From: Nostoc sp. HK-01
GTDB lineage: Bacteria; Cyanobacteriota; Cyanobacteriia; Cyanobacteriales; Nostocaceae
NCBI GenBank assembly: GCA_003990705.1
Contig: AP018318.1
Coordinates: 124,001 to 188,000, forward strand
DNA: 64,000 nt
Direction of reading: 5' to 3'
The notes beneath the pieces were generated by a model. That model was not told where the DNA came from. It made no database searches and saw only the letters and a program-made list of their open reading frames with translations. This document shows, in pieces, positions 1 to 64,000 of the stretch. The stretch's first letter is position 1. Each line of letters begins with the position of its first letter. The translations under genes and the position numbers were made by a program.

Positions 1-669
1 CAAGCGCATGATATCTCTAGTTGTGAAGCCAATGTTACTTAGGGCTTCACCGTATTGAATCATGAAGTCTTCGACTAAAGCTTCTTTTTCCATTGCTAAC
101 ACTTCAGCATCGGCTGCTACTTGGTTGAGCATTTTCCAAACAATGGGTAAGTTTTGGCGGTTTGCTTCTTCTAGTTCAGCTTTAGATGCTTCAAAGTTAG
201 CTTTCAGCCAAACTTCACCAAAGTTTAAATGACTGTATTCATCTTTGACTACACCCTCAGTAATTTTGCGGGCAAAATCATCAGCAACAGGGATATAGAT
301 GTTGTAGGCCGCGATCGCAAAGCATTCAATAATCAAAGATTGAATCAGTAAGCAAGTGACAACGTTACCTGTGGCTGCTGCTGCTTTAAAGTTATCGTGC
401 AGAGGTGCAAAAAACTCCTTAGCAAATTGCAGGTCTGGGGTAACTTTTAAATTCCGTCCACAAGCTTCAAAGCCCTTTTTATGGCGGCTTTCCATTTTCG
501 ACAAGCCAATCAGTTGATCATGATTTGCTGGCAGCAGTTCAGCTAGTTTGATGTAATTCTCATAAGCTTCTTGTTCCCCTTCAATCACGATCGCATTAAT
601 GCGACTATAGGCATCTTTATATGTTTCGCTTTGGAAATCAATTTCTAATTCGGCTGCCAACGGCTGCAT
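1..669 (-). CDS. ado: Aldehyde-deformylating oxygenase (partial, C-terminus off window)
   Basis: Converts fatty aldehydes to alkanes or alkenes plus formate, the second step of cyanobacterial hydrocarbon synthesis. The frame runs from ATG at 669 (protein start [12 protein letters not shown]) to the window edge without a stop, giving 223 of the usual roughly 231 residues. Ferritin-like di-iron ligand motifs are visible in order: the Glu in [10 protein letters not shown], the E..H pair in MESRHKKG, the Glu in [11 protein letters not shown] and the E..H pair in [10 protein letters not shown]. The gene is probably complete in the genome. In related cyanobacteria acyl-ACP reductase lies immediately downstream, which here would be beyond base 1. 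An SD-like stretch (CAGGAGTG on the minus strand) lies about 10 bases upstream of the ATG. The family call is firm. Confidence 0.95.
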
Positions 670-907
670 GGTATCTTCACTCCTGTAAGATGAATCATTT
701 GATACTAACGCTTAATTTCCCCTGTAATTTTAGGGTAATCTTCACTGTTGTTTAATTTAACTTAACAAGTCACTATGTAATAGATTAGCTTTTGCTGGGG
801 GCGATGCTCTAGTACTAAAGAAACAAATGAATCAAGAGTCAAGGATTAATAGTCGATAGTCAATGGTCAATTCCTCCTAGCCCCTAGCTTTTGCTATCTA
901 TTTACTT

Positions 908-1732
908 ATGATGAAATCAAGTTGGAATCTGAAATCTGGCGATATTTTTAGTTTAGCGGTGCTGCTATGCGGCGCATTAATTGTCTTACTCCCGCTATTT
1001 GTCGTGTTTTTCACATCTTTTGCACCTCCTGGCGCAACTCCAGATATGATGCCTCAAGGTTGGACTTTAGGTAATTATTATGATGCGTGGCAGCGAGGGA
1101 AGTTCCTGTTGGCGTTTGCTAATTCTACCTTAGTAGCGATCGCAGTCACGGCGTTTCAGTTGATCACCTCAGCTTTGGCTGGTTACGCTCTGGCGAGATT
1201 GAAATTTCGTGGTAGACAAGCTCTACTGCTAGTTGTTTTAGCAACCTTGGTAATCCCTTTTCAGCTGTTGGTTATACCGATATTTTTGGTTTTAAAGTGG
1301 GGACACTTAATTAATACTTATGGGGCGCTGATTTTACCAACGGCTGTCAATGGTTTTGGCATATTTCTCTTACGGCAATATTTTCAAACCATTCCAGTAG
1401 AATTGGAAGAAGCCGCAACTATTGATGGGGCGAACAGGCTACAAATTTTGTGGCGAGTATTGTTACCTTTAGCCCGTCCAGCTTTGGTGACATTGTTTTT
1501 ATTCACCTTTATTGCTGAATGGAATGATTTATTTAAGCCTTTGGTATTCACCACACGCCCAGAATTAAGAACAGTACAGTTGGCATTGGCGGAATTTCAA
1601 GAGCAGTTTACCAATAACTGGCCTTTGATGATGGCGGCAGTAACTATTGCAACGGTGCCGGTTATGCTACTGTTTCTGATTGGTCAGCGTCAATTTATTC
1701 GCGGAATTGCGACCACAGGGATGAAGAATTGA
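908..1732 (+). CDS. Carbohydrate ABC transporter permease, MalG type
   Basis: Inner-membrane permease subunit of a CUT1-type sugar ABC importer. The 274-aa protein has about six hydrophobic segments (first at about residues 13-36). It carries the cytoplasmic EAA loop that contacts the ATPase at about residues 168-190 (EEAATIDGAN, then LLPLARP), the defining motif of the MalG/UgpE family. No partner permease, binding protein or ATPase is adjacent, so the gene is an orphan subunit here, as is common in Nostocales. The second codon is also ATG, so either may be used. The sugar cannot be inferred. Confidence 0.9.
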   Translation: MMKSSWNLKSGDIFSLAVLLCGALIVLLPLFVVFFTSFAPPGATPDMMPQGWTLGNYYDAWQRGKFLLAFANSTLVAIAVTAFQLITSALAGYALARLKFRGRQALLLVVLATLVIPFQLLVIPIFLVLKWGHLINTYGALILPTAVNGFGIFLLRQYFQTIPVELEEAATIDGANRLQILWRVLLPLARPALVTLFLFTFIAEWNDLFKPLVFTTRPELRTVQLALAEFQEQFTNNWPLMMAAVTIATVPVMLLFLIGQRQFIRGIATTGMKN

Positions 1733-2400
1733 TTCGTGGAAGAATTCATCTCTTGGGCAGACTCAACAAAAATTGAGCCAGACAAAACCTTAACAATCAA
1801 ATGAATTCTACAGAAATTCCAGATAGGTAGTGAACAAATAATTCTGATCACGAACCGCATAGACGCGTTAGGACTATTCTTCGATAACGCCTAACAGCGA
1901 ACCCGCAGAGAAGGACGCAAAGTACACAAAGAAAGGGAACAGCGCAGTTGTTCACTAATGATTGAGGATTATGAAAAACCCATAAATTTGTATCATTTTT
2001 TTTCGTGAAATGGTTTGAGATGATTGCTCTTCAAAAATATCATCTCAATGTTTAACACACCTTAGTAATTAAAATTGAATTAAAAAACAATTGTCAGAAA
2101 ACTATGAATTATGAGAGAACTATATTAACGGTAAAAATATGTTTTTTACCTTAAGTTATCTGTAAATAGTTTTTTATTTTTTACGCTTTCAGGTTTTTCT
2201 CAAAATAAATTCCTTTAAGTTTACATTTTTTAATAAAAAATAGAGCTATAACTTTAATTAATATTTAAGAAGCATTGATATTTAATAACTTAGTTATTTC
2301 ATTCCGACAGAATATTTGAATAATTAAATAATTCATAAGTATGTTTAACATTGCCAGTAAATTGAATAACATGGAGGAAATATACTGACGAGGGTATTAG
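1733..2400. other. Intergenic region, 668 bp
   Basis: No convincing gene on either strand. About 1855-1945 resembles a Nostoc-type interspersed repeat (core around CGCAGAGAAGGACGCAAAG). From about 1980 on it is very AT-rich with homopolymer runs, and probably contains the promoter of the small gene at 2401. Confidence 0.5.
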
Positions 2401-2775
2401 ATGGAGCCATTACAAAACCAGATCCTGACTTTAAGCCATAAACTGGATGCCCTCTACCAGGTAATTGAGCAGCTTGATTTTAAAGTGGCTCAGGCTTTCT
2501 CAGAATGCTCCTTAGCGAAAACACAAGCAAAAGATAACTATCAAGAAAATAGTGATACTTTTCCTTATCAATTAAAAGGATCAATTAGTTTGAATCCAGA
2601 GTTTGAACATAAGGATGTTCTAACTGATGGCATTTATTTAGATATGAATCGTCAAGGCGGGGATAAGATTTTAACACCAGAAATTCAGATACAACGACTG
2701 ACAGCGCAATTAACAGCAGCCTACAATCGGATTGCGGCATTAGAAGAACAATTACTCCGAGAAAGAATTCATTAA
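2401..2775 (+). CDS. Small coiled-coil protein of unknown function
   Basis: A 124-aa soluble protein I do not recognise by family name. Residues 1-40 and 93-122 have heptad-like Leu/Ile spacing (LSHKLDALYQVIEQL near the start, IQRLTAQLTAAYNRIAALEEQ near the end), suggesting two coiled-coil helices joined by a polar linker. There is no signal peptide or membrane segment. A terminator-like hairpin follows at 2805-2828, so it is probably monocistronic. The ATG at 2401 follows an AT-rich leader; GGAGGAAAT about 20-30 bases upstream is the nearest SD-like stretch, and it is rather far away. Codon use looks typical of the genome. Confidence 0.7.
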   Translation: MEPLQNQILTLSHKLDALYQVIEQLDFKVAQAFSECSLAKTQAKDNYQENSDTFPYQLKGSISLNPEFEHKDVLTDGIYLDMNRQGGDKILTPEIQIQRLTAQLTAAYNRIAALEEQLLRERIH

Positions 2776-2804
2776 TGGTTCAATAGTCAATATTTCCCAG
2801 AATT

Positions 2805-2832
2805 TACCGGAGCTTTCTCAGTCCGGTACTTT
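2805..2832 (+). terminator. Terminator-like hairpin
   Basis: Perfect 7-bp arms TACCGGA (2805-2811) and TCCGGTA (2822-2828) with a 10-base loop, followed by CTTTT, 29 bases after the stop of the small coiled-coil gene. Confidence 0.6.
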
Positions 2833-2928
2833 TGCATTGAGGTCATACTTCAGCAAAGTGCTGAGTTAAAGTTTTCAGCAATCAACAATGTCTGAAGTTA
2901 CCTTTCCTGTTAAGTGAAACGTATTGAG

Positions 2929-4047
2929 CTAAATTTTAGATTGAGTCAGCCGCTGGAATTGGTCTTCAATAGCTGCTAAAAGTTGAGATTGTGACCAATT
3001 TTGGTAGAGATAGGCTGCAATGCAGGCGGCTCCTGCACCTACACCTTCTTTGACAAAACCTTGCTCATAAGCTTGGAGTTGGGGATAACGGGAATTGGCA
3101 AAACTTAGTTGTGTTGATAGTAAAGGTGGATTTGTACCTTGAGTTTTGCTGATTTTATCTAAGCTGAGGGCTAAATCAACAGTCTCACCGGTGGGATCTT
3201 CTGCTACCCAGCGGGTTGTACCGACAATTACCTCTGTGGGTTGCCAAAATAAGTTAAGTGTTTGAGAAATTGCTGTAGTTAAAGCGTAAACGGCCAGCAT
3301 TTGTGTTCCACCTGCTAGTATTACCCCAGAACGACGACTAGCGGCGATCGCCATTCCCGCCACTACCACTTGCATAGGATCACCCACGGCTGCCACGATT
3401 TCTAAAGGATGGGAATTATGGGAAATTTTTTGTAACCCCGACTGAACTATTTCCCACTTTTGCTGATGGTTACAAATTGGGTGACTGCTGTTGACTTTGC
3501 CGATCGCATCTATTCCTAAAGCTGTGAGAACAGCTAAAGCGGTTGTCGTACCGCCAACAACGCATTCACTCAAAATTACGTAACTTTGTGGAACTTCAGC
3601 CGCCAAGCGATCGCCCCAAATCATTCCTTGTTCTAGCAAATGTTTGACTGTGGCTAATTCCATCGCCTTACCTGTACTTACACACTTAGCTAAGGAACCA
3701 CCTAAATCAATTGCTGGTACAGCCGGGAACTGAGGTAATCCCGCATTAAATAAATAAACTGGAATTTGCAGTGCTTCTACCACAGCGCGAGAAATTAACA
3801 CAGGCGATGCTCCCGCTGTGAGTGGTGGTAAAGAATAGTGCGGTTGATGTGCTGCACCGTAGTATAAAAATTCAGCATCCGCACAAGCTGTGTACTTGCG
3901 GTCTTCTGGCGTACTTCCAGCCGCTGAAATTCCGGGAATCAAAGCAGTTTCTGTAAAACCTAACACACAGGCAAAAACAGGTAAATTACCACGATATTTA
4001 TTAATCCAGGCTTTACCTTGTTCTATTTGAGTATAAATACTAATCAT
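2929..4047 (-). CDS. cobT: CobT-like nicotinate-nucleotide phosphoribosyltransferase family protein
   Basis: Member of the cyanobacterial branch of the NaMN:DMB phosphoribosyltransferase family (nucleotide-loop assembly of cobamides). The protein is 372 aa, near the usual 350-360. Visible features: a Gly-rich conserved segment SECVVGGTTTA at about residues 160-170, the IDLGGSLAK segment at about 113-121, and VILAGGTQML in the C-terminal half. It lies 72 bp downstream of the DUF2232 gene on the same strand and probably ends an operon with it and the Crp-like gene. Cyanobacteria mostly make pseudocobalamin, so the base used by this branch is uncertain; the family call is better supported than the exact substrate. 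Confidence 0.85.
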   Translation of the reverse strand: MISIYTQIEQGKAWINKYRGNLPVFACVLGFTETALIPGISAAGSTPEDRKYTACADAEFLYYGAAHQPHYSLPPLTAGASPVLISRAVVEALQIPVYLFNAGLPQFPAVPAIDLGGSLAKCVSTGKAMELATVKHLLEQGMIWGDRLAAEVPQSYVILSECVVGGTTTALAVLTALGIDAIGKVNSSHPICNHQQKWEIVQSGLQKISHNSHPLEIVAAVGDPMQVVVAGMAIAASRRSGVILAGGTQMLAVYALTTAISQTLNLFWQPTEVIVGTTRWVAEDPTGETVDLALSLDKISKTQGTNPPLLSTQLSFANSRYPQLQAYEQGFVKEGVGAGAACIAAYLYQNWSQSQLLAAIEDQFQRLTQSKI

Positions 4048-4119
4048 AAATTAAGAATCAAGTGTCAAAAGTCAAAAGTCAATAGTTAAAAAACTCTAGA
4101 CTTCTGCCTCCTGCCTTCT

Positions 4120-4884
4120 CTACCCTTCATAATCCATCATGACTTGCACCCAGCGGGGAGGACGGGGAATAGGATTGCCCAAACGATCTAGTAGTAGCCA
4201 TGCAGCTAGGTGTACCACAAATAGATAAATAAAGTTATTAATAACAACCAAGGCAAAAGCTCCGACTTGAATCAAAAATACACTGGGAGTGTTTAATAAT
4301 CCGAGTTTGAGAAATATCCACTCGATGATGTCTGTAACTTGGTTAATTAAATAAATCCATAAGTCTTCGCCGGACAATATAGACAGTAACCACATCCGAA
4401 AAAAGAAACCTAAAGTGCCTAAAAGTGTAGCTAACGTAATAGACACAATCCAAGGAACGCGACGATTCCAGGTTGCGCCCAAGAGTACGCCCATAAAAGC
4501 ATAAGGCATAACAAACAAGAGACTGCGAACAGGCCCCATGAGTACAGATAACAACAAGCCAGAGGTAACTGCGGCCATCCATGCGGCTCTTTGCCCCCAG
4601 CGCAGGTAAACTAGAGCGATCGGTACTGGAAAAAATATCCGCAATACTGGCCCCAAAGGAAAATAAAAATTAATAAACCAAATTAAGCTGGCAGTACTAG
4701 CTAAAAATGCCGTTTCTACCATTCTTAAAGGTGCAACAGCTTTTAAATGAGGAGATTGTAATTGACTATGGTTCCCAGAACGATGGGAATTGTCGTTTTG
4801 TTGTAATTCCTCTTGGTGAGAAAATGGAGATTCAGAAGAGGGGCTTTCCTCTGGCTCTTCGGGCAGAGAATTGACAATACTCAT
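4120..4884 (-). CDS. DUF2232 family integral membrane protein
   Basis: A 254-aa protein with a polar, Glu/Ser-rich N-terminal tail (about 50 residues) followed by about six to eight hydrophobic segments, matching the DUF2232 (YybS-like) cyanobacterial membrane family. The conserved segment around FFPVPIALVYLRWGQRAA (about residues 84-101) is typical. It starts 12 bp after the Crp-like gene stop, so co-transcription and possibly translational coupling are likely. Function is unknown; YybS-like relatives resemble substrate-binding membrane components, but no ATPase is nearby. Confidence 0.8.
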   Translation of the reverse strand: MSIVNSLPEEPEESPSSESPFSHQEELQQNDNSHRSGNHSQLQSPHLKAVAPLRMVETAFLASTASLIWFINFYFPLGPVLRIFFPVPIALVYLRWGQRAAWMAAVTSGLLLSVLMGPVRSLLFVMPYAFMGVLLGATWNRRVPWIVSITLATLLGTLGFFFRMWLLSILSGEDLWIYLINQVTDIIEWIFLKLGLLNTPSVFLIQVGAFALVVINNFIYLFVVHLAAWLLLDRLGNPIPRPPRWVQVMMDYEG

Positions 4885-4896
4885 TTTGAAAATTTT

Positions 4897-5628
4897 TTAT
4901 ACAATCAATCTTTCCAGGGCTAACACATCGGGGATGGAAATAGTGTCTTGATCCCGTTGAATTAACCCTTTCTTTTCTAACCTAGTCAAGACTCTTGTTA
5001 CGGTTTCTCGCGCCAGCCCACTTAAACTACTTAATTCTCGGTGAGGCAAATTCGGAATTTCTGTTCCTGTGAGCGATCGCTTGCCCTGCCCTTCTGCTAA
5101 AAATAACAAAGTGTCTGCTACCCGCGATTGGCTATCAGATTCTCGCAACCGTAGACGACGATTTACTTGCCGCAAGCGCCTAGCCATCAATTTGGATAAT
5201 CTTACCCCTGCCAAGGGTTCTATTTGGAGTAACTTAACAAAATCTTGAGATGGTAGACTGCCGATAACTGTAGGAGTAAGAGTAATCACATCGGTAGAAC
5301 GAGGCACTTCATCTAAAGCTGCCATTTCACCAAATAATTCGCCTTTACCCAGAATATTCAGAGTTACTTCTTTACCTTCCAAATTATAAGTACGAATTTT
5401 TACCCAACCCTCAAAGATGAAATATACAGAACCACCCCAGTCATTTTCCAACAAAATCACTTGATTTGCTGGGTGTGTTCGAGTCACCAGATGGATAAGG
5501 GCTGCTTCCACAGCTGATTCGGGCAACCCTTGAAAAAAGGGAGCGGTTCTAATCCACGGATGAATAGGTTCTTCTTGCAAGCTATATCGGTCTCCCATTA
5601 CGGCATCTTCATTAAAGGTATTACACAC
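4897..5628 (-). CDS. Crp/Fnr family transcriptional regulator
   Basis: Cyclic-nucleotide-type sensor with a DNA-binding domain, 243 aa. The N-terminal beta-roll (about residues 30-150) has the phosphate-binding cassette FGEMAAL (99-105) with RST at 110-112, consistent with a possible cAMP binder like SyCRP1 and AnCrp. The winged helix follows at about 165-235, with recognition helix SGLARETVTRVLTRLEKKG. It differs from NtcA, so 2-oxoglutarate sensing is not suggested. Met11 (MGDRYSLQEEP) is an alternative start. It heads a probable operon with the DUF2232 and CobT-like genes. Ligand and regulon cannot be read from the sequence. Confidence 0.88.
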   Translation of the reverse strand: MCNTFNEDAVMGDRYSLQEEPIHPWIRTAPFFQGLPESAVEAALIHLVTRTHPANQVILLENDWGGSVYFIFEGWVKIRTYNLEGKEVTLNILGKGELFGEMAALDEVPRSTDVITLTPTVIGSLPSQDFVKLLQIEPLAGVRLSKLMARRLRQVNRRLRLRESDSQSRVADTLLFLAEGQGKRSLTGTEIPNLPHRELSSLSGLARETVTRVLTRLEKKGLIQRDQDTISIPDVLALERLIV

Positions 5629-6456
5629 AAAACAAACAACAGAGCTAATTTCAGCCTAAGCCATCAAGGCCAAGACTTTTTTCAATACAGACTTCAGCCC
5701 AGTAAACAAAATCACAATAAAAGCATTTGTAAGAACCGTCTCACTGACGCAGTTTAAATAGAGTAAAACTTTTGTAAGTAATGTCTAAGTGCCTCTGGGA
5801 GAAGTTTGAAAACCTAGCTGCATTGCAAAAATATTTACTAAAAAATTTAGGCAAACCACATTAATGATACTCAACCTAGTTAATTTTTGCTAACGGAAAA
5901 TCTTCGGAAAATTGATCATTCCCTACATCCCCATACTCTTAAACCCTAAAACCAAGTTTCCCAGACATCTCCTCAAAAACCTACACCTGTTAGTCCCAAT
6001 GTCAACCACTAACCTTTGTGCGTAGGTCATCCAAATTATTTTTTGTGTTCTAGCTAACTTGCCATTCCTATACTCCTTAGCTAGATTAATGGCGCATGTG
6101 GATGTAAAGTGGAGGGAATTTGCCTTGTTGATGTGGTGTCTGTGATCAGATGCCAGTTGCTTCCAGACTCCTGGCCGATTTGTTGCATTTTTTTATGTTT
6201 TTGATTGTGAAGTCCCAGAGGCTGTAACATCGCCTGTAGGGTAAAAGAGCAAAATGCCTAGTCAACCAATTGGCTGACAATTAGGGAATATTTTTGTATC
6301 CTGGTACTTCAATTAGCACTCCAGCTAATTACCTTGATGCCTAGTTATCATAAATTGCCGTCAGAAGTCTGAGGGGCAGTTGCTACCGTTCTTAACTTTG
6401 ATAAGCGTCAATTTCTCACCCAAGTTAAAATCCAGTTCTAGCTAAGGTAATTCAAA
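5629..6456. other. Divergent intergenic region, 828 bp
   Basis: Lies between the Crp-like gene (minus) and the large Hsp70-fold gene (plus). It must contain both promoters. I see no RNA gene, no credible ORF and no strong long inverted repeat. Confidence 0.5.
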
Positions 6457-9400
6457 GTGACTTCCCGCGCTGATGAAATTCAAAAACTGATCGCAGATAT
6501 TGATAACTTACTCACTAACAATGGTAAGCGACTGCCGAAGTTGCTGTCTGGTCAAGCGCCAGAAGCCAGAGAGGTTTTAGAACGAGTTCGCAACTTCCTG
6601 GTGAATTTAAAAGAAACAGAAGATTTACAAGGCTATCTTCCTCAGCCAACGGGACAGATGCAAACATCACCGTTGTTGGCAAAATTTGCTGAACAAGTAA
6701 ATAACTCATCTTCAAGAGAGTTATCTTCATCTGAGTCAGCAGAAAATAGTGTTCTGAGTAGCCAATTCAAAAGTGAATTGGCGATATTAATTCAGCCACT
6801 CCAAGCAGAATTAACAGCGCTATTGCAAGAACGCTCGACCCTGATGCAGGAAATTAGACAGTTGGAGCAGAGGCGACTGCAAAATTACTCTTTAAGTCAA
6901 CAGTTAGCGAATCAAGAACAAATTATTGGGGAATTTTTACAGGTACTAATGAGTCGCCTTGTTCCTACTGTCGCACCGCATATCAACTCGAATATGGCAA
7001 ATGAGTTGAATGCTGTTAGTTCAAGTCAGCACAACATTATAGAACGAACAGCTGCTACGGGTGTGTCTGCATTAGAATCTTCAACACAGGTAGAACGGTT
7101 AACTCAGTTTGCTAAGGAATTAGACCAACGTTTACTGTCTTTAGATGGAACGGTGAATGTTGTTTTTGACGCACTACAACGTAATATTAATACTTATCAT
7201 GAATCCTTGTCGCAAGCACTGGCGAGAATGCACAGTACAGGCTTGCAAGGGGAACAGTTGCTGGTGAGTTTCTTGAATAATTGGACTCAGCAATTGCAGC
7301 AACTTCCTACCACAATTCCCGCGGCGGTGGTTCAGGAAACATCAGGGCGATCGCCATTTCCAACGAAAGAAGATGCTGTTACTGTAGAAACTACCCCACC
7401 CGCTACTACTAAGACAGAAGCCACAAATCCAGCATTAGAATTACCACAGCCAGAAGTCGAATTTGCATCTGATGTGGCAACTAACGATTTGGATGCCATG
7501 CTGTTAGAACTCACAGGTATTGTGAATCAAACTGGGGATAATTCGACAACGCCTCTGGAATTGGAAGGGTTGGATGAATGGGATCAATTGGCGGATGATA
7601 CTCCACAACAACCATTAAATTCGCCATCACTCCTACCTACTTCCACTTGGGAACAGGGAACAGGGAATAGGGAACAGACCCCACAATCATTAAATTCGCC
7701 ATCACTCTTACCTACTCCCGAAGCTGTCACTCCTCCCCCAGAACTTTTAGAGATATTCAGTGACTCAGCACCAGAGAAGATGGAGTTGACTGATACTGAT
7801 GAGGTAGATCAGCTTTACGCCAGTTTATTTAATATTAGTCCTGTCACTCAACCGAGTGTTGAGCCTAAGCCAGAGGAACCAACACCGGATTTTTCCGCAA
7901 ATATTATTGACACCGCACCTCTCAGCACTCCTGTAAAAGAACCAGAAACATCTCTAGGTGTCACAGCAGATTTTGCCGCATTAAATACTAGTGATAACCC
8001 TCCACTAACACCGTTATTTGATGGGAATGTTGGCTTACCGGAGTCGATATTCACTCAGTCAGATGCAGGGTTGTTTGAACCGAGTTCCACTCCACCGCCA
8101 AACATACCAACTGATTCGCCGCAATTTATTGATTTATCATCAGATTTCCAACAAAAATTATTTTTTGAGGAAGAGCCGGAATTATTCAGCGCTACACTCA
8201 GTTATTCTCCTTCCCTACGTGAAAATATTCCAGTTCAGCCAGAGCATACTGATACGATTACTTCTTTAAGTGAACTGTTCACCGAGGCGAGTAGTGAAGA
8301 GAATTTATGGCCTGGTTTATCACCCGCAGAAATCGCACTGACTTTGGATGAACCAACTCCAGAAATTGCAGATACGTCTGATGCGGAACCCCAGGAGAAT
8401 TTATCAGATATATATATTGCGGCTTCCCCCCAGGAGAATTTGCTTGCGCCAGAGGTAATGCAGTCGGCAAATTTACCGGAGATTTCTTTGAATGAATCAC
8501 AGTTGCAGCAATTAAATCAAGATTTAGCTAATTTTGATGAGTTGCTCAACTATCAGTCAGCGGATGTCTACAGTCTGGCAGAAAGCGAACCACCAGATGT
8601 TACTTTTTCTCATCCGCAAACAGTAGACCACACGCCAAATGTGGCTTTTTCGCGTCCGGCTGTACCACCAGTTGCACCTATATCATTGCCACAAACACAA
8701 GCTGATTTAAACTTTAGTCCCGCCAACGAAAAAAAAAAGGAAGCCGCAACTGGTTCTATTTCTCCCAGCCAGATAGAACTGACCGTCGATGTGCATAACT
8801 CGGTATGGTATTTAGGTATTGATTTGGGAACAACGGGTATTTCTGCGGCTTTGTTAAATCGCTCCCAGTCGGTGGTGTATCCTATTTACTGGTCGGCAGA
8901 AAATATTCCAGGTGCGACTTCTTTTCAACATTCATTTCGTTTACCTGCGGAAGTTTATCTCCCGAATGCTTCAGTTTCAAATGGTGGAACTAATGTCAAG
9001 AGTAGTCAATGTTCCGCACAGTTAAAGCCTTATTTACAAGTGGCGATTCCCTACAAAAATGAAGAGCAGAAATGGGAACCTGTGCTGCAATTCAATGAGT
9101 TTTCGGCAGGGCCATTAATTTGGGTGGTACGATCGCTCTCTAAGTTACTTTTAACATTAAAATCCGATCGCCAAAGCACAACTCAAGGTTTAGTGGCTAT
9201 GGCTGTGGGGATTAATCAGCCAACGTTCCACACCATTGTCGGTAAAATCGCTGGCGTTATCTGCACTTGTCCTTCTAGTTGGTCAGAACAATATAGATTT
9301 AATGTGCGGGAAGCTTTGCTGACAAGCAAACTGATTCAACATCCCCAGCAAGTATTTTTTGTAGAAGAAGCGATCGCCAGTTTAATTAGTTTATTCGATC

Positions 9401-10632
9401 AAAGTCACGGCGAAATCATTCAAGTGAGCGATCGCACTGGTTTACAGCCTGTCCAAACCACAGAATCTTTGCTCGGTAATACTTTGGTGATTAATATTGG
9501 CGCAACCGCCACCGAAATGGCTTTGGTTGATGTCCCAGAAAATCTGCTGCAATTAGCGCACCAAGATTTTATGCTGCACAGTTTTCCTTATGCGAGTAAG
9601 GGAATAGAACAAGATATTATTTGTCAGTTGCTGATTCCGCCAAAATATCGGCAATCACGCAAAGATATTGTAGAGAATGGTCAAAATAATACTAGTAGCC
9701 CTTGGCATTGGCAACCAGCTTTCCCCGATATCGACAAAATGCAGTGGCAAAGTTTGGGGTTAGATAAATTTGATTTACCACGAGCCGGAGAGCCAGATAT
9801 TGGTGTACGAATTCGCTTACAACAACGCCTGGAAAGTTCAATATTAGGACAAGCTGCTCTCGAAGCTGCTCTCGCGTTAAAGTTAATTTTGCAACACCAA
9901 GAAAATTTTACCCTGGATTTGGCCGACCAACAGTGGAAACTACAACGACGGGACTTAGAAAATCAGGTGTTTGTCCCCTTTGTGCGCCGACTAAACCGAG
10001 AACTGAATAAATTGCTAGTCGCGCGGGGTATCCCCACCGAAGCAATTAATCAAGCTATCTTGACTGGTGGAGTTGCATCATTAGGAGTTGTGCATCATTG
10101 GCTCAAGCAAAAACTCCCCAACGCCAAGATTATGCAAGATGCGTATTTAGGGGAAAATGGCGCACCGAATTGCAGCCGAGTTGCATTAGGTTTAGCAATG
10201 TTACCTTTGCATCCCCAAATTTTAGAAGAACCGCGACAACAGTATACCGACTATTTTCTGTTTACAGAATTGCTGCGGCTGTTACCAGAGCGGAGTTTGT
10301 CATTTAACGAAGTGCTGCAATTGTTTGAGGGAAGGGGAATTAATACAAGTATTTGTCAGCAAAGATTATTGGCATTTTTAGAAGGAGAATTACCTGCGGG
10401 TTTGATTCCATCGCCACCTGAGTCAGCATGGTTAACCCAGAATTCATCTCAGAATTTAGATTATCAGGCGATCGCAACTGCACCCCTATTTGAAAAGCAA
10501 GGTAATCTCAGCTATCGTCCTAACTCTCAGCAATTGTCTGCTTTGCGACGCTATTTAGCAGCAGTGAAAACTAGTACACAGCAATCTTTAGAGGAACCAT
10601 ACACAGTTAACTTTGTTAATGTTCCTATGTAG
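6457..10632 (+). CDS. Very large protein with C-terminal Hsp70/actin-like ATPase fold
   Basis: A 1391-aa protein starting at GTG 6457 (protein TSRADEIQKLI). Residues 1-290 are helical and Gln/Leu rich, with predicted coiled coils. About 300-770 is low-complexity, Pro/Ser/Glu/Thr-rich and likely disordered. The C-terminal part has ASKHA landmarks: phosphate-1 loop YLGIDLGTTGISAAL at about 783-797, phosphate-2 INIGATATEMALVD at about 1011-1024, and adenosine motif LTGGVASLG at about 1199-1207. There is no substrate-binding DnaK tail. It is therefore an Hsp70-like ATPase with a long adaptor arm, perhaps in cell-envelope or assembly processes, but no function is established. A 75-bp duplication with an STRR heptamer run lies in the disordered region (7602-7716). 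Confidence 0.85.
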   Translation: MTSRADEIQKLIADIDNLLTNNGKRLPKLLSGQAPEAREVLERVRNFLVNLKETEDLQGYLPQPTGQMQTSPLLAKFAEQVNNSSSRELSSSESAENSVLSSQFKSELAILIQPLQAELTALLQERSTLMQEIRQLEQRRLQNYSLSQQLANQEQIIGEFLQVLMSRLVPTVAPHINSNMANELNAVSSSQHNIIERTAATGVSALESSTQVERLTQFAKELDQRLLSLDGTVNVVFDALQRNINTYHESLSQALARMHSTGLQGEQLLVSFLNNWTQQLQQLPTTIPAAVVQETSGRSPFPTKEDAVTVETTPPATTKTEATNPALELPQPEVEFASDVATNDLDAMLLELTGIVNQTGDNSTTPLELEGLDEWDQLADDTPQQPLNSPSLLPTSTWEQGTGNREQTPQSLNSPSLLPTPEAVTPPPELLEIFSDSAPEKMELTDTDEVDQLYASLFNISPVTQPSVEPKPEEPTPDFSANIIDTAPLSTPVKEPETSLGVTADFAALNTSDNPPLTPLFDGNVGLPESIFTQSDAGLFEPSSTPPPNIPTDSPQFIDLSSDFQQKLFFEEEPELFSATLSYSPSLRENIPVQPEHTDTITSLSELFTEASSEENLWPGLSPAEIALTLDEPTPEIADTSDAEPQENLSDIYIAASPQENLLAPEVMQSANLPEISLNESQLQQLNQDLANFDELLNYQSADVYSLAESEPPDVTFSHPQTVDHTPNVAFSRPAVPPVAPISLPQTQADLNFSPANEKKKEAATGSISPSQIELTVDVHNSVWYLGIDLGTTGISAALLNRSQSVVYPIYWSAENIPGATSFQHSFRLPAEVYLPNASVSNGGTNVKSSQCSAQLKPYLQVAIPYKNEEQKWEPVLQFNEFSAGPLIWVVRSLSKLLLTLKSDRQSTTQGLVAMAVGINQPTFHTIVGKIAGVICTCPSSWSEQYRFNVREALLTSKLIQHPQQVFFVEEAIASLISLFDQSHGEIIQVSDRTGLQPVQTTESLLGNTLVINIGATATEMALVDVPENLLQLAHQDFMLHSFPYASKGIEQDIICQLLIPPKYRQSRKDIVENGQNNTSSPWHWQPAFPDIDKMQWQSLGLDKFDLPRAGEPDIGVRIRLQQRLESSILGQAALEAALALKLILQHQENFTLDLADQQWKLQRRDLENQVFVPFVRRLNRELNKLLVARGIPTEAINQAILTGGVASLGVVHHWLKQKLPNAKIMQDAYLGENGAPNCSRVALGLAMLPLHPQILEEPRQQYTDYFLFTELLRLLPERSLSFNEVLQLFEGRGINTSICQQRLLAFLEGELPAGLIPSPPESAWLTQNSSQNLDYQAIATAPLFEKQGNLSYRPNSQQLSALRRYLAAVKTSTQQSLEEPYTVNFVNVPM
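7602..7716 (+). repeat. In-frame 75-bp-period duplication containing four GGGAACA heptamers
   Basis: Near-identical 28-base copies start at 7614 and 7689 (ATTAAATTCGCCATCACTC, then one mismatch), 75 bases or 25 codons apart, so the frame is kept. Between them, 7649-7676 holds four tandem heptamers: GGGAACA, GGGAACA, GGGAATA, GGGAACA. Heptamer STRR repeats are known in heterocystous cyanobacteria, usually between genes. Confidence 0.85.
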
Positions 10633-11113
10633 GGTTTGCTGAAAAAGTGATCTGTGAGGACAGGGAACAGGGAACAGTTTCAGCTATCTGAATCTTGCCA
10701 AGTTTGCTAATCTATCAAAAATATCCCTTTTCTGTCACTTTCCAGAATAAGCAAGTAGTTCAGGAGCAAAATCATCCAGAAACATAACAGGGTTGAAACT
10801 GATTCATTGCGGCAATTAAATGCTTGAATCCCCGCAATAAATGTGAATTAGGGAAAATACTGAACCAGGGATAAATTAACCAACATAGTAAAAATGGTTG
10901 GGTAATGAGACGCAGATTATTTAAAGTATTTTTCCATTTTATGGTGAGTGCTTACATAGCATAAACTGTGTAGGTTTATTCAATAAGTTTTAATTAGGCA
11001 GTTTCCCGAAGAAAGCACAAATTTTGTTGCCTTTATACCAACAATTTAACCCCTAGATAGATAAAAATTTGTATGCTGAAGTTAACAGGTCTTAATAGTT
11101 CTTTTTAAAGATT
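10633..11113. other. Intergenic region, 481 bp, with STRR heptamers
   Basis: At 10663-10677 the same heptamer (GGGAACA twice) recurs as inside the preceding gene. The rest is ordinary AT-rich sequence containing the promoter of the antiporter; no gene is seen. Confidence 0.6.
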
Positions 11114-13432
11114 GTGCAGGAAGATTTTAGATTAATTGTCGATTTAGTACTAGTTTTGGGAGTCGCAGCCTGTGGGGGACTGTTGGCATCCCTTTTAAAA
11201 CAACCCGTGCTACTGGGTTATCTCATCGGGGGAATGGTTGTTGGGCCTGCGGGGCTAGGGCTGATTAAAGAGGTTATTCAAGTAGAAACTTTAGCGCAGT
11301 TCGGGGTAGCCTTTCTCTTATTTGCCTTGGGCGTAGAATTTTCTTTTGCTGAATTAAAAAAAGTAAAAGCGATCGCTCTTGGTGGCGGGGGACTACAAAT
11401 CGCCTTGACAATCTTAGTCACAGTGCTGGTGTGTGGCGTAACGGGAGCTTGGGGCAGTTTACCCGCTAAAGGTGTGTTCTTAGGGTCAATTCTTTCCTTA
11501 TCTTCCACCGCCGTTGTCCTCAAGTGCTTGATGGAGCGTAACGAGACGGAAACGCCCCACGGACAGGTAATGTTGGGGATTTTGGTAGTCCAGGACTTGG
11601 CTTTAGGGCTAATGCTGGCGGTTTTACCTGCACTGCACGCACCAGCAGAAGTAATTGGTGTAGCTGTACTCACAGCCCTGGTACGGATTGGTTTATTTGC
11701 TGCTGGGGCTGTCGTGGCGGGTATTTGGCTCATACCGCCATTGTTGCGAATGTTAGCCCGTACCGAAAGCCGAGAATTATTTTTACTAGGTGTTGTAGCC
11801 CTATGCTTAGGTATTGCTCTGTTAACAGAGTATCTGGGCTTGTCAATTGAAATGGGGGCGTTTGTCGCCGGCTTGATGATTTCTGAGGTGGAATACGCCG
11901 ACCAAACCCTAACTTACGTAGAACCGCTACGAGATATTTTTGCCAGTTTGTTCTTCGCGGCCATTGGGATGCTGATTGACCCGATGTTTTTGTGGCAGAA
12001 TCTGGAATTAATTTTAGGTTTAGTGGCGTTGGTGTTTGTCGGTAAGTTTTTGATTATTACGCCCTTAGTCAAACTGTTTCGCTACCCATTGAAAACAGCC
12101 TTAATTGCTGGTTTAGGACTGGCACAAATTGGGGAATTTTCCTTTGTACTAGCCAGTGAAGGACAAGTCTTAGGTTTGGTATCCCGACGGATATATTTAT
12201 TAATTTTAGGAACTACAGCAGTTACCTTGATTTTGACTCCTTTTGTACTGCGGCTACTACCATTGTTATTTAATTTTGCCGAATCTATGCCTTGGCTGAA
12301 ACCTTATTTAGCGGGAGAAGGTGAAGCGCGGGATGTATCGGCAGAATTACCGATAAAAGACCATATAGTTGTTTGTGGCTATGGGCGTGTAGGTAAGAAT
12401 TTGGTCAAGTTATTGCAACAGCATGACTTACCTGTAGTAGTTATTGACCAATCAGAAAGTCGAATTCAGCAGTTACGAGATGCAGGAGTGCCTTATGTTT
12501 ACGGTAACTGCGTGAGTTTTCACGTTCTGGAAACCGCAGGTGTCAATCATGCTAAAGGAATGGCGATCGCACTTCCTGACCCTATGAGTACACGCCTCAG
12601 CCTGAAACGCGCTTTGGAATTACATCCAGAATTAAATTTGGTTGTCCGCGCTACCCAAGACAAAAATATTGAAGTGCTTTATCAATTAGGGGCGAGGGAA
12701 GTAGTTCAACCAGAATTTGAAGCCAGTTTAGAAATGGCAACTTATTTATTAAATGACTTGGGCTTCTCGCAATTTGTGGTACAACGAGAAATGCAGCAAA
12801 TCCGTAATGATCATTACTTGGATTTGCGCCCAGAGCGTTCTGCTTCAGAGGTTTCCCGCGATTTACACCAAGCAACCCGCGATTTAAATCGGCGCTGGTA
12901 TGCAATACCATCTACTTCACCTCTCATTGGGATGAGCTTAGAAGAAGCAGATATGCGTTACTTAACAGGGGTAAGCTTGATGGCGATTCGCCGCGCTAAC
13001 GGCAATGAAATCGACTATCCTAATAATCAAACTAAATTAGAGGAAGGCGATCGCCTATTAGTTGTCGGTGCATCTGAGGAACTAGCAGCCTTAGAAGAAT
13101 TTGCTCAAGGTAAGATAGCTGTTCCAGGAGAAAATAGCGCTTGCCAATGGATAGCTGTCGAGGCTGATTCCCCTGTGGAAAATAAAACCTTGGCTGACTT
13201 GAAAAATCATGAGCAATCAGTGAAGGTGCAAGCACTACGGCGGGATGGTAAGTTTATTCGCCGCCCTGATGACAAAACAGACCTCAGAGTTGGCGACCAA
13301 TTATTATTATGTGGGAGCTTACCCAGTTTGAATCAACTACAATCTTTATTTGCCGCAGCCAACAAAGTGCCTTTATCTATACCCATCGCCAAAGCCAATG
13401 AAGCACAAACGCTCAAAGAGTTTCTGCCTTGA
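11114..13432 (+). CDS. KefB-type cation:proton antiporter with RCK domains (CPA2)
   Basis: A 772-aa membrane antiporter for monovalent cations (K+ or Na+) against protons. Residues 1-385 form about 12-13 membrane segments, with the family motifs GVEFSFAEL and LSSTAVVLK. A TrkA-N/RCK Rossmann domain follows at about 415-535 (HIVVCGYGRVGKNLVKLL), then two TrkA-C modules at about 595-665 (ISTSPLIGMSLEEADMR region) and about 680-755 (ADSPVENKTLADL region). Two C-terminal modules are typical of cyanobacterial and plant-type CPA2 members. Translation starts at GTG 11114; no upstream ATG is in frame nearby. Ion selectivity is not readable from sequence. Confidence 0.92.
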   Translation: MQEDFRLIVDLVLVLGVAACGGLLASLLKQPVLLGYLIGGMVVGPAGLGLIKEVIQVETLAQFGVAFLLFALGVEFSFAELKKVKAIALGGGGLQIALTILVTVLVCGVTGAWGSLPAKGVFLGSILSLSSTAVVLKCLMERNETETPHGQVMLGILVVQDLALGLMLAVLPALHAPAEVIGVAVLTALVRIGLFAAGAVVAGIWLIPPLLRMLARTESRELFLLGVVALCLGIALLTEYLGLSIEMGAFVAGLMISEVEYADQTLTYVEPLRDIFASLFFAAIGMLIDPMFLWQNLELILGLVALVFVGKFLIITPLVKLFRYPLKTALIAGLGLAQIGEFSFVLASEGQVLGLVSRRIYLLILGTTAVTLILTPFVLRLLPLLFNFAESMPWLKPYLAGEGEARDVSAELPIKDHIVVCGYGRVGKNLVKLLQQHDLPVVVIDQSESRIQQLRDAGVPYVYGNCVSFHVLETAGVNHAKGMAIALPDPMSTRLSLKRALELHPELNLVVRATQDKNIEVLYQLGAREVVQPEFEASLEMATYLLNDLGFSQFVVQREMQQIRNDHYLDLRPERSASEVSRDLHQATRDLNRRWYAIPSTSPLIGMSLEEADMRYLTGVSLMAIRRANGNEIDYPNNQTKLEEGDRLLVVGASEELAALEEFAQGKIAVPGENSACQWIAVEADSPVENKTLADLKNHEQSVKVQALRRDGKFIRRPDDKTDLRVGDQLLLCGSLPSLNQLQSLFAAANKVPLSIPIAKANEAQTLKEFLP

Positions 13433-13517
13433 AAGTGCTGTTAGCGGTAGCGGGGCATTCAGCCCGTGCTGAGTAAAAATACTAGTCTCCAACCCTAGCC
13501 CCTCTTTCATAAGAGGA

Positions 13518-13736
13518 TTAACCTTTGGGTTTGAAGTAGGCGATCGCTTGTTTCCAAATGGTTGTTTGCTGGTTGTTTTCATCGGCAATACAAACACAAC
13601 CGGGGTCTTGCCATAAAACCTTACCTGTTAACAGGTCGCCTGTCACCAGTTTGAATTCAACTACTGCGGCTTGTTTAATCAGGTTCTGCACTTGCCGAAT
13701 GCTTGGTAGTGAAGTATCAAAATCAGTTATCGCCAT
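13518..13736 (-). CDS. hfq: Cyanobacterial-type Hfq (Sm-like) protein
   Basis: A 72-aa Sm-fold protein when read from the second ATG (MAITDFDTSLPSIRQVQNLI). The frame extends seven codons further to 13757, but family comparison favours this shorter start. Sm1 appears as VEFKLVTGDLLTGKVLWQD and Sm2 as TIWKQAIAYFKP. The usual YKH of Hfq is replaced, as known for cyanobacterial Hfq, which binds the type IV pilus ATPase PilB1 and affects motility instead of classical sRNA matchmaking. It is divergent from dapF across 281 bp, an arrangement also known in Anabaena. The call is strong despite the small size. Confidence 0.93.
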   Translation of the reverse strand: MAITDFDTSLPSIRQVQNLIKQAAVVEFKLVTGDLLTGKVLWQDPGCVCIADENNQQTTIWKQAIAYFKPKG

Positions 13737-14017
13737 GTTTGATGATGGTTTATGCACAATAAAAAATGTTTTCTGTAAGGAGTTGTAAAGTATGAATGAT
13801 CAATTATGAAGGATAAAATTTCATACTAGTACAGGTTGGCGTAAATAAACAGACCATCTGGAATTGCTAAGAGGCTCGTGATATCACTATTCTTTCTTTT
13901 TCCTTTTGACTTTTTACTTTTGCCTTGTTGTACTAGCCTGCGGCAAGCCACCCAAAGGGTGTCTACATACTTCACACTTCATACTTTCCTAATCATTGAT
14001 AATTCATCATTGGAAAA

Positions 14018-14857
14018 ATGGCAATCGAATTTACTAAGTATCACGGTCTAGGAAACGACTTTATTTTAATTGACAATCGCGCGTCAGCCTCACCATTACT
14101 AACACCAGAGAAAGCAATTGAGTGGTGCGATCGCCATTTTGGTATTGGTGCAGATGGTGTGATTTTTGCTTTACCCGGAAAAAACGGTACTGACTACACT
14201 ATGCGGATTTTTAATTCCGATGGTTCAGAACCGGAAATGTGTGGTAATGGTATTCGCTGTTTAGCCGCATTTCTTGCCGATTTAGAAGGTATATCCCGCA
14301 CTCAAGATAAATATCATATTCATACCTTGGCGGGTACAATTACACCCCAGCTAACACCGGATGGTCAAATCAAGGTGGATATGGGTTTACCTCGGCTACT
14401 CGCTGGCGAAATCCCGACTACCTTGGGTGCAGCTGATGCCAAAGTGATTAATCAACCTCTAGAAGTAGCAGGCCAAACTTGGGAAGTCACTTGTGTGAGT
14501 ATGGGTAATCCCCACTGTATCACTTTTGTTGAAGATGTCGCCGCGATTCCCTTAGAAACCATCGGCCCGAAATTTGAACATCATCCAGTGTTTCCCCAAA
14601 GAACCAACACCGAATTTATTCAAGTAGTAAGTCGTGACTACCTGAAAATGCGGGTATGGGAAAGAGGCGCAGGAATTACATTAGCTTGTGGTACAGGTGC
14701 TTGTGCATCTTTAGTGGCTGGCGTGTTAACTGGAAAATGCGATCGCTTGGCTACTGTAGAATTACCAGGAGGTTGCTTAGAAATTGAATGGTCAGAAATA
14801 GACCAACGAATTTATATGACTGGCCCTGCTGATCGAGTGTTTAAAGGTACTGCTTGA
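14018..14857 (+). CDS. dapF: Diaminopimelate epimerase
   Basis: Interconverts LL- and meso-diaminopimelate for lysine and peptidoglycan synthesis, in the cytoplasm without cofactor. The 279-aa length is standard. Both catalytic cysteines are present in their motifs: Cys75 in EMCGNGIRC and Cys224 in ACGTGACAS. The N-terminal [12 protein letters not shown] segment is also diagnostic. The ATG at 14018 opens the conserved N-terminus. The gene is convergent with tex; the 195-bp space between them holds a MITE-like inverted repeat. Confidence 0.97.
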
Positions 14858-14874
14858 AGAAGTTAGCAGTCATA

Positions 14875-15061
14875 CAATTTTGGATTTTAGATTGTAGATT
14901 TTGGATTGTCACATATCTTGCACCTAGCCCCGACGAATGGAATTCGCGGCAAGAAAAACAAAGTCCGCCTAGCCTGCGGCAACAGCAAAGCTGAACACGG
15001 ACTAAGTTAAAATCAAGAGTTGTTTGTCAATCCAAAATCCAAGATCCAAAATCTAAAATTG
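14875..15061. repeat. MITE-like element between dapF and tex
   Basis: Two 37-base arms, 14875-14911 and 15025-15061, are inverted copies with about six mismatches (each built from TTTGGATT/TTTAGATT units). They enclose 113 bases with a GC-richer repeat core (CTAGCCTGCGGCAA). The right arm covers the tex stop codon. There is no ORF inside. It could fold in RNA from both convergent transcripts. Confidence 0.7.
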
Positions 15062-17215
15062 CTTGGCTGCTTTCATAGACAAACTAATCCGTTTTAATTT
15101 CTCGTTCACTTCCAAGACTCTCACTTTGACAACTTGTCCCACCTTAACTATGAGTTTAGGGTCTTCGACAAATCTATCGGCGAGTTGGGAAATATGCACC
15201 AAACCATCTTGATGTACACCGATATCCACAAATGCGCCAAAATTGGCAACATTGGTCACAATTCCTTCTAATTCCATCCCAATTTGTAAATCTTTAATTT
15301 CTTTGATGCCTTCTTGAAAGGTGGCATACTTAAATTCGGCGCGGGGGTCTCGACCGGGTTTTTCCAGTTCGCTGAGGATGTCTCGTAATGTCGGTTCACC
15401 AATATTATCGGTGGTATATTTTCTGATATCGACTTTTTTGAGTTTTTCCGCAACTTGGATCACTTGATTTAATGGTACTTTTAGGTCAGATGCGATCGCC
15501 TCTACAACTGAGTAACTTTCAGGATGCACAGCAGTATTGTCTAAAGGATGCTCACCATTACGAATCCGCAAAAATCCCGCTGCTTGTTCAAAGGCTTTCG
15601 GCCCTAATTTCGGTACTTTCAAAAGTTGACGGCGATTTTTAAACGCTCCATTTTGATTGCGGTAGGTGACAATATTATTAGCCACTGCGGCTGTAATGCC
15701 TGACACAAAAGTTAAAAGTTCTTTAGAAGCCGTATTTAAATCTACACCCACAAAGTTGACGCAGCTTTCTACAGTGTCATCCAGCTTCTTTTTCAACAAT
15801 TTTTGATCAACATCGTGCTGATATTGTCCCACGCCAATCGATTTGGGATCAATTTTGACTAATTCCGCTAAAGGGTCTTGTAAACGGCGACCGATACTAA
15901 TCGCACCCCGCACTGTCACATCTAAATCAGGAAACTCTTCTAAAGCTACTTTACTAGCAGAATATATGGATGCACCAGATTCATTCACCATCACCTTAAT
16001 TGGTTTACGGTCGAGAGTTTGTAATACTTGCGCTACAAATTCATCAGTTTCTCGCGAAGCTGTTCCGTTACCAATAGCAATTAGCTCGATTTGATATTTT
16101 TCAAGCAAATTTTTAATCGTTTGTGCAGCTTTAGTGCGTTGTTCTGCTGCTTGGTGGGGAAAAACAGCTTGATATTCGAGAAATTTGCCTGTTTCATCTA
16201 AAACAGCTACTTTACATCCAGTTCTAAATCCCGGATCAATTGCCAAAGTGGGTTTCATTCCCGCTGGTGCAGACAACAATAACTCGCGCAGATTAGTTTC
16301 AAATGTTTTGATTGATTCTATATCTGCATAAACTTTTTTGGTAGAAATTACTTCTCCAGTGAGAGAGGTTTTCATCAGACGGTTGAAAGCATCTTTCAGC
16401 ATCAGCTGGTAGAAATCCCGAATTGCACGAACTTTTGTGTGAATTACCTGAGATTCGAGATAACCAAGCACATAATCTTCATCAAAGTTAATATCAAAGT
16501 TTAATACTCCCTCAGCTTCACCACGACACAATGCCAACATATTGTGGGGAGCAATATTTTTGACTTTGATTTGATAATTCCGATACATTTCAAATTTGGT
16601 TGTACCTTCAGAATAATCATCTTTAATCTGAGAAACAAAAACTCCTGCTTCTAAGAGGTAGTCACGCAAATAAGCACGGAGTTCTGCTTTTTCTGCTATT
16701 GCTTCTGCGAGAATATCTGCTGCACCTTTGAGCGCTTCATCTGCTGTTTTTACGCCTTTCTCTTGAGAAATATACTTGCTGGCTTCTGCTTCTAAAGATG
16801 CAGCTATACCATTTTTAATATTCAGCGATTTAATAAACTCTGCCAGAGGTTCTAATCCTTTTTCTTTTGCAACTGTGGCACGAGTACGGCGCTTTGGTCG
16901 ATATGGTAAGTATAAATCCTCAAGTTCTGTTTTTTGTTGACAAGAGATAATTTGCGTTTTCAACTCATCAGTGAGTTTACCTTGTTCGGCGATCGCATTT
17001 AAAATTACTGATTTTCTGGCTTCTATTTCTGTTAAGTAATTATACTTATCAAACAAATCTCGCAATTGCACTTCATTCATTTCTCCAGTGCGCTCTTTGC
17101 GGTAACGTGCAATAAAAGGGACTGTCGCACCCTCAGCCAAAAGTTCCAGCGCGTTCTGCACCTGATAAGGTTTAAGGTCTAGTTCAGTTGCTAATAGTTG
17201 AGGAATGTTTAGCAT
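15053..17215 (-). CDS. tex: Tex family S1 RNA-binding protein
   Basis: A 720-aa transcription accessory protein. Domain order matches Tex: helical N-terminal region (about 1-200), YqgF/RuvC-like domain (about 325-460, beginning LAIDPGFRTGCKVAVLDE), helix-hairpin-helix (about 500-560, FVSGITAAVANNIVTYR) and C-terminal S1 domain (about 648-718, GIVTNVANFGAFVDIGVH). Residues PFIARYRKERTG near the N-terminus are a family signature. Tex binds nucleic acids and associates with transcription; its exact role in cyanobacteria is open. The final codons overlap a dispersed repeat arm. Confidence 0.95.
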   Translation of the reverse strand: MLNIPQLLATELDLKPYQVQNALELLAEGATVPFIARYRKERTGEMNEVQLRDLFDKYNYLTEIEARKSVILNAIAEQGKLTDELKTQIISCQQKTELEDLYLPYRPKRRTRATVAKEKGLEPLAEFIKSLNIKNGIAASLEAEASKYISQEKGVKTADEALKGAADILAEAIAEKAELRAYLRDYLLEAGVFVSQIKDDYSEGTTKFEMYRNYQIKVKNIAPHNMLALCRGEAEGVLNFDINFDEDYVLGYLESQVIHTKVRAIRDFYQLMLKDAFNRLMKTSLTGEVISTKKVYADIESIKTFETNLRELLLSAPAGMKPTLAIDPGFRTGCKVAVLDETGKFLEYQAVFPHQAAEQRTKAAQTIKNLLEKYQIELIAIGNGTASRETDEFVAQVLQTLDRKPIKVMVNESGASIYSASKVALEEFPDLDVTVRGAISIGRRLQDPLAELVKIDPKSIGVGQYQHDVDQKLLKKKLDDTVESCVNFVGVDLNTASKELLTFVSGITAAVANNIVTYRNQNGAFKNRRQLLKVPKLGPKAFEQAAGFLRIRNGEHPLDNTAVHPESYSVVEAIASDLKVPLNQVIQVAEKLKKVDIRKYTTDNIGEPTLRDILSELEKPGRDPRAEFKYATFQEGIKEIKDLQIGMELEGIVTNVANFGAFVDIGVHQDGLVHISQLADRFVEDPKLIVKVGQVVKVRVLEVNEKLKRISLSMKAAKQF

Positions 17216-17459
17216 TGGGTATCTAATGGGAAAACGTTACTTCTTAAGGTAATATCGTAGATCGTTATTTATAGTGACAGCGCTGAGTGTTAAACTTATT
17301 TACTGGATAATTACGGAATTGTGACTTGCTGATTGTTTATTTCTTTAGAGGATTGTGAAGACACCTCTTTAGATATAAGATTGACAGCAATGATTATAAA
17401 AAAAAATATAAATTAAAACTTCTCAATTCTTGGCATTTTACGTTAGGAGAAGAATAGTA

Positions 17460-17696
17460 ATGCCCTTGTTTTTTTTAATTCCTCTGTTTACTGGTTTGGC
17501 AACTGGTTACTTATCCAAAAAATGTAGTGATGAATTAGCTTACCTGACTGGTATATTTACAATCATCAGTCTAGTCGTGAGTTTAGTTTTAGCACCTTGG
17601 CAAATCCAGCTATTGCTACTGGTTTTTGTAGTCATTACTACTAATAAACTTTTACGAGATAATGATAAAAAATATACCCAAGCCAGTAAAAAGTAA
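17460..17696 (+). CDS. Small two-helix membrane protein, unknown
   Basis: A 78-aa protein starting at ATG 17460, chosen because TTAGGAGAAG (17443-17452) gives a good SD about 8-12 bases upstream; the frame also opens further upstream at 17430, which I regard as leader. Two or three hydrophobic segments occupy residues 3-60, with the short polar stretch SKKCSDE between them and a basic tail NDKKYTQASKK. No family is recognised. It stands alone. Confidence 0.6.
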   Translation: MPLFFLIPLFTGLATGYLSKKCSDELAYLTGIFTIISLVVSLVLAPWQIQLLLLVFVVITTNKLLRDNDKKYTQASKK

Positions 17697-18105
17697 CTGG
17701 GAATAATTGAAAGAATAGGAAAGATGCGATCGCCACTAATTCTGTAAAATTATGAACTACAAGCGATCGCTCTCCATAACAGCAACATTCAACATTATCA
17801 AGGTTTTAATTAATCTTGCCAAAAATCCCTGTCATCCAAATTCTCTAAAATCCAGAACCTTATACCCCATTTGACTTTATTGGTACTTACGCAAAAAACT
17901 TCTCAACATCTCATTCCTCTGTGAACTCTGCGTCTCTGTGGTTTGATTTTCCGTAGCCTATACGTAAGTCATGTTTATTAATTACAAACAATGAAGAGAA
18001 TATTGGTCGTTTAACAGGGTATATTAATTCGCCTACAAGCAAATTTCAGAAAATATTTCTAATAAATTCAGGTTTTGAATATTAATAATCAATATTTGAT
18101 TGCTT
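17697..18105. other. Intergenic region with a short repeat
   Basis: No gene seen. About 17885-17969 is a dispersed-repeat-like segment bounded by the inverted heptamers ACTTACG and CGTAAGT, with the internal text CTCTGCGTCTCTGTGGT that recurs widely in Nostoc-type genomes. The IS1-family insertion follows directly. Confidence 0.5.
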
Positions 18106-18152
18106 AAATTTTTGGCGTTGCATAATAGAGGGATGAATTGAGGTAATCTACT

Positions 18153-18512
18153 GTGCAATGTCCATACTGTGAGTCTACGGAAATTAGAAAGAATGGAAAA
18201 CGGAGAGGTAAACAAAATCACATCTGTACTAACTGCGATCGCCAATTTATTGATGTGTACGATCCGCCAAAAGGATACTCAGAGGAACTTAAACAAGAAT
18301 GTTTAAAAATGTATCTTAATGGGATGGGTTTTCGTGGGATTGAACGTGTTAAAGGTGTACATCATACTACTATAATCTCTTGGGTAAAACAAAGAGGAGA
18401 AAAGCTGCCAGACGTACCCCAAGAAGATGCTGTACCAGAAGTTGGAGAACTAGATGAATTAGAGACATTCATAGGTTCAAAAAAAACAAAATCTGGTTGT
18501 GGACAGCAGTAA
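18153..18512 (+). CDS. IS1 transposase upstream frame (InsA-like), copy A
   Basis: A 119-aa frame starting at GTG 18153. It has a zinc-finger head (CPYC at 3-6 and CTNC near 25-28), then a helix-turn-helix (FRGIERVKGVHHTTIISWVK). The first acidic catalytic residue is in the segment GELDELETF before the frame ends. At 18479-18487 the sequence A8 then C provides the A-AAA-AAC slippery site by which IS1 elements make the full InsAB' transposase through -1 frameshifting. Confidence 0.88.
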   Translation: MQCPYCESTEIRKNGKRRGKQNHICTNCDRQFIDVYDPPKGYSEELKQECLKMYLNGMGFRGIERVKGVHHTTIISWVKQRGEKLPDVPQEDAVPEVGELDELETFIGSKKTKSGCGQQ

Positions 18513-18838
18513 ATCACTTTACTCAAGGTATTTTAGCCTGGGTCTTAGGAGACCATAGTGCGGAAACATTCGAGCCATTATGGGAAATTGTGAAACAGTG
18601 GGAAAGCTATTTTTATGTGACCGATGGCTGGAAAGTTTACCCCAGTTTTATACCAGATGGAGACCAAATTGTGAGTAAAACATATATGACGCGAGTAGAA
18701 AATGAAAATACCCGATTACGTCATTATCTTGCACGCCTTCACAGAAAAACTTTATGCTATTCCAAATCAGAACAAATGCTGAGACACTCAATTAAATTAT
18801 TACTTCATTATTTGAAGTATCAAATTGTACCTATATAA
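18497..18838 (+). CDS. IS1 transposase downstream frame (InsB-like), copy A
   Basis: A 113-aa frame, likely made only as the frameshifted C-terminal part of the transposase; it overlaps the upstream frame by 16 bases. It contains the remaining DDE residues: Asp in YVTDGWKVY and Glu in TRVENENTRLRHYLARLHR. The ATG at its start need not be a real initiator. Both halves are intact, so the element could be active. Confidence 0.85.
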   Translation: MWTAVNHFTQGILAWVLGDHSAETFEPLWEIVKQWESYFYVTDGWKVYPSFIPDGDQIVSKTYMTRVENENTRLRHYLARLHRKTLCYSKSEQMLRHSIKLLLHYLKYQIVPI

Positions 18839-19042
18839 ATTAATTCATCCCTTTATTCAGCAACGCCAAATTTTTTATTTAAAATCTACAAATAAAATAG
18901 AGAACACACCAAATTTATATTTGAGAAGTTTATCTCAAATTTGACTTTTTCTCTTTATTTAATATGTCAATTAGGTAAATGACACATTTTTGAGAAAATC
19001 TAGCCTTGCTTATTAGCGTAATCAAAGTTATTTGAACTGAGA

Positions 19043-19741
19043 TTAAACTGTTACTTTTGCTTTTTTGTTGCCATATCTACGTTTTAAAGCACCCAATCCT
19101 ACAGTACCTACACCAAGACCGAGCATAGTAATGGGTTCGGGAACAGGTTGTGGATTGGGGTTATAATCGGCATTGTAAAATGTATCACTTCCCCTATTGG
19201 GAAAACTAATAACATGAATAGCTAACTGCAACTTACGATTTATGAGGGCAGCAATCACATTATTATAGTTTGCAGTGAATTGAAATCCCAAAGTTTCTCC
19301 ACTTTGAACTGCGGCCGCGTTACCTGGAGTTACTCTTCTTCCACCAAAAGTTTCACCATCCCATCCTGGAATATTATTACTTTGTGGTGAATTAGGAAGA
19401 CTTGTGTTGAAATTGACATTGCCAGTGTTACCCACATTGGGCGTAACATTAGACAAAAGACCACTTATACTGGGATCAACACTGAAAGCAACATCTCTAA
19501 TAGCAGTACTTTGTGAAGCAGGACTATTGTTGGAAAAACTAAAAAGGACTGTGCTTGCAGTGTTTTGAGTCACATTTAATGAAAAGTTACCTACATAAAT
19601 GTCATTAACTTGCTCTGCGGCAGTTGCAGGAAAGACATTCTGAAAATTGATAGTAATAGCAGTAGCTGGTCTAGCAGCAGTTGTTACAACTGCTGCGCTT
19701 GCTCCTACTAGCAAAGCAGAAAGAACTGAAGTATGCTTCAT
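19043..19741 (-). CDS. PEP-CTERM sorting domain protein (1)
   Basis: A 232-aa exported protein. An N-terminal signal peptide (residues 1-28, SALLVGASAAVVTTAARPATA) precedes a beta-rich body with many Asn, Thr and Ser. The C-terminus is the exosortase signal: VPEP at about 200-203, a hydrophobic helix (MLGLGVGTVGLGAL) and the basic tail KRRYGNKK. It would be exported by Sec and processed by the cyanoexosortase encoded at 52972-53826. The body matches no domain I recognise. It sits just beyond the polysaccharide-chain-length gene, fitting the known link of PEP-CTERM proteins with EPS production. Confidence 0.88.
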   Translation of the reverse strand: MKHTSVLSALLVGASAAVVTTAARPATAITINFQNVFPATAAEQVNDIYVGNFSLNVTQNTASTVLFSFSNNSPASQSTAIRDVAFSVDPSISGLLSNVTPNVGNTGNVNFNTSLPNSPQSNNIPGWDGETFGGRRVTPGNAAAVQSGETLGFQFTANYNNVIAALINRKLQLAIHVISFPNRGSDTFYNADYNPNPQPVPEPITMLGLGVGTVGLGALKRRYGNKKAKVTV

Positions 19742-20107
19742 GAGTTCTAAGAAATCCGAAAAAATAATACATTAGAAATGTACAGTGCGATTTCCCGTAA
19801 ATCAATAGGTATACTATTTAACTTCATCAAAAATTTATCAAAATAAAATATTTAGTTATTTTAAAATTTAATTGGTTTTCATAAATCACAAACTATTCAT
19901 TTCCCTCAACACTAGTGCATATTGTGAGGAATCAAGCCGATGCACAGCAAGCACCATAATAACACTAGGATGTTGGTAGCAGTATGTTTAGTTAACTTGC
20001 TATTAAAGCAAAATATCTCAGAACATCTGTACAAGAAATATATACGAGGGTGCATTAGCTTGATATATACAATAAGCTATCAATATCAGTATTTTCCAAA
20101 CACTTTG
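19742..20107. other. Intergenic region, 366 bp
   Basis: Upstream region of the first PEP-CTERM gene and downstream region of the GumC-like gene. AT-rich; no supported gene, since a 68-codon plus-strand frame here lacks any gene-like features. Confidence 0.5.
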
Positions 20108-22261
20108 TTAACTGTTACTAACCACACCCAGTATATTCAACGGTAAAATCTTTAAATAATCTAAAGCTTGCTCTATCACTGAGGCATCTGTTTTACCTAC
20201 CCTCACTACCATCAAAACCCCATCTGTATAAGGTGAAAGTATACTCACATCAGACAGCCCAAAGAAGTGAGGAGCATCATAGATGACTAGATCATAATCA
20301 TCATGAAAGTCTGCCATTAACTGCTTCATTTTTTCAGAAGCTAGTAATTTAATTGGATCATCAGGTGCTGGCCCAGCCGTGATCAAAGATAATTGCTCCA
20401 TAGAAGGTAGTTTATGAATGACTTCACTGACTGGTAAATTTGTGGATAGTAGACTACTTAATCCCCATAAATTCTTTAAATTGGCTAGGTTGTGAACCAT
20501 CGGTTGGCGAAGGTTGGCATCTACTAGTAGTACTTTTAGTCCCATTGCTGTAGCTGTTTGAGCTAGATAAAAAGCAACGATAGATTTTCCATCACCAGTC
20601 ATAACCGAACTAACAATTAAAGAACGTACCTGAGAATCAGGTTTAATTTGTTGAATATTTGTGTACAAAAATCTTAAAGCATCTAAAAATTCAGTTGAAT
20701 AACTGCTATATTCTTGAGCAATGAAAATATTTGTATCTTGACCACTTTCTAATAAAGAATTAAATATTTTAATCGGAGAAAACTTTGATTTAGAAGTACG
20801 AGATTGAAGAGCTTTAACTTCATTATCAAAAGGCACATTCCCCAATAAGGGAAAACTTATTTTCTTTTTAAGCTTGATTACACTATGGTAAGAGTTATCT
20901 ATTTTTTCTAGTAAAATAGCAACTCCAATACCTGCTGCGATACTTATAAAAAAGCCTATAATTAAATTGCGTACCTTACTAGAAGTAGTGACAAGCGATG
21001 GCTGAATAGGTGGTTGAATCAACTGCCAACCTAATTCTGTTTGAGATATTTGGATTTGCAAATTTTCGCGGTTTGATAAAAAACGATTCAAACTCTCATT
21101 AGCAAACTGTAATTTGCGTTGGATTTCCGTATATCTTCGTGCTAAAATTGGCACTTGCTTTCGTTGCTGTTCTACCCGCGTTTCGAGTTTGGCAATTTCA
21201 TTGCTTTGTACTTCTAAAGATTGAAGTTGAGTTTTTAACTCTGCTTCTCTTACGCTTAAAAAGCGTTGTCCTTCTTGTTGTAATACTGGTATCAAACTAT
21301 CTCTTTTTTCTTTCAGAGTTTGCAATCTTGGGTTAGCATCTTGAAAAACTGTGGACTCTGTAGCAATTTGGGAGTTTAATTCTGTTACCTGCTGTAAAAG
21401 TTTTTGATATAAAGAAGCAGCATTAAGTATTGTTATTTTTCCATTGTCTGACTGGAGCAGACTTAATTGATTTCGGACTTGCGTTAACTGTAGATTAATA
21501 TTCTGTCGCGCCTCAGCTAGAGAAATAGCTTGTTTATCCAGCGATTCTCCTTGACTATCTGGATTGTTAAAACTGTATCTTTGACGAAAAATTTGCAGTT
21601 CTTGTTGAATTTGATTAACTCTGCTTTGTATCGATGGCAACTGTCTATCAATAAATTGCAGCCCTTGACGCAATTTTGTTTGTCTTCTTTCTTGGCTATA
21701 TTCTATATAGTCTTTTGAAATTACATCTAATACTGCTTTAACTTGATTTGGGTCTTCTCCTCGATAGCGAACTTCTATAATCTTAGTTTCACCTAACCGA
21801 TTAATCGTCAACGCTTGTAGTAAAGATGGATAAGTGAGACTAGGATAAGTAACTCGCAGTTTATCGAGAATATTACTCATCAATTCAGGACTTTTGAGAA
21901 CTAAAATTTGACTGTCGTAATCTAGGGTTGAAGTTTTAGGAGAATTATCTTGAACAATATTTACTGCCTCATTGTCATTATTAATAGGTTCCACTAACAT
22001 TAAAAAGTTACTTTCATATTCTCTCGGCTGCTTACTTAGCATGACATTCACAACCACAAAAGTCATGACAGCCATAGATACTCCCACTATGACTAGAGAT
22101 CGCCGTTTTAATACGTTTAGCCAATCCTTTATACTAAAATTTTCTTCTTCTTCTTCATTCCAGTTCAAAGGCATAGCTTGCGGTTGCGGAAATAACGGCT
22201 TATATTTGCCATTTTGTTCAGCGTTTAAGCTGGGGTATGATTGATCACTCATTTTATTCAC
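20108..22261 (-). CDS. GumC/Wzc-like polysaccharide chain-length protein with BY-kinase domain
   Basis: A 717-aa inner-membrane protein for exopolysaccharide polymerisation and export control. Order: cytoplasmic N-tail, membrane helix (about 54-74, VIVGVSMAVMTFVVVNVML), Wzz domain, long periplasmic coiled coil (about 190-400), second helix (about 435-457, LIIGFFISIAAGIGVAIL), then a BY-kinase ATPase. Walker A reads VMTGDGKS near 548-555, Walker A' VLLVDAN, and Walker B DLVIYDAP near 655. The protein stops at LGVVSNS soon after the ATPase core, so the tyrosine-rich autophosphorylation tail of classical Wzc is missing. Met4 is an alternative start. It faces away from the polysaccharide island. 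Confidence 0.92.
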   Translation of the reverse strand: MNKMSDQSYPSLNAEQNGKYKPLFPQPQAMPLNWNEEEEENFSIKDWLNVLKRRSLVIVGVSMAVMTFVVVNVMLSKQPREYESNFLMLVEPINNDNEAVNIVQDNSPKTSTLDYDSQILVLKSPELMSNILDKLRVTYPSLTYPSLLQALTINRLGETKIIEVRYRGEDPNQVKAVLDVISKDYIEYSQERRQTKLRQGLQFIDRQLPSIQSRVNQIQQELQIFRQRYSFNNPDSQGESLDKQAISLAEARQNINLQLTQVRNQLSLLQSDNGKITILNAASLYQKLLQQVTELNSQIATESTVFQDANPRLQTLKEKRDSLIPVLQQEGQRFLSVREAELKTQLQSLEVQSNEIAKLETRVEQQRKQVPILARRYTEIQRKLQFANESLNRFLSNRENLQIQISQTELGWQLIQPPIQPSLVTTSSKVRNLIIGFFISIAAGIGVAILLEKIDNSYHSVIKLKKKISFPLLGNVPFDNEVKALQSRTSKSKFSPIKIFNSLLESGQDTNIFIAQEYSSYSTEFLDALRFLYTNIQQIKPDSQVRSLIVSSVMTGDGKSIVAFYLAQTATAMGLKVLLVDANLRQPMVHNLANLKNLWGLSSLLSTNLPVSEVIHKLPSMEQLSLITAGPAPDDPIKLLASEKMKQLMADFHDDYDLVIYDAPHFFGLSDVSILSPYTDGVLMVVRVGKTDASVIEQALDYLKILPLNILGVVSNS

Positions 22262-23610
22262 TTACACTTAATTATATTTTAATTTTTTAATAAAATGATG
22301 AATATTTCAGTATAAGATTGTTTTCATCTCTATAACGCACATCATTAGATCTGTGTCCATCATTGCTTAACTGATTGAGTAGTCAGTCATTGAATCTTGA
22401 TAAATCGTTAATCTACTCAATAAAAAAGTACGCTATTATACATTTTATTATACTAGTATTTTCATACTCGATAAAAGCTCACGTAGAGTATCTACACAGA
22501 TCCTAATTGGTACATCACCTCTGCACTATAAAGATTTAATTATTCTATATGTAGATACATTGAGACTTGAGTCACTCAGAGATTAGCTCAATATTCATTA
22601 CTCAGATTCCGAGAGATGTTATGTGGACAATACTGAAGGGACAGATTTTACATCAATTACCTCGGCATCATCTGAGTCATGGCAAAGGAAATTAAGTATT
22701 AGCACTATTTCAATAATAAATTAGTTCATAGTCGGGATTGAATCGCTGACACTCAACTAGTCAGCACAAGGTTAATTTCACTATCAAGGCAAGGGGTTTA
22801 GGCTGCATAATCAACCCCTTACATATCAAAGATTTGCCTGTCACTGAAGCAGAGTTGGTAATTATCTTTAAATTCTGTAATATTTACTCCATATCAAGAT
22901 AAAGCTTAATACAAATCCAAAAACACCTTTTATGAAGAAACATCTGAAAAATCTTTTAAGAAAATGAACTTTCTATGAAGGATACCAGTTATCTTTAAAA
23001 CAATGGTATCTTATATTTCGTGATCACACTTACGTAAGCAAAAATATGCAGATTTCAATTAGGAGGGAAATTTATACGTAAGGGAAATCTATAAAAGTAT
23101 TAAAAATCAATAATTACAACAAAAGTAAAAAAACATGGGAAAGAGAAATCTCAAATTAATTACTGTAAGAATATATGTTTGTTAAACATGGCAATTTACT
23201 GATATATAAAGAAAAATAGTGAGTTTCTTATGTATCTTGAAATAGCTAAAAAATTAAGTATTACTTAATTTCAAAAAGCAAAATGTTTGACTGGTGAACA
23301 AAATTAATCTTTCATCTAGCCAATATTGACTTTTATTCTTGCTTTTTCATTTTATCTATGTGTTCCCAATATCGAGAAAAAGTATTGAATTTAGAGTTAG
23401 TAGCTAGATAACCTAAATAGAAAGATTTAAAGCCTAAAATTGACTAGTAGCATCTGAAAAATCTGCTATAAAGTTGGGGAAAAGAAAGATTAAATTTAAT
23501 AAAATTCATCGGTCAATCTTAGAGAAGATTTTTTTGTATAGAGTGAATGACTTAGGCTGTTCGGTAGTGTCGTAAATACCATTTTTAAAATACTCTGTAG
23601 GACACAGCCG
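22262..23610. other. Long divergent regulatory region, 1349 bp, with hairpins
   Basis: No protein gene is supported. It separates gumC (minus) from the first glycosyltransferase (plus) and so holds the main promoters of the island. Hairpins: AAGGGGTT 22791-22798 with AACCCCTT 22813-22820, and GATACCA 22981-22987 with TGGTATC 23004-23010. An orphan SD-like AGGAGGG lies at about 23062-23068 with no start codon after it. The length leaves room for a long leader or an unannotated small RNA. Confidence 0.5.
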
Positions 23611-24960
23611 ATGAAACTAAATGAATGGATTAACAACAAATTCGTCCCTTCTATTTCTATCCCCATAGAATCTGAAAACGAACCACTTGTAAAAAGCCAG
23701 AAATCTATCAAATTGTCTGTAATTACTCAGTTCTTCCCCCCTGATTATGCTGCTACAGGACAGTTGATTGAAGAACTCGTAAAACAGCTAGGGCAGCAAG
23801 GTGTAAATGTTGAGGTATTTACAAGCCAACCTGGTTATGCGTTTCAATCTCAGACAGCTCCCGCAGTTGAATGGGTTGAACGGATAAGAATTCAACGCTC
23901 ACGGACTGCACAACTTTGGTCTGGTAGGATTCGTGGTAAAGCCGTTAATGGTGTTCTATATACTTTACGTGCATTACTGTATCTGTTCAGAGCTTGGCGG
24001 CGCAACAACATATTATTAGTAACCACAGCCCCACCATTTTTACCAGTTATTGGATATTTAGCTTATTTATTATTTCGACTACCTTATGTCTGCATACTTT
24101 ATGACCTATATCCAGATATTGCGATCGCACTGGGAGTAGTTTCTAAAAATAGTTGGATAGTGCGTTTGTGGAATGAAATTAACAAACAAGTTTGGTTAAA
24201 ATCTCAGGGAATTGTGGTACTTAGCCCCGCAATGAAGCAAAAAATATTAGCACATTGCCCAGAAGTAGCTGATAAAATTGCAGTAATACATAGTTGGGCT
24301 AACCCGGAAGCAATTGTGCCAATTCCGAAGAAAGAAAACTGGTTTGCCCACGAATACAATCTAGTTAATAAATTCACTGTACTGTATTCTGGCAATATGG
24401 GTCGCTGCCATGATATAGAAACTATGTTGGAGGCTGCAAAACAATTGCAAGATGAACCCATTCAGTTTGTCTGCATTGGTGGTGGTGCTAAACGTGAAGA
24501 ATTAATCAAAGAGGTAAATCGTTTAGGACTAGAAAATTTTACCTTCCTACCTTATCAAGATAAACAAATACTTCCTTATTCTTTAACAGCCTGTGATTTA
24601 TCACTAGTGAGTGTGGATTCAATTACAGAGGGTTTAGTTGTACCTAGCAAACTTTACTCAGCTTTAGCAGCAGGTAGACCAATTGCTGTAATTTGCTCCC
24701 AGTCCTCGTACCTTAGAGAAATGGTGGCAGAAGCTAACTGTGGAAGTACATTTGAGAATGGAGATAGTCAAGGGTTAGCGCAATTTATCCGTTTCCTCAG
24801 CCGTGACCTCCAAGTAGGGGAACGTATGGGCAAAGCAGGTCGTCAGTATTTGCGATCGCACTTCACACCAAAAGTCATATCTCAACAATACTTACGTGTT
24901 CTGCAACGGGCAATATCATCTAATGAGGTCATGCCTAAATCTCAACACAATATAAAGTAA
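23611..24960 (+). CDS. Glycosyltransferase family 4 protein
   Basis: First gene of the plus-strand island, 449 aa, GT-B fold. It has an N-terminal extension of about 30 residues, then the Rossmann start SVITQFFPPDYAATGQLIEEL, typical of WcaI/FucT-like GT4 enzymes. The C-terminal nucleotide-sugar domain has YSGNMGRCHD near 258 and the donor-binding stretch GLVVPSKLYSALAAGRPI near 347-364. It would add a sugar from a nucleotide donor to the lipid-linked or growing chain on the cytoplasmic side. Donor and acceptor are unknown. It is separated from the next gene by a terminator-like palindrome, so it may be its own unit. Confidence 0.9.
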   Translation: MKLNEWINNKFVPSISIPIESENEPLVKSQKSIKLSVITQFFPPDYAATGQLIEELVKQLGQQGVNVEVFTSQPGYAFQSQTAPAVEWVERIRIQRSRTAQLWSGRIRGKAVNGVLYTLRALLYLFRAWRRNNILLVTTAPPFLPVIGYLAYLLFRLPYVCILYDLYPDIAIALGVVSKNSWIVRLWNEINKQVWLKSQGIVVLSPAMKQKILAHCPEVADKIAVIHSWANPEAIVPIPKKENWFAHEYNLVNKFTVLYSGNMGRCHDIETMLEAAKQLQDEPIQFVCIGGGAKREELIKEVNRLGLENFTFLPYQDKQILPYSLTACDLSLVSVDSITEGLVVPSKLYSALAAGRPIAVICSQSSYLREMVAEANCGSTFENGDSQGLAQFIRFLSRDLQVGERMGKAGRQYLRSHFTPKVISQQYLRVLQRAISSNEVMPKSQHNIK

Positions 24961-25084
24961 GCTGAGTGAGGTTATGAAAGTTTGGTAATTTCCCAATAAT
25001 TCTCAAATTAATAAAGCCACAAATGTTCAACTACATGATATAAAAATATCATCAGGTAAATACAAAGTTAAAAACTTGATTGAA

Positions 25085-25127
25085 TTAAACTCTAATCAAT
25101 AACTTAAAGTTATTGATTAGAGTTTAA
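25085..25127. terminator. Perfect 43-base palindrome (likely bidirectional hairpin)
   Basis: Arms 25085-25105 and 25107-25127 are perfect 21-base inverted copies around a single A. The centre reads CAATAACTTAAAGTTATTG. It lies 125 bases after the first glycosyltransferase. It has no strong T run but flanking A/T. A nearly identical core occurs in the hairpin at 54496-54524. Confidence 0.7.
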
Positions 25128-25320
25128 AAGCTGGTTTCAAAAATTTCCAGCGTTGTGGAATAATTAACCAACAAAAGTAGCAAAAACAAATAGAATTACT
25201 AGTGTAATTGAACATTTTGGCTGTATGTTGAGGAGTTGGGCTTTGATGGTCTTCTTTTGATCTCAGTCCCTCCAACGCAACCTTCCTTGCTCATAGTTGT
25301 TGTCTATACAGGAGGTGAAA

Positions 25321-25749
25321 TTGCAGAGAAGGTGTGACCGAAATCGGAAACGTTCTAAAAGACGCGGAATTTACTGTCCGATTCATGGTTGTTATCTTGA
25401 TAGCGTCAGTCAAAAATATCAGATATTTGCTGATAAACCAGGTCAATTACAACAAAGAGGAATGAGTCGGCGGAATGCCTTAATTTTAGTAGCAAATCGA
25501 ACAGCAGTTCCTCTCGAAGGAGAATGGTTAGAAGCTTTTTGGTGTGAACACTGCCAGCAGACAAGATGGTATCACGTCCGTAAACGTGACGAGCGTGCTT
25601 ACGAAATTTCATTAGCACCACAAGAACTATGGCAACAAGCAACAGGAGTCATTAGTTCTTACGGAAATCCTTCTGTAAGTGAATTTACGCGCAGAAGTGC
25701 CAGAGATATTACTTATCAAACTCTGAGTAGTTTTCAGGTTGTTAATTAA
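25321..25749 (+). CDS. Conserved-looking Cys/His protein of unknown function
   Basis: A 142-aa protein if started at TTG 25321, chosen because AGGAGGT (25310-25316) lies at ideal distance; the frame itself opens 24 bases upstream. The Arg-rich N-terminus is followed by a probable zinc-binding arrangement: CPIHGCYL at about 18-25 and FWCEHCQQTRWYHV at about 77-90. I do not recognise the family. It sits directly ahead of the ABC export pair, so a regulatory or adaptor role in polysaccharide export is possible but unproven. Confidence 0.6.
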   Translation: MQRRCDRNRKRSKRRGIYCPIHGCYLDSVSQKYQIFADKPGQLQQRGMSRRNALILVANRTAVPLEGEWLEAFWCEHCQQTRWYHVRKRDERAYEISLAPQELWQQATGVISSYGNPSVSEFTRRSARDITYQTLSSFQVVN

Positions 25750-25794
25750 CTAAGCTATTAAATTCCTTCATATATTAATCTTCAATCAAAAACT

Positions 25795-26637
25795 ATGAAT
25801 AATACGAAAATTGTAGCTAAACAAGAGTTGGTGATTGAAGCTGGACGTACCGAGCAGCAGTATTGGAAAGATATCTGGCGTTATAGAGAGTTATTTTATT
25901 TTCTGGCTTGGCGTGACATTTTGGTAAGGTATAAACAAACTGCGATCGGTATTGCTTGGGCATTAATTCGTCCATTTCTGACGATGGTAGTGTTTTCAGT
26001 CGTGTTTGGAAAGTTAGCACAATTACCTTCTCAGGGTGCGCCTTATCCAATTTTAGTATTCTCAGCTATGTTACCTTGGCAGTTCTTTGCTAATTCTCTT
26101 TCCGAGTGCAGTAATAGCTTGATTGGTAATGCCAATTTAATTTCCAAGGTCTATTTTCCTCGTCTAATTGTTCCTACCAGTGCAGTGGTAGTTAGCTTTG
26201 TAGACTTCATGGTTTCGGGGATAATTTTACTAGGATTAATGGCTTGGTATAACTTTGTTCCTACTTGGCGAATTGTCACCTTACCAATTTTTATTGCTAT
26301 TGCCTTTGCTGCTTCAATGGGTGCAGGATTATGGCTGGCTTCTTTAAATGTTAAATATAGAGATTTTCGTTATATTGTCCCATTTATTGTCCAGTTTGGA
26401 TTATACATATCACCAGTAGGATTTAGTAGTACCATAGTTCCTGAACAATGGCGATTTTTGTACTCTTTAAACCCAATTGTTGGCGTAATTGATGGTTTTC
26501 GCTGGGCGATTTTAGGCGGAGAATCAAACTTATATTTACCCGGATTTTTACTCTCTTTGGGATTAGTATTTCTGCTATTAATGAGTGGAATTTGGTACTT
26601 CCGCAAAATGGAAAGAACATTTGCAGATGTTATCTAG
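25795..26637 (+). CDS. wzm: ABC-2 type polysaccharide export permease (Wzm/TagG family)
   Basis: A 280-aa inner-membrane permease with six hydrophobic segments. The N-terminal interfacial region (FYFLAWRDILVRYKQTAIGIAW) and the segment NPIVGVIDGFRWAIL are hallmarks of the ABC-2 family exporting O-antigen, teichoic acid or capsular glycans. It pairs with the ATPase starting 138 bp downstream. It would move the undecaprenyl-linked polymer from cytoplasm to periplasm. Length and motifs are complete. Confidence 0.93.
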   Translation: MNNTKIVAKQELVIEAGRTEQQYWKDIWRYRELFYFLAWRDILVRYKQTAIGIAWALIRPFLTMVVFSVVFGKLAQLPSQGAPYPILVFSAMLPWQFFANSLSECSNSLIGNANLISKVYFPRLIVPTSAVVVSFVDFMVSGIILLGLMAWYNFVPTWRIVTLPIFIAIAFAASMGAGLWLASLNVKYRDFRYIVPFIVQFGLYISPVGFSSTIVPEQWRFLYSLNPIVGVIDGFRWAILGGESNLYLPGFLLSLGLVFLLLMSGIWYFRKMERTFADVI

Positions 26638-26775
26638 TTCTAAAGATAACTGCCTGAACTCATCATCTCTCACTTACAATATTTTAGGATAGGTGATTGC
26701 ACCAATAAATTTTATGATAGATGTACGATCCTCTTTATTAATAAACTAATATATCAACTGATATCTAAAAAGCTT

Positions 26776-28032
26776 ATGTCTGACACTGTAATTAAAGTAG
26801 AAAATCTAGGTAAAAAATATATTATTGCTCATCAACAGCAAGAACCATATACTGCACTAAGAGATGTGATAGCGAATGGTGCTAAAGGTTTATTTAAGTC
26901 CTGCCGAAACCAAAAATTTAAACCTGCAAATTATCAAGAAGAGTTTTGGGCATTAAAAGATGTCTCCTTTGAAATTAAGCAAGGAGATAAAGTTGGAATA
27001 ATTGGTCGCAACGGTGCAGGTAAATCTACACTTTTAAAAATTCTTAGTCGTATTACTGAACCAACACAAGGAAACATCAAAATTAAAGGTAGAGTTGCTA
27101 GTTTATTGGAGGTAGGTACAGGCTTTCACCCAGAGTTGACTGGGAGAGAAAATATCTACCTCAATGGTGCAATTTTGGGTATGAGTAAGGCAGAAATCAA
27201 GCACAAATTTGATGAAATTGTAGCCTTTGCAGAGGTCGAAAAATTTTTAGATACGCCAGTCAAACGATATTCATCAGGAATGTATGTGCGGCTGGCATTT
27301 GCGGTAGCAGCGCATTTAGAACCTGAAATTTTAGTAGTAGATGAAGTTTTAGCAGTGGGTGATGCTAAATTTCAGCAGAAATGTCTAGGCAAGATGCAAG
27401 AAGTTAGCACTGAAGGACGAACGTTGATATTTGTCAGCCATAACAATAGTGCTATAGCTAATCTTTGTGAGCGTGGTATTTTTTTAGAAAAAGGTAGGAT
27501 AAAAGCAGATACAAATAGCACTCATGCTCTTAATCTTTATACTAGCGAATTAAACCAATTAAAATTTATTGCTCAAGCTAATACAGAATATCCAAGTATT
27601 TGGAAAGTAGAAGTTGATCAAAGTGCTTTAGAAAAAGGTGATCTAAATGTTCTTGTTTATTTTACTTCTCCTTGGCCACTTGATCCACCTTTAGTTGGAA
27701 TTGTTGTTTACAACATTCATGGCACACCTTTGTTTGGAACAAATACTTGGTTAGATCCAGAATTCCAACCACAAAGCCTATCTTCTGGAATCGCTACTAT
27801 GATGATTAAAAATCTACCTTTACATTCTGGAAGCTACAAACTTTCTGTTTGGCTCGGAGAAAAAAATCAGAACTATGATTCCAAACAAGATGCAGTAGCA
27901 TTTGATTTTATATCTCTAAGTTCTCTACCTCAAGGTCTTTCTCCAGATTTTATTGGGCCATTCAATGTGAAGGGTAAATGGAGATTAACACAGTACAAAG
28001 AATTTACAAAAACTTTAGAAATTAAACAATAA
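26776..28032 (+). CDS. wzt: ABC polysaccharide export ATPase with Wzt C-terminal domain
   Basis: A 418-aa ATPase partner of the preceding permease. Walker A GRNGAGKST is at 77-85, the signature region YSSGMYVRL at 165-173 and Walker B ILVVDEVLA at 185-193; HNNSAIANL follows as the H-loop. The last 160 residues or so form an extra beta-rich domain (LNVLVYFTSPWPLDPPLVGIV) like the Wzt carbohydrate-binding domain, which in characterised systems recognises the finished chain end. This implies a chain-end modification such as methylation or acylation; a methyltransferase and acyltransferases occur downstream. Confidence 0.93.
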   Translation: MSDTVIKVENLGKKYIIAHQQQEPYTALRDVIANGAKGLFKSCRNQKFKPANYQEEFWALKDVSFEIKQGDKVGIIGRNGAGKSTLLKILSRITEPTQGNIKIKGRVASLLEVGTGFHPELTGRENIYLNGAILGMSKAEIKHKFDEIVAFAEVEKFLDTPVKRYSSGMYVRLAFAVAAHLEPEILVVDEVLAVGDAKFQQKCLGKMQEVSTEGRTLIFVSHNNSAIANLCERGIFLEKGRIKADTNSTHALNLYTSELNQLKFIAQANTEYPSIWKVEVDQSALEKGDLNVLVYFTSPWPLDPPLVGIVVYNIHGTPLFGTNTWLDPEFQPQSLSSGIATMMIKNLPLHSGSYKLSVWLGEKNQNYDSKQDAVAFDFISLSSLPQGLSPDFIGPFNVKGKWRLTQYKEFTKTLEIKQ

Positions 28033-28225
28033 GCATTATATTAAGAATCATATTTGATTTCTGAGAAAAATCACGAGGTAGATAATACGAAGAAATTTAT
28101 CTGTGCTAACAGCGAACAATGATAAACCAAGATATACATCTCCATAAAATTAACAGAGGAACTAATTTTACGTCTTTTCGGATATACGGGGTTTTTAAAA
28201 AATCAAACATGATTCCTATATATTA

Positions 28226-28783
28226 ATGGTTATTAGCATAAACAATGCGTCAAAGTTACTTGCCCAAAAAATTAGATTGCTTTACTTAAGAGGCTTGGGT
28301 ATTGAGATTGATTTTTCCTGCTTAATTAGCAGTAATATAGTTATCAATTTAGGTTATTCACAAGGTCATAAGGGAAATATAAAAATTAGTTCAAAGACAC
28401 AGATAAGTCACGGAGTTACTTTGGATGCTTGGGGAGGATCAATAACTATTGATGAGAATGTATTTATAGGCCCTTATACAGTAATATATGGACATGGTGG
28501 GGTCAAAATTGGTAAAGATACATTAATTTCTATGCACTGCCGAATACTATCTTCAAATCATACAATTCCTGATAGAGATACTCGCATTAGATGGAATCCA
28601 GATATTCTTTTACCTGTCACTCTTGGAGAAGATGTATGGCTCGGTGCAGGTGTAACTATTTTAGGAGGTGTTACTGTTGGAAATGGTTGTATTGTTGGTG
28701 CTGGCGCAGTTGTAACTAAAGATTTACCACCTTACTCAATAGCAGTTGGTGTCCCTGCAAAAGTAGTGAAAACTCGTTTATGA
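28226..28783 (+). CDS. Left-handed beta-helix (hexapeptide) acyltransferase
   Basis: A 185-aa WcaF/LacA-type O-acetyltransferase. Hexapeptide repeats run through residues 40-175 (for example ITIDENVFIGPYTVI, VWLGAGVTILGGVTVGNGCIVGAGAVVTKDL). The His in LSSNHTIP is in the usual catalytic position. It ends with PAKVVKTRL, the usual C-terminus. Its stop overlaps the next glycosyltransferase start (ATGA), so the two are translationally coupled. It probably acetylates a sugar of the repeat unit; the 193-bp gap behind the ATPase gene contains no gene. Confidence 0.9.
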   Translation: MVISINNASKLLAQKIRLLYLRGLGIEIDFSCLISSNIVINLGYSQGHKGNIKISSKTQISHGVTLDAWGGSITIDENVFIGPYTVIYGHGGVKIGKDTLISMHCRILSSNHTIPDRDTRIRWNPDILLPVTLGEDVWLGAGVTILGGVTVGNGCIVGAGAVVTKDLPPYSIAVGVPAKVVKTRL

Positions 28784-29727
28784 ATCCTCTTATTTCAGTT
28801 ATTATTCCTACTCATAATCCTAATGGTAAGCGGTTAAACAAAACGCTTATTGCTCTAAAAAACCAGGCTCTTTTACAAGAACATTGGGAACTAATAGTCA
28901 TAGATAATTTAACGCCTGATACCAGTTATATTCCTAGCTTTGATTTCTCTTGGCACAATTGTGCAAAAATTATTAGAGAAGAAAGTTTAGGTTTAACACG
29001 AGCAAGAATAGCAGGAATTAATGCCAGTCGGGGTAGTTATTTAGTATTTGTAGATGATGATAACGTCCTTGATGCAAATTATCTAAGTAATGTAATTACG
29101 ATTTTTCAAAATCACCCAAATTTGGGAGCTATTGGTGGAAAATCCCTTCCAGAGTTTGAAGTTGAACCTGAGAATTGGATAAAAAATTTTTGGGTTTGTT
29201 TAGCACTTCGTGACTTAGGTGATGAGGTGCAAATTTACTCTTTTGATCAACTATCTAAGCAAGAAAAACAACACCCATTATTTGCTCCCATTGGAGCAGG
29301 AATGGCACTGCAACGCAAAGCAGCACAATTTTACGTTGATAGTATTGCTGAAAATGTCAATCGGCTCTCTTTAGATAGAACAGGTAAGAGTTTACAATCT
29401 GGGGGTGATTGCGACATTAACTTAACACTTTTAGAGGCTGGTTGGGCAGTTGGTTACTTTCCTCAACTGCAACTAACTCACCTAATCTCGGCAAATCGTT
29501 TAACCAAAGATTATCTTGCTCGTCTGAACCGTGCTTCATCACGTTCCTGGGTTCAAGTTTTAGATGCTCATAACATTCATCCCTGGCAAAAAATACCTAG
29601 TTGGAGTGTTATTCCCAGACAGATAAAGGCGTTTTTTAGTTATCAACCTTGGAAAAGTCCTGCTAATTACATCAATTGGCAAGGTGCTTGTGGAATGTTT
29701 GAGGGATTAAGCGGACTTACTGATTGA
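28780..29727 (+). CDS. Glycosyltransferase family 2 protein
   Basis: A 315-aa GT-A enzyme. N-terminal ISVIIPTHNPNGKRLNKTL, LGLTRARIAGINASRG and the metal-binding DDDN motif (VFVDDDNVLDANYL, about residue 88) define GT2. There is no membrane anchor. It overlaps the acyltransferase by four bases. Donor sugar unknown. Confidence 0.9.
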   Translation: MNPLISVIIPTHNPNGKRLNKTLIALKNQALLQEHWELIVIDNLTPDTSYIPSFDFSWHNCAKIIREESLGLTRARIAGINASRGSYLVFVDDDNVLDANYLSNVITIFQNHPNLGAIGGKSLPEFEVEPENWIKNFWVCLALRDLGDEVQIYSFDQLSKQEKQHPLFAPIGAGMALQRKAAQFYVDSIAENVNRLSLDRTGKSLQSGGDCDINLTLLEAGWAVGYFPQLQLTHLISANRLTKDYLARLNRASSRSWVQVLDAHNIHPWQKIPSWSVIPRQIKAFFSYQPWKSPANYINWQGACGMFEGLSGLTD

Positions 29728-29762
29728 TATAAAGAAAATGATAGAATAATTATGAATAGTAA

Positions 29763-30122
29763 AACCAAGCTGCTATTTTTTATTCAAAAGAAAACTCTTT
29801 AAATAAAAACCCACAAACCTGCGCCATCCCTCTATTCACTTATAGAAGAATAACTACAAAAAATCCTGATTTATCAATCTTATCATTTTTTTGGGAAGAT
29901 AAATTTTCTATTAAATTTGAATCCAGAAATACAGCATACGATAAAGCTAGAAAATACAGAAATTCATTAAACATTCCTCAAACGGAAGTTCTACAGGATA
30001 ATTTATTGTTAATTGGCAGGAGGTTACGCAGCATTTTATCGAAAAAATATCAAAAGCCCACCGATGATTGGTGGAATGAAATTGTGAAAATCAGCAAACC
30101 CTACAGTAATATTCATATTTAG
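29763..30122 (+). pseudogene. Open frame without start codon, possible gene remnant
   Basis: Between two glycosyltransferases, 446 bp lack an annotated gene, but one frame stays open for 119 codons from 29763 to the TAG at 30120-30122 without any ATG. The translation looks protein-like near its end (for example LLLIGRRLRSILSKKYQ, then PTDDWWNEIVKISK). A short ATG frame at 29752 reads MNSKTKLLFFIQKKTL and stops. This suggests a decayed gene of the island, broken by a frameshift or 5' deletion. The original family is not recognised; chance openness in AT-rich DNA is not excluded. Confidence 0.35.
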
Positions 30123-30173
30123 ATTATTTACTAGCTATCACAAAGTAAATTAAATACCAAAGTATTAGTAAAA

Positions 30174-31196
30174 ATGTATTACGATTTGTCCATAATTATT
30201 CCTGCCTACAATCGTGCTGAAATGCTGAAGTATACTCTTCAGAGTATAAAGAACGCAATTCATAATTTAAATGTAGAAGTAATTATTGTTGATGATGGTT
30301 CAAAAAAACCTTTATCAGAGCAATTGCAAGGGTTTTTGAATTTGCCTATTCGCTTTATTCGACAAATAAATCAAGGTTCAATTGTTGCTAGAAATCGAGG
30401 ACTCAAAGAAGCAGAGGGTAAATATGTTTTATTTCTTGATTCAGATGATTTAGTTCATGCAGATAAACTGACGTTACAAGTCTCTGATTTAGAAGAATCC
30501 CAAGCAGATGTTTCTTATACTGACGAGGCAACTGTCAAGCTTAAGGAGGAATACAGTAATTTAGTCTTTCAACCAAAACGTATTCTTCGCCATGTTAATC
30601 ACTCAGCAGAGTTTTATTTGGCAGTTCAACCAATTCCTAGTAATCCAATATACAGAAGAAGTTACTTGGTGCAATACTTGAGTAATCCATTAGTTCCAGA
30701 AAATAGGATATTTGATCCAGTAGGAGATGTCTGGATTTATTATAATTTGGCAGCTTATGATGCCAAAATCACTAAAATTAATGGTCACTATAGTATCGCA
30801 GGTGAACATGAACAAGAAAGGTATACTGATCACTGGGAAAATTTGGGAGTAGCATCCCTGGCAGTAATGATGTCATTTATGAAAAACTGCCCTTCTAGTG
30901 ATTTAACACATGAAGCGCGTAGACTTGTAGGAGAGTGCGCTTTTATTTCTTGGCGAAAATTGCCGAAAAATTTTAATTCAGCATTTGAACATAACATGAT
31001 GGATATTTGGCAAAAAGCACCGAAAGGAAGTTTGAATCACTTGGGAGGAAGATTTTTTCAAACTCTAGCAAAACTAATTGGGGCGAAAAATGCGGCTTTC
31101 GTTCTTCGACATATACAAAGACCTGATTATTCTCAAATACAAACAGTAAGTTTTGAAGACTTAAAAGAAATGGTAGCTATTCTTCATAGCATTTAA
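30174..31196 (+). CDS. Glycosyltransferase family 2 protein
   Basis: A 340-aa GT-A enzyme. LSIIIPAYNRAEMLKYTLQSI at the start, VEVIIVDDGSKKPL, GSIVARNRGLKEAEGKYVLF and the DSDD metal motif near residue 91 are all present. The C-terminal 130 residues are family-variable and presumably set acceptor choice. Spacing to the next gene is 34 bp, consistent with one operon. Confidence 0.9.
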   Translation: MYYDLSIIIPAYNRAEMLKYTLQSIKNAIHNLNVEVIIVDDGSKKPLSEQLQGFLNLPIRFIRQINQGSIVARNRGLKEAEGKYVLFLDSDDLVHADKLTLQVSDLEESQADVSYTDEATVKLKEEYSNLVFQPKRILRHVNHSAEFYLAVQPIPSNPIYRRSYLVQYLSNPLVPENRIFDPVGDVWIYYNLAAYDAKITKINGHYSIAGEHEQERYTDHWENLGVASLAVMMSFMKNCPSSDLTHEARRLVGECAFISWRKLPKNFNSAFEHNMMDIWQKAPKGSLNHLGGRFFQTLAKLIGAKNAAFVLRHIQRPDYSQIQTVSFEDLKEMVAILHSI

Positions 31197-31230
31197 ATTA
31201 TTAGCAAATTGAAAGATATGGCGATATCGG

Positions 31231-32247
31231 ATGAAAAATCATAAACACAATATAGTTAGTGATCACCTCCGCCATTATGCCAAGGAATGGAAGCTAGGAG
31301 AGATCGCCTATATATTCTACTATGCTCCTAAAGGATTTGTGCAGAAAACAATGCACAAAGGCCCTCTTAATATGGTAATAGACCATTTTTCAAGTATTCA
31401 GATGGAACAAGCAGCTTATAGTTTATTACCAATTAGCCCGCAAAACTTACAACAATCACTTGATATCTATTTTTTGACTGGTCGAAAGTTTTGGTATCAG
31501 ACCTGTTTTTGTGCTTATTCAATGGCACAACATACAAACTTAACTTTGCGACCAATTATTTATGATGATGGCTCTCTAGAAAAGAAGTATCAAGCTCAAA
31601 TTATTAAAATTTTTCCTAATGCCAAAATTATTCTTAATCCAGAAATTGAAGAATATATAAATCAACACTTACCACAACACAAATTTCCATATCTGAGAGA
31701 ACGCCGCCTCAATTATCCAAATATGCGGAAGATAACAGATATTCATACTGGTTCTAACGGTTGGAAACTGGTACTTGACTCAGATATGTTATTCTTCCGC
31801 ACACCTGATTTTCTGTTGAACTGGCTCAAATCTCCTCAGCAACCATGCCATATGGTAGACGTAGAAAATTCTTATGGTTATTCAGATGCTTTAATGGTTT
31901 CCTTAGCACAAGCCGAAATTTCTGAAAGGCTAAATGTAGGAATATGTGGTTTAAAAAGTGAGGATATTGATTGGGATAAGCTCGAATATTGGTGTAAAAC
32001 AATGATTGAGCAGCAAGGTACTCACTATTATCAAGAACAAGCACTTGTCGCTATGCTTATGGCTGGTAAATCCTGTGCAGTTGCGCCAGATGAAAACTAC
32101 ATCGTTATGCCAAGTCGAGAGGAAGTCATTAAGCCTAAAGCAGTGTTACACCACTATGTTGCAGACTCCAAGCCTTGGTATTTTCGTTACGGCTGGAAGC
32201 ATATTGCTCAGAATTTGTTTTTAGGTCAGACAAACTCTAATATATAA
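31231..32247 (+). CDS. Probable GT-A type glycosyltransferase
   Basis: A 338-aa protein without a strong family name. It shows the nucleotide-sugar transferase pattern: SLDIYFLTGRKFWYQTCF, then the donor region LRPIIYDDGSLE and the likely metal-binding DSD of KLVLDSDMLFF at about residues 177-187, followed by Asp/Glu-rich VDVENSYGYSDA. The C-terminus is VLHHYVADSKPWYFRYGW, similar to family 8-like and related enzymes in which a C-terminal HH binds metal. Assignment as a glycosyltransferase is inferred from this and from context. Confidence 0.7.
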   Translation: MKNHKHNIVSDHLRHYAKEWKLGEIAYIFYYAPKGFVQKTMHKGPLNMVIDHFSSIQMEQAAYSLLPISPQNLQQSLDIYFLTGRKFWYQTCFCAYSMAQHTNLTLRPIIYDDGSLEKKYQAQIIKIFPNAKIILNPEIEEYINQHLPQHKFPYLRERRLNYPNMRKITDIHTGSNGWKLVLDSDMLFFRTPDFLLNWLKSPQQPCHMVDVENSYGYSDALMVSLAQAEISERLNVGICGLKSEDIDWDKLEYWCKTMIEQQGTHYYQEQALVAMLMAGKSCAVAPDENYIVMPSREEVIKPKAVLHHYVADSKPWYFRYGWKHIAQNLFLGQTNSNI

Positions 32248-32266
32248 ATTTAATGGAGCAAGTTTC

Positions 32267-33235
32267 ATGAGACCTTTGGTTTCTATACTTATACCTTGCT
32301 ATAATGCTGAACCTTGGTTAGCAGAAACATTGGAATCTGCCTTACAGCAAACTTGGAAAAATATAGAAATAATCTTAGTAGATGATGGCTCAACTGATGG
32401 GAGTCTGACAGTAGCCAAGAAATTTGAGCCAAGGGGCGTTAAAGTTATCAGTCAAACTAACCGGGGAGCAAGTGCAGCTAGAAATCGAGCGATTCAAGAG
32501 GCGAAAGGAGACTTTATTCAATATCTAGATGCTGATGATTTGTTAGCACCTGACAAGATAGAGCTTCAAATGCAACTTCTAAATTGCGATCGCAATTCTG
32601 ATTACATTGCATCAGGCGCATGGGCAAGATTTTACAAAACACCATCAGAAGCATTATTTAAGCCTCAACCTCTTTGGGCAGATATGTCACCTGTTGAATG
32701 GCTGATTTGCGCTTGGGAAGGCAATTGGATGATGCACCCTGCTGCTTGGTTAATCCCCCGTAAAATCTTTGAAGCAACAGGTTTTTGGAACGAAGGCTTA
32801 TCCTTAAATGATGATGGAGAATATTTTTGTAGGGCATTATTAGCTAGTAAAGGAGTAAAGTTCTGTGCAGATGCTAAAACTTATTATCGCTCTGGTCTTC
32901 AAAATAGTTTAAGTAAAGCTACTTCTAGAGATTCTTGGGCATCGGCTGTTAAAGCATTACTACTATGTTTAAATTATCTACTTACAGTAGAAGATAGTTT
33001 TCGTACTCGTCATGCTTGTGCTACACTCTTGCAACGTAACATATATAGTATTTACCCAGACGTTCCAGATTTATTACAAATAATCGAATCTAAAGTAAAA
33101 ATACTTGGAGGCTCTGACCTGAAACTTGATTCTGGCCCTTTAATAAAACTTATAGAAAATATTTTTGGCTGGAAATTAGCAAGAAGACTTCAGAAGCTTA
33201 GACGTATTTATTTGCCGCAGTTGCAAATAAAATAA
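32267..33235 (+). CDS. Glycosyltransferase family 2 protein
   Basis: A 322-aa GT-A enzyme with VSILIPCYNAEPWLAETLESA, IEIILVDDGSTDGS, RGASAARNRAIQEAKGDF and the DADD metal motif near residue 90 (YLDADDLLAPDKI). A downstream NDDGEYFCRA segment fits the catalytic base region (ED/DD) of GT2. It is 23 bp from the next gene. Confidence 0.92.
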   Translation: MRPLVSILIPCYNAEPWLAETLESALQQTWKNIEIILVDDGSTDGSLTVAKKFEPRGVKVISQTNRGASAARNRAIQEAKGDFIQYLDADDLLAPDKIELQMQLLNCDRNSDYIASGAWARFYKTPSEALFKPQPLWADMSPVEWLICAWEGNWMMHPAAWLIPRKIFEATGFWNEGLSLNDDGEYFCRALLASKGVKFCADAKTYYRSGLQNSLSKATSRDSWASAVKALLLCLNYLLTVEDSFRTRHACATLLQRNIYSIYPDVPDLLQIIESKVKILGGSDLKLDSGPLIKLIENIFGWKLARRLQKLRRIYLPQLQIK

Positions 33236-33258
33236 TAAGTATAAACAAAATATTAATT

Positions 33259-34416
33259 ATGAGAATTTTATTAAGTTGTTTACAGTCTCTGCATAAACAT
33301 CCAATCCCAGCATACAAGTTTTGGGAAGATTATTTTAAAAAAGGAATTGAAGAAGCAGGGCATGAATGGATAGAAGTAAAAGAAGTTGATTGGGCGGAAG
33401 GTTTAGTTTATTCAGATACTAAAAGATTACAAGAGTGGCGCGATTTTACATGGGAAACTACTATTAACTATATTAAAAAACAACAAGAAATCGAAGCTAT
33501 TGATTTATTCTTAAGCTATTTATTTCCTCAACAAATAAACTCTGATGCTATTAAGCATATCCAGTCATTAGGTATACCTTGCGTCAACTTTTTCTGTGAC
33601 AATGTTAGAGAATTTACACAAATACCTAATGAATTTTACTGCTTTGATTTACATTGGGTTCCAGAATTTAAGGCATTAAAAATGTATCAGAAGGCAAAGC
33701 TTAAATATCTTTATGCACCTATGCCTGTTTGGATTCCACATCATCAGAGAAGCTATAAGCATTCAGAAAATTACGGTGTTAGCTTTATTGGTTCTCGTGA
33801 TGTACAGCGTGAAGCATTACTTGCCCAAGTTTTATCATTTGTTCCTATTGAAATTAGAGGTAGTGGATGGGATAATACCCCCTTTAGTTCATCAATTTCT
33901 TCTGTATCTAAGCACCAAAGCTTTTGGCAAACAGGTATTAATCAATGTAAATTTATCTCTCACCAAGGTACTTTAGCCTGGTTAAGAAAATTAAAATCTA
34001 AATCAATACCAAGAATTGCTAACGATACCTTCACCAATTTTGTTAAACAGCAACCAAATGCAGATGAATACACAGCAATTATTCAACAAAGCATAATTAC
34101 TTTAGGTATCAATCGCTATCCTAGTTATCGTTATCCATTTTCTAACCCTGATACTTACTCTCGAATGCGTGATATTGAAGCCCCAATGATGGGAGCTTGT
34201 TATTTAACTGAATGGACAGAAGGACTGGAACATCTATACGATTTAGGAGAAGAAATCGAAACTTATCGTAACGTAGACGATCTAGTCGAAAAAATTCAAT
34301 ATTTAATTAAATCTCCCGATGTAAGACAAAAATTAAGATACAAGGGTCAAAGAAGAGTATTATCAGAACACACTGTTTCCCAAAGTATCTCTAAAATATT
34401 CCGAGTAATAACGTGA
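33259..34416 (+). CDS. CgeB-like glycosyltransferase family protein
   Basis: A 385-aa GT-B-like protein. The N-terminal half includes HWVPEFKALKMYQKAKLKYLY-type features. The C-terminal part contains RMRDIEAPMMGACYLTEWTEGLEHLYDLGEEIETY, in which E-x-P-x-x-G-A and the following acidic loop are typical of the CgeB/spore-maturation and DUF3880-linked transferases. Function in the pathway is unknown; donor unknown. Confidence 0.75.
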   Translation: MRILLSCLQSLHKHPIPAYKFWEDYFKKGIEEAGHEWIEVKEVDWAEGLVYSDTKRLQEWRDFTWETTINYIKKQQEIEAIDLFLSYLFPQQINSDAIKHIQSLGIPCVNFFCDNVREFTQIPNEFYCFDLHWVPEFKALKMYQKAKLKYLYAPMPVWIPHHQRSYKHSENYGVSFIGSRDVQREALLAQVLSFVPIEIRGSGWDNTPFSSSISSVSKHQSFWQTGINQCKFISHQGTLAWLRKLKSKSIPRIANDTFTNFVKQQPNADEYTAIIQQSIITLGINRYPSYRYPFSNPDTYSRMRDIEAPMMGACYLTEWTEGLEHLYDLGEEIETYRNVDDLVEKIQYLIKSPDVRQKLRYKGQRRVLSEHTVSQSISKIFRVIT

Positions 34417-34494
34417 ACCAAATTTATACTACCTTTAAAATTGAGTTGAATACTACACTTCAGTCTACATTAATCTGGAAATGAAAACTGATTG

Positions 34495-35721
34495 ATGGCA
34501 AAGATACTAATTTTAATTGGTGGACATCTCTGCACAGCTCCTCGCCCTCAAAAAGAAGCAGAAGCCTTAGCAAATGCAGGTTATGATGTCACAGTTCGTG
34601 GTTTTTGGTTTGATCCTGAGTTAGTAGAGCGCGATCGCCTAATCATAGCCAACAAAAAATGGCGATTTGCACCTATTATCGACTTTCAACCAAGCCAAAG
34701 ATTCAACAACTGGGCTGTTCGCCTCCAAGCACGTTTAGTTAAAGAAAAATTTCAACGTTTCGGAATTTTTTCACCCGAATTGCTGGGTTATGGAGCAGAA
34801 GCAATGTTAAAAGTTGCTTTAAAAACCCGTGCAGATTTAACGATAGTCCACTCAGAAGCAGGACTTTGGGTAGCAAATAAACTTTTAGATCAAGGCTTTA
34901 AAGTAGGTGTAGATTTTGAAGACTGGTTTTCTGAAGACTTATTACCAGAAGCTCGTGTCAGCCGTCCTATTGAGCAGCTAAAAAGTCTAGAAAGTAGGCT
35001 AGTAAAAGAATGCACCTATTGCTTGACTACATCCTATGCCTTAGCCGATGCTCTAGCTAAAGCTTACAACGCACCCAAGCCCACAGTTATTTATAACGTT
35101 TTTCCCTGGTCTGAGCGATCGCAAATTGACCATCAAAAACGCGATCGCCGGAATCTGAATTTACCCTCTGTTCACTGGTTCTCTCAAACTATTGGACCAG
35201 GACGTGGACTAGAAACCCTATTTCAGTCTTTACCTTACATCAACATTCCTTTAGAAATACATTTGCGAGGTAATTATCCTGAAAGTTCCCGCCAATGGTT
35301 AGAACCATTAATACCTGAGCAATGGCGAGAGCGTCTATTTATTCACCCTACTGTACCCAACAATGAGTTACTATCACGCATCGCTGAACATGATATTGGT
35401 CTAGCTTTGGAGCGCAGTGATATTCCTAGTCGAAATCTTACAGTCACAAATAAATTATTTCAATATCTACAAGCCGGTTTAGCGATTATTGCTACTGATA
35501 CGGCTGGACAAAGAGAGATTTTATCTCAAAATTCTGCTATTGGTCGATTGATAACCAATAATCCAATAGAACTAGCCCAAGCAATTAATGACTTATTGAA
35601 AGATTCTAATACATTAAATACAACTAAATTAGCTTCTTTGGAAATTTTTAAAGAAAAATTTATTTGGGAACAACAGCTTGATAAATTATTGCAATTAATG
35701 CTTAAAAATTTGGATAATTAA
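34495..35721 (+). CDS. Glycosyltransferase family 4-like protein
   Basis: A 408-aa GT-B enzyme. I start it at ATG 34495; an in-frame TTG lies one codon earlier. The N-domain begins AKILILIGGHLCTAPRPQKEA; the donor side has SQTIGPGRGLETLFQSLPY near 233 and SRNLTVTNKLFQYLQAGLAII near 307-327. The conserved E-x7-E pair is only partly kept. It is part of the same-strand gene train; a 78-bp gap precedes it. Confidence 0.85.
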   Translation: MAKILILIGGHLCTAPRPQKEAEALANAGYDVTVRGFWFDPELVERDRLIIANKKWRFAPIIDFQPSQRFNNWAVRLQARLVKEKFQRFGIFSPELLGYGAEAMLKVALKTRADLTIVHSEAGLWVANKLLDQGFKVGVDFEDWFSEDLLPEARVSRPIEQLKSLESRLVKECTYCLTTSYALADALAKAYNAPKPTVIYNVFPWSERSQIDHQKRDRRNLNLPSVHWFSQTIGPGRGLETLFQSLPYINIPLEIHLRGNYPESSRQWLEPLIPEQWRERLFIHPTVPNNELLSRIAEHDIGLALERSDIPSRNLTVTNKLFQYLQAGLAIIATDTAGQREILSQNSAIGRLITNNPIELAQAINDLLKDSNTLNTTKLASLEIFKEKFIWEQQLDKLLQLMLKNLDN

Positions 35722-35808
35722 GGAGTATGCTTAAAGTGATTAAGTATGGAAAAGTATGAATTTGTAGAAAATAAAATTGTGTTTTTTTGAAAAAAATCTA
35801 CTTAAATC

Positions 35809-36549
35809 ATGAATCATAGATATATTATTGGGAAAACTTTGTCTAATATTGGCAATACGATATTAGCATCTGAGCTTATGCCTTTGACCAGGATAGTACC
35901 TCAAGGAATTAGCTATCCATATGATATTAAAAGAATAGCTAAAAATAGGAAAATTAAAACAATATTTGATGTGGGCGCAAACATAGGGCAAACTAGTAGA
36001 TTCTTAAACTGGCATTTCCCACAAGCCGAGATATTTGCATTTGAACCAATAAATGAAACTTTTAAAACACTACAGAAAAATACTCACTACTTAAATAAAA
36101 TCCAGTGTTTTCATTCAGCACTTGGCTCTCATGAGAGCGAAAAGTTAATTTACATCAGAGAAGATTCGGAACTCAATACTTTGATTGAGCCTAGTGAATT
36201 ACCCTCAAACTTTAAAAAAACTGAAACGGTAAAAATTACAACAATCGATACAATTGCTAAGAAACGTCAACTAACTAGTATTGATATTCTAAAGATGGAT
36301 GTGCAAGGGTATGAATTAGAAGTTATTTATGGTGCTGAATTTTACGTTAAGAATAACTTAATTAATTTCATTTATGCAGAAATAGATTTTGATGAACATA
36401 ATAAAGAATGCCAAGATTTTGGAGAATTAAACAAATTTTTAGTGAAAAATAATTTTAAGTTTTCTGGCTTTTATGAAGTTTTTAGATGGGGAGAGAACAA
36501 AAGATACTTTGGCTTTTGTAATGCTCTTTTTGTTAATTGTAATTTATAG
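35809..36549 (+). CDS. FkbM family methyltransferase
   Basis: A 246-aa SAM-dependent O-methyltransferase. Motif I is KTIFDVGANIGQTSRFL at about 50-66, followed by AEIFAFEPINETF (acidic loop) and DILKMDVQGYELEVIYGA at about 161-178, all diagnostic of FkbM. It may methylate a sugar of the polymer; in Wzm/Wzt systems a terminal methyl group can act as the export signal read by the Wzt C-terminal domain, which is present here. The gene is noticeably AT-rich, suggesting separate ancestry. Confidence 0.9.
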   Translation: MNHRYIIGKTLSNIGNTILASELMPLTRIVPQGISYPYDIKRIAKNRKIKTIFDVGANIGQTSRFLNWHFPQAEIFAFEPINETFKTLQKNTHYLNKIQCFHSALGSHESEKLIYIREDSELNTLIEPSELPSNFKKTETVKITTIDTIAKKRQLTSIDILKMDVQGYELEVIYGAEFYVKNNLINFIYAEIDFDEHNKECQDFGELNKFLVKNNFKFSGFYEVFRWGENKRYFGFCNALFVNCNL

Positions 36550-36572
36550 TTTTAAGTTGTGCTGGCTATTAT

Positions 36573-37637
36573 ATGACATATTGGAATCCACAATACAAAA
36601 CCCTAGACCACTGGCGTGGTATTGCTGCTTTATGGGTGATGCTTTTTCACGGTTTTGGAACTACTTTTGATAAATCTCTTCATCCATTAGTGGAAATAAT
36701 AAAATCCGTTGCGGCTCCTGGTTGGTTAGGAGTGCATATTTTCTTTGTTATTAGCGGCTATTGTATTACAGCCAGCGTCTATAAACTAATTCTTAAGGGT
36801 GGTAGTTCATGGGCATTTCTACAAACTAGAATTTTGCGTTTAATGCCAACTTACTGGATAGCATTTTTATTAACTTTAAGTTTAAATATTATATCTTCAC
36901 CTTTTAATAAAGTGAATTTAGCAGATGCAATTCCTTCTTCATGGGAGATTTGGTTCGGAAATTTGTTTCTCATACAGCCCTATTTGAATGTTCCTTTTTA
37001 TGTTGTTGTCTACTGGTCATTGGTGGTAGAAATAGGATTTTATTTGATTGTTGCTACTCTTTTAATAATTAGAAACAAGATTAGTCAAAATTTATCTTTG
37101 TTCCTGGGATTATTCTTAGCATTTATGGCAATATTTATGCCTCATGACTCAAAGCTAGGTTGGATAAGATATTGGTCTGAATTTGTATGTGGATCTCTAG
37201 TATTTACTGCTTTATTTGCGAAGCATAAAAATCATACTTATCATCAAAATCTATCTATAACTTTAATTATGATACTAGGTGCTATAGGCGCTTGGATTCA
37301 CTTGATTCATGATCAAAATCAACTCTGGTTTAGTAGTATTTTCGCAATAATCATTTATTTGTTATATAGGTTTGATAATATTATCAATTCAATTAACTTG
37401 ATAAATTGGCTTAAATCTTTTGGTTTAATATCATATTCGCTTTATCTACTTCATGTTCCCTTTCAAGGAAGAGTAGTAAATCTAGGAACAAGATTTATTC
37501 CCGTTGACAGCATAATGATACTTGTACTGCAAGTGTTAGGATGGGCTGTGGCAATTACCGTTAGTATTATCTTTTTCAAATTAGTTGAAAAACCTTTAAA
37601 TAACTGGCGATATCAACAAAGAATAGCTAAATCATAG
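36573..37637 (+). CDS. Acyltransferase 3 family membrane protein (OafA/WecH-like)
   Basis: A 354-aa multi-pass protein with about ten membrane helices. The family signature is at the N-terminus: TLDHWRGIAALWVMLFHGFG with the conserved R and H residues, followed by GWLGVHIFFVISGYCI. The C-terminus has VEKPLNNWRYQQR. It transfers an acyl (often acetyl) group across the inner membrane onto a surface glycan. Two bases separate its stop from the next gene, so they are coupled. Confidence 0.93.
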   Translation: MTYWNPQYKTLDHWRGIAALWVMLFHGFGTTFDKSLHPLVEIIKSVAAPGWLGVHIFFVISGYCITASVYKLILKGGSSWAFLQTRILRLMPTYWIAFLLTLSLNIISSPFNKVNLADAIPSSWEIWFGNLFLIQPYLNVPFYVVVYWSLVVEIGFYLIVATLLIIRNKISQNLSLFLGLFLAFMAIFMPHDSKLGWIRYWSEFVCGSLVFTALFAKHKNHTYHQNLSITLIMILGAIGAWIHLIHDQNQLWFSSIFAIIIYLLYRFDNIINSINLINWLKSFGLISYSLYLLHVPFQGRVVNLGTRFIPVDSIMILVLQVLGWAVAITVSIIFFKLVEKPLNNWRYQQRIAKS

Positions 37638-37639
37638 CC

Positions 37640-38677
37640 ATGAAAATCCTGCTTACAGCCGATCCTGAATTACCAGTACCACCAAAACTATATGGTGGCA
37701 TTGAACGTATTGTTGATTTACTTGTCGCAGGATTGCAAGCTCGTGGACATACAGTTGGACTGGTTGCTAACGCTGATTCAACATCACCAGCAAATAAGTC
37801 TTTTGCTTGGCCAGGGAAGCGATCGCAAAACAAATTAGATGCACTCCAAAATACATTGACTCTATGGTCAGCAGTGCAGCAGTTTCAGCCTGATATTATC
37901 CATAGCTTCTCGCGTATCCTGTATTTATTACCCCTGTTATCCTCTGATATCCCCAAGGTGATGTCTTATCAGCGAAATCCCAGCCATCGCACCACTAGCT
38001 GGGGTGTCAAACTTGCCAAGGGTTCTCTGACTTTTACAGGTTGTAGTAATTATATTTGTAACATTGGACGAAAGGCTGGGGGTGTTTGGCATACTATCCA
38101 TAACTGTGTAGAACTAGAAAAATACACTTTTCAACCAAAGGTAGCTCCCGATGCACCCCTAGTATTTCTCAGTCGAGTAGAGCGAATTAAAGGAGCGCAT
38201 ACAGCGATCACTATTGCCAAAAAAACCGGACGCAGCTTAATTATTGCAGGTAATCACGGTACAACCGGAGAAACTGGTAAATACTGGCAAGAAGAAATTG
38301 TTCCTCACTTGGGAAAAGATGGGATCGAGTATGTTGGGACTGTAAATGATACTCAAAAAAATGAACTTCTGGGACAGGCTGCTGCCATGATTGTTCCCAT
38401 AGAATGGGAAGAACCTTTCGGGATTGTTTTTGCTGAAGCTCTTGCTTGTGGTACTCCTGTAATATCTTGTCCCAGAGGAGCATTACCAGAGATTATCAGG
38501 CAAAGTATTGATGGTTACTTAATTAACAGTATTGATGAAGCTGTAGTAGCCATTAACAGTTTACCTAAGTTAAATCGACAAGATTGCCGTCAGCGTGTTG
38601 AAGAGTTTTTTTCTACTAATTTAATCGTAAGCCAATATGAGCAGATGTATCATAGTTTAGCTACCTCTATTTTCTAA
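37640..38677 (+). CDS. Glycosyltransferase family 4 protein
   Basis: A 345-aa GT-B enzyme. The N-terminal PELPVPPKLYGGIERIVDLL segment is typical of this GT4 branch, FLSRVERIKGAHTAI (about 174-188) begins the donor domain, and EEPFGIVFAEALACGTPVI (about 256-274) carries the E-x7-E catalytic/donor motif. Complete and likely active. Donor not inferable. Confidence 0.93.
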   Translation: MKILLTADPELPVPPKLYGGIERIVDLLVAGLQARGHTVGLVANADSTSPANKSFAWPGKRSQNKLDALQNTLTLWSAVQQFQPDIIHSFSRILYLLPLLSSDIPKVMSYQRNPSHRTTSWGVKLAKGSLTFTGCSNYICNIGRKAGGVWHTIHNCVELEKYTFQPKVAPDAPLVFLSRVERIKGAHTAITIAKKTGRSLIIAGNHGTTGETGKYWQEEIVPHLGKDGIEYVGTVNDTQKNELLGQAAAMIVPIEWEEPFGIVFAEALACGTPVISCPRGALPEIIRQSIDGYLINSIDEAVVAINSLPKLNRQDCRQRVEEFFSTNLIVSQYEQMYHSLATSIF

Positions 38678-38709
38678 CATTAAATCTAGATAAATTAAGA
38701 TTTTGCAAA

Positions 38710-39951
38710 ATGCTGAAACAAAATATTATTTATATCACCAAATTGCTAAACAGTCTTATGGAGTTTGTTTTTATAGAAAAGAGACTTCCGCAAAGATTAA
38801 CCGAGAATTATATATTTCAGTATCCTAGTTTTATTAAAAGTTATTTTAACAATAAATATAAGATTCCTAAATATGAAAATATTGCTGTTGTTGATTTAAA
38901 TAATGTACAAAAAAGATATCTTTTTCAGATTTTATATTTTCTCAGTATGTCACATACACAACTTATTTTTATATGGGATTTTAATATTAAAAATTATATA
39001 AAATTAGGTTATGAAGGAAGAAGACTATTATCTATAAAAAATCTAAAAATAGTTAATAAAATACCTGATGATTTAAAAATAACAACACTTGTTACTGAAA
39101 ATCTTCAACAGCATAATTATTCAGTCAAGCCAGAAAAATTGCGAATTCTTGTGGAACAAGATGTGGCGCAGAAACCTTGCTCAGAGTCATTTTTAATTCC
39201 TTATTCAGTTCATCCATCTTTCCTCCAAAACTATCAACAATATACTAATAAATTAAGTGAATTTAGAAGTAATCACAGATTATGGTCTATTTTATTTTCG
39301 GGAAACGTTGGGTTTGTAGGTGATAAACACTTAGTGGAAAGATATTATGGAGTTCCTTCGCGTGATAGAAGTGTGGAATTTTTGATAAAACACACAAAAC
39401 AATTGAATATAAAGGTAATTGATAACATTTGGGAAAGAAAACATTTGACAAAAAAAGCAGAGAAATACAGTAATTATTCTCTGCTTCTTTGCCAGAAAAA
39501 AGGATTGCAAGAAAAATGGTTGATAGAGTTGTCAAATGCTAATTTTTTCTTGGCATTACCTGGTGGATATATGTTGATGTGCCACAATGTAATTGAAGCA
39601 ATGTCAGTAGGTACAATACCTATCATTTCTTATGAAAACTGGTTGTATCCTAATCTAATTCATGGGAAAAACTGTTTAGTGTATAAAACGTTAGACGAAA
39701 TGTATGACTTAATTGATAAAATAACTCAGATAGATAATGACACTATCAACATCATGAAAAAGAATGTAATAAATTATTATGATGAATATCTTAGTTATTA
39801 TAAAATAGTAGATTTTATAAAAAACTATAAAGGTGCAAATTTATATTTATATTTCAATAATGAAAATGCTGAAATACTAAAGAATGTTACAAATGAATCA
39901 ATTTTAAGTTGTGGGGGTGGTCTTCAAAATATTGCAAATAAAAATCTATGA
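38710..39951 (+). CDS. Very AT-rich exostosin-like glycosyltransferase candidate
   Basis: A 413-aa protein not clearly assignable. Residues about 276-300 (NANFFLALPGGYMLMCHNVI, then EAMSVGTIPII) resemble the GT47/exostosin donor-site pattern, in which an E-x-x-x-x-G-x-I-P-V/I run ends the nucleotide-binding segment. Lys, Asn, Ile and Tyr are heavily over-represented and the DNA is far more AT-rich than the neighbours, pointing to recent acquisition. Context supports a glycosyltransferase; an alternative would be an uncharacterised glycan-modifying protein. Confidence 0.6.
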   Translation: MLKQNIIYITKLLNSLMEFVFIEKRLPQRLTENYIFQYPSFIKSYFNNKYKIPKYENIAVVDLNNVQKRYLFQILYFLSMSHTQLIFIWDFNIKNYIKLGYEGRRLLSIKNLKIVNKIPDDLKITTLVTENLQQHNYSVKPEKLRILVEQDVAQKPCSESFLIPYSVHPSFLQNYQQYTNKLSEFRSNHRLWSILFSGNVGFVGDKHLVERYYGVPSRDRSVEFLIKHTKQLNIKVIDNIWERKHLTKKAEKYSNYSLLLCQKKGLQEKWLIELSNANFFLALPGGYMLMCHNVIEAMSVGTIPIISYENWLYPNLIHGKNCLVYKTLDEMYDLIDKITQIDNDTINIMKKNVINYYDEYLSYYKIVDFIKNYKGANLYLYFNNENAEILKNVTNESILSCGGGLQNIANKNL

Positions 39952-39993
39952 GAATAATTAAAATTGAAAACAGCAATTAAATTGTGATATCTG

Positions 39994-41316
39994 ATGTATC
40001 CTACTTTAAAGCGTAAAGTTTTAATTGTTAGCCCCCATTTCCCACCAATTAACGCCCCCGACCATCAACGGGTGCGAATGTCTCTACCCTACATGGAACA
40101 ATTTGCTTGGGAAGCACACGTTCTGACAGTCCGTCCAGATTGTGTTGAAGGGATTCAAGACCCCATACTATTAAAAACAATTCCCTCTCATATTCCCATT
40201 ACATACACAGGCGCATTACCTGTTAAACAAACTCGGCGTATTGGTATGAGTAGTTTGGGGCTACGATGTTTACCATATATTTTACAAGCAGGCGATCGCC
40301 TACTTCGTCAACAAAAATTTGATTTAATCTACTTTTCCACAACCGTATTTCTCACCATGTGGCTAGGTAGTATATGGTATCAAAGTTTTAAAATACCTTA
40401 TGTCTTGGACTTTCAAGATCCTTGGCTCAGTGATTACTACAAACAAACAGGAACTCAGCCACCAGGAGGACGCTTTAAGCATGGATTTGCTCAACTCCAA
40501 GCAAAATTATTAGAACCAAAGGCTGTAAGTCAAGTTGCTCATGTAATTAGCGTTTCACCAGCATATCCAAAAACCTTACAACAACGCTATCCATATTTAA
40601 AACCCGAACAATTTACAGTTCTACCGTTTGGTGCGCCTGAACCTGATTTCTCAGCACTTTCTAGCCTGAATATTCAGCAAACAATCTTTAACCCCAATGA
40701 CGGTAAACGCCATTGGGTGTATGTAGGACGAGGCGGCTATGATATGGCTTTAGCGGTGCGGTCTTTGTTTTTAGGTATTCAGTCACACCGTCACCAAAAC
40801 CCAGAAATTTGGCAGTCTGTACAGTTACACTTTGTTGGTACTAGCTATGCTCCTGGTAATTTAGCTGTCAAAACTATAGAGCCAATAGCTCAAGAATTAG
40901 GGATTGCAGACTTAGTAACTGAACATCCCCATCGCATTCCTTATTTTGAGGCACTACAAATTCTTGTCGATAGCGATGCTATTGTACTAATTGGCTCTGA
41001 TGATCCTGATTATACGGCATCTAAACTTTATCCCTGCATTCTAGCCAAAAAACCTATCTTAGCAATTTTCCATCATCAAAGTTCTGTAGTTGATATCTTG
41101 CATCGCTGCCAAGCAGGCCAAGCTGTAACCTTTACTTCAAAGCAAGAACCACAAGATTTGTTATCCCAAGTCATTACGCAACTAAATTGGTTACTATCTA
41201 TTAATAAAGGATTTCAACCAGACACCGATTGGTCAGCCTTTCAACCCTATACTGCTAGAGCAATGACTCACAAACAATGTGCCATTTTTGATAGATGTCT
41301 TACCACTGCTGGATAA
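39994..41316 (+). CDS. Glycosyltransferase family 4-like protein
   Basis: A 440-aa GT-B-type protein. It starts LKRKVLIVSPHFPPINAPDHQRVRM-like, with the PHFPP motif common to polysaccharide GT4 enzymes. The middle contains FQDPWLSDYY and VISVSPAYP, and the C-terminal half VYVGRGGYDMALAVR and DPDYTASKLYPCILAKKPILAIFH (donor site, about 340-363). It lacks a textbook E-x7-E, so the donor geometry may differ. The next gene starts 11 bp after its stop. Confidence 0.8.
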   Translation: MYPTLKRKVLIVSPHFPPINAPDHQRVRMSLPYMEQFAWEAHVLTVRPDCVEGIQDPILLKTIPSHIPITYTGALPVKQTRRIGMSSLGLRCLPYILQAGDRLLRQQKFDLIYFSTTVFLTMWLGSIWYQSFKIPYVLDFQDPWLSDYYKQTGTQPPGGRFKHGFAQLQAKLLEPKAVSQVAHVISVSPAYPKTLQQRYPYLKPEQFTVLPFGAPEPDFSALSSLNIQQTIFNPNDGKRHWVYVGRGGYDMALAVRSLFLGIQSHRHQNPEIWQSVQLHFVGTSYAPGNLAVKTIEPIAQELGIADLVTEHPHRIPYFEALQILVDSDAIVLIGSDDPDYTASKLYPCILAKKPILAIFHHQSSVVDILHRCQAGQAVTFTSKQEPQDLLSQVITQLNWLLSINKGFQPDTDWSAFQPYTARAMTHKQCAIFDRCLTTAG

Positions 41317-41326
41317 ATTAATCATT

Positions 41327-42832
41327 ATGAACCAATCTATCAATTCAACACCTCAGTCATGGGTATACTTACCTTCTCCACCAAAAAAAGAACAGAAACA
41401 ATTATTGAGGGTGTTTTGGTTCATATCATTGGGATTGGTTTTCTATGAACTTTTTTTAGTAAAAGATACTCCCTTTGTAAGTAAATTAGGTGCTGTTTTC
41501 GTCACCGTTGCAGCTTTGTTACCTAACTATCTTTGGTGTTCAGGTCGTGCTAAGGGAATGCCTGTTTTTCCCTTTTTTGCTCTTACACATATTTGGACTT
41601 ATGGCTTACCCCTTGTAACTCATCATCCCACTGTTTTAACTTACTCTGTAGAAAATCAATTATTTGCCAGTCTGACTGTAGCTGGATTTCTCATCATTGG
41701 AACTTCAGTATGGTTTTCATTTGTCAAATCTACACCGCGAACACTTAAATTTTACCGAACTTTAGGTAATCGCAAGGGCAATAAGTTTTTCTTCTTTATT
41801 TTAATAGTTGGTGTTTTTTTTAATGTGTCTTTTTACGGGAATTGGGGTTGGCTATCTCTTATAAACGGCGGTTTATTCACCGCATTTCGTGCTGCCATTT
41901 TAGGACTAAATGCACTGGCTACTTTTGTCCTTGCTTATCAGTTAGGTAATAAAGAATTAAACAAACTGCAAAGTATATTGTTTATTTTTTTATTGTCTGC
42001 ATACATGATAACAAACTCATTAGGCTATTTGCTTGTGGGTGCTTCTAGTTCATTTCTACTTGCAGCGATCGCTTTTACGATTTCCAGCAAAAAAGTTCCT
42101 ATAATACCGATTATTATAGTCCTAGTATGCGTTTCTTTACTCCACTATGGCAAGGGTGAAATGAGACATAAATACTGGGGTACTACACAGTATTATCTTC
42201 AACCCTGGGAATATCCTACTAGATATGCTGAATGGATAGGTTATTCACTAGACTATGTTAATAAGCATAATGATCAGGAGAATTTATCTAATAAAGAAGA
42301 AAAATCTTCATTTTTTGAGCGTGCTAGTGTAGTTCAAATGCTACTTTTAGCTCAAAAGAAAAGCCCATATCCTATCCCATATATGTATGGACAGACATAT
42401 TCAATATTACCAGAGTTAATAGTCCCACGAATATTTAACCCTAATAAGATTAGGTCGCACGAAGGTACAAGTTTGTTAAATATACATTATAAACTTCAAA
42501 CGCGCGAACAGAGTTTAGCAACTACTATTGGCTGGGGTTTACTAGCAGAATCATACGCGAATTTTGGATTAATGGGTTGTGGCGGATTGGCAATCATACT
42601 AGGTGCAGCCTATGGAAAAGCTACTCGTTGGAGTATTAATGCACCAATTCTTTCAGTTCAGTCTTTATTTGCTGTCATGATGATGTCCTTTGCATTTCAA
42701 TCAGAATATTCTGCTGGAGTATATGTTGCTGCTTTATCTCAATCAAGTACAGTTCTAACTGGCATCGCACTTTTTTTAATGAAGAAACAGCGAGTTCCTA
42801 GTTATAGTTTTCAGGGAAGAAGAATGCTTTAA
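41327..42832 (+). CDS. Multi-pass membrane protein, possible polysaccharide polymerase
   Basis: A 501-aa protein from ATG 41327; the frame opens earlier inside the upstream gene, but this ATG is the first after that gene's stop. About 11-12 hydrophobic segments and a large soluble loop near residues 280-370 (containing YAEWIGYSLDYVNKHNDQEN) match the general plan of Wzy-like O-antigen polymerases. Sequence motifs of Wzy are weak, so this is an inference from topology and context. If correct, a polymerase next to an ABC exporter is unusual and suggests two assembly routes or an added post-export step. Confidence 0.6.
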   Translation: MNQSINSTPQSWVYLPSPPKKEQKQLLRVFWFISLGLVFYELFLVKDTPFVSKLGAVFVTVAALLPNYLWCSGRAKGMPVFPFFALTHIWTYGLPLVTHHPTVLTYSVENQLFASLTVAGFLIIGTSVWFSFVKSTPRTLKFYRTLGNRKGNKFFFFILIVGVFFNVSFYGNWGWLSLINGGLFTAFRAAILGLNALATFVLAYQLGNKELNKLQSILFIFLLSAYMITNSLGYLLVGASSSFLLAAIAFTISSKKVPIIPIIIVLVCVSLLHYGKGEMRHKYWGTTQYYLQPWEYPTRYAEWIGYSLDYVNKHNDQENLSNKEEKSSFFERASVVQMLLLAQKKSPYPIPYMYGQTYSILPELIVPRIFNPNKIRSHEGTSLLNIHYKLQTREQSLATTIGWGLLAESYANFGLMGCGGLAIILGAAYGKATRWSINAPILSVQSLFAVMMMSFAFQSEYSAGVYVAALSQSSTVLTGIALFLMKKQRVPSYSFQGRRML

Positions 42833-42835
42833 ATC

Positions 42836-44053
42836 ATGAATAAAACTAAATTAGCCATTATTACTTCTCATCCAATACAGTATTATGCTCCTTGGTTTCG
42901 CTATCTAGCTCATGATGATCATTTACAAATTAAAGTGTTTTATTTGTGGGATTTTGGTGTCACCCAAAAGCTTGATGCCGGATTCCAACAAGTTTTGCAG
43001 TGGGATATCCCTTTACTAGATGGATATAAATATGAGTTTGTACCAAACGTTAGTTCTAAACCAGGAGTTAGTCATTTTTGGGGGTTACAAAATCCATCTT
43101 TAATCTCACAGGTAAAAGCTTATAATCCTAATGCAGTGTTGTTGATGAATTATAACTATGCCAGCATCTATAACTTTTTATTGCATTGGGACTCCCGTAG
43201 AATACCGTTACTATTTCGAGGTGATTCTCATCGCCTACTAAAACCTACTGGAATCAAAGCCTGGGCGCGTCAGCAATTTATTACCCAAATTTATCGGCGT
43301 TTTGCTGGTTGTCTGTATGTAGGAAAAGCAAATTATGAATATTTTAAATATCATGGTGTACCCAGTGATCAGCTATTTTTCTCTCCTCATACTGTAGATA
43401 ATGATCGCTTTTTTTCTCAAGCTGCTCATGCTAAACAGCAAGCAATAACTTGGAAACAGGAATTGGGCATCCCATTAGATCATGCAGTGATTGTATTTGC
43501 TGGCAAGTTTGAACCCAAAAAACGTCCTTTAGATTTACTACAAGCTTTTTTAATTGCGAACTTATCTCAAGTTTCCTTACTATTCGTTGGTGGAGGTTCT
43601 TTAGAAACAGACTTAAAAGCAACCGCCGCAAAACACGCAAATATCTACTTTGCGCCTTTTCAAAATCAAACTTTGATGCCTCGTACTTATGCAATTGCTG
43701 ATTTATTCGTGTTACCTAGTTACGGTACTTCAGAAACTTGGGGACTAGCGATTAATGAAGCAATGTGCTTGTCTTGTCCAGTAATTGTCAGCAGTTATGT
43801 AGGTTGCGCTCAAGATTTGATTTATCCGCAACGCAATGGGCTTGTGTTTCCAGCTGGTGATGTGTCAGCTTTAGCTGCTAGTCTGCAAGAAGCATTTTCT
43901 GATCGTCAGCGTTTGCAACAATGGGGCGAGGAAAGTCAAAAAATTGTTTCTCAGTACAGTTATACTCAGGCAAGTCAGGGTTTAAAACAAGCATTAGACT
44001 ATGTAATTTCATCTATCACGCCAAGTGAAAGTCAGGTAAAGCTAGTTATTTAA
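42836..44053 (+). CDS. Glycosyltransferase family 4 protein
   Basis: A 405-aa GT-B enzyme starting 3 bp after the polymerase-like gene. KLAIITSHPIQYYAPWFRYL at the N-terminus is typical of this GT4 branch. The donor domain has VFAGKFEPKKRPLDLL (about 217-232) and SETWGLAINEAMCLSCPVIV (about 298-317) with the E-x7-E motif. The IS1 copy B inserted ten bases after its stop. Confidence 0.92.
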   Translation: MNKTKLAIITSHPIQYYAPWFRYLAHDDHLQIKVFYLWDFGVTQKLDAGFQQVLQWDIPLLDGYKYEFVPNVSSKPGVSHFWGLQNPSLISQVKAYNPNAVLLMNYNYASIYNFLLHWDSRRIPLLFRGDSHRLLKPTGIKAWARQQFITQIYRRFAGCLYVGKANYEYFKYHGVPSDQLFFSPHTVDNDRFFSQAAHAKQQAITWKQELGIPLDHAVIVFAGKFEPKKRPLDLLQAFLIANLSQVSLLFVGGGSLETDLKATAAKHANIYFAPFQNQTLMPRTYAIADLFVLPSYGTSETWGLAINEAMCLSCPVIVSSYVGCAQDLIYPQRNGLVFPAGDVSALAASLQEAFSDRQRLQQWGEESQKIVSQYSYTQASQGLKQALDYVISSITPSESQVKLVI

Positions 44054-44100
44054 ACAAAATAAGGCATTGCATAATAAAGGGATGAATTGAGGACACCTAC

Positions 44101-44461
44101 TGTGCAATGTCCATACTGCGGAGCTACAAAAATTCGTAAGAACGGAAAGCGAAGAGGTAAGCAAAATTACATTTGTGTATCATGCGCTCGCCAATTCATT
44201 GATGTCTACAGCCCACTAAAAAGATACTCAGATGAGAAAAAAATAGAATGTTTAAAAGCATACGTTAATGGTGCTGGCTTTAGAGCAATTGAACGTCAGA
44301 CAGGAGTTCATCATACGACGATAATTAACTGGGTAAAACAAATTGGTGAAAACTTACCAGAGGCACCGCCAACAGATAAAATACCATCCGTTGGGGAATT
44401 AGATGAACTGGAAACTTTTGTGCAGTCAAAAAAAACAAAATTTGGATATGGACGGCGTTAG
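44101..44461 (+). CDS. IS1 transposase upstream frame (InsA-like), copy B
   Basis: Read from GTG 44101 (VQCPYCGATKIRKNGK); the frame is open from 44087 but this start matches copy A. Zinc-finger CPYC and CVSC pairs are followed by a helix-turn-helix (FRAIERQTGVHHTTIINWVK) and the first catalytic Asp in GELDELETF. The slippery A8-C at 44428-44436 allows -1 frameshift into the downstream frame. Confidence 0.88.
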
Positions 44462-44481
44462 ACCACTTTAGTCAAGGAATT

Positions 44482-44793
44482 TTGGCTTGGGTTGTAGGAG
44501 ACCATAGCGCAGAAACCTTTAAACCTTTATGGAGTATTGTTAGCTTCTGGGGATGCTATTTTTACGTCACAGATGGATGGCCTGTTTACGCTAGTTTCAT
44601 TAACCCAGGAGACCATATTATTAGCAAAACATATATGACGAGAGTTGAAGGAGAAAATACACGTTTACGCCATTATCTGGCACGTCTACATCGCAAAACA
44701 TTATGTTACTCCAAATCTGTAGATATGCTTAAGCTATCCATTAAATTGTTACTACATTACCTTAAGTATAGAGAAATACCTGTATTTAGCTAA
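44482..44793 (+). CDS. IS1 transposase downstream frame (InsB-like), copy B
   Basis: C-terminal part of the transposase. The true coding frame continues upstream through the frameshift site (KIWIWTALDHFSQGIL). It carries Asp in YVTDGWPVY and Glu in TRVEGENTRLRHYLARLHR, completing the DDE triad. No stop interrupts it, so the transposase may be functional. Confidence 0.85.
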   Translation: MAWVVGDHSAETFKPLWSIVSFWGCYFYVTDGWPVYASFINPGDHIISKTYMTRVEGENTRLRHYLARLHRKTLCYSKSVDMLKLSIKLLLHYLKYREIPVFS

Positions 44794-44852
44794 TTCATCC
44801 CGCATTTATGCAACGCCCAAAATAATATAATACCTACACAATTTTCCCAAAA

Positions 44853-46007
44853 GTGATTAAACAGCCCTCTAGCAAAAGTAAATACCGCTTTCATCTTTGG
44901 TTTCCTGCCCTATTCAACTCAACAGGGGGGATTCAGCGTTACTCTTCTTTGTGTTTAACAGCATTTCAAAGTCTTTACCCTGATTGTGTCTACGATATTG
45001 TGATTAAACATGATACAGGTGTACCACCAAAATCAGCTAATTTATGTTTTCATACGGCTGGTAATTGGCCTTTAGCCTTACGTACTCCAGCCCTTGCGGC
45101 TCAAATGATTGGTCTTGGGCTTCAGCAACGTCCCAAATTGATTTTTTCCACCCATCCCAACTTTAGTGTTACTGCTAACTTGTTGAAAAAGTTAATAGGC
45201 ATTCCCTACTGGGTTGCAGCACATGGTATTGATGCTTGGGATATCCAAAATCCCCTAGTTAAGAAAGCCCTAGAAAATGCTGACTTGATTTTAGCCGTAA
45301 GTAGCTATACGCGCGATCGCCTTTTGCAAGAACAAAAACTACAGCCAGAGAAAGTTGTAGTTCTACCCAATACCTTCAATGCTGATAATTTTCAAATTGC
45401 ATCTAAGCCGGATCATCTCCTCAAACAATATGGCTTAAATCCTCAGCAACCAGTTATTCTTACTGTTACCCGTCTTTCCCAATCACCACAAAGGTGTAAG
45501 GGCTATGACAAAATTTTGCAAGCTTTGCCTCAAATTCATCAAGCTATTCCCGATGTGCATTATGTTTTAGTGGGGGAAGGAAATGACCGCGCCAGAATTG
45601 AACAGTTAATAGTCAAACTACAACTCCAAGACTGTGTAACCTTAGCTGGCTATATCCCTGATCAAGAACTGCGGGATTATTATAATCTTTGTGATCTTTT
45701 TGCCATGCCCAGTAAGGGTGAAGGCTTTGGCATAGTTCACCTAGAAGCTATGGCCTGTGGTAAACCCACTCTGGGAGGTAATCAGGATGGTGCTGTTGAT
45801 GCACTTTGCCAGGGAGAATTAGGCGCGCTGGTTGACCCAGATGATATAGAAGCGATCGCTCAAACTATAATTCAAATATTACGTGGGGAATATCCTAACT
45901 CCCTTATGTACCAACCAGAAGAATTAAGAAATAGGGTGATTACCAAATTTGGTTTTGACCACTTTCAAGAGAGCATTGGTTATTACTTTGAAAAACAGTT
46001 TAAGTAA
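44853..46007 (+). CDS. Glycosyltransferase family 4 protein
   Basis: A 384-aa GT-B enzyme with a GTG start at 44853, only 27 bp after the IS1 duplication, so the native promoter or leader was displaced and the original start may have been altered. FPALFNSTGGIQRYSS at the N-terminus, ILTVTRLSQSPQRCKGYDKI (about 205-224) and EGFGIVHLEAMACGKPTLGG (about 289-308, E-x7-E) define GT4. Expression now depends on read-through from the IS or upstream genes. Confidence 0.92.
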   Translation: MIKQPSSKSKYRFHLWFPALFNSTGGIQRYSSLCLTAFQSLYPDCVYDIVIKHDTGVPPKSANLCFHTAGNWPLALRTPALAAQMIGLGLQQRPKLIFSTHPNFSVTANLLKKLIGIPYWVAAHGIDAWDIQNPLVKKALENADLILAVSSYTRDRLLQEQKLQPEKVVVLPNTFNADNFQIASKPDHLLKQYGLNPQQPVILTVTRLSQSPQRCKGYDKILQALPQIHQAIPDVHYVLVGEGNDRARIEQLIVKLQLQDCVTLAGYIPDQELRDYYNLCDLFAMPSKGEGFGIVHLEAMACGKPTLGGNQDGAVDALCQGELGALVDPDDIEAIAQTIIQILRGEYPNSLMYQPEELRNRVITKFGFDHFQESIGYYFEKQFK

Positions 46008-46091
46008 ATAATATTTTATATTCCTCTAATTTATTAGAACAACAAATATTTTATAATTAGTCATAATAGCTGAAAAGCAACAAAAAATTAT

Positions 46092-47309
46092 ATGCTGTTG
46101 CAGCCTAAAATAGTAGTTAATAAACCTCGAATTTGCCAAGTAGTTGCCAGTATCAACGAGAATGTCGGTGGGCCTGCTTACTCTATCACAAATCTAGCAA
46201 AAGCTTTATCTCATAACAATATATATTCACACTTATTCACTCTCGACTATCAATTAAATGGGCGACAGCTTCCTGTTGAAAGTGTAGAATTACATAGTCT
46301 AATTGCTAAAAAACTAGCAATATATGTCAGAGGATGGCAACCATCAGCTAGTAATTATCTGACAAAACTAGCATCACAAGAATTAGACCTAATTCATAAT
46401 CATGGATTATGGATGTTTCCCAATCTTTATGCTCGCAAGGCGGCAGTTCGTAACAAAATACCTCTAGTTATTTCTCCTAGAGGTATGGTAGAATCATGGT
46501 CATTAAACAATAGCTGGTATAAAAAATGGCCTGCTTGGTTGTTATACGAGAAGCACAATTTAGATAATGCTACTGCCTTTCATGCAACCTCGGCTGAAGA
46601 AGTTCAGTCTATTCGCAACTTAGGATACAAACAACCAGTCGCGCTAATTCCTAACGGTGTTAGCATCCCTACAACTAATGAACAAGCTAATAGACAAGTA
46701 TTAACCGAAATATTTCCTGAACTAGCTCAAAAAAAATGGTTGCTTTTCCTCTCAAGAATCCATCCAAAGAAAGGCTTGGATAACTTACTATACGTGTGGC
46801 AATCTTTAGCTAATTCCTTTCCTGATTGGCATCTAATTATTGCAGGTGCAGACTTAATTGGCTATCAATCAGAGTTACAAATGTTAGTTGAAAGGTTCAA
46901 CTTGAAGCAACAGGTAACTTTTACTGGTATGCTTTCTGGACAATTGAAATATTCTGCCCTGACTAATGCTGATTTATTTGTATTGCCTACTCACTCAGAA
47001 AATTTTGGCATTGCGATCGCAGAATCGTTGGCTTACGGTGTGCCTGTTGTGACAACTAAGGGCGCACCTTGGCAAGAATTAGAAACCCATAGCTGTGGTT
47101 GGTGGATAGAAGATAATCAGCAAGCATTAGCGATTACTCTGACTGAGGCAATGAAAATTTCTGCTGCGGAGAGACAGAAAATGGGTGATAGAGGCAGAAA
47201 TTTAGTACAAACAAGATATTCTTGGAACTCAGTAGCCAAGCAGATGTCTGACTTTTATTACTGGATTCTTGGTGGTGGCGAACCGCCTATTTGTGTTCAC
47301 CTTTATTAG
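46092..47309 (+). CDS. Glycosyltransferase family 4 protein
   Basis: A 405-aa GT-B enzyme. ICQVVASINENVGGPAYSI at the start and LISPRGMVESWSL in the middle place it in the GT4 branch that includes WbaZ-like transferases. FLSRIHPKKGLDNLLYVW (about 220-237) and ENFGIAIAESLAYGVPVVTT (about 303-322, E-x7-E) mark the donor domain. It is followed after 18 bp by the next transferase. Confidence 0.92.
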   Translation: MLLQPKIVVNKPRICQVVASINENVGGPAYSITNLAKALSHNNIYSHLFTLDYQLNGRQLPVESVELHSLIAKKLAIYVRGWQPSASNYLTKLASQELDLIHNHGLWMFPNLYARKAAVRNKIPLVISPRGMVESWSLNNSWYKKWPAWLLYEKHNLDNATAFHATSAEEVQSIRNLGYKQPVALIPNGVSIPTTNEQANRQVLTEIFPELAQKKWLLFLSRIHPKKGLDNLLYVWQSLANSFPDWHLIIAGADLIGYQSELQMLVERFNLKQQVTFTGMLSGQLKYSALTNADLFVLPTHSENFGIAIAESLAYGVPVVTTKGAPWQELETHSCGWWIEDNQQALAITLTEAMKISAAERQKMGDRGRNLVQTRYSWNSVAKQMSDFYYWILGGGEPPICVHLY

Positions 47310-47327
47310 TTTTAGGGAGACATCAGC

Positions 47328-48452
47328 ATGATTATTACTATTGTTACAGGGCCTTGGTTTCCCCTTCCTGCCATACAAGGAGGAGCGCATCATCGTCTCT
47401 GGCAAGGTTTAGCAGAAGAATTTGCTGCCGCAGGCCATGATGTCACTATCTTGTGTCGTTCCTATCCAGGGCAACCTCTAACAGAAACAATCAATGGTGT
47501 GCAATACATACGTCGGGGTGGATTTCCCCAAAGTACAAATATCTGGCTTGACCTGTTGAAAGATTTAGTTTATGCTCTTTTGACTTTTCCCACATTACCA
47601 AAATCAAACATATTGGTCATCAACGATTTTTGGTTGCCTGTATTTGCTCCTCTACGGTTTGGTGTTGGCAAAATTGTTATTAGTGTTGGACGATTTCCTA
47701 AAGGACAATACCGTTTATATGCTTATGCACATCGCTTTATCGTACTATCAAAAGCACTTTATGAAGGTATTGCCAAACAATATCCTGATGCTATTCCTCG
47801 CATAAAAATTATTCCTAATCCTGTTGACACACAAATATTTTCTCCACCTACTCTACCAAGACAAGACAGAGGAGAGAAAGTAATATTATATGTGGGTAGA
47901 ATTCATCCCGAAAAAGGAATTCATTTATTATTAGAGGCGTTTTCAATCTTATCAAAGCAAATATCTCAAGTCAGACTCAGGATTATTGGCCCTATAAAAA
48001 GTAGTCAAGGTGGTGGTGGTGAAAAATATTTTGATCAATTGCAACTACAATCAGAATCTCTTAACGTTGAATTTTTAAACCCAATTTTTGATACCAAAAA
48101 ATTGGCGGATATATATAGAGATGCAGATTTGTTTTGCTATCCTTCATTAGCAGAAAAAGGAGAAGCCTTTCCAATCGCACCTCTTGAAGCAATGGCAACT
48201 GGTCTAGTTCCAATAGTATCTAATTTATCTTGTTTTCAAGATTATATTCAGGATGGAGAAACAGGGTATTTCTTTAATCATCGTGGTAACGATGCAGCAC
48301 AAAATTTAGCAGCAGTGTTTACCCATGTCATTCAAAACCCAGAAAAAATATCTTATATGAGTATGAAAGCTATTCAAAAAGCATGGGAATATAGATATGA
48401 GAAAGTAGCTGATTTATATCTTGCTGATTTTAAGCTTTTATTAGAAAAATAA
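47328..48452 (+). CDS. Glycosyltransferase family 4 protein
   Basis: A 374-aa GT-B enzyme. N-terminus IITIVTGPWFPLPAIQGGAHHR (Gly-Gly loop), donor domain ILYVGRIHPEKGIHLLLEAF (about 185-204) and KGEAFPIAPLEAMATGLVPI (about 281-300, E-x7-E). An SD-like GGGAGA (47314-47319) lies about 8 bases before its ATG. Complete and probably active. Confidence 0.92.
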   Translation: MIITIVTGPWFPLPAIQGGAHHRLWQGLAEEFAAAGHDVTILCRSYPGQPLTETINGVQYIRRGGFPQSTNIWLDLLKDLVYALLTFPTLPKSNILVINDFWLPVFAPLRFGVGKIVISVGRFPKGQYRLYAYAHRFIVLSKALYEGIAKQYPDAIPRIKIIPNPVDTQIFSPPTLPRQDRGEKVILYVGRIHPEKGIHLLLEAFSILSKQISQVRLRIIGPIKSSQGGGGEKYFDQLQLQSESLNVEFLNPIFDTKKLADIYRDADLFCYPSLAEKGEAFPIAPLEAMATGLVPIVSNLSCFQDYIQDGETGYFFNHRGNDAAQNLAAVFTHVIQNPEKISYMSMKAIQKAWEYRYEKVADLYLADFKLLLEK

Positions 48453-48499
48453 TTAAAATAAATTTTACGTAATTGAACCAGATATAAGTCATTATATAA

Positions 48500-49285
48500 A
48501 TGCTGACAAAAATTACTCCCCTAATACTTACCTATAATGAAGCTGCCAATATTGATCGCACACTGCAACATCTTGACTGGGCTAAAACAATTATAGTTAT
48601 TGACAGCTACAGCACAGACGAAACCTTAGAAATATTATCTTGCTATCCACAAGTTAAAGTTTTTCAACGTAAATTTGATACTCATACTCAACAGTGGAAC
48701 TTTGGATTAGAGCAAGTTGCATCTCAATGGGTGCTTTCTTTAGATGCAGACTACATCGTTACAGATGAACTAATTACTGAAATTGCATCTTTGCCAACAA
48801 ATGGATTAGTAAATGGCTATGCTGCCAAATTCAAATATTGTATTCTTGGTAAACCCTTAAGAGGTACTATACTTCCTCCGCGCCAAGTTTTATTTCGCCA
48901 AGATAAAGCAATTTATATAGATGATGGACACACTCAACTTTTGCAACTAACGGGCCAGTGTGCAATGCTTTCTAACTACATTCACCATGACGATCGCAAA
49001 TCCTTGACGCGTTGGCTATGGGCGCAGGATCGTTATATGGTGATTGAGAGCAAAAAGCTACTGGAAACGCCTGCTAGTGAACTGAGTTTAGGCGATCGCA
49101 TCCGCAAACAAAAAGTTCTAGCTCCCTTCATCATCCTCTTGTATTGCCTAATTCTCAAAGGCGGAATCTGGGATGGCTGGCCTGGTTGGTATTATGCTTT
49201 TCAACGAATGTTAGCTGAAATATTGTTATCTATTCGTTTAATTGAGTTAGAAAAGTTACACAATAAATCAACTGGAATAGACTAA
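48500..49285 (+). CDS. Glycosyltransferase family 2 protein
   Basis: A 261-aa GT-A enzyme. ITPLILTYNEAANIDRTL, IIVIDSYSTDETLEIL and the catalytic DADY (VLSLDADYIVTDEL, about 94) identify the WaaE/KdtX-like GT2 branch. The C-terminal segment APFIILLYCLILKGGIWDGWPGW forms a membrane-associating region typical of that branch. The IS701 element starts 27 bp after the stop. Confidence 0.92.
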   Translation: MLTKITPLILTYNEAANIDRTLQHLDWAKTIIVIDSYSTDETLEILSCYPQVKVFQRKFDTHTQQWNFGLEQVASQWVLSLDADYIVTDELITEIASLPTNGLVNGYAAKFKYCILGKPLRGTILPPRQVLFRQDKAIYIDDGHTQLLQLTGQCAMLSNYIHHDDRKSLTRWLWAQDRYMVIESKKLLETPASELSLGDRIRKQKVLAPFIILLYCLILKGGIWDGWPGWYYAFQRMLAEILLSIRLIELEKLHNKSTGID

Positions 49286-49375
49286 TCTTGCCAGCATCAT
49301 CCAAGTATTTATCCCTGTTGTGTCACTATCGCGGTAGTATAAGGATGTATAACGCCCAGAACGAAGACACAGAGC

Positions 49376-50740
49376 ATGGTAGAGCCTCGTCCACCCAAAG
49401 AAACCGTTAAATTTGTGGATGAATATTGTCTTTGGTATAAAAAGCTGTTTTCAGATGTGAGAAATTTTGAAGCATTTAAGTATCTGCATATAGGATGTAT
49501 TTCTGAAGTAAAACGTAAAAGCTTGCCAGAAATAGCAAAAATTGTCGGGCTAGATAACTATCAAGGGCTACACCATTTCTTAACTACACCATCTTGGGAA
49601 GTAGAACAGTTGAGAGCTTTGCGCTTGTCACTAATTTTAGAAGTATTAAAAGGTAGACCAATCATTTTAATTATTGATGAAACCGGAGATAAAAAGAAAG
49701 GTAATAAAACAGATTATGTGAAACGGCAGTATATAGGCAATCTAGGAAAAGTAGAGAATGGAGTTGTGGCAGTCACAGCATACGGGGTCTTCTGCGGAAT
49801 GACATTCCCATTACTCTTTGAAGTATACAAGCTGCGGGAGAAATTAAAGCCAGGAGATAAATATCTTACCAAGCCTCAAATTGGGGCAATGCTAATCCGA
49901 AAGTTACAGTCGATGGGTTTTAAATTCAACTTGGTACTGGTAGATAGTTTATATGGTGAGCAGCGCGTTGGGCGGCTTTGCCGACTTGAAGCGACTGCGA
50001 ACCCGAAGGGAGAGAGTGGAACGAATTTCATATCAGTGTTAGATGAACTAGACTTAAACTATTTAGTAGCAATTCGCTCAAACCATTCTGTAGACTTGCT
50101 TAAGGGTCAGTATACTCAATACTTAAAGTGGCAGAAGTTTAAAAGAGTATTCTCTGATTTAAGCAGTGAGAATCGGTTTACTCGTGAAATAATTCATGGA
50201 AAACGTGGAGAGCATAGATATTGGCAAATTACCACAGACACTCTTAACTTACCAGGAAATTCTACCTGGTATGTCATGAGTAAATACCCAGACATTACAT
50301 CAAGAGAAGTTGGGAATTTCTATGGCTTAAGAACCTGGGTTGAATATGGCTTAAAACAAAGTAAGAATGAGTTAGGTTGGGCAGATTATCGTTTTACTCG
50401 CTATGAAGATATTGAACGTTGGTGGGAAATTGTATGTAGTGCCTACCTCATGGTTAGTCTTCATTCAGAATCTCTGCGTCCTTCTCCAGGTGATTCTCAA
50501 TCAACATTTGCTTCTCACCCTTGGTGGGATAATGGTAAAGGTTGGAAGAATATTTTGAATAATCTCCGTTTAATTGTTCAACCTTTTATTTTATTTAACC
50601 TCATATATCCCTGGTTAACAGTTTTTCCTATTCCTCAACTCTATAGTGGTTTTTCTAAACTTCAAGCCATCGTTTATCGGCTCACTTCTCCAATTTTTAT
50701 CTTCCTAACTCACCCTGAATTCTATTTTTCCTCTGCCTAA
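49376..50740 (+). CDS. IS701-family transposase with in-frame 18-codon insertion
   Basis: A 454-aa DDE transposase. The first Asp is D101 (ILIIDETGDKKKG), the second D190 (VLVDSLYGE), and the Glu lies in LRTWVEYGLKQSKNELGW. Between GE (194-195) and SGTNFISVLDELDLNYLVAI, residues 196-213 (QRVGRLCRLEATANPKGE) look foreign: they are encoded by GC-rich DNA resembling dispersed cyanobacterial repeats. The frame is kept. The insertion is close to the catalytic D190, so the enzyme may be impaired. Confidence 0.9.
   Translation: MVEPRPPKETVKFVDEYCLWYKKLFSDVRNFEAFKYLHIGCISEVKRKSLPEIAKIVGLDNYQGLHHFLTTPSWEVEQLRALRLSLILEVLKGRPIILIIDETGDKKKGNKTDYVKRQYIGNLGKVENGVVAVTAYGVFCGMTFPLLFEVYKLREKLKPGDKYLTKPQIGAMLIRKLQSMGFKFNLVLVDSLYGEQRVGRLCRLEATANPKGESGTNFISVLDELDLNYLVAIRSNHSVDLLKGQYTQYLKWQKFKRVFSDLSSENRFTREIIHGKRGEHRYWQITTDTLNLPGNSTWYVMSKYPDITSREVGNFYGLRTWVEYGLKQSKNELGWADYRFTRYEDIERWWEIVCSAYLMVSLHSESLRPSPGDSQSTFASHPWWDNGKGWKNILNNLRLIVQPFILFNLIYPWLTVFPIPQLYSGFSKLQAIVYRLTSPIFIFLTHPEFYFSSA
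49961..50014 (+). repeat. Dispersed GC-rich repeat inserted in the transposase
   Basis: 54 bases with the core GGGCGGCTTTGCCGACTTGA, flanked by GGTGAG and GGAGAG. It is more GC-rich than the element and 18 codons long, so it does not shift the frame. The inverted GGC/GCC core can form a hairpin. Confidence 0.65.
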
Positions 50741-50766
50741 AGTGACACAACAGGGTTAGTCCTGTT

Positions 50767-51324
50767 ATGAAATTGTTAGCCTATAGACTCAAAAAAACTT
50801 GGATGTCTTTTTTGGCAGGTATGATTCTCGCTTTACTACTTACGATACCGATAAAACTAGCGATCACACATTACCAAACTCCCAAACCCCAAGCTATCTT
50901 AACTCTTGGTGGTGGTTCAAACAGAGAAGAATTTACTGCTTTATTTGCCCAATATTATCCAGATATGAAAATTTGGGTTTCTTCGGGTAAACCGCTACAC
51001 AAAGCTAGGGCAATTTTTCACACCGCAGGTATTGCTGATAGTCGTCTTTATCTTGACTACCGTGCTAAGGATACTGTGACTAACTTTACTACATTAGTTG
51101 ATGCTTTCCACCAACAGCAGATACAACACCTATTCCTAATTACTTCTGAATTTCATATGCCTAGAGCCAAGGCGATCGCTACTATTATTCTTGGTAGTCG
51201 AGGTATTGCCTTTACTCCTATCCCCGTACAATCTCAGCCGACGGAACTAGAATCCGTTCTTCGCATTTTTCGTGATGTTGCTCGCTCTCTACTTTGGATA
51301 ATTACAGGTTATACAGGTGCATGA
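50767..51324 (+). CDS. YdcF/DUF218 family protein
   Basis: A 185-aa protein with an N-terminal membrane anchor (about 14-34, MSFLAGMILALLLTIPIKLAI) and a DUF218 domain: AILTLGGGSNREEF (about 42-55), ...SSGKP, DYRAKDTVTNF and LITSEFHMPRA (about 122-132). Relatives such as SanA, ElyC and YdcF act in envelope or polysaccharide metabolism, but the reaction is not known. It is the last plus-strand gene of the island and is cut off from it by IS701. Confidence 0.88.
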   Translation: MKLLAYRLKKTWMSFLAGMILALLLTIPIKLAITHYQTPKPQAILTLGGGSNREEFTALFAQYYPDMKIWVSSGKPLHKARAIFHTAGIADSRLYLDYRAKDTVTNFTTLVDAFHQQQIQHLFLITSEFHMPRAKAIATIILGSRGIAFTPIPVQSQPTELESVLRIFRDVARSLLWIITGYTGA

Positions 51325-51380
51325 TTTTAACCTGAGTTTTAGTTTATTTACTCATAGTACATATTTATTTTATAAATACA

Positions 51381-51415
51381 AAAAAATGAAACTCATAAGT
51401 GAGTTTCATCTTTTT
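51381..51415. terminator. Bidirectional terminator between convergent genes
   Basis: Ten-base perfect arms ATGAAACTCA (51386-51395) and TGAGTTTCAT (51400-51409), loop TAAG, preceded by an A run and followed by CTTTTT. Works for the YdcF-like gene (plus) and, through the A run, for the minus-strand genes. Confidence 0.85.
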
Positions 51416-51434
51416 GTAACAGATTTTTTCAACT

Positions 51435-51462
51435 AAGGCTAGATGTATCATATTCTAGCCTT
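51435..51462. terminator. Second hairpin before the HpsJ-like stop
   Basis: Arms AAGGCTAGA (51435-51443) and TCTAGCCTT (51454-51462), perfect nine bases, loop of ten. No T run in either direction. Confidence 0.5.
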
Positions 51463-51484
51463 CAAAAGTTCACTTTTTCTGGAA

Positions 51485-52267
51485 CTACGCTGATTTTTTT
51501 CTAGCCCAGCGTGTTTCCTTCCAAATCAGAATAAACAAAACTGCGGATATCAAAGCTCCTATATTCCATCTTACAGAGTTTTTCAGTAAATTGAACGTTA
51601 CAGAAGACTGATTTGTTTCCTTTTGAGTTTTGAGTTGTTGCTTGGTTTGGTTGAGTTGTGAAAGAATTTGATTTTTGACATCTTCTGGGCTTCTACCATT
51701 TAATGAACCACCTTGGCGCTTAATTAAATTATCTATGTCTGTGGGTGAAGTTTTATTTAGTTGCTGTTCAACCTGATTAGCTTGAGACAGTCTTTGTTCA
51801 TAGCCAGTCTTAATTTGCTCAAGGTTAGTGTTATACAAACGTATTGTGTTAACCACACCTAAAGGAATTAGCAGCAAGTATAACAATGCAACTAACAGAC
51901 TTAAACGAGATAATAACGCCAAAACACCTGATTCCCATCTGGCTCGTTTTGCTAACTTACCAGAAAAGACAAAAAGTAATCCAATTAATGGTATTCCCAC
52001 TTGGTTTACCAACCTGCCCATCGTTTGAAATTCCCAAGTAGGATTCATAAAGCTTGGTGGCACAAAAATATCAACTAAGTCTAGAAGTGCCAACAACAGC
52101 ATACCATAGCCAAGAAAACGCCAAAGATTAACTAGTTCTAGGAGAGGTTGTATATTCCCTACCAGTTTACTTAATTTAGTGAATTCTAACTCAACAAATT
52201 CACGGATGTCTGTTTCACGGCTAGTAGATTCACTAGTATTAGATTCACGAATGTTTGTTTCAGCCAT
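51485..52267 (-). CDS. hpsJ: HpsJ-like hormogonium polysaccharide protein
   Basis: A 260-aa membrane protein. It has a polar Glu/Ser/Thr-rich N-terminus, about three to four helices in residues 45-150 (FLGYGMLLLALLDLVDIFV, GIPLIGLLFVFSG, LLVALLYLLLIPLGV), then a coiled-coil stretch (about 150-215, Gln/Asn rich) and a last helix (about 233-250). This matches the HpsJ family, named from Nostoc punctiforme genes required for hormogonium polysaccharide and gliding. Next to the exosortase genes it links them to this pathway. The family call is from general resemblance, so moderately sure. Confidence 0.7.
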   Translation of the reverse strand: MAETNIRESNTSESTSRETDIREFVELEFTKLSKLVGNIQPLLELVNLWRFLGYGMLLLALLDLVDIFVPPSFMNPTWEFQTMGRLVNQVGIPLIGLLFVFSGKLAKRARWESGVLALLSRLSLLVALLYLLLIPLGVVNTIRLYNTNLEQIKTGYEQRLSQANQVEQQLNKTSPTDIDNLIKRQGGSLNGRSPEDVKNQILSQLNQTKQQLKTQKETNQSSVTFNLLKNSVRWNIGALISAVLFILIWKETRWARKKSA

Positions 52268-52309
52268 AATTAAAAGGTAAATGAATTACAAAAGTAAAGT
52301 TATTAAAAT

Positions 52310-52972
52310 TCAAAGTTTAGGAAATCGAGGTTGCCACCACTGATACCAAGAAAACCAAGCTTTTTCTAGTGTTTGGTAGGCTTCTTCAGGGGAAGACTTT
52401 TCTAAAGGAATTGATAAATATACCCATAAACAGCGTTTATCTAAAAGGGCTTCTTTTCCAAGTAAGATTGGTATTACACGATTCAAACTGATATCTTGAA
52501 AAATGCGATTTTCTCTAAACTGCGCGTGAGTGAATGTGCTACCCCCTCGTGGATTAATACAACTACTAAGATAAGCTTTTTGTTTATCTATTCCTAGTCC
52601 GTAGTACCCAACTCCTTTTTGTTGACGCATTAAGGTAGAAGATTTTATACCAAGATTGCGTTGAATGTATGCACCAATATCTGCATAATAAAAATTCTGC
52701 AAATAACGCATCTCAATATCTAACGATAAATCATTTTTAACGTATCTATAATGTTTTCTAGCTAATAAATCTGGGTTTTGCTGAGTTTCAGGTAAAGATT
52801 GTATTGGCATAGCAACACTAGCTTGCCATTGCGCTAAAGGTACTTCTTCAGAAAAGGTAAAGGTATGAGTTTGTTCTTTACTTGGAGGAAAAAAAATTGA
52901 TTTTCCCGCAACTAATACCCCTACACTGAAGATGAAAGCTAAAAATTGAATGCGGTTTTCTTTCCAAAACAT
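52310..52972 (-). CDS. Cyanoexosortase A system-associated protein
   Basis: A 220-aa protein with an N-terminal membrane helix (about 8-27) and an extracytoplasmic EpsI-like domain, containing NDLSLDIEMRYLQNF (about 78-92) and GVGYYGLGIDKQKAYLSSCINPRGGSTFTHAQF-type segments. Its stop-to-start junction with the exosortase shares one base (52972). Such proteins are encoded next to cyanoexosortase A and resemble the EpsI domain fused to proteobacterial exosortases; their precise role is not known. Confidence 0.85.
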   Translation of the reverse strand: MFWKENRIQFLAFIFSVGVLVAGKSIFFPPSKEQTHTFTFSEEVPLAQWQASVAMPIQSLPETQQNPDLLARKHYRYVKNDLSLDIEMRYLQNFYYADIGAYIQRNLGIKSSTLMRQQKGVGYYGLGIDKQKAYLSSCINPRGGSTFTHAQFRENRIFQDISLNRVIPILLGKEALLDKRCLWVYLSIPLEKSSPEEAYQTLEKAWFSWYQWWQPRFPKL

Positions 52973-53826
52973 TACTTTGAGTAATTGATAGAATTTTTAC
53001 TTTCTTTCTCATTTCTACTTAGTAAAAACCAGCAGAAACAACACAAAAATAAACTAGCTACTGTAGAAAATATTAAAGAACCATCTCCAAGATGCCAATA
53101 TTCAAAAGCCTGATTATCACCTTGTGCTACCAAAATAGCCATTAATGCGACTCTAAATCCATTAATCACAAATCCTAAGCAGGCAGCTACTATAGGTATC
53201 ATAATTTTTTGCTGCCAACTGAGATTTAACAAATAAATAAATAGTACTGCTAAACTTAATAAATCTATAATTAGATCAATTCCAGAACAGGCAGAATATA
53301 CTTCTACACTTCCAGTTGGTAGATGTATCATAACGCCTGAACGATTGACCTTAAAACCTGTATACCAAAGAATAACTGTAGAGAATTTAGCTGTAACCAG
53401 AGTTAAATCTAACTTATTCATAATCATAAAATTACGTATAGTTAGAAATCCCAATAACCACAATTCTCTTTTATATTGCTTTAATCCTCTATAACCAGAA
53501 GCTAACAGGGCAATACCAAAACCAGATAGCAAAGGTGGAAATAAAAATAAAAAACCAATATTAATCTGAAAGAAACTGTAAATAAACACTAATGCTATCA
53601 AAAATGTACCTGTAATGCTAGATAACAGGTTGCTTTCCAGGTTCAATTGATTAGCTTTTTCTTTCAGTAACAAATAAACAGTTACTAAGAATAAAATATA
53701 CACATAAAAATTAGTTGGATGGTCAACCCTGCTGACTAAGTTTAAATTAATAGCTATCAAGGTTCCGACAATTCCAATTAACCATATTTCAACATTCTTT
53801 AGTGAGATTGATAACCTGTTTTGCAT
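52972..53826 (-). CDS. crtA: Cyanoexosortase A
   Basis: A 284-aa polytopic membrane transpeptidase-like enzyme with about eight hydrophobic segments. It cleaves PEP-CTERM proteins near their C-terminal anchor. The catalytic triad is visible: Cys180 in YSACSGIDLII, Arg225 in INGFRVALMAI and His245 in YWHLGDG. It matches the exosortase/archaeosortase family in spacing. Two PEP-CTERM substrates (19043-19741 and 57431-58105) are within 40 kb. Gene symbols differ in the literature; crtA here follows the cyanoexosortase naming, not carotenoid CrtA. Confidence 0.9.
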   Translation of the reverse strand: MQNRLSISLKNVEIWLIGIVGTLIAINLNLVSRVDHPTNFYVYILFLVTVYLLLKEKANQLNLESNLLSSITGTFLIALVFIYSFFQINIGFLFLFPPLLSGFGIALLASGYRGLKQYKRELWLLGFLTIRNFMIMNKLDLTLVTAKFSTVILWYTGFKVNRSGVMIHLPTGSVEVYSACSGIDLIIDLLSLAVLFIYLLNLSWQQKIMIPIVAACLGFVINGFRVALMAILVAQGDNQAFEYWHLGDGSLIFSTVASLFLCCFCWFLLSRNEKESKNSINYSK

Positions 53827-54267
53827 ATTTTTTATTTAATGGGGATTAAATTTTGGGTTTACAAAAAATATTTTTATAAACTTCATCACTACTTTATAAG
53901 ATTATTCTTTAATTTAAATATTAACAGCATTTAATAACATTTTTACACTATAGCTATATTACTAAATTATCTAACTCTGATAAAAAAATCATGAAATACA
54001 TTAAGGAATTACTTATCATCCATAGCCTAAAATGAATTCTCACAAATTGAGTTAAGTGTTGATTAAAGGTATATCCTCAATTTCGCAAGATAGGTATGAA
54101 CTGAATTATGAATTTCAACAGTTGTGTCTATTGAGATTTCACTATTAGAGCAAGCCGGGGAACAAATATTTAAGTATTAAGAGAAACTCTTTAAACTATG
54201 TATAAAGAGTTTTCTACAAAAGACGGTGATTTCCATAAAGCCTGATCACCATTTCATAAAAAATACT

Positions 54268-54352
54268 GATATGTAAATACATTTGCATACAACGCACAAC
54301 TAATACAACCTTGATGGAGATTTTTCATCAAATCTTCATTTGGTTTTAAGGT
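54268..54352 (+). promoter_or_regulatory. Conserved upstream block, copy 1
   Basis: AAATACATTTGCATACAACG followed about 36 bases later by ATCTTCATTTG. The same two parts, at almost the same spacing (35 versus 36), occur at 58438-58518. Both are on the plus strand about 600-700 bp ahead of plus-strand surface genes. Confidence 0.45.
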
Positions 54353-54495
54353 AGATGATTACTTATTTTACCGTTAGGTACGTACCACTGCGTTTTCATT
54401 TGCTTGATGTGACAAGGGTAACAAGCTCTTTACCTGGACTGTTATGGAAAATTCTTAATCTTTAGGTTTACATTGGATCTTCATAATCTTTATAC

Positions 54496-54524
54496 AGAAA
54501 CAATAACTTTTAGTTATTGTTTCT
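54496..54524. terminator. Strong 13-bp hairpin
   Basis: Perfect arms AGAAACAATAACT and AGTTATTGTTTCT around TTT. No gene stops near it. It shares the core CAATAACTT...AGTTATTG with the palindrome at 25085-25127. Could terminate an unannotated transcript or be a dispersed hairpin. Confidence 0.55.
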
Positions 54525-54971
54525 TGGTTGGGTAATATGTAATTTTACTGTCATATCTATTGCATTTAAGAATTTATACTTATAAGTATTATATATTACT
54601 TATTATTTGCAGGTGCAGGTTTCTGCTTGATTAAATGAGTGCCATTAGCAAAAAATGAAAAGGTCAAATTTTTAATATTGTTTCTCAAAGCCTGAATTTA
54701 TATGCACTGAAAGTTTGTAGTTTAACAAATAGGAGTAGCTTGAGTGATTTACTGATAACTTGCCAACTTCCTTAATTTTTCCAAAAAATAGTAGTAAATT
54801 TTCTTACACAGCTAATTAAATGACTACAGGCTATCATCCAAAAAAATGCTGAGGTTGTTATCTCTATTTGTAATATATTATCTCAGGTGTCGCTCCGTAA
54901 TAATTCGCGGACGTAGTAGCAGCTAGTTAACTGCAATTCCCTGTTTCCTGTTTTGATTCGGCTTAGAGGAC

Positions 54972-56834
54972 ATGACAAAAAATAAAATTAGTAAGTTTTT
55001 ACTATACGCTGCGATCGCGTTAGTATTCAGCTTATCTGGCATTACTCATGGCAAAATTTCTATTTTTGAACCACTCCAACCTTCAGTAGCTGCAAGTACA
55101 TCAACTATTCCATCGACCGCAAACGCACCTTGGCCGGTATTTCAGCGAATAGATGCTCTGAGTTTCTCATCCCGCTTTGGTCTAAATACAGTCTGGGGTG
55201 GTTATAACGAACGCAGTGAAAATCCGTTTTCTGTTGGATATACTGGACAATCCCAAGAACTGACCAACGCTGCCAATGGCAACTATGCAATATACAACAA
55301 CCTTGACTTAGGTAGTGGTGTAGAAGCGTTGATGCTACGTGTTTCCTTAGATTCAGGAACAAATAGTGTTGAAGTACGTTTGGACTCACTGAATGGCCCT
55401 GTAGTTGGGACTTGCACCATCAATAATACTGGTTTGCAAACCTACCGTACAGTTCCTTGCCCTTTGAATAGCAATCTTGCCAAAAACACACCGAACAATG
55501 ACACACGCAACCTAGTCATCAAGTTCACAGGCTCTAACAGCAATATGCGCTTTAATTGGTTTGCTTTCTGGGCTAAGGATACTGTGCAGAAAATAGACGA
55601 TATCCAAAAAATCCAACCAGACCAAGTAAACAAAGGCGCTCCTATTATACCCATTTCTGGCAGACCAGTGCGGACACAAAACCTACTACCAGACAGTTCC
55701 GAAACTTTGGCCAGATCATACAGGTTGTGGTCTCCTGCCAAAACTGGGGAATGCCCAAAGTGGATGCACGACACCTATTGGACAAAGGCTGAAGATGGTA
55801 AGGTATACCCCACATGGCACCCGCCTGTAGACTTTAACCCAGAAACAAATATGTACTGTACATACGGACATGAGCATGGCGATGACCCACGCAGTTCTGA
55901 GGTATTTAATATTGTGGGTATGCCAGCATTTGGATATGTCAGCGAACAGCAAGAAGTTAATAGTCCATCTCACGCTAGGCATGAAGACCACTTTGGACAC
56001 AAGGTTCTAGTGGCTAATAACTGGTATATGTACAACGCAAAGAACACCAGCTTAAAAACTACTTGTGATGTGACTATAAAACTGCACATGGGAAGCCATT
56101 CCCCAGATGCCTTAACAAATACAGCTCATGAAATGTTTGTGGGTGGGAAATGCGATGGAGAGGAGCCTTTTAACTTAAAACATTTTGCCTTGTTTGGTAA
56201 AGCTGGGCAATTCAAAGAACCTGAAACCTCTTTGTGTAGTCTGTTTGTTGTTGCTGGTATTTCACCCAACCCTATTGATCAGCCTTTAGACGGTGTACAC
56301 AGAGCCATTCCCACTAAAGAATGTTTTGTGCGCGGTACACAGAAAGAACAGTTAGCTGGTGTTTTTGACAGAAGTAGGGAGTTTTGGTTAACAGGTTTTG
56401 CAGGTGGCAGCTTTTACTTTAATCTTAAAAATCCTTCACGTTTCTTTGATTCTTCTTCCGCTACGAAAATTAGCCGAACGGTGGATACTTGCTACAATTC
56501 TAGCCATCCTATGTCTAAGAGCCTATTGTGCCAAGAAGTTCTGGCGGCGGGAAGCAAAGTTACCTGGGATGACCCTCGTTCACCTTTCCGTGGAACAGTT
56601 AATTCTAATAGCCATTTTTCAGCACTAGCTTTTGCCGATTCTCCAAACTCTGTAATATACACAGATGCTTATGGAAAAAATGCAAAAACTGCACCAGATT
56701 CCTCTCAGGGCATTACTTTTAAGCAAATCGTTCCTGTTAAGGCTTTTCATTATAAGGTAGATGGACACGCAAGCCTCATACCTGTGGGAGACTATTCAGC
56801 TTACGGGAAAAATGGGGTAAGAGCGCCTAACTAA
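54972..56834 (+). CDS. Secreted protein: CBM6-like domain plus unrecognised His-rich domain
   Basis: A 620-aa protein. A signal peptide covers about residues 1-42 (LLYAAIALVFSLSGITHG). Residues about 58-200 are beta-rich and CBM6-like: YAIYNNLDLGSGVEALMLRV, NSVEVRLDSLNGPVVGTC, and FNWFAFW at the end, the order typical of CBM6 modules that bind polysaccharide. From about 245 on is a domain I cannot name, rich in His and Cys: WMHDTYW, YPTWHPPVDF, CTYGHEHGDDPR, HARHEDHFGHK, KLHMGSHSPDA and NTAHEMF. The clustered His suggest metal binding. It probably acts outside the cell on or with polysaccharide. No enzyme class can be assigned. Confidence 0.75.
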   Translation: MTKNKISKFLLYAAIALVFSLSGITHGKISIFEPLQPSVAASTSTIPSTANAPWPVFQRIDALSFSSRFGLNTVWGGYNERSENPFSVGYTGQSQELTNAANGNYAIYNNLDLGSGVEALMLRVSLDSGTNSVEVRLDSLNGPVVGTCTINNTGLQTYRTVPCPLNSNLAKNTPNNDTRNLVIKFTGSNSNMRFNWFAFWAKDTVQKIDDIQKIQPDQVNKGAPIIPISGRPVRTQNLLPDSSETLARSYRLWSPAKTGECPKWMHDTYWTKAEDGKVYPTWHPPVDFNPETNMYCTYGHEHGDDPRSSEVFNIVGMPAFGYVSEQQEVNSPSHARHEDHFGHKVLVANNWYMYNAKNTSLKTTCDVTIKLHMGSHSPDALTNTAHEMFVGGKCDGEEPFNLKHFALFGKAGQFKEPETSLCSLFVVAGISPNPIDQPLDGVHRAIPTKECFVRGTQKEQLAGVFDRSREFWLTGFAGGSFYFNLKNPSRFFDSSSATKISRTVDTCYNSSHPMSKSLLCQEVLAAGSKVTWDDPRSPFRGTVNSNSHFSALAFADSPNSVIYTDAYGKNAKTAPDSSQGITFKQIVPVKAFHYKVDGHASLIPVGDYSAYGKNGVRAPN

Positions 56835-57430
56835 AAGCAACTAAATTAAACCGTAATAAAAAATAGCCTATGAATTTGCTCATGGGCTATTTTTTATTAG
56901 ATATCTCGCAGATAAATTGGAAAATCAGAATATTTTTGATAAGCTATGCTGGTTTTAGCCTAAATACTTCTATATAAACTCTAGATGTAATAAAAAGCCT
57001 AAATCCGGTATTCTGAGATGAGCTTTAGGTACTTTATTAGAATGTAAGTAGGTAGGTACGAATAAACCCAACTATGTAACAGAATATAAATTCCTCAAAA
57101 CCCTTGCGATTGCTTCACTTCGCTTCTCTCCGTTCGCAATGACTTAGTTATAAATTTTCGCGCCCACCTACTTAGATTTTTACGTTAATTTTAGTTAACT
57201 GATGATGTAAATATCTTTCACTCGTTGAAACACTGAGAAAGTTTAGTGGTGTTGATAATTAGGAAAACTGAACTCTAGCTACTGCCATAATTTGTTGTTA
57301 ATCACTAAAATTTATCGCTTTTAATTGCAAAAACAGATTTACTTGTTTGCAAGTAGAGCTGATAAACAATAAGGGAATGCAAGTTAATAATTGGGGTTTG
57401 ATAATATGAATCTTGCCCAATAGTTACGAA
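56835..57430. other. Intergenic region with terminator and repeats, 596 bp
   Basis: After the terminator at 56858-56895, a Nostoc-type dispersed repeat occurs at about 57096-57145 (core GCGATTGCTTCACTTCGCTT). No gene is seen. Confidence 0.5.
56858..56895 (+). terminator. Rho-independent terminator
   Basis: Arms AAAAAATAGCC (56858-56868) and GGCTATTTTTT (56885-56895), perfect 11 bp, with T6, 24 bases after the stop of the CBM6-like protein gene. Also acts in reverse because of the A run. Confidence 0.9.
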
Positions 57431-58105
57431 TTAAGCTTTGACTAGCTTTTCGTCTTTTTTGGAATACCGCTTTCTGAGATATGCACCAAAGGTTGCACCC
57501 AGAGCTATACCACCCATTGTTAGAGGTTCAGGAACAGGCTGGACTTCAACAGCTTTCAGGAAGTAGTCGTCATCTGCACCGGTAACAGAGAAAACATAAG
57601 TGGGAGCGAATGGAGAACCACTAATAAGGACTGAGTAGATTCCTTGAGTGATCAGGTTTCCTTGACCAGAGATGTTTCCGCTCTGAGAAAAAGCACTACT
57701 AGGTATCGATACTATGTAATCATCTGTGCCATTATTGTCAACAGCAGAGAAGATAGCTCTTAAAAGTTTTACTTGAGGGTTAAAAGTCAATCGAAGTGAT
57801 TCTCCAATATCTAACCCATCAACTTGATTATTATCATCACCGTTGTCGCCTGATAGTATTCCCAAACCAAGGTTATTACGGACAAGAAATACACTTTCTG
57901 AAGTGTTTGCAGTTGCCTCTGCTGTAAATTGAATACCACCCTGTGTACCAGTCAAAGTAGTGGGTCCTGGCGGCTGAAATACTGTTGTTGGCGTACCATT
58001 AAAGTTTATAGTAATGGCTGAGGCTTTTCCTGTACTAGCCATTACTGCCACCGTAGAAACAGCAGCTACTGTAGCCACGTTTTTAAGTATATTTAAATTT
58101 GCCAT
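57431..58105 (-). CDS. PEP-CTERM sorting domain protein (2)
   Basis: A 224-aa exported protein: signal peptide about 1-30 (NVATVAAVSTVAVMASTGKA), beta-rich body with an acidic stretch LSGDNGDDNNQVDG, then VPEP at about 191-194, a Gly-rich hydrophobic helix (MGGIALGATFGAYL) and basic tail RKRYSKKDEK. The body shows FSAVDNNGTDDYIVSI, a pattern common among PEP-CTERM extracellular proteins. Substrate of the exosortase encoded 4 kb upstream. The strand is opposite to the CBM6-like protein gene. Confidence 0.9.
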   Translation of the reverse strand: MANLNILKNVATVAAVSTVAVMASTGKASAITINFNGTPTTVFQPPGPTTLTGTQGGIQFTAEATANTSESVFLVRNNLGLGILSGDNGDDNNQVDGLDIGESLRLTFNPQVKLLRAIFSAVDNNGTDDYIVSIPSSAFSQSGNISGQGNLITQGIYSVLISGSPFAPTYVFSVTGADDDYFLKAVEVQPVPEPLTMGGIALGATFGAYLRKRYSKKDEKLVKA

Positions 58106-59052
58106 TTAGTTTGTTCCTCAGAAGAAAACTAGGTGTTAAGTAAACCAACATTGCTGTGTGGCAAAATTCCCAGATTTATCGCAGATACCAGCTTCTTGTT
58201 AGTAAAATTACGTCTTTAATAAAACACACGTACGTAGCCTAGAAAAGTTTAACTTGAAGCAATGTATACAGAATCCACACAAGTAGATTTCAAGTGAGTA
58301 TGTTAGGTTAACCAAGGGGTTTTATGGAATATCCATACCCACACTTAAGTAATTGAACTTTATCAAGACTCAGTGTTTTTCTAAAACTTAAGATCCCGTA
58401 GTTACCATCAAGCTAGTTGATATCTACTCAATAAAGCTGACATAAATACACTTACATACAACACATGGAGAACACAATATTTACCTCATTCACTTCATAA
58501 AATCTTCATTTGCTATGGTTGTGTATCTTCGCAATACATTGATAGGACTGCTTCTCGGTGATTCACACAGTTATAAGCACACCACAACTACAAAGGATTG
58601 ATTTTTCAGTAATTTCAACCACTACCCCTGTTGAGGATAAGACAGTTTCTTGCAAAAGCTTAGTTGAACTTTGTTGCACAGTTACTCTTTATAATCTTTA
58701 TAATGTGACAAAAGAAAATATATAGTAATTTGATGTCGTATCCTTTACATAGACTAATATATATGTTTTTGTAAAGTTCAGCTAGTTTAGCTGACAGCTT
58801 TCCACTACTCTCTTATATAGTTTTGTGATAAATGCTTAGAATTTGTTTTTGATGCAAAAATATATAAAAATATGTCTTCTGAAAAATATTTGTTTTGTAG
58901 TAATATCTATTGATTCACTGTAAAACTTATATTTTGAACATTTTCTATAGCTTTATTACTGTATTTTAACTTTCCTAGTTGATTTTTTGACAAGCGAGAA
59001 CTGAATTTTTCGGACAGTCACTAAAACAAGTTATTATTTATTAGCTTAATAT
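58106..59052. other. Divergent intergenic region, 947 bp
   Basis: Lies between the PEP-CTERM gene (minus) and the WcaF-like gene (plus). Contains the second conserved block (58438-58518) and AT-rich DNA. No gene seen. TCTACTCAATAAA at about 58423 also occurs at about 22413 upstream of gumC. Confidence 0.5.
58438..58518 (+). promoter_or_regulatory. Conserved upstream block, copy 2
   Basis: ATAAATACACTTACATACAA, then 36 bases later ATCTTCATTTG. Matches the block at 54268-54352 in content and spacing. About 530-610 bp ahead of the WcaF-like gene; it could equally serve the minus-strand PEP-CTERM gene. Confidence 0.45.
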
Positions 59053-59592
59053 ATGCGGTTAGATAATTACACTCTTGGTACTTATACTCCTGGCGCACCT
59101 TTATGGAAACAAGTGTTGTGGTATTTCTTGGGTTCTGGGTTAGTGCAGAATCGGTGGTTGACTGCTTCAGGGTTAAAAGTTTGGTTACTTCGCTGTTTTG
59201 GAGCGCAGATTGGTGAGAATGTGCGGATTAAACCAGGTGTGCGGGTGAAGTTTCCCTGGCGATTAGTTGTCGGTGATCATGTGTGGATTGGGGAAGATGC
59301 TTGGATTGATAATCTAGCAACTGTAACGATTGAAAGTCATGTGTGTATATCTCAAGGCGTGTATCTCTGCACAGGCAACCATGACTGGAGTCATCCTGAT
59401 TTTAAATTAATTACTGCGCCAATTCACATTCAAGAAGGTAGCTGGATTGCTGCTAAGTCGGTAATTGGCCCTGGAGTAACTGTTGGGAAGGGTGCGGTAT
59501 TGAGTTTGGGTGGAGTTACAGGACGTTCTTTAGAAGCGATGACAATTTATGCCGGGAATCCGGCCCAACCTATTAAGGAGCGTAAGATTTAA
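59053..59592 (+). CDS. wcaF: WcaF-like hexapeptide O-acetyltransferase
   Basis: A 179-aa left-handed beta-helix acetyltransferase. Repeats run through residues 50-165 (IGENVRIKPGVRVKFPW, VWIGEDAWIDNLATVTI, GPGVTVGKGAVLSLGGV). The catalytic His is in TGNHDWSHPDFK at about 117-128. The putative colanic-acid-type WcaF start MRLDNYTLGTY and tail AGNPAQPIKERKI are typical. It acts on a sugar in the cytoplasm, probably for the same surface polysaccharide. Confidence 0.9.
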   Translation: MRLDNYTLGTYTPGAPLWKQVLWYFLGSGLVQNRWLTASGLKVWLLRCFGAQIGENVRIKPGVRVKFPWRLVVGDHVWIGEDAWIDNLATVTIESHVCISQGVYLCTGNHDWSHPDFKLITAPIHIQEGSWIAAKSVIGPGVTVGKGAVLSLGGVTGRSLEAMTIYAGNPAQPIKERKI

Positions 59593-59680
59593 TTGTAGTG
59601 AAGGGCAATCGCACCAAATTTGCAGAGTATTCCTATCCGCAATTCAAAGTTAAATATTTTTTAGGAATGGTCAGCAGTTT

Positions 59681-59938
59681 TTATAATTCTGAAGCTGTAT
59701 CTGGGGCAATAATTTCACCAGTACCTATTTCTAGGATCATGTCTTGATCAGTGATTAATTCACTCAATTCCTTGACTTGTAAATTCATTTCTGTACAAGC
59801 TTGACGGAGTTCTTGAGCAAAAGTGTTGAGATCATCACCATAGCCACATTGATAGGCAGCGGTTTCAATTCCTTGCTTGGCGTTTGCTCTGGCACAATCT
59901 ACTAGTTCTGTGCCATACAATGGTTTTGCAGATGGCAT
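59681..59938 (-). CDS. Small conserved-looking protein, unknown function
   Basis: An 85-aa soluble acidic protein (MPSAKPLYGTELVDCARAN). Contains CARANAKQGIETAAYQCGYGDD, two Cys 14 residues apart, then a long helix (about 34-62). No membrane segment. I do not recognise the family. Standalone gene, upstream of ppa in opposite orientation. Confidence 0.65.
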   Translation of the reverse strand: MPSAKPLYGTELVDCARANAKQGIETAAYQCGYGDDLNTFAQELRQACTEMNLQVKELSELITDQDMILEIGTGEIIAPDTASEL

Positions 59939-60239
59939 AATTCTGATGTTTATTGATTAGATGTTGATTTTAGATTATCCATGATTAATTAATCGCACAT
60001 CCCTCTGATGGAATAATCATCACTTGCAGCAATAATTACTATGCAGAAAGAGTGGCTTCAGCTAATAAATTGCAATCAGTATTTTGGTTAAAAGTAAGGA
60101 TAATCTTTAGGTTGATATTTGTTGTATTTAGCGCCTGTTAGAAAATACTTTGGGAAGAAGTGCATCTTGGCCATAAAATTCTACACGGGGAACTAAACAG
60201 AGTGCATCCCCAATTTACTGTTAGCCAAGGAGTTTTGTT
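59939..60239. other. Divergent promoter region, 301 bp
   Basis: Between the small protein gene and ppa. Presumably both promoters; CCAAGGAG (60225-60232) is the SD of ppa. Nothing else recognised. Confidence 0.5.
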
Positions 60240-60749
60240 GTGGACTTATCCCGTATTCCTGCTCAACCAAAACCGGGTATTCTCAATGTTCTGATTGAAA
60301 TCCCAGGCGGGAGCAAGAATAAATACGAGTATGACAAAGAACTGGAAGCTTTTGCCCTAGACCGAGTGCTTTATTCTTCGGTAAGATACCCCTACGATTA
60401 CGGCTTTGTGCCGAATACTTTGGCTGATGATGGCGACCCGCTGGATGGGATGGTGATTATCGATGAGCCAACTTTCCCTGGTTGTATTATTGCTGCGCGA
60501 CCAATAGGTATGCTGGAGATGATTGATGGTGGCGATCGCGATGAAAAAATTCTTTGTGTACCAGACAAAGACCCACGCTATACCCACGTCAAATCTCTCA
60601 ATGACGTAGCGCCACACCGCTTAGATGAAATTGCTGAATTTTTCCGCAGTTATAAAAATCTGGAAAAGAAAGTAACAGAAATTCTTGGTTGGCAAGATGT
60701 TGGTACAGTTGCAGCCTTAGTTGAGCAGTGCATCAAAGCTGCTAAATAA
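60240..60749 (+). CDS. ppa: Inorganic pyrophosphatase, family I
   Basis: Hydrolyses pyrophosphate in the cytoplasm, pulling biosynthetic reactions forward. The 169-aa length is standard. The active-site signature DDGDPLD (about residues 63-69), [12 protein letters not shown] (about 44-55) and GGDRDEKIL (about 97-105) are intact. The start is GTG at 60240 with SD CAAGGAG upstream. A hairpin at 60764-60793 follows; it may be its terminator or the end of the TnpB locus. Confidence 0.97.
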
Positions 60750-60763
60750 GCATTGGTGACGTT

Positions 60764-60793
60764 CCTACACCAACCCCTGGGGTATGGTGTAGG
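60764..60793. terminator. Hairpin between ppa and tnpB
   Basis: Arms CCTACACCA (60764-60772) and TGGTGTAGG (60785-60793), perfect 9 bp, plus a second inner pairing (ACCCC with GGGGT) with one unpaired A. It sits 14 bases after the ppa stop and four bases after the end of the convergent tnpB. Candidate for a ppa terminator, and also for the right-end hairpin and omega-RNA 3' fold of the TnpB locus. Confidence 0.7.
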
Positions 60794-60797
60794 CTTC

Positions 60798-62165
60798 TCA
60801 GGCATTCCGAAAAATGCGTAGAACTTCCTTGGAGGTATCATCAGTAATTGAGTCAACAAATACCATGCTACCTTTACGGCGTTTTATAGTGGGGAACACG
60901 TCCAGCCCCACTCTCTTGAGATTAATAGCGGCATTAATATCTCTATCAACCCAGAGCTTTTGTTCATTGTCCCAATACCCGCGAATAGAGCAATCGGTGA
61001 AAATCACTTCATCCCGATACGAAAGCAGTTGAGACGTGTAAGCAGGATTCTTCGCCATCGCATAAGCCCCAGCTTTTGCAGCTATGTGTCCCAGGATTTG
61101 GAAGAATTGACCGAATGCGGCATCTGCCCAACTCAAATTGAGTCCAGACTTGGCAGATTGACCATTCGGAATGAAAGCACCTGTCTCGTCTTTTTTGGGT
61201 GCATTACGTTTTGTCAGACCTTTAAGATTAAGGTCTTCATGGAAGAAAACTTTTTTACCCGTTCTCACCAATTCGTAAGCGGTTTTGTATTGGAAATCCT
61301 TACGACATCTCGCAATCTTTTGATGCTGTCTTCCTTCTCGTTTTGCTAATTTACGACGTGCCTTAGATCCGCGCTTACGAGCATTCTTTTTCTGTGAAAT
61401 CCGAGTCAGTCTGCGCTGGTTTTTTCGCAACACCTTGAGGGATGGAAGTTTTACACCTTCAGAGGTTGCAAGGTAATCATCTTCATGAAGTACTGCATCC
61501 ACCCCTAGCGAATTATCCCAGGTCGGCAGAATCGAATCGGGTGTTATCGTTGGAATAGTTGGATCTTCTAATCGCAGGTTAACGAACCATCCATCATTTT
61601 TCTTGACAAATTGAAGCTGTTTGAGAATTGCGCCATCAGGCAAATGACGATGTGAGCGAATCTTAATCAGCCCAATTTTCGGCACTTTGACATACAAATA
61701 TTTGCCAGCAATCGAGCAGGAATGTAATTCCAGTCCAGCTCCTTCAATTACGAGTGAACGATAGCGTGAGTGCGACTTAAAGCGAGGTTTACCGCTTCTG
61801 TTGCCGTTACTGTCACCTGCGATGAATCGCTCAAAAGCTTTGTCTACTCGCTTACAAACTTCTTGCAGCGTGTTCGCAGGAACCCGTGATAAGTCTAACA
61901 CCTCGCCTGACCATTCGACAGTTACAGGCTCTTTCTTGAGGTCTGGTAGATACTTCTTCTGGCTGTAATAGTTCGGCTTGTCTCGCAGTTGAGGTAATAC
62001 TGTTACCAACGGGCAAGCATCAACTCTTGAGCGATTCATCTCCCACCAATCAAACCTATCTCCTAATTGACGGTTGTACCAATATTGGCAAATCCGCAGC
62101 CAATGATTTAACTCTAGCTTCTGGTCAGTGGTTGGAATTGCTTTGTACTGGTAGGTGTATTTCAT
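60798..62165 (-). CDS. tnpB: TnpB-family RNA-guided nuclease lacking the zinc-ribbon cysteines
   Basis: A 455-aa protein from ATG 62165; the frame runs on to 62390 but that extension is not supported because a promoter lies at 62166-62202. The RuvC triad is complete: D223 (SLGVDAVL), E310 (FFHEDLNLKGL) and D409 (DRDINAAINLKRVG). The OrfB N-terminal part is present (YKAIPTTDQKLELNHWL) and the Arg/Lys-rich bridge helix at about 248-290. The region after TSQ, where TnpB usually has two CxxC pairs, reads LLSYRDEVIFTDCSIRGYWD, with one Cys, so the zinc ribbon is gone. No TnpA is nearby. Could be an RNA-guided nuclease or a domesticated derivative. Confidence 0.88.
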   Translation of the reverse strand: MKYTYQYKAIPTTDQKLELNHWLRICQYWYNRQLGDRFDWWEMNRSRVDACPLVTVLPQLRDKPNYYSQKKYLPDLKKEPVTVEWSGEVLDLSRVPANTLQEVCKRVDKAFERFIAGDSNGNRSGKPRFKSHSRYRSLVIEGAGLELHSCSIAGKYLYVKVPKIGLIKIRSHRHLPDGAILKQLQFVKKNDGWFVNLRLEDPTIPTITPDSILPTWDNSLGVDAVLHEDDYLATSEGVKLPSLKVLRKNQRRLTRISQKKNARKRGSKARRKLAKREGRQHQKIARCRKDFQYKTAYELVRTGKKVFFHEDLNLKGLTKRNAPKKDETGAFIPNGQSAKSGLNLSWADAAFGQFFQILGHIAAKAGAYAMAKNPAYTSQLLSYRDEVIFTDCSIRGYWDNEQKLWVDRDINAAINLKRVGLDVFPTIKRRKGSMVFVDSITDDTSKEVLRIFRNA

Positions 62166-62202
62166 ACTATCATTGTATCGCAATCTGCAATACGTTACAA
62201 TC
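62166..62202. promoter_or_regulatory. Shared palindromic promoter between tnpB and the RHH gene
   Basis: ATTGTA (62172-62177) and TACAAT (62196-62201) are exact inverted copies 18 bases apart. On the minus strand this reads as -35 TTGTAA, 17 bases, -10 TACAAT, and six bases before the tnpB ATG, so transcription should begin about at the ATG (leaderless). The palindrome is a candidate operator for the ribbon-helix-helix protein encoded next to it. Confidence 0.6.
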
Positions 62203-62337
62203 ATGACCAGCAAAGAATCTGTGAACATTCGACTCCCAAAACAAGAGAAGGAAATATTAGACCGATATTGCAAAACAGTTGGCAGATCCCAGACGGATGT
62301 GATTCGAGAGTTCATTCGTTCATTGCCTGAGAGATAG
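62203..62337 (+). CDS. Ribbon-helix-helix (CopG-like) DNA-binding protein, 44 aa
   Basis: A small frame starting at ATG 62203 (MTSKESVNIRLPKQEKEI), ending RSLPER before TAG. SVNIRLP forms the N-terminal beta strand and QEKEILDRYCKTVGRSQTDVIREFIR the two helices of the RHH fold. No other frame element explains this conservation-like pattern. It is divergent from tnpB across 37 bp; a repressor of the shared promoter is the simplest reading. A longer frame begins at 62155 inside tnpB, but the ribbon fits the shorter start. Confidence 0.75.
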   Translation: MTSKESVNIRLPKQEKEILDRYCKTVGRSQTDVIREFIRSLPER

Positions 62338-62527
62338 TTCGTTTTGTCGTTGCTGCTCTCTCTTGCCTGATTGCATTCGGCATCAGTCAAACAGCACTCC
62401 TCAACTCACGCGCATTCCTCTCACACCAAATCAGAGATTATGGTCTGAGGCTCCTGCTGCTCTAGCTGAGTTAGCAGTTAAGAATCAACACTCCTAACTC
62501 CTCAACGAAGTGCTAGGTACAAAATTC
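62338..62527. other. Spacer between the two TnpB loci
   Basis: No gene recognised in 190 bases. Contains imperfect palindromic stretches (TGCCTGATTGCATTCGGCAT) that may be element end remnants. Confidence 0.4.
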
Positions 62528-62534
62528 GTCAACC

Positions 62535-62558
62535 GCCCCACTCACAAGGGGATGGGGC
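62535..62558. repeat. Subterminal hairpin of the TnpB element
   Basis: GCCCCA (62535-62540) pairs with TGGGGC (62553-62558); an inner CTC/GGG pairing extends it. Located six bases after the stop of the nuclease gene. Likely transposition end and possible 3' part of the guide RNA scaffold. Confidence 0.6.
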
Positions 62559-62564
62559 TTGTAA

Positions 62565-63272
62565 CTAGGAAAAAGAATTTCCTGAAACATACGGGGTATT
62601 GACATTAGCTTTCCTCTTACGACACAAGTAAGTGTTTACTGTCCCTCTGTTTATTTCAAGAATTTGAGCCACTTCTCGTTGGCTTATTCCTTCACTAATG
62701 AATTTGTCTATTTGAGCCTTGTCATCAACAGTCAATCGTCGTTTATATTTGCGCGTATCAAATCCATCGTCAGTTTGCGCCTGAAAAGGTACGGGAACAA
62801 CAACTTTGTAAATATCCCATTTAGGGTAAAACTTAATTGAGCCTACAGAACCATTAGCGAATAGAACTTGTGACGGAACCAAATAACAGCTATCGGGTGT
62901 TACTACCCAAAGCGCATCAAAATCATTTGCGCTATATTTATGAACCACTGTTCTTGCTATGTTTGACTCATCCTTTTTGTAGCTACCACATACTTGAAGA
63001 GATACCCTGAAATAACCATCATCGCTAGTACCTGTTGTATATTTGCTTTGAATCCTTTGAAATGATCCATCCTTTTCACTAACCAAGTCATAATGACCTC
63101 TATCTCCAAAAGGCATTAAAACTTGATACCCTTCAGACAGCAAATAGGTAACACACAGGCTAACAGCATAATCGCCAAAAGCCTTGCTCTTTAAGTTAGC
63201 ACCAATCACAACATTCGCCGTAAGTGATACAGCTATTGTATCAGAATAAATAGCGATCGCGTTAGCTTGCAA
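62565..63272 (-). CDS. PD-(D/E)XK nuclease with C-terminal helix-turn-helix
   Basis: A 235-aa protein; TTG at 63272 overlaps the tnpB stop by 11 bases, and a later GTG (VIGANLKSK) is an alternative start. The nuclease domain (about 25-160) shows the core of the cyanobacterial group I intron-type endonuclease family: LKSKAFGDYAVSLCVTYLLS helix, then D62 in GHYDLVSEKDGS, then Q75 and K77 in RIQSKYTT. The C-terminal 45 residues form a resolvase-like HTH (DDKAQIDKFISEGISQREVA, then QILEINRGTVNTYL). It is encoded between tnpB and the element end. Function unknown; probably DNA cleavage linked to the element. Confidence 0.8.
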   Translation of the reverse strand: MQANAIAIYSDTIAVSLTANVVIGANLKSKAFGDYAVSLCVTYLLSEGYQVLMPFGDRGHYDLVSEKDGSFQRIQSKYTTGTSDDGYFRVSLQVCGSYKKDESNIARTVVHKYSANDFDALWVVTPDSCYLVPSQVLFANGSVGSIKFYPKWDIYKVVVPVPFQAQTDDGFDTRKYKRRLTVDDKAQIDKFISEGISQREVAQILEINRGTVNTYLCRKRKANVNTPYVSGNSFS

Positions 63273-64000
63273 CTGGTTTTACCGTCGCATTTGGAGTATC
63301 GCCTGACCCCTGCTCCTCTGTCCCTTTGGTAGAGGAGAGAATATAGTCATCCCTGACATTCTTAGCAGCATTGAGATCCGCGTGTGTTCGATGTCCACAG
63401 TTTTTGCAATGGAATCTGGACTTGTGGCGATTTGTTCGTCGAATGTGCTTACAGATGTTGCACTTCTGAGACGTGTAACGAGGATCTTGGTGAACTACTC
63501 GTTTACCCAATGCTTCTGCTTTGTAAGTCAGAAATTGCTCTTGTTGGTAAAAAGCCCAACTACCCAACCATTTATTCATTTTCTTGCCCCGTCGCTGTGT
63601 GCGAATACTGGACAAATCCTCTAGTACAAAAACCGCTATTCCTGGTTGGTTGGCTAACTTTTTACTGACACAATGATTCGTATCCCGCATGAACCGCTTC
63701 TCACGTCCAGACATCGCTTTTAAACAACGTTTGGTACTACGAGTGCCTTTTTGCTGGAGTTGACGACGATTGTATAAGTAACGTCTTTGTACTTTTCTAA
63801 TCTTAGAAGAACTGAAGAATTGACCATCACTGGTAACAGCTTGGTGATATAAGCCTCTGTCAATTCCTTGAATTTGTCCTTCTATTTGTTGCGGATCTTC
63901 TGTCTCAAAAACCAATCTCACCCAGAATTGCTTGGTGTTTTTGGTATAAGTTACAGTTGCCCCACAAAAATCCCAAGTTTCAAAAATCTCTTGGAAATAA
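63262..64000 (-). CDS. tnpB: TnpB RNA-guided nuclease (partial, N-terminus off window)
   Basis: The frame stays open from the window edge (…YFQEIFETWDFCGATVTYT) to the stop at 63262, so the GTG at 63921 is internal. The RuvC triad is visible in QGIDRGLYHQAV, FVLEDLSSI and HADLNAAKNV, and the zinc ribbon is intact (CNICKH and CKNCGH). The basic bridge helix lies around KVQRRYLYNRRQLQQKGTR. It appears catalytically complete. Unlike its neighbour at 60798 it is a conventional TnpB. Its 3' end overlaps the PD-(D/E)XK gene, so the usual omega-RNA region downstream is occupied. Confidence 0.92.
   Translation of the reverse strand, partial: YFQEIFETWDFCGATVTYTKNTKQFWVRLVFETEDPQQIEGQIQGIDRGLYHQAVTSDGQFFSSSKIRKVQRRYLYNRRQLQQKGTRSTKRCLKAMSGREKRFMRDTNHCVSKKLANQPGIAVFVLEDLSSIRTQRRGKKMNKWLGSWAFYQQEQFLTYKAEALGKRVVHQDPRYTSQKCNICKHIRRTNRHKSRFHCKNCGHRTHADLNAAKNVRDDYILSSTKGTEEQGSGDTPNATVKPVAS

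What the first reader, a model, noticed from the sequence alone, without database searches (positions are those of the whole stretch)
60798..62337. Zinc-ribbon-less TnpB divergent from a tiny RHH protein across a palindromic promoter
tnpB (D223/E310/D409 kept, only one Cys left in the former zinc-ribbon region) and a 44-aa RHH gene start 37 bp apart. ATTGTA and TACAAT are exact inverted copies that at the same time form a -35/-10 pair (17-bp spacing) leading to a start site at the tnpB ATG. This looks like a self-contained regulated nuclease: the RHH protein as repressor of a leaderless tnpB. This is unlike a bare transposon-borne tnpB and resembles the layout of toxin-antitoxin or defence modules.
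Basis: partly seen in the sequence, partly recalled or inferred. Interest (0 to 1): 0.8.

Follow-up and report, generated by a model that had tools for sequence, protein, structure and literature searches.

The report
Repressor-headed TnpB jumping element in cyanobacteria
A small bacterial jumping element carries an RNA-guided DNA-cutting enzyme back to back with a tiny DNA-binding protein that probably keeps the enzyme turned down, and the same pairing recurs in other cyanobacteria in the place where related elements carry their transposase.

Summary
In detail: tnpB (60798-62165, minus; D223/E310/D409 kept, zinc ribbon lost) and a 44-aa RHH gene (62203-62337, plus) diverge across 37 bp. The pair is not free-standing. 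It fills a 1,710-bp IS200/IS605-type element (60756-62465) with hairpin ends, TCAG target and covariation-supported guide RNA; there is a second copy, and sister genomes show empty sites. So the contrast with transposon-borne tnpB is wrong, but the RHH pairing is real. Of 80 family tnpB loci, 46 have a divergent RHH gene, 21 Y1 TnpA, 4 another RHH-like gene, 9 none of these, none both; of 44 named loci, 9 RHH, 16 TnpA, 19 neither. Partners were exchanged repeatedly. Zinc-ribbon loss is a clade trait; RHH is commoner outside that clade. TACAAT six bases before the tnpB ATG in 14 of 16 chosen loci supports a leaderless start. The conserved palindrome is TGTA-N13-TACA, not the reported spacing. 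Most likely RHH autorepresses this promoter, throttling a TnpB that guards the insertion site; repression is inferred. No such element was found in the held library.

The parts
60756..62465 (-). whole IS200/IS605-type element (1,710 bp) carrying RHH and tnpB, no tnpA
   Evidence: LE from copy 2 and relatives, RE from relatives; empty sites in sister genomes
60798..62165 (-). tnpB, 455 aa, RuvC D223/E310/D409 kept, zinc ribbon lost
62203..62337 (+). RHH gene, 44 aa
   Evidence: Pfam RHH_1 over cut-off; purifying selection
62166..62202 (.). 37-bp divergent promoter/operator region
62172..62177 (-). -10 box TACAAT of tnpB, 6 bp before the ATG; leaderless start inferred at 62165
   Evidence: same distance in 14 of 16 chosen RHH loci
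62195..62200 (-). weak -35 box TTGTAA, 17-bp spacer
   Evidence: only moderately conserved
   Evidence: exact, expected 0.03; exact in 2 of 16 loci, own included
62174..62194 (.). window's version (CGTA-N13-TACA) of the conserved palindrome TGTA-N13-TACA
   Evidence: 9 of 16 exact, 11 of 16 with at least 3 of 4; palindromicity 0.54 against a mean of 0.285
62338..62465 (-). left end (LE) region
   Evidence: LE-proximal 53-61 bp conserved in relatives, TnpA-bearing ones included
62420..62449 (-). LE subterminal hairpin
   Evidence: fold z -1.6, not significant alone; like hairpin region in relatives
62466..62469 (-). TCAG beside LE: target site / presumed TAM, outside the element
   Evidence: TCAG at 9 of 10 junctions read, own included; empty sites
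60756..60797 (-). right end (RE) with hairpin and terminal GTCAC
   Evidence: fold z -5.0; covarying helix
60756..60912 (-). omega-RNA scaffold overlapping the 3' end of tnpB and RE (5' limit not determined)
   Evidence: covariation score 0.523 against 0.174 shuffled and at most 0.112 slid, 39 sequences
60738..60755 (-). flank after RE = presumed guide; in sister genomes this flank lies directly beside TCAG
   Evidence: guide length assumed from known TnpBs (recalled)

Best explanation
This is a tnpA-less IS200/IS605-family element whose head gene is a tiny RHH repressor in the place of the Y1 transposase. The RHH protein binds an operator inside the 37-bp divergent promoter and represses tnpB, and probably itself. 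TnpB with its omega-RNA, whose guide comes from the right flank, cuts the matching empty site next to TCAG, so that the element is copied back and retained. Movement is supplied in trans by a Y1 TnpA. Shown by sequence: element limits, empty sites, omega-RNA structure, recurrent RHH-tnpB pairing, conserved promoter/operator layout. Inferred: RHH binding and repression, leaderless start, nuclease activity, trans mobilisation.
For: Pairing: 46 of 80 tnpB loci, in 31 of 48 genomes, have an RHH gene within 700 bp upstream, all 46 divergent; 1 of 77 in a downstream control. From the RHH side, 14 of the 30 RHH loci fetched have a divergent TnpB. RHH is under purifying selection. The promoter goes with RHH: TA(C/T)AAT-N6-ATG in 14 of 16 chosen loci with tnpB identities of 31-100%, not seen in two TnpA-headed Moorena elements with TnpB 84 and 82% identical. 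A palindrome TGTA-N13-TACA covers the -10 box. In the larger RHH group an 11-bp direct repeat lies next to the RHH start (z 8.7, 5.5, 4.8 in 26, 17 and 13 loci after redundancy filters; at most 1.2 at that lag on the tnpB side and 0.5 in 19 TnpA loci). Element. Omega-RNA. All 32 of 32 RHH-bearing genomes searched hold at least one Y1 gene.
Against: No binding, expression or cleavage data. RHH is a minority partner in the 44 named loci (9, against 16 TnpA and 19 neither). The window's operator only partly matches the conserved palindrome. Of 8 further RHH-TnpB loci with more distant TnpBs, by inspection all have TACAAT in the gap but only 1 has it 6 bp before an ATG, so the leaderless layout belongs to a subgroup. 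RHH reader residue against operator sequence is inconclusive: no difference in two identity bins, a difference in one with 14 contrasting pairs. The only Y1 TnpA of this genome sits in another element whose ends look different by eye. The AlphaFold model of TnpB is weak, mean pLDDT 67.8.
Confidence: 0.6

Rival explanations
1. The RHH protein is a transposition factor: it binds the element's ends or the shared promoter to help or restrain a TnpA supplied in trans; any effect on tnpB is secondary.
For: RHH occupies the place of tnpA between LE and tnpB and is exchanged with it; 32 of 32 RHH-bearing genomes searched have a Y1 gene.
Against: The repeats found lie in the tnpB/RHH promoter; LE is alike in RHH and TnpA elements, though RHH sites at the ends were not searched for.
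Confidence: 0.2
2. RHH and TnpB form a toxin-antitoxin-like addiction pair in which RHH neutralises TnpB by contact or by repression.
For: Divergent small DNA-binding gene next to a nuclease; NCBIfam lists antitoxin-like hits, all below cut-off.
Against: The RHH is 43-44 aa in six of nine forms measured, without room for a toxin-binding tail, though the other three have 56-70 aa; it pairs with TnpBs of 31-45% identity and is replaced by TnpA in relatives with TnpB 82-84% identical, odd for a dedicated antitoxin.
Confidence: 0.1
3. The RHH gene is a passenger of the head cassette and acts on other DNA; tnpB is expressed regardless of it.
For: Head cassettes move between tnpB lineages as a unit.
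Against: In one case read, the cassette limit lies 12 bp before tnpB, and the repeats sit on the tnpB promoter.
Confidence: 0.1

Closest known systems
IS200/IS605 family elements with tnpB (ISDra2 type; tnpB-only IS1341 type)
   Same: TnpB with RuvC residues, omega-RNA at RE, subterminal hairpins, insertion beside a short fixed site without duplication
   Different: tnpA is replaced by a divergent RHH gene; the zinc ribbon is lost in this TnpB clade
CopG and Arc, small RHH autorepressors (recalled)
   Same: about 44 aa; strand S-x-N-x-R like Arc Q-x-N-x-R (recalled); repeat or palindrome in its own promoter
   Different: linked to an RNA-guided nuclease in an insertion element; binding untested
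TldR, TnpB-derived RNA-guided repressors (recalled; seen here only in abstract listings and a reference list)
   Same: TnpB relatives with a regulatory side
   Different: here TnpB keeps its catalytic residues and the presumed regulator is a separate protein

Membership tests
IS200/IS605 family element | TnpB with RuvC D/E/D | tested here: met
IS200/IS605 family element | subterminal hairpins at LE and RE | tested here: met
   RE z -5.0, LE z -1.6 alone; both recur in relatives
IS200/IS605 family element | insertion beside a fixed short site without duplication | tested here: met
   10 of 10 sister loci lack the element behind ppa, 8 of 10 readable across the junction; TCAG at 9 of 10 junctions, an eleventh locus (L167) not read by the pattern
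IS200/IS605 family element | Y1 transposase TnpA in the element | tested here: not met
   none between LE and tnpB; one Y1 gene in the genome, in another element. tnpA-less members are an accepted subgroup (IS1341 type; passage in PMC12477157)
TnpB RNA-guided nuclease | omega-RNA at the 3' end of tnpB through RE | tested here: met
TnpB RNA-guided nuclease | zinc ribbon with CxxC | tested here: not met
   no CxxC in 28 of 28 rows at 57% identity or more
TnpB RNA-guided nuclease | guided DNA cleavage | not testable with these tools
   needs biochemistry
RHH transcriptional repressor | RHH domain | tested here: met
   RHH_1 over cut-off
RHH transcriptional repressor | operator in own promoter | tested here: inconclusive
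   conserved palindrome / 11-bp repeats; binding untested
type II toxin-antitoxin system | antitoxin with toxin-binding segment | tested here: inconclusive
   44-aa RHH, no antitoxin family over cut-off; PADLOC not searched

The most novel reading that the evidence does not exclude
RHH-headed TnpB elements are a distinct class in which the element has traded its transposase for a repressor, several times over. The RHH makes TnpB behave like a zygotically induced homing nuclease: a burst of cutting and copying when the element enters a cell without repressor, then silence once RHH builds up.
Probability: 0.3. Interest if true: 0.8.

Novelty: new variant of a known kind. Interest (0 to 1): 0.6.

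Why it matters
Many tnpB genes sit in elements without a transposase, and how such elements control a DNA-cutting enzyme and persist is open. A compact repressor that repeatedly takes the place of tnpA, with its own promoter cassette, gives a directly testable answer and a natural control switch for small RNA-guided nucleases. The zinc-ribbon-less clade, with kept catalytic residues, a guide scaffold and a target site read from the sequence, is also a set of candidate small nucleases for which I know of no test.

Tried and rejected
Rejected: that the pair is a stand-alone module (second copy and empty sites); that zinc-ribbon loss goes with RHH (RHH in 8 of 28 zinc-less rows and in 36 of 49 others); that the exact N18 palindrome is the conserved operator. 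Inconclusive or empty: RHH reader residue against operator; relatives in viral contigs (none by this method); Rfam (no family at gathering score); PDB fold search of the TnpB model (not completed). Loci without a known partner: the divergent ORFs of 16 of the 19 were inspected by eye and show no common third partner; three partial matches (L197, L201, L206) were left out. Pairs outside cyanobacteria were not searched for systematically; the window's RHH matched 24 of 72,556 plasmid records, all 24 listed rows cyanobacterial. Literature: searches (listings and starts of abstracts); of PMC8303175, PMC3119063, PMC8987985, PMC13092281, PMC12477157 and PMC2246112 I saw only passages found by term. 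None describes an RHH-tnpB pair. Most subscription papers are not held.

Full report
What is there. tnpB lies at 60798-62165 (-), 455 aa, and the RHH gene at 62203-62337 (+), 44 aa, 37 bp apart. TnpB is over the NCBIfam cut-off for guided TnpB and matches solved TnpB chains. RHH_1 is over its Pfam cut-off.

It is one mobile element. The genome holds a second copy on another contig (C2), 94.9% identical over 1,657 aligned bases; the match stops at LE on one side and in the diverged 3' part of tnpB on the other. In 100-base blocks the copies are 97-100% identical from LE through most of tnpB, 93% in one block, then 62-81%, with the break near window 61190: a mosaic. Both ends carry hairpins like those of relatives: LE ends in GAGAGGAATGC, RE runs GAAGCC(C/T)ACAC...GTCAC. 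Behind ppa, none of the 10 sister genomes has the element in the bases shown, and in 8 of 10 the sequence runs across the site (closest: GCATTG, then CTGAGTTAG); two have unrelated sequence there. The element is therefore 60756-62465, inserted beside TCAG on its own strand. TCAG precedes LE in 9 of 10 loci read, own included; the second copy has TTAG; L167 was not read by the pattern.

Guide RNA. The 3' end of tnpB through RE folds into helices with strong covariation. On 39 sequences 95.5% of cells pair; the score is 0.523 against 0.174 in shuffles and at most 0.112 in slid controls, and 17 of 25 pairs show two-sided changes. The structure was predicted on the same alignment, which favours it over slid versions. 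The 39 are part of 45 loci whose RE fitted my pattern, out of 56 tried. The flank after GTCAC, CAATGCTTATTTAGC, in the closest sister genome lies directly beside TCAG, as expected for a TnpB that protects its own site (recalled from work on TnpB).

The RHH partner. I fetched 80 tnpB loci of the family from the list, which is ranked by similarity, skipping most truncated matches. They come from 48 genomes; a few are near-copies (78 distinct starts). Within 700 bp upstream, 46 (31 genomes) have a divergent RHH gene, 21 a Y1 TnpA, 4 a second RHH-like gene, 9 none of these, none more than one. Downstream control: 1 of 77. The 44 named loci, five or more of which repeat loci of the first set, gave RHH 9, TnpA 16, neither 19, three of the last being partial matches. 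From the other side, of 30 loci fetched for RHH similarity, 14 have a divergent TnpB, six of these recognised by Pfam only. On the tnpB tree (75 rows, quick search) RHH needs at least 8 and TnpA at least 10 changes on starred branches. The clearest exchange: two Moorena elements have TnpB 84 and 82% identical to this one, like LE and RE, and an unbroken Y1 TnpA frame where the window has RHH. In L066 TnpB is 85% identical but the RHH is another one, close to that of L195, whose TnpB is 42% identical to the window's; DNA similarity between the window's copy and L066 starts 12 bp before tnpB.

Zinc ribbon. No CxxC is found in 28 of 28 rows at 57% identity or more; 47 of 49 other rows keep one, the two exceptions being truncated. 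The 28 form a starred clade with 14 TnpA, 8 RHH, 4 RHH-like and 2 without partner; the other 49 have 36 RHH, 6 TnpA and 7 without. The AlphaFold model leaves 375-394 and 425-455 below pLDDT 50.

Promoter and operator. In 16 loci chosen for an RHH of the window's type, TA(C/T)AAT lies 6 bp before the tnpB ATG in 14 and 24-25 bp before in 2; two more of the 18 first drawn (L020, L030) were dropped for unclear starts. The expected start is then at the A of the ATG. In 8 loci with more distant TnpBs, L020 and L030 among them, TACAAT is in the gap in all 8 by inspection, at that distance in 1. Palindromicity of the 16 is highest at one centre (0.54, next 0.46 with fewer cells, mean 0.285), TGTA-N13-TACA, 9 exact and 11 near; ATTGTA-N18 with at least 5 of 6 occurs in 3, ATTGTA-N13 in 8. 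Related loci are not independent, and the -10 box itself supplies one arm. In the larger RHH group tnpB usually has a purine-rich leader instead, and the 32 bases next to RHH show an 11-bp direct repeat (z 8.7, 5.5, 4.8 in 26, 17, 13 loci under stricter redundancy limits), absent on the tnpB side and in 19 TnpA loci, which show a 16-bp one (z 5.1). Eleven-base spacing recalls Arc-type operators (recalled).

Reading. An RHH autorepressor holding down a TnpB that secures the element's site would explain the divergent layout, the repeats, the selection on RHH and the exchange with tnpA, provided that movement comes in trans. All 32 of 32 RHH-bearing genomes searched have at least one Y1 gene, but the window's genome has only one, 1.1 kb beyond the window's right end in another element. 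Repression itself is inferred.

Novelty. IS200/IS605 elements, TnpB and small RHH repressors are known kinds; a TnpB element headed by RHH in place of tnpA was not found in the held library. In two annotated plasmids the RHH beside a tnpB is not listed as a gene (that gene table is incomplete).

Noticed in passing
about 62525-64000 and about 1.5 kb beyond the window: A second insertion, absent from the closest sister genomes: zinc-ribbon tnpB (63262 onward, minus), a Y1 TnpA 1.1 kb beyond the window's right end, and between tnpB and the left junction a PD-(D/E)XK plus helix-turn-helix-like gene (62565-63272) found at E 1e-20 only in the own genome of 145 family genomes.
   Followed up: partly
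window near 61190; G000:C2:354341-355696: The two copies are a mosaic: near-identical head and 5' tnpB, 3' tnpB plus guide-RNA part about 79% identical, as if the targeting end had been exchanged by recombination.
   Followed up: partly
window 62466-62510 against L153: The hairpin repeat at the insertion site (GAGTTAGGAGT...ACTCCTAACTC in the sister) has its inner part inverted in the window's genome.
   Followed up: no
L075, L083, L084, L085: A second small RHH-like gene (about 60 aa, MSTRKGKKPVKN... or similar) takes the same head position in four zinc-less tnpB loci.
   Followed up: no
TnpA-headed loci, 62 to 30 bases before tnpB: A 16-bp direct repeat (z 5.1, 19 loci) in the promoter region of TnpA-headed elements, perhaps an operator of another kind.
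   Followed up: no
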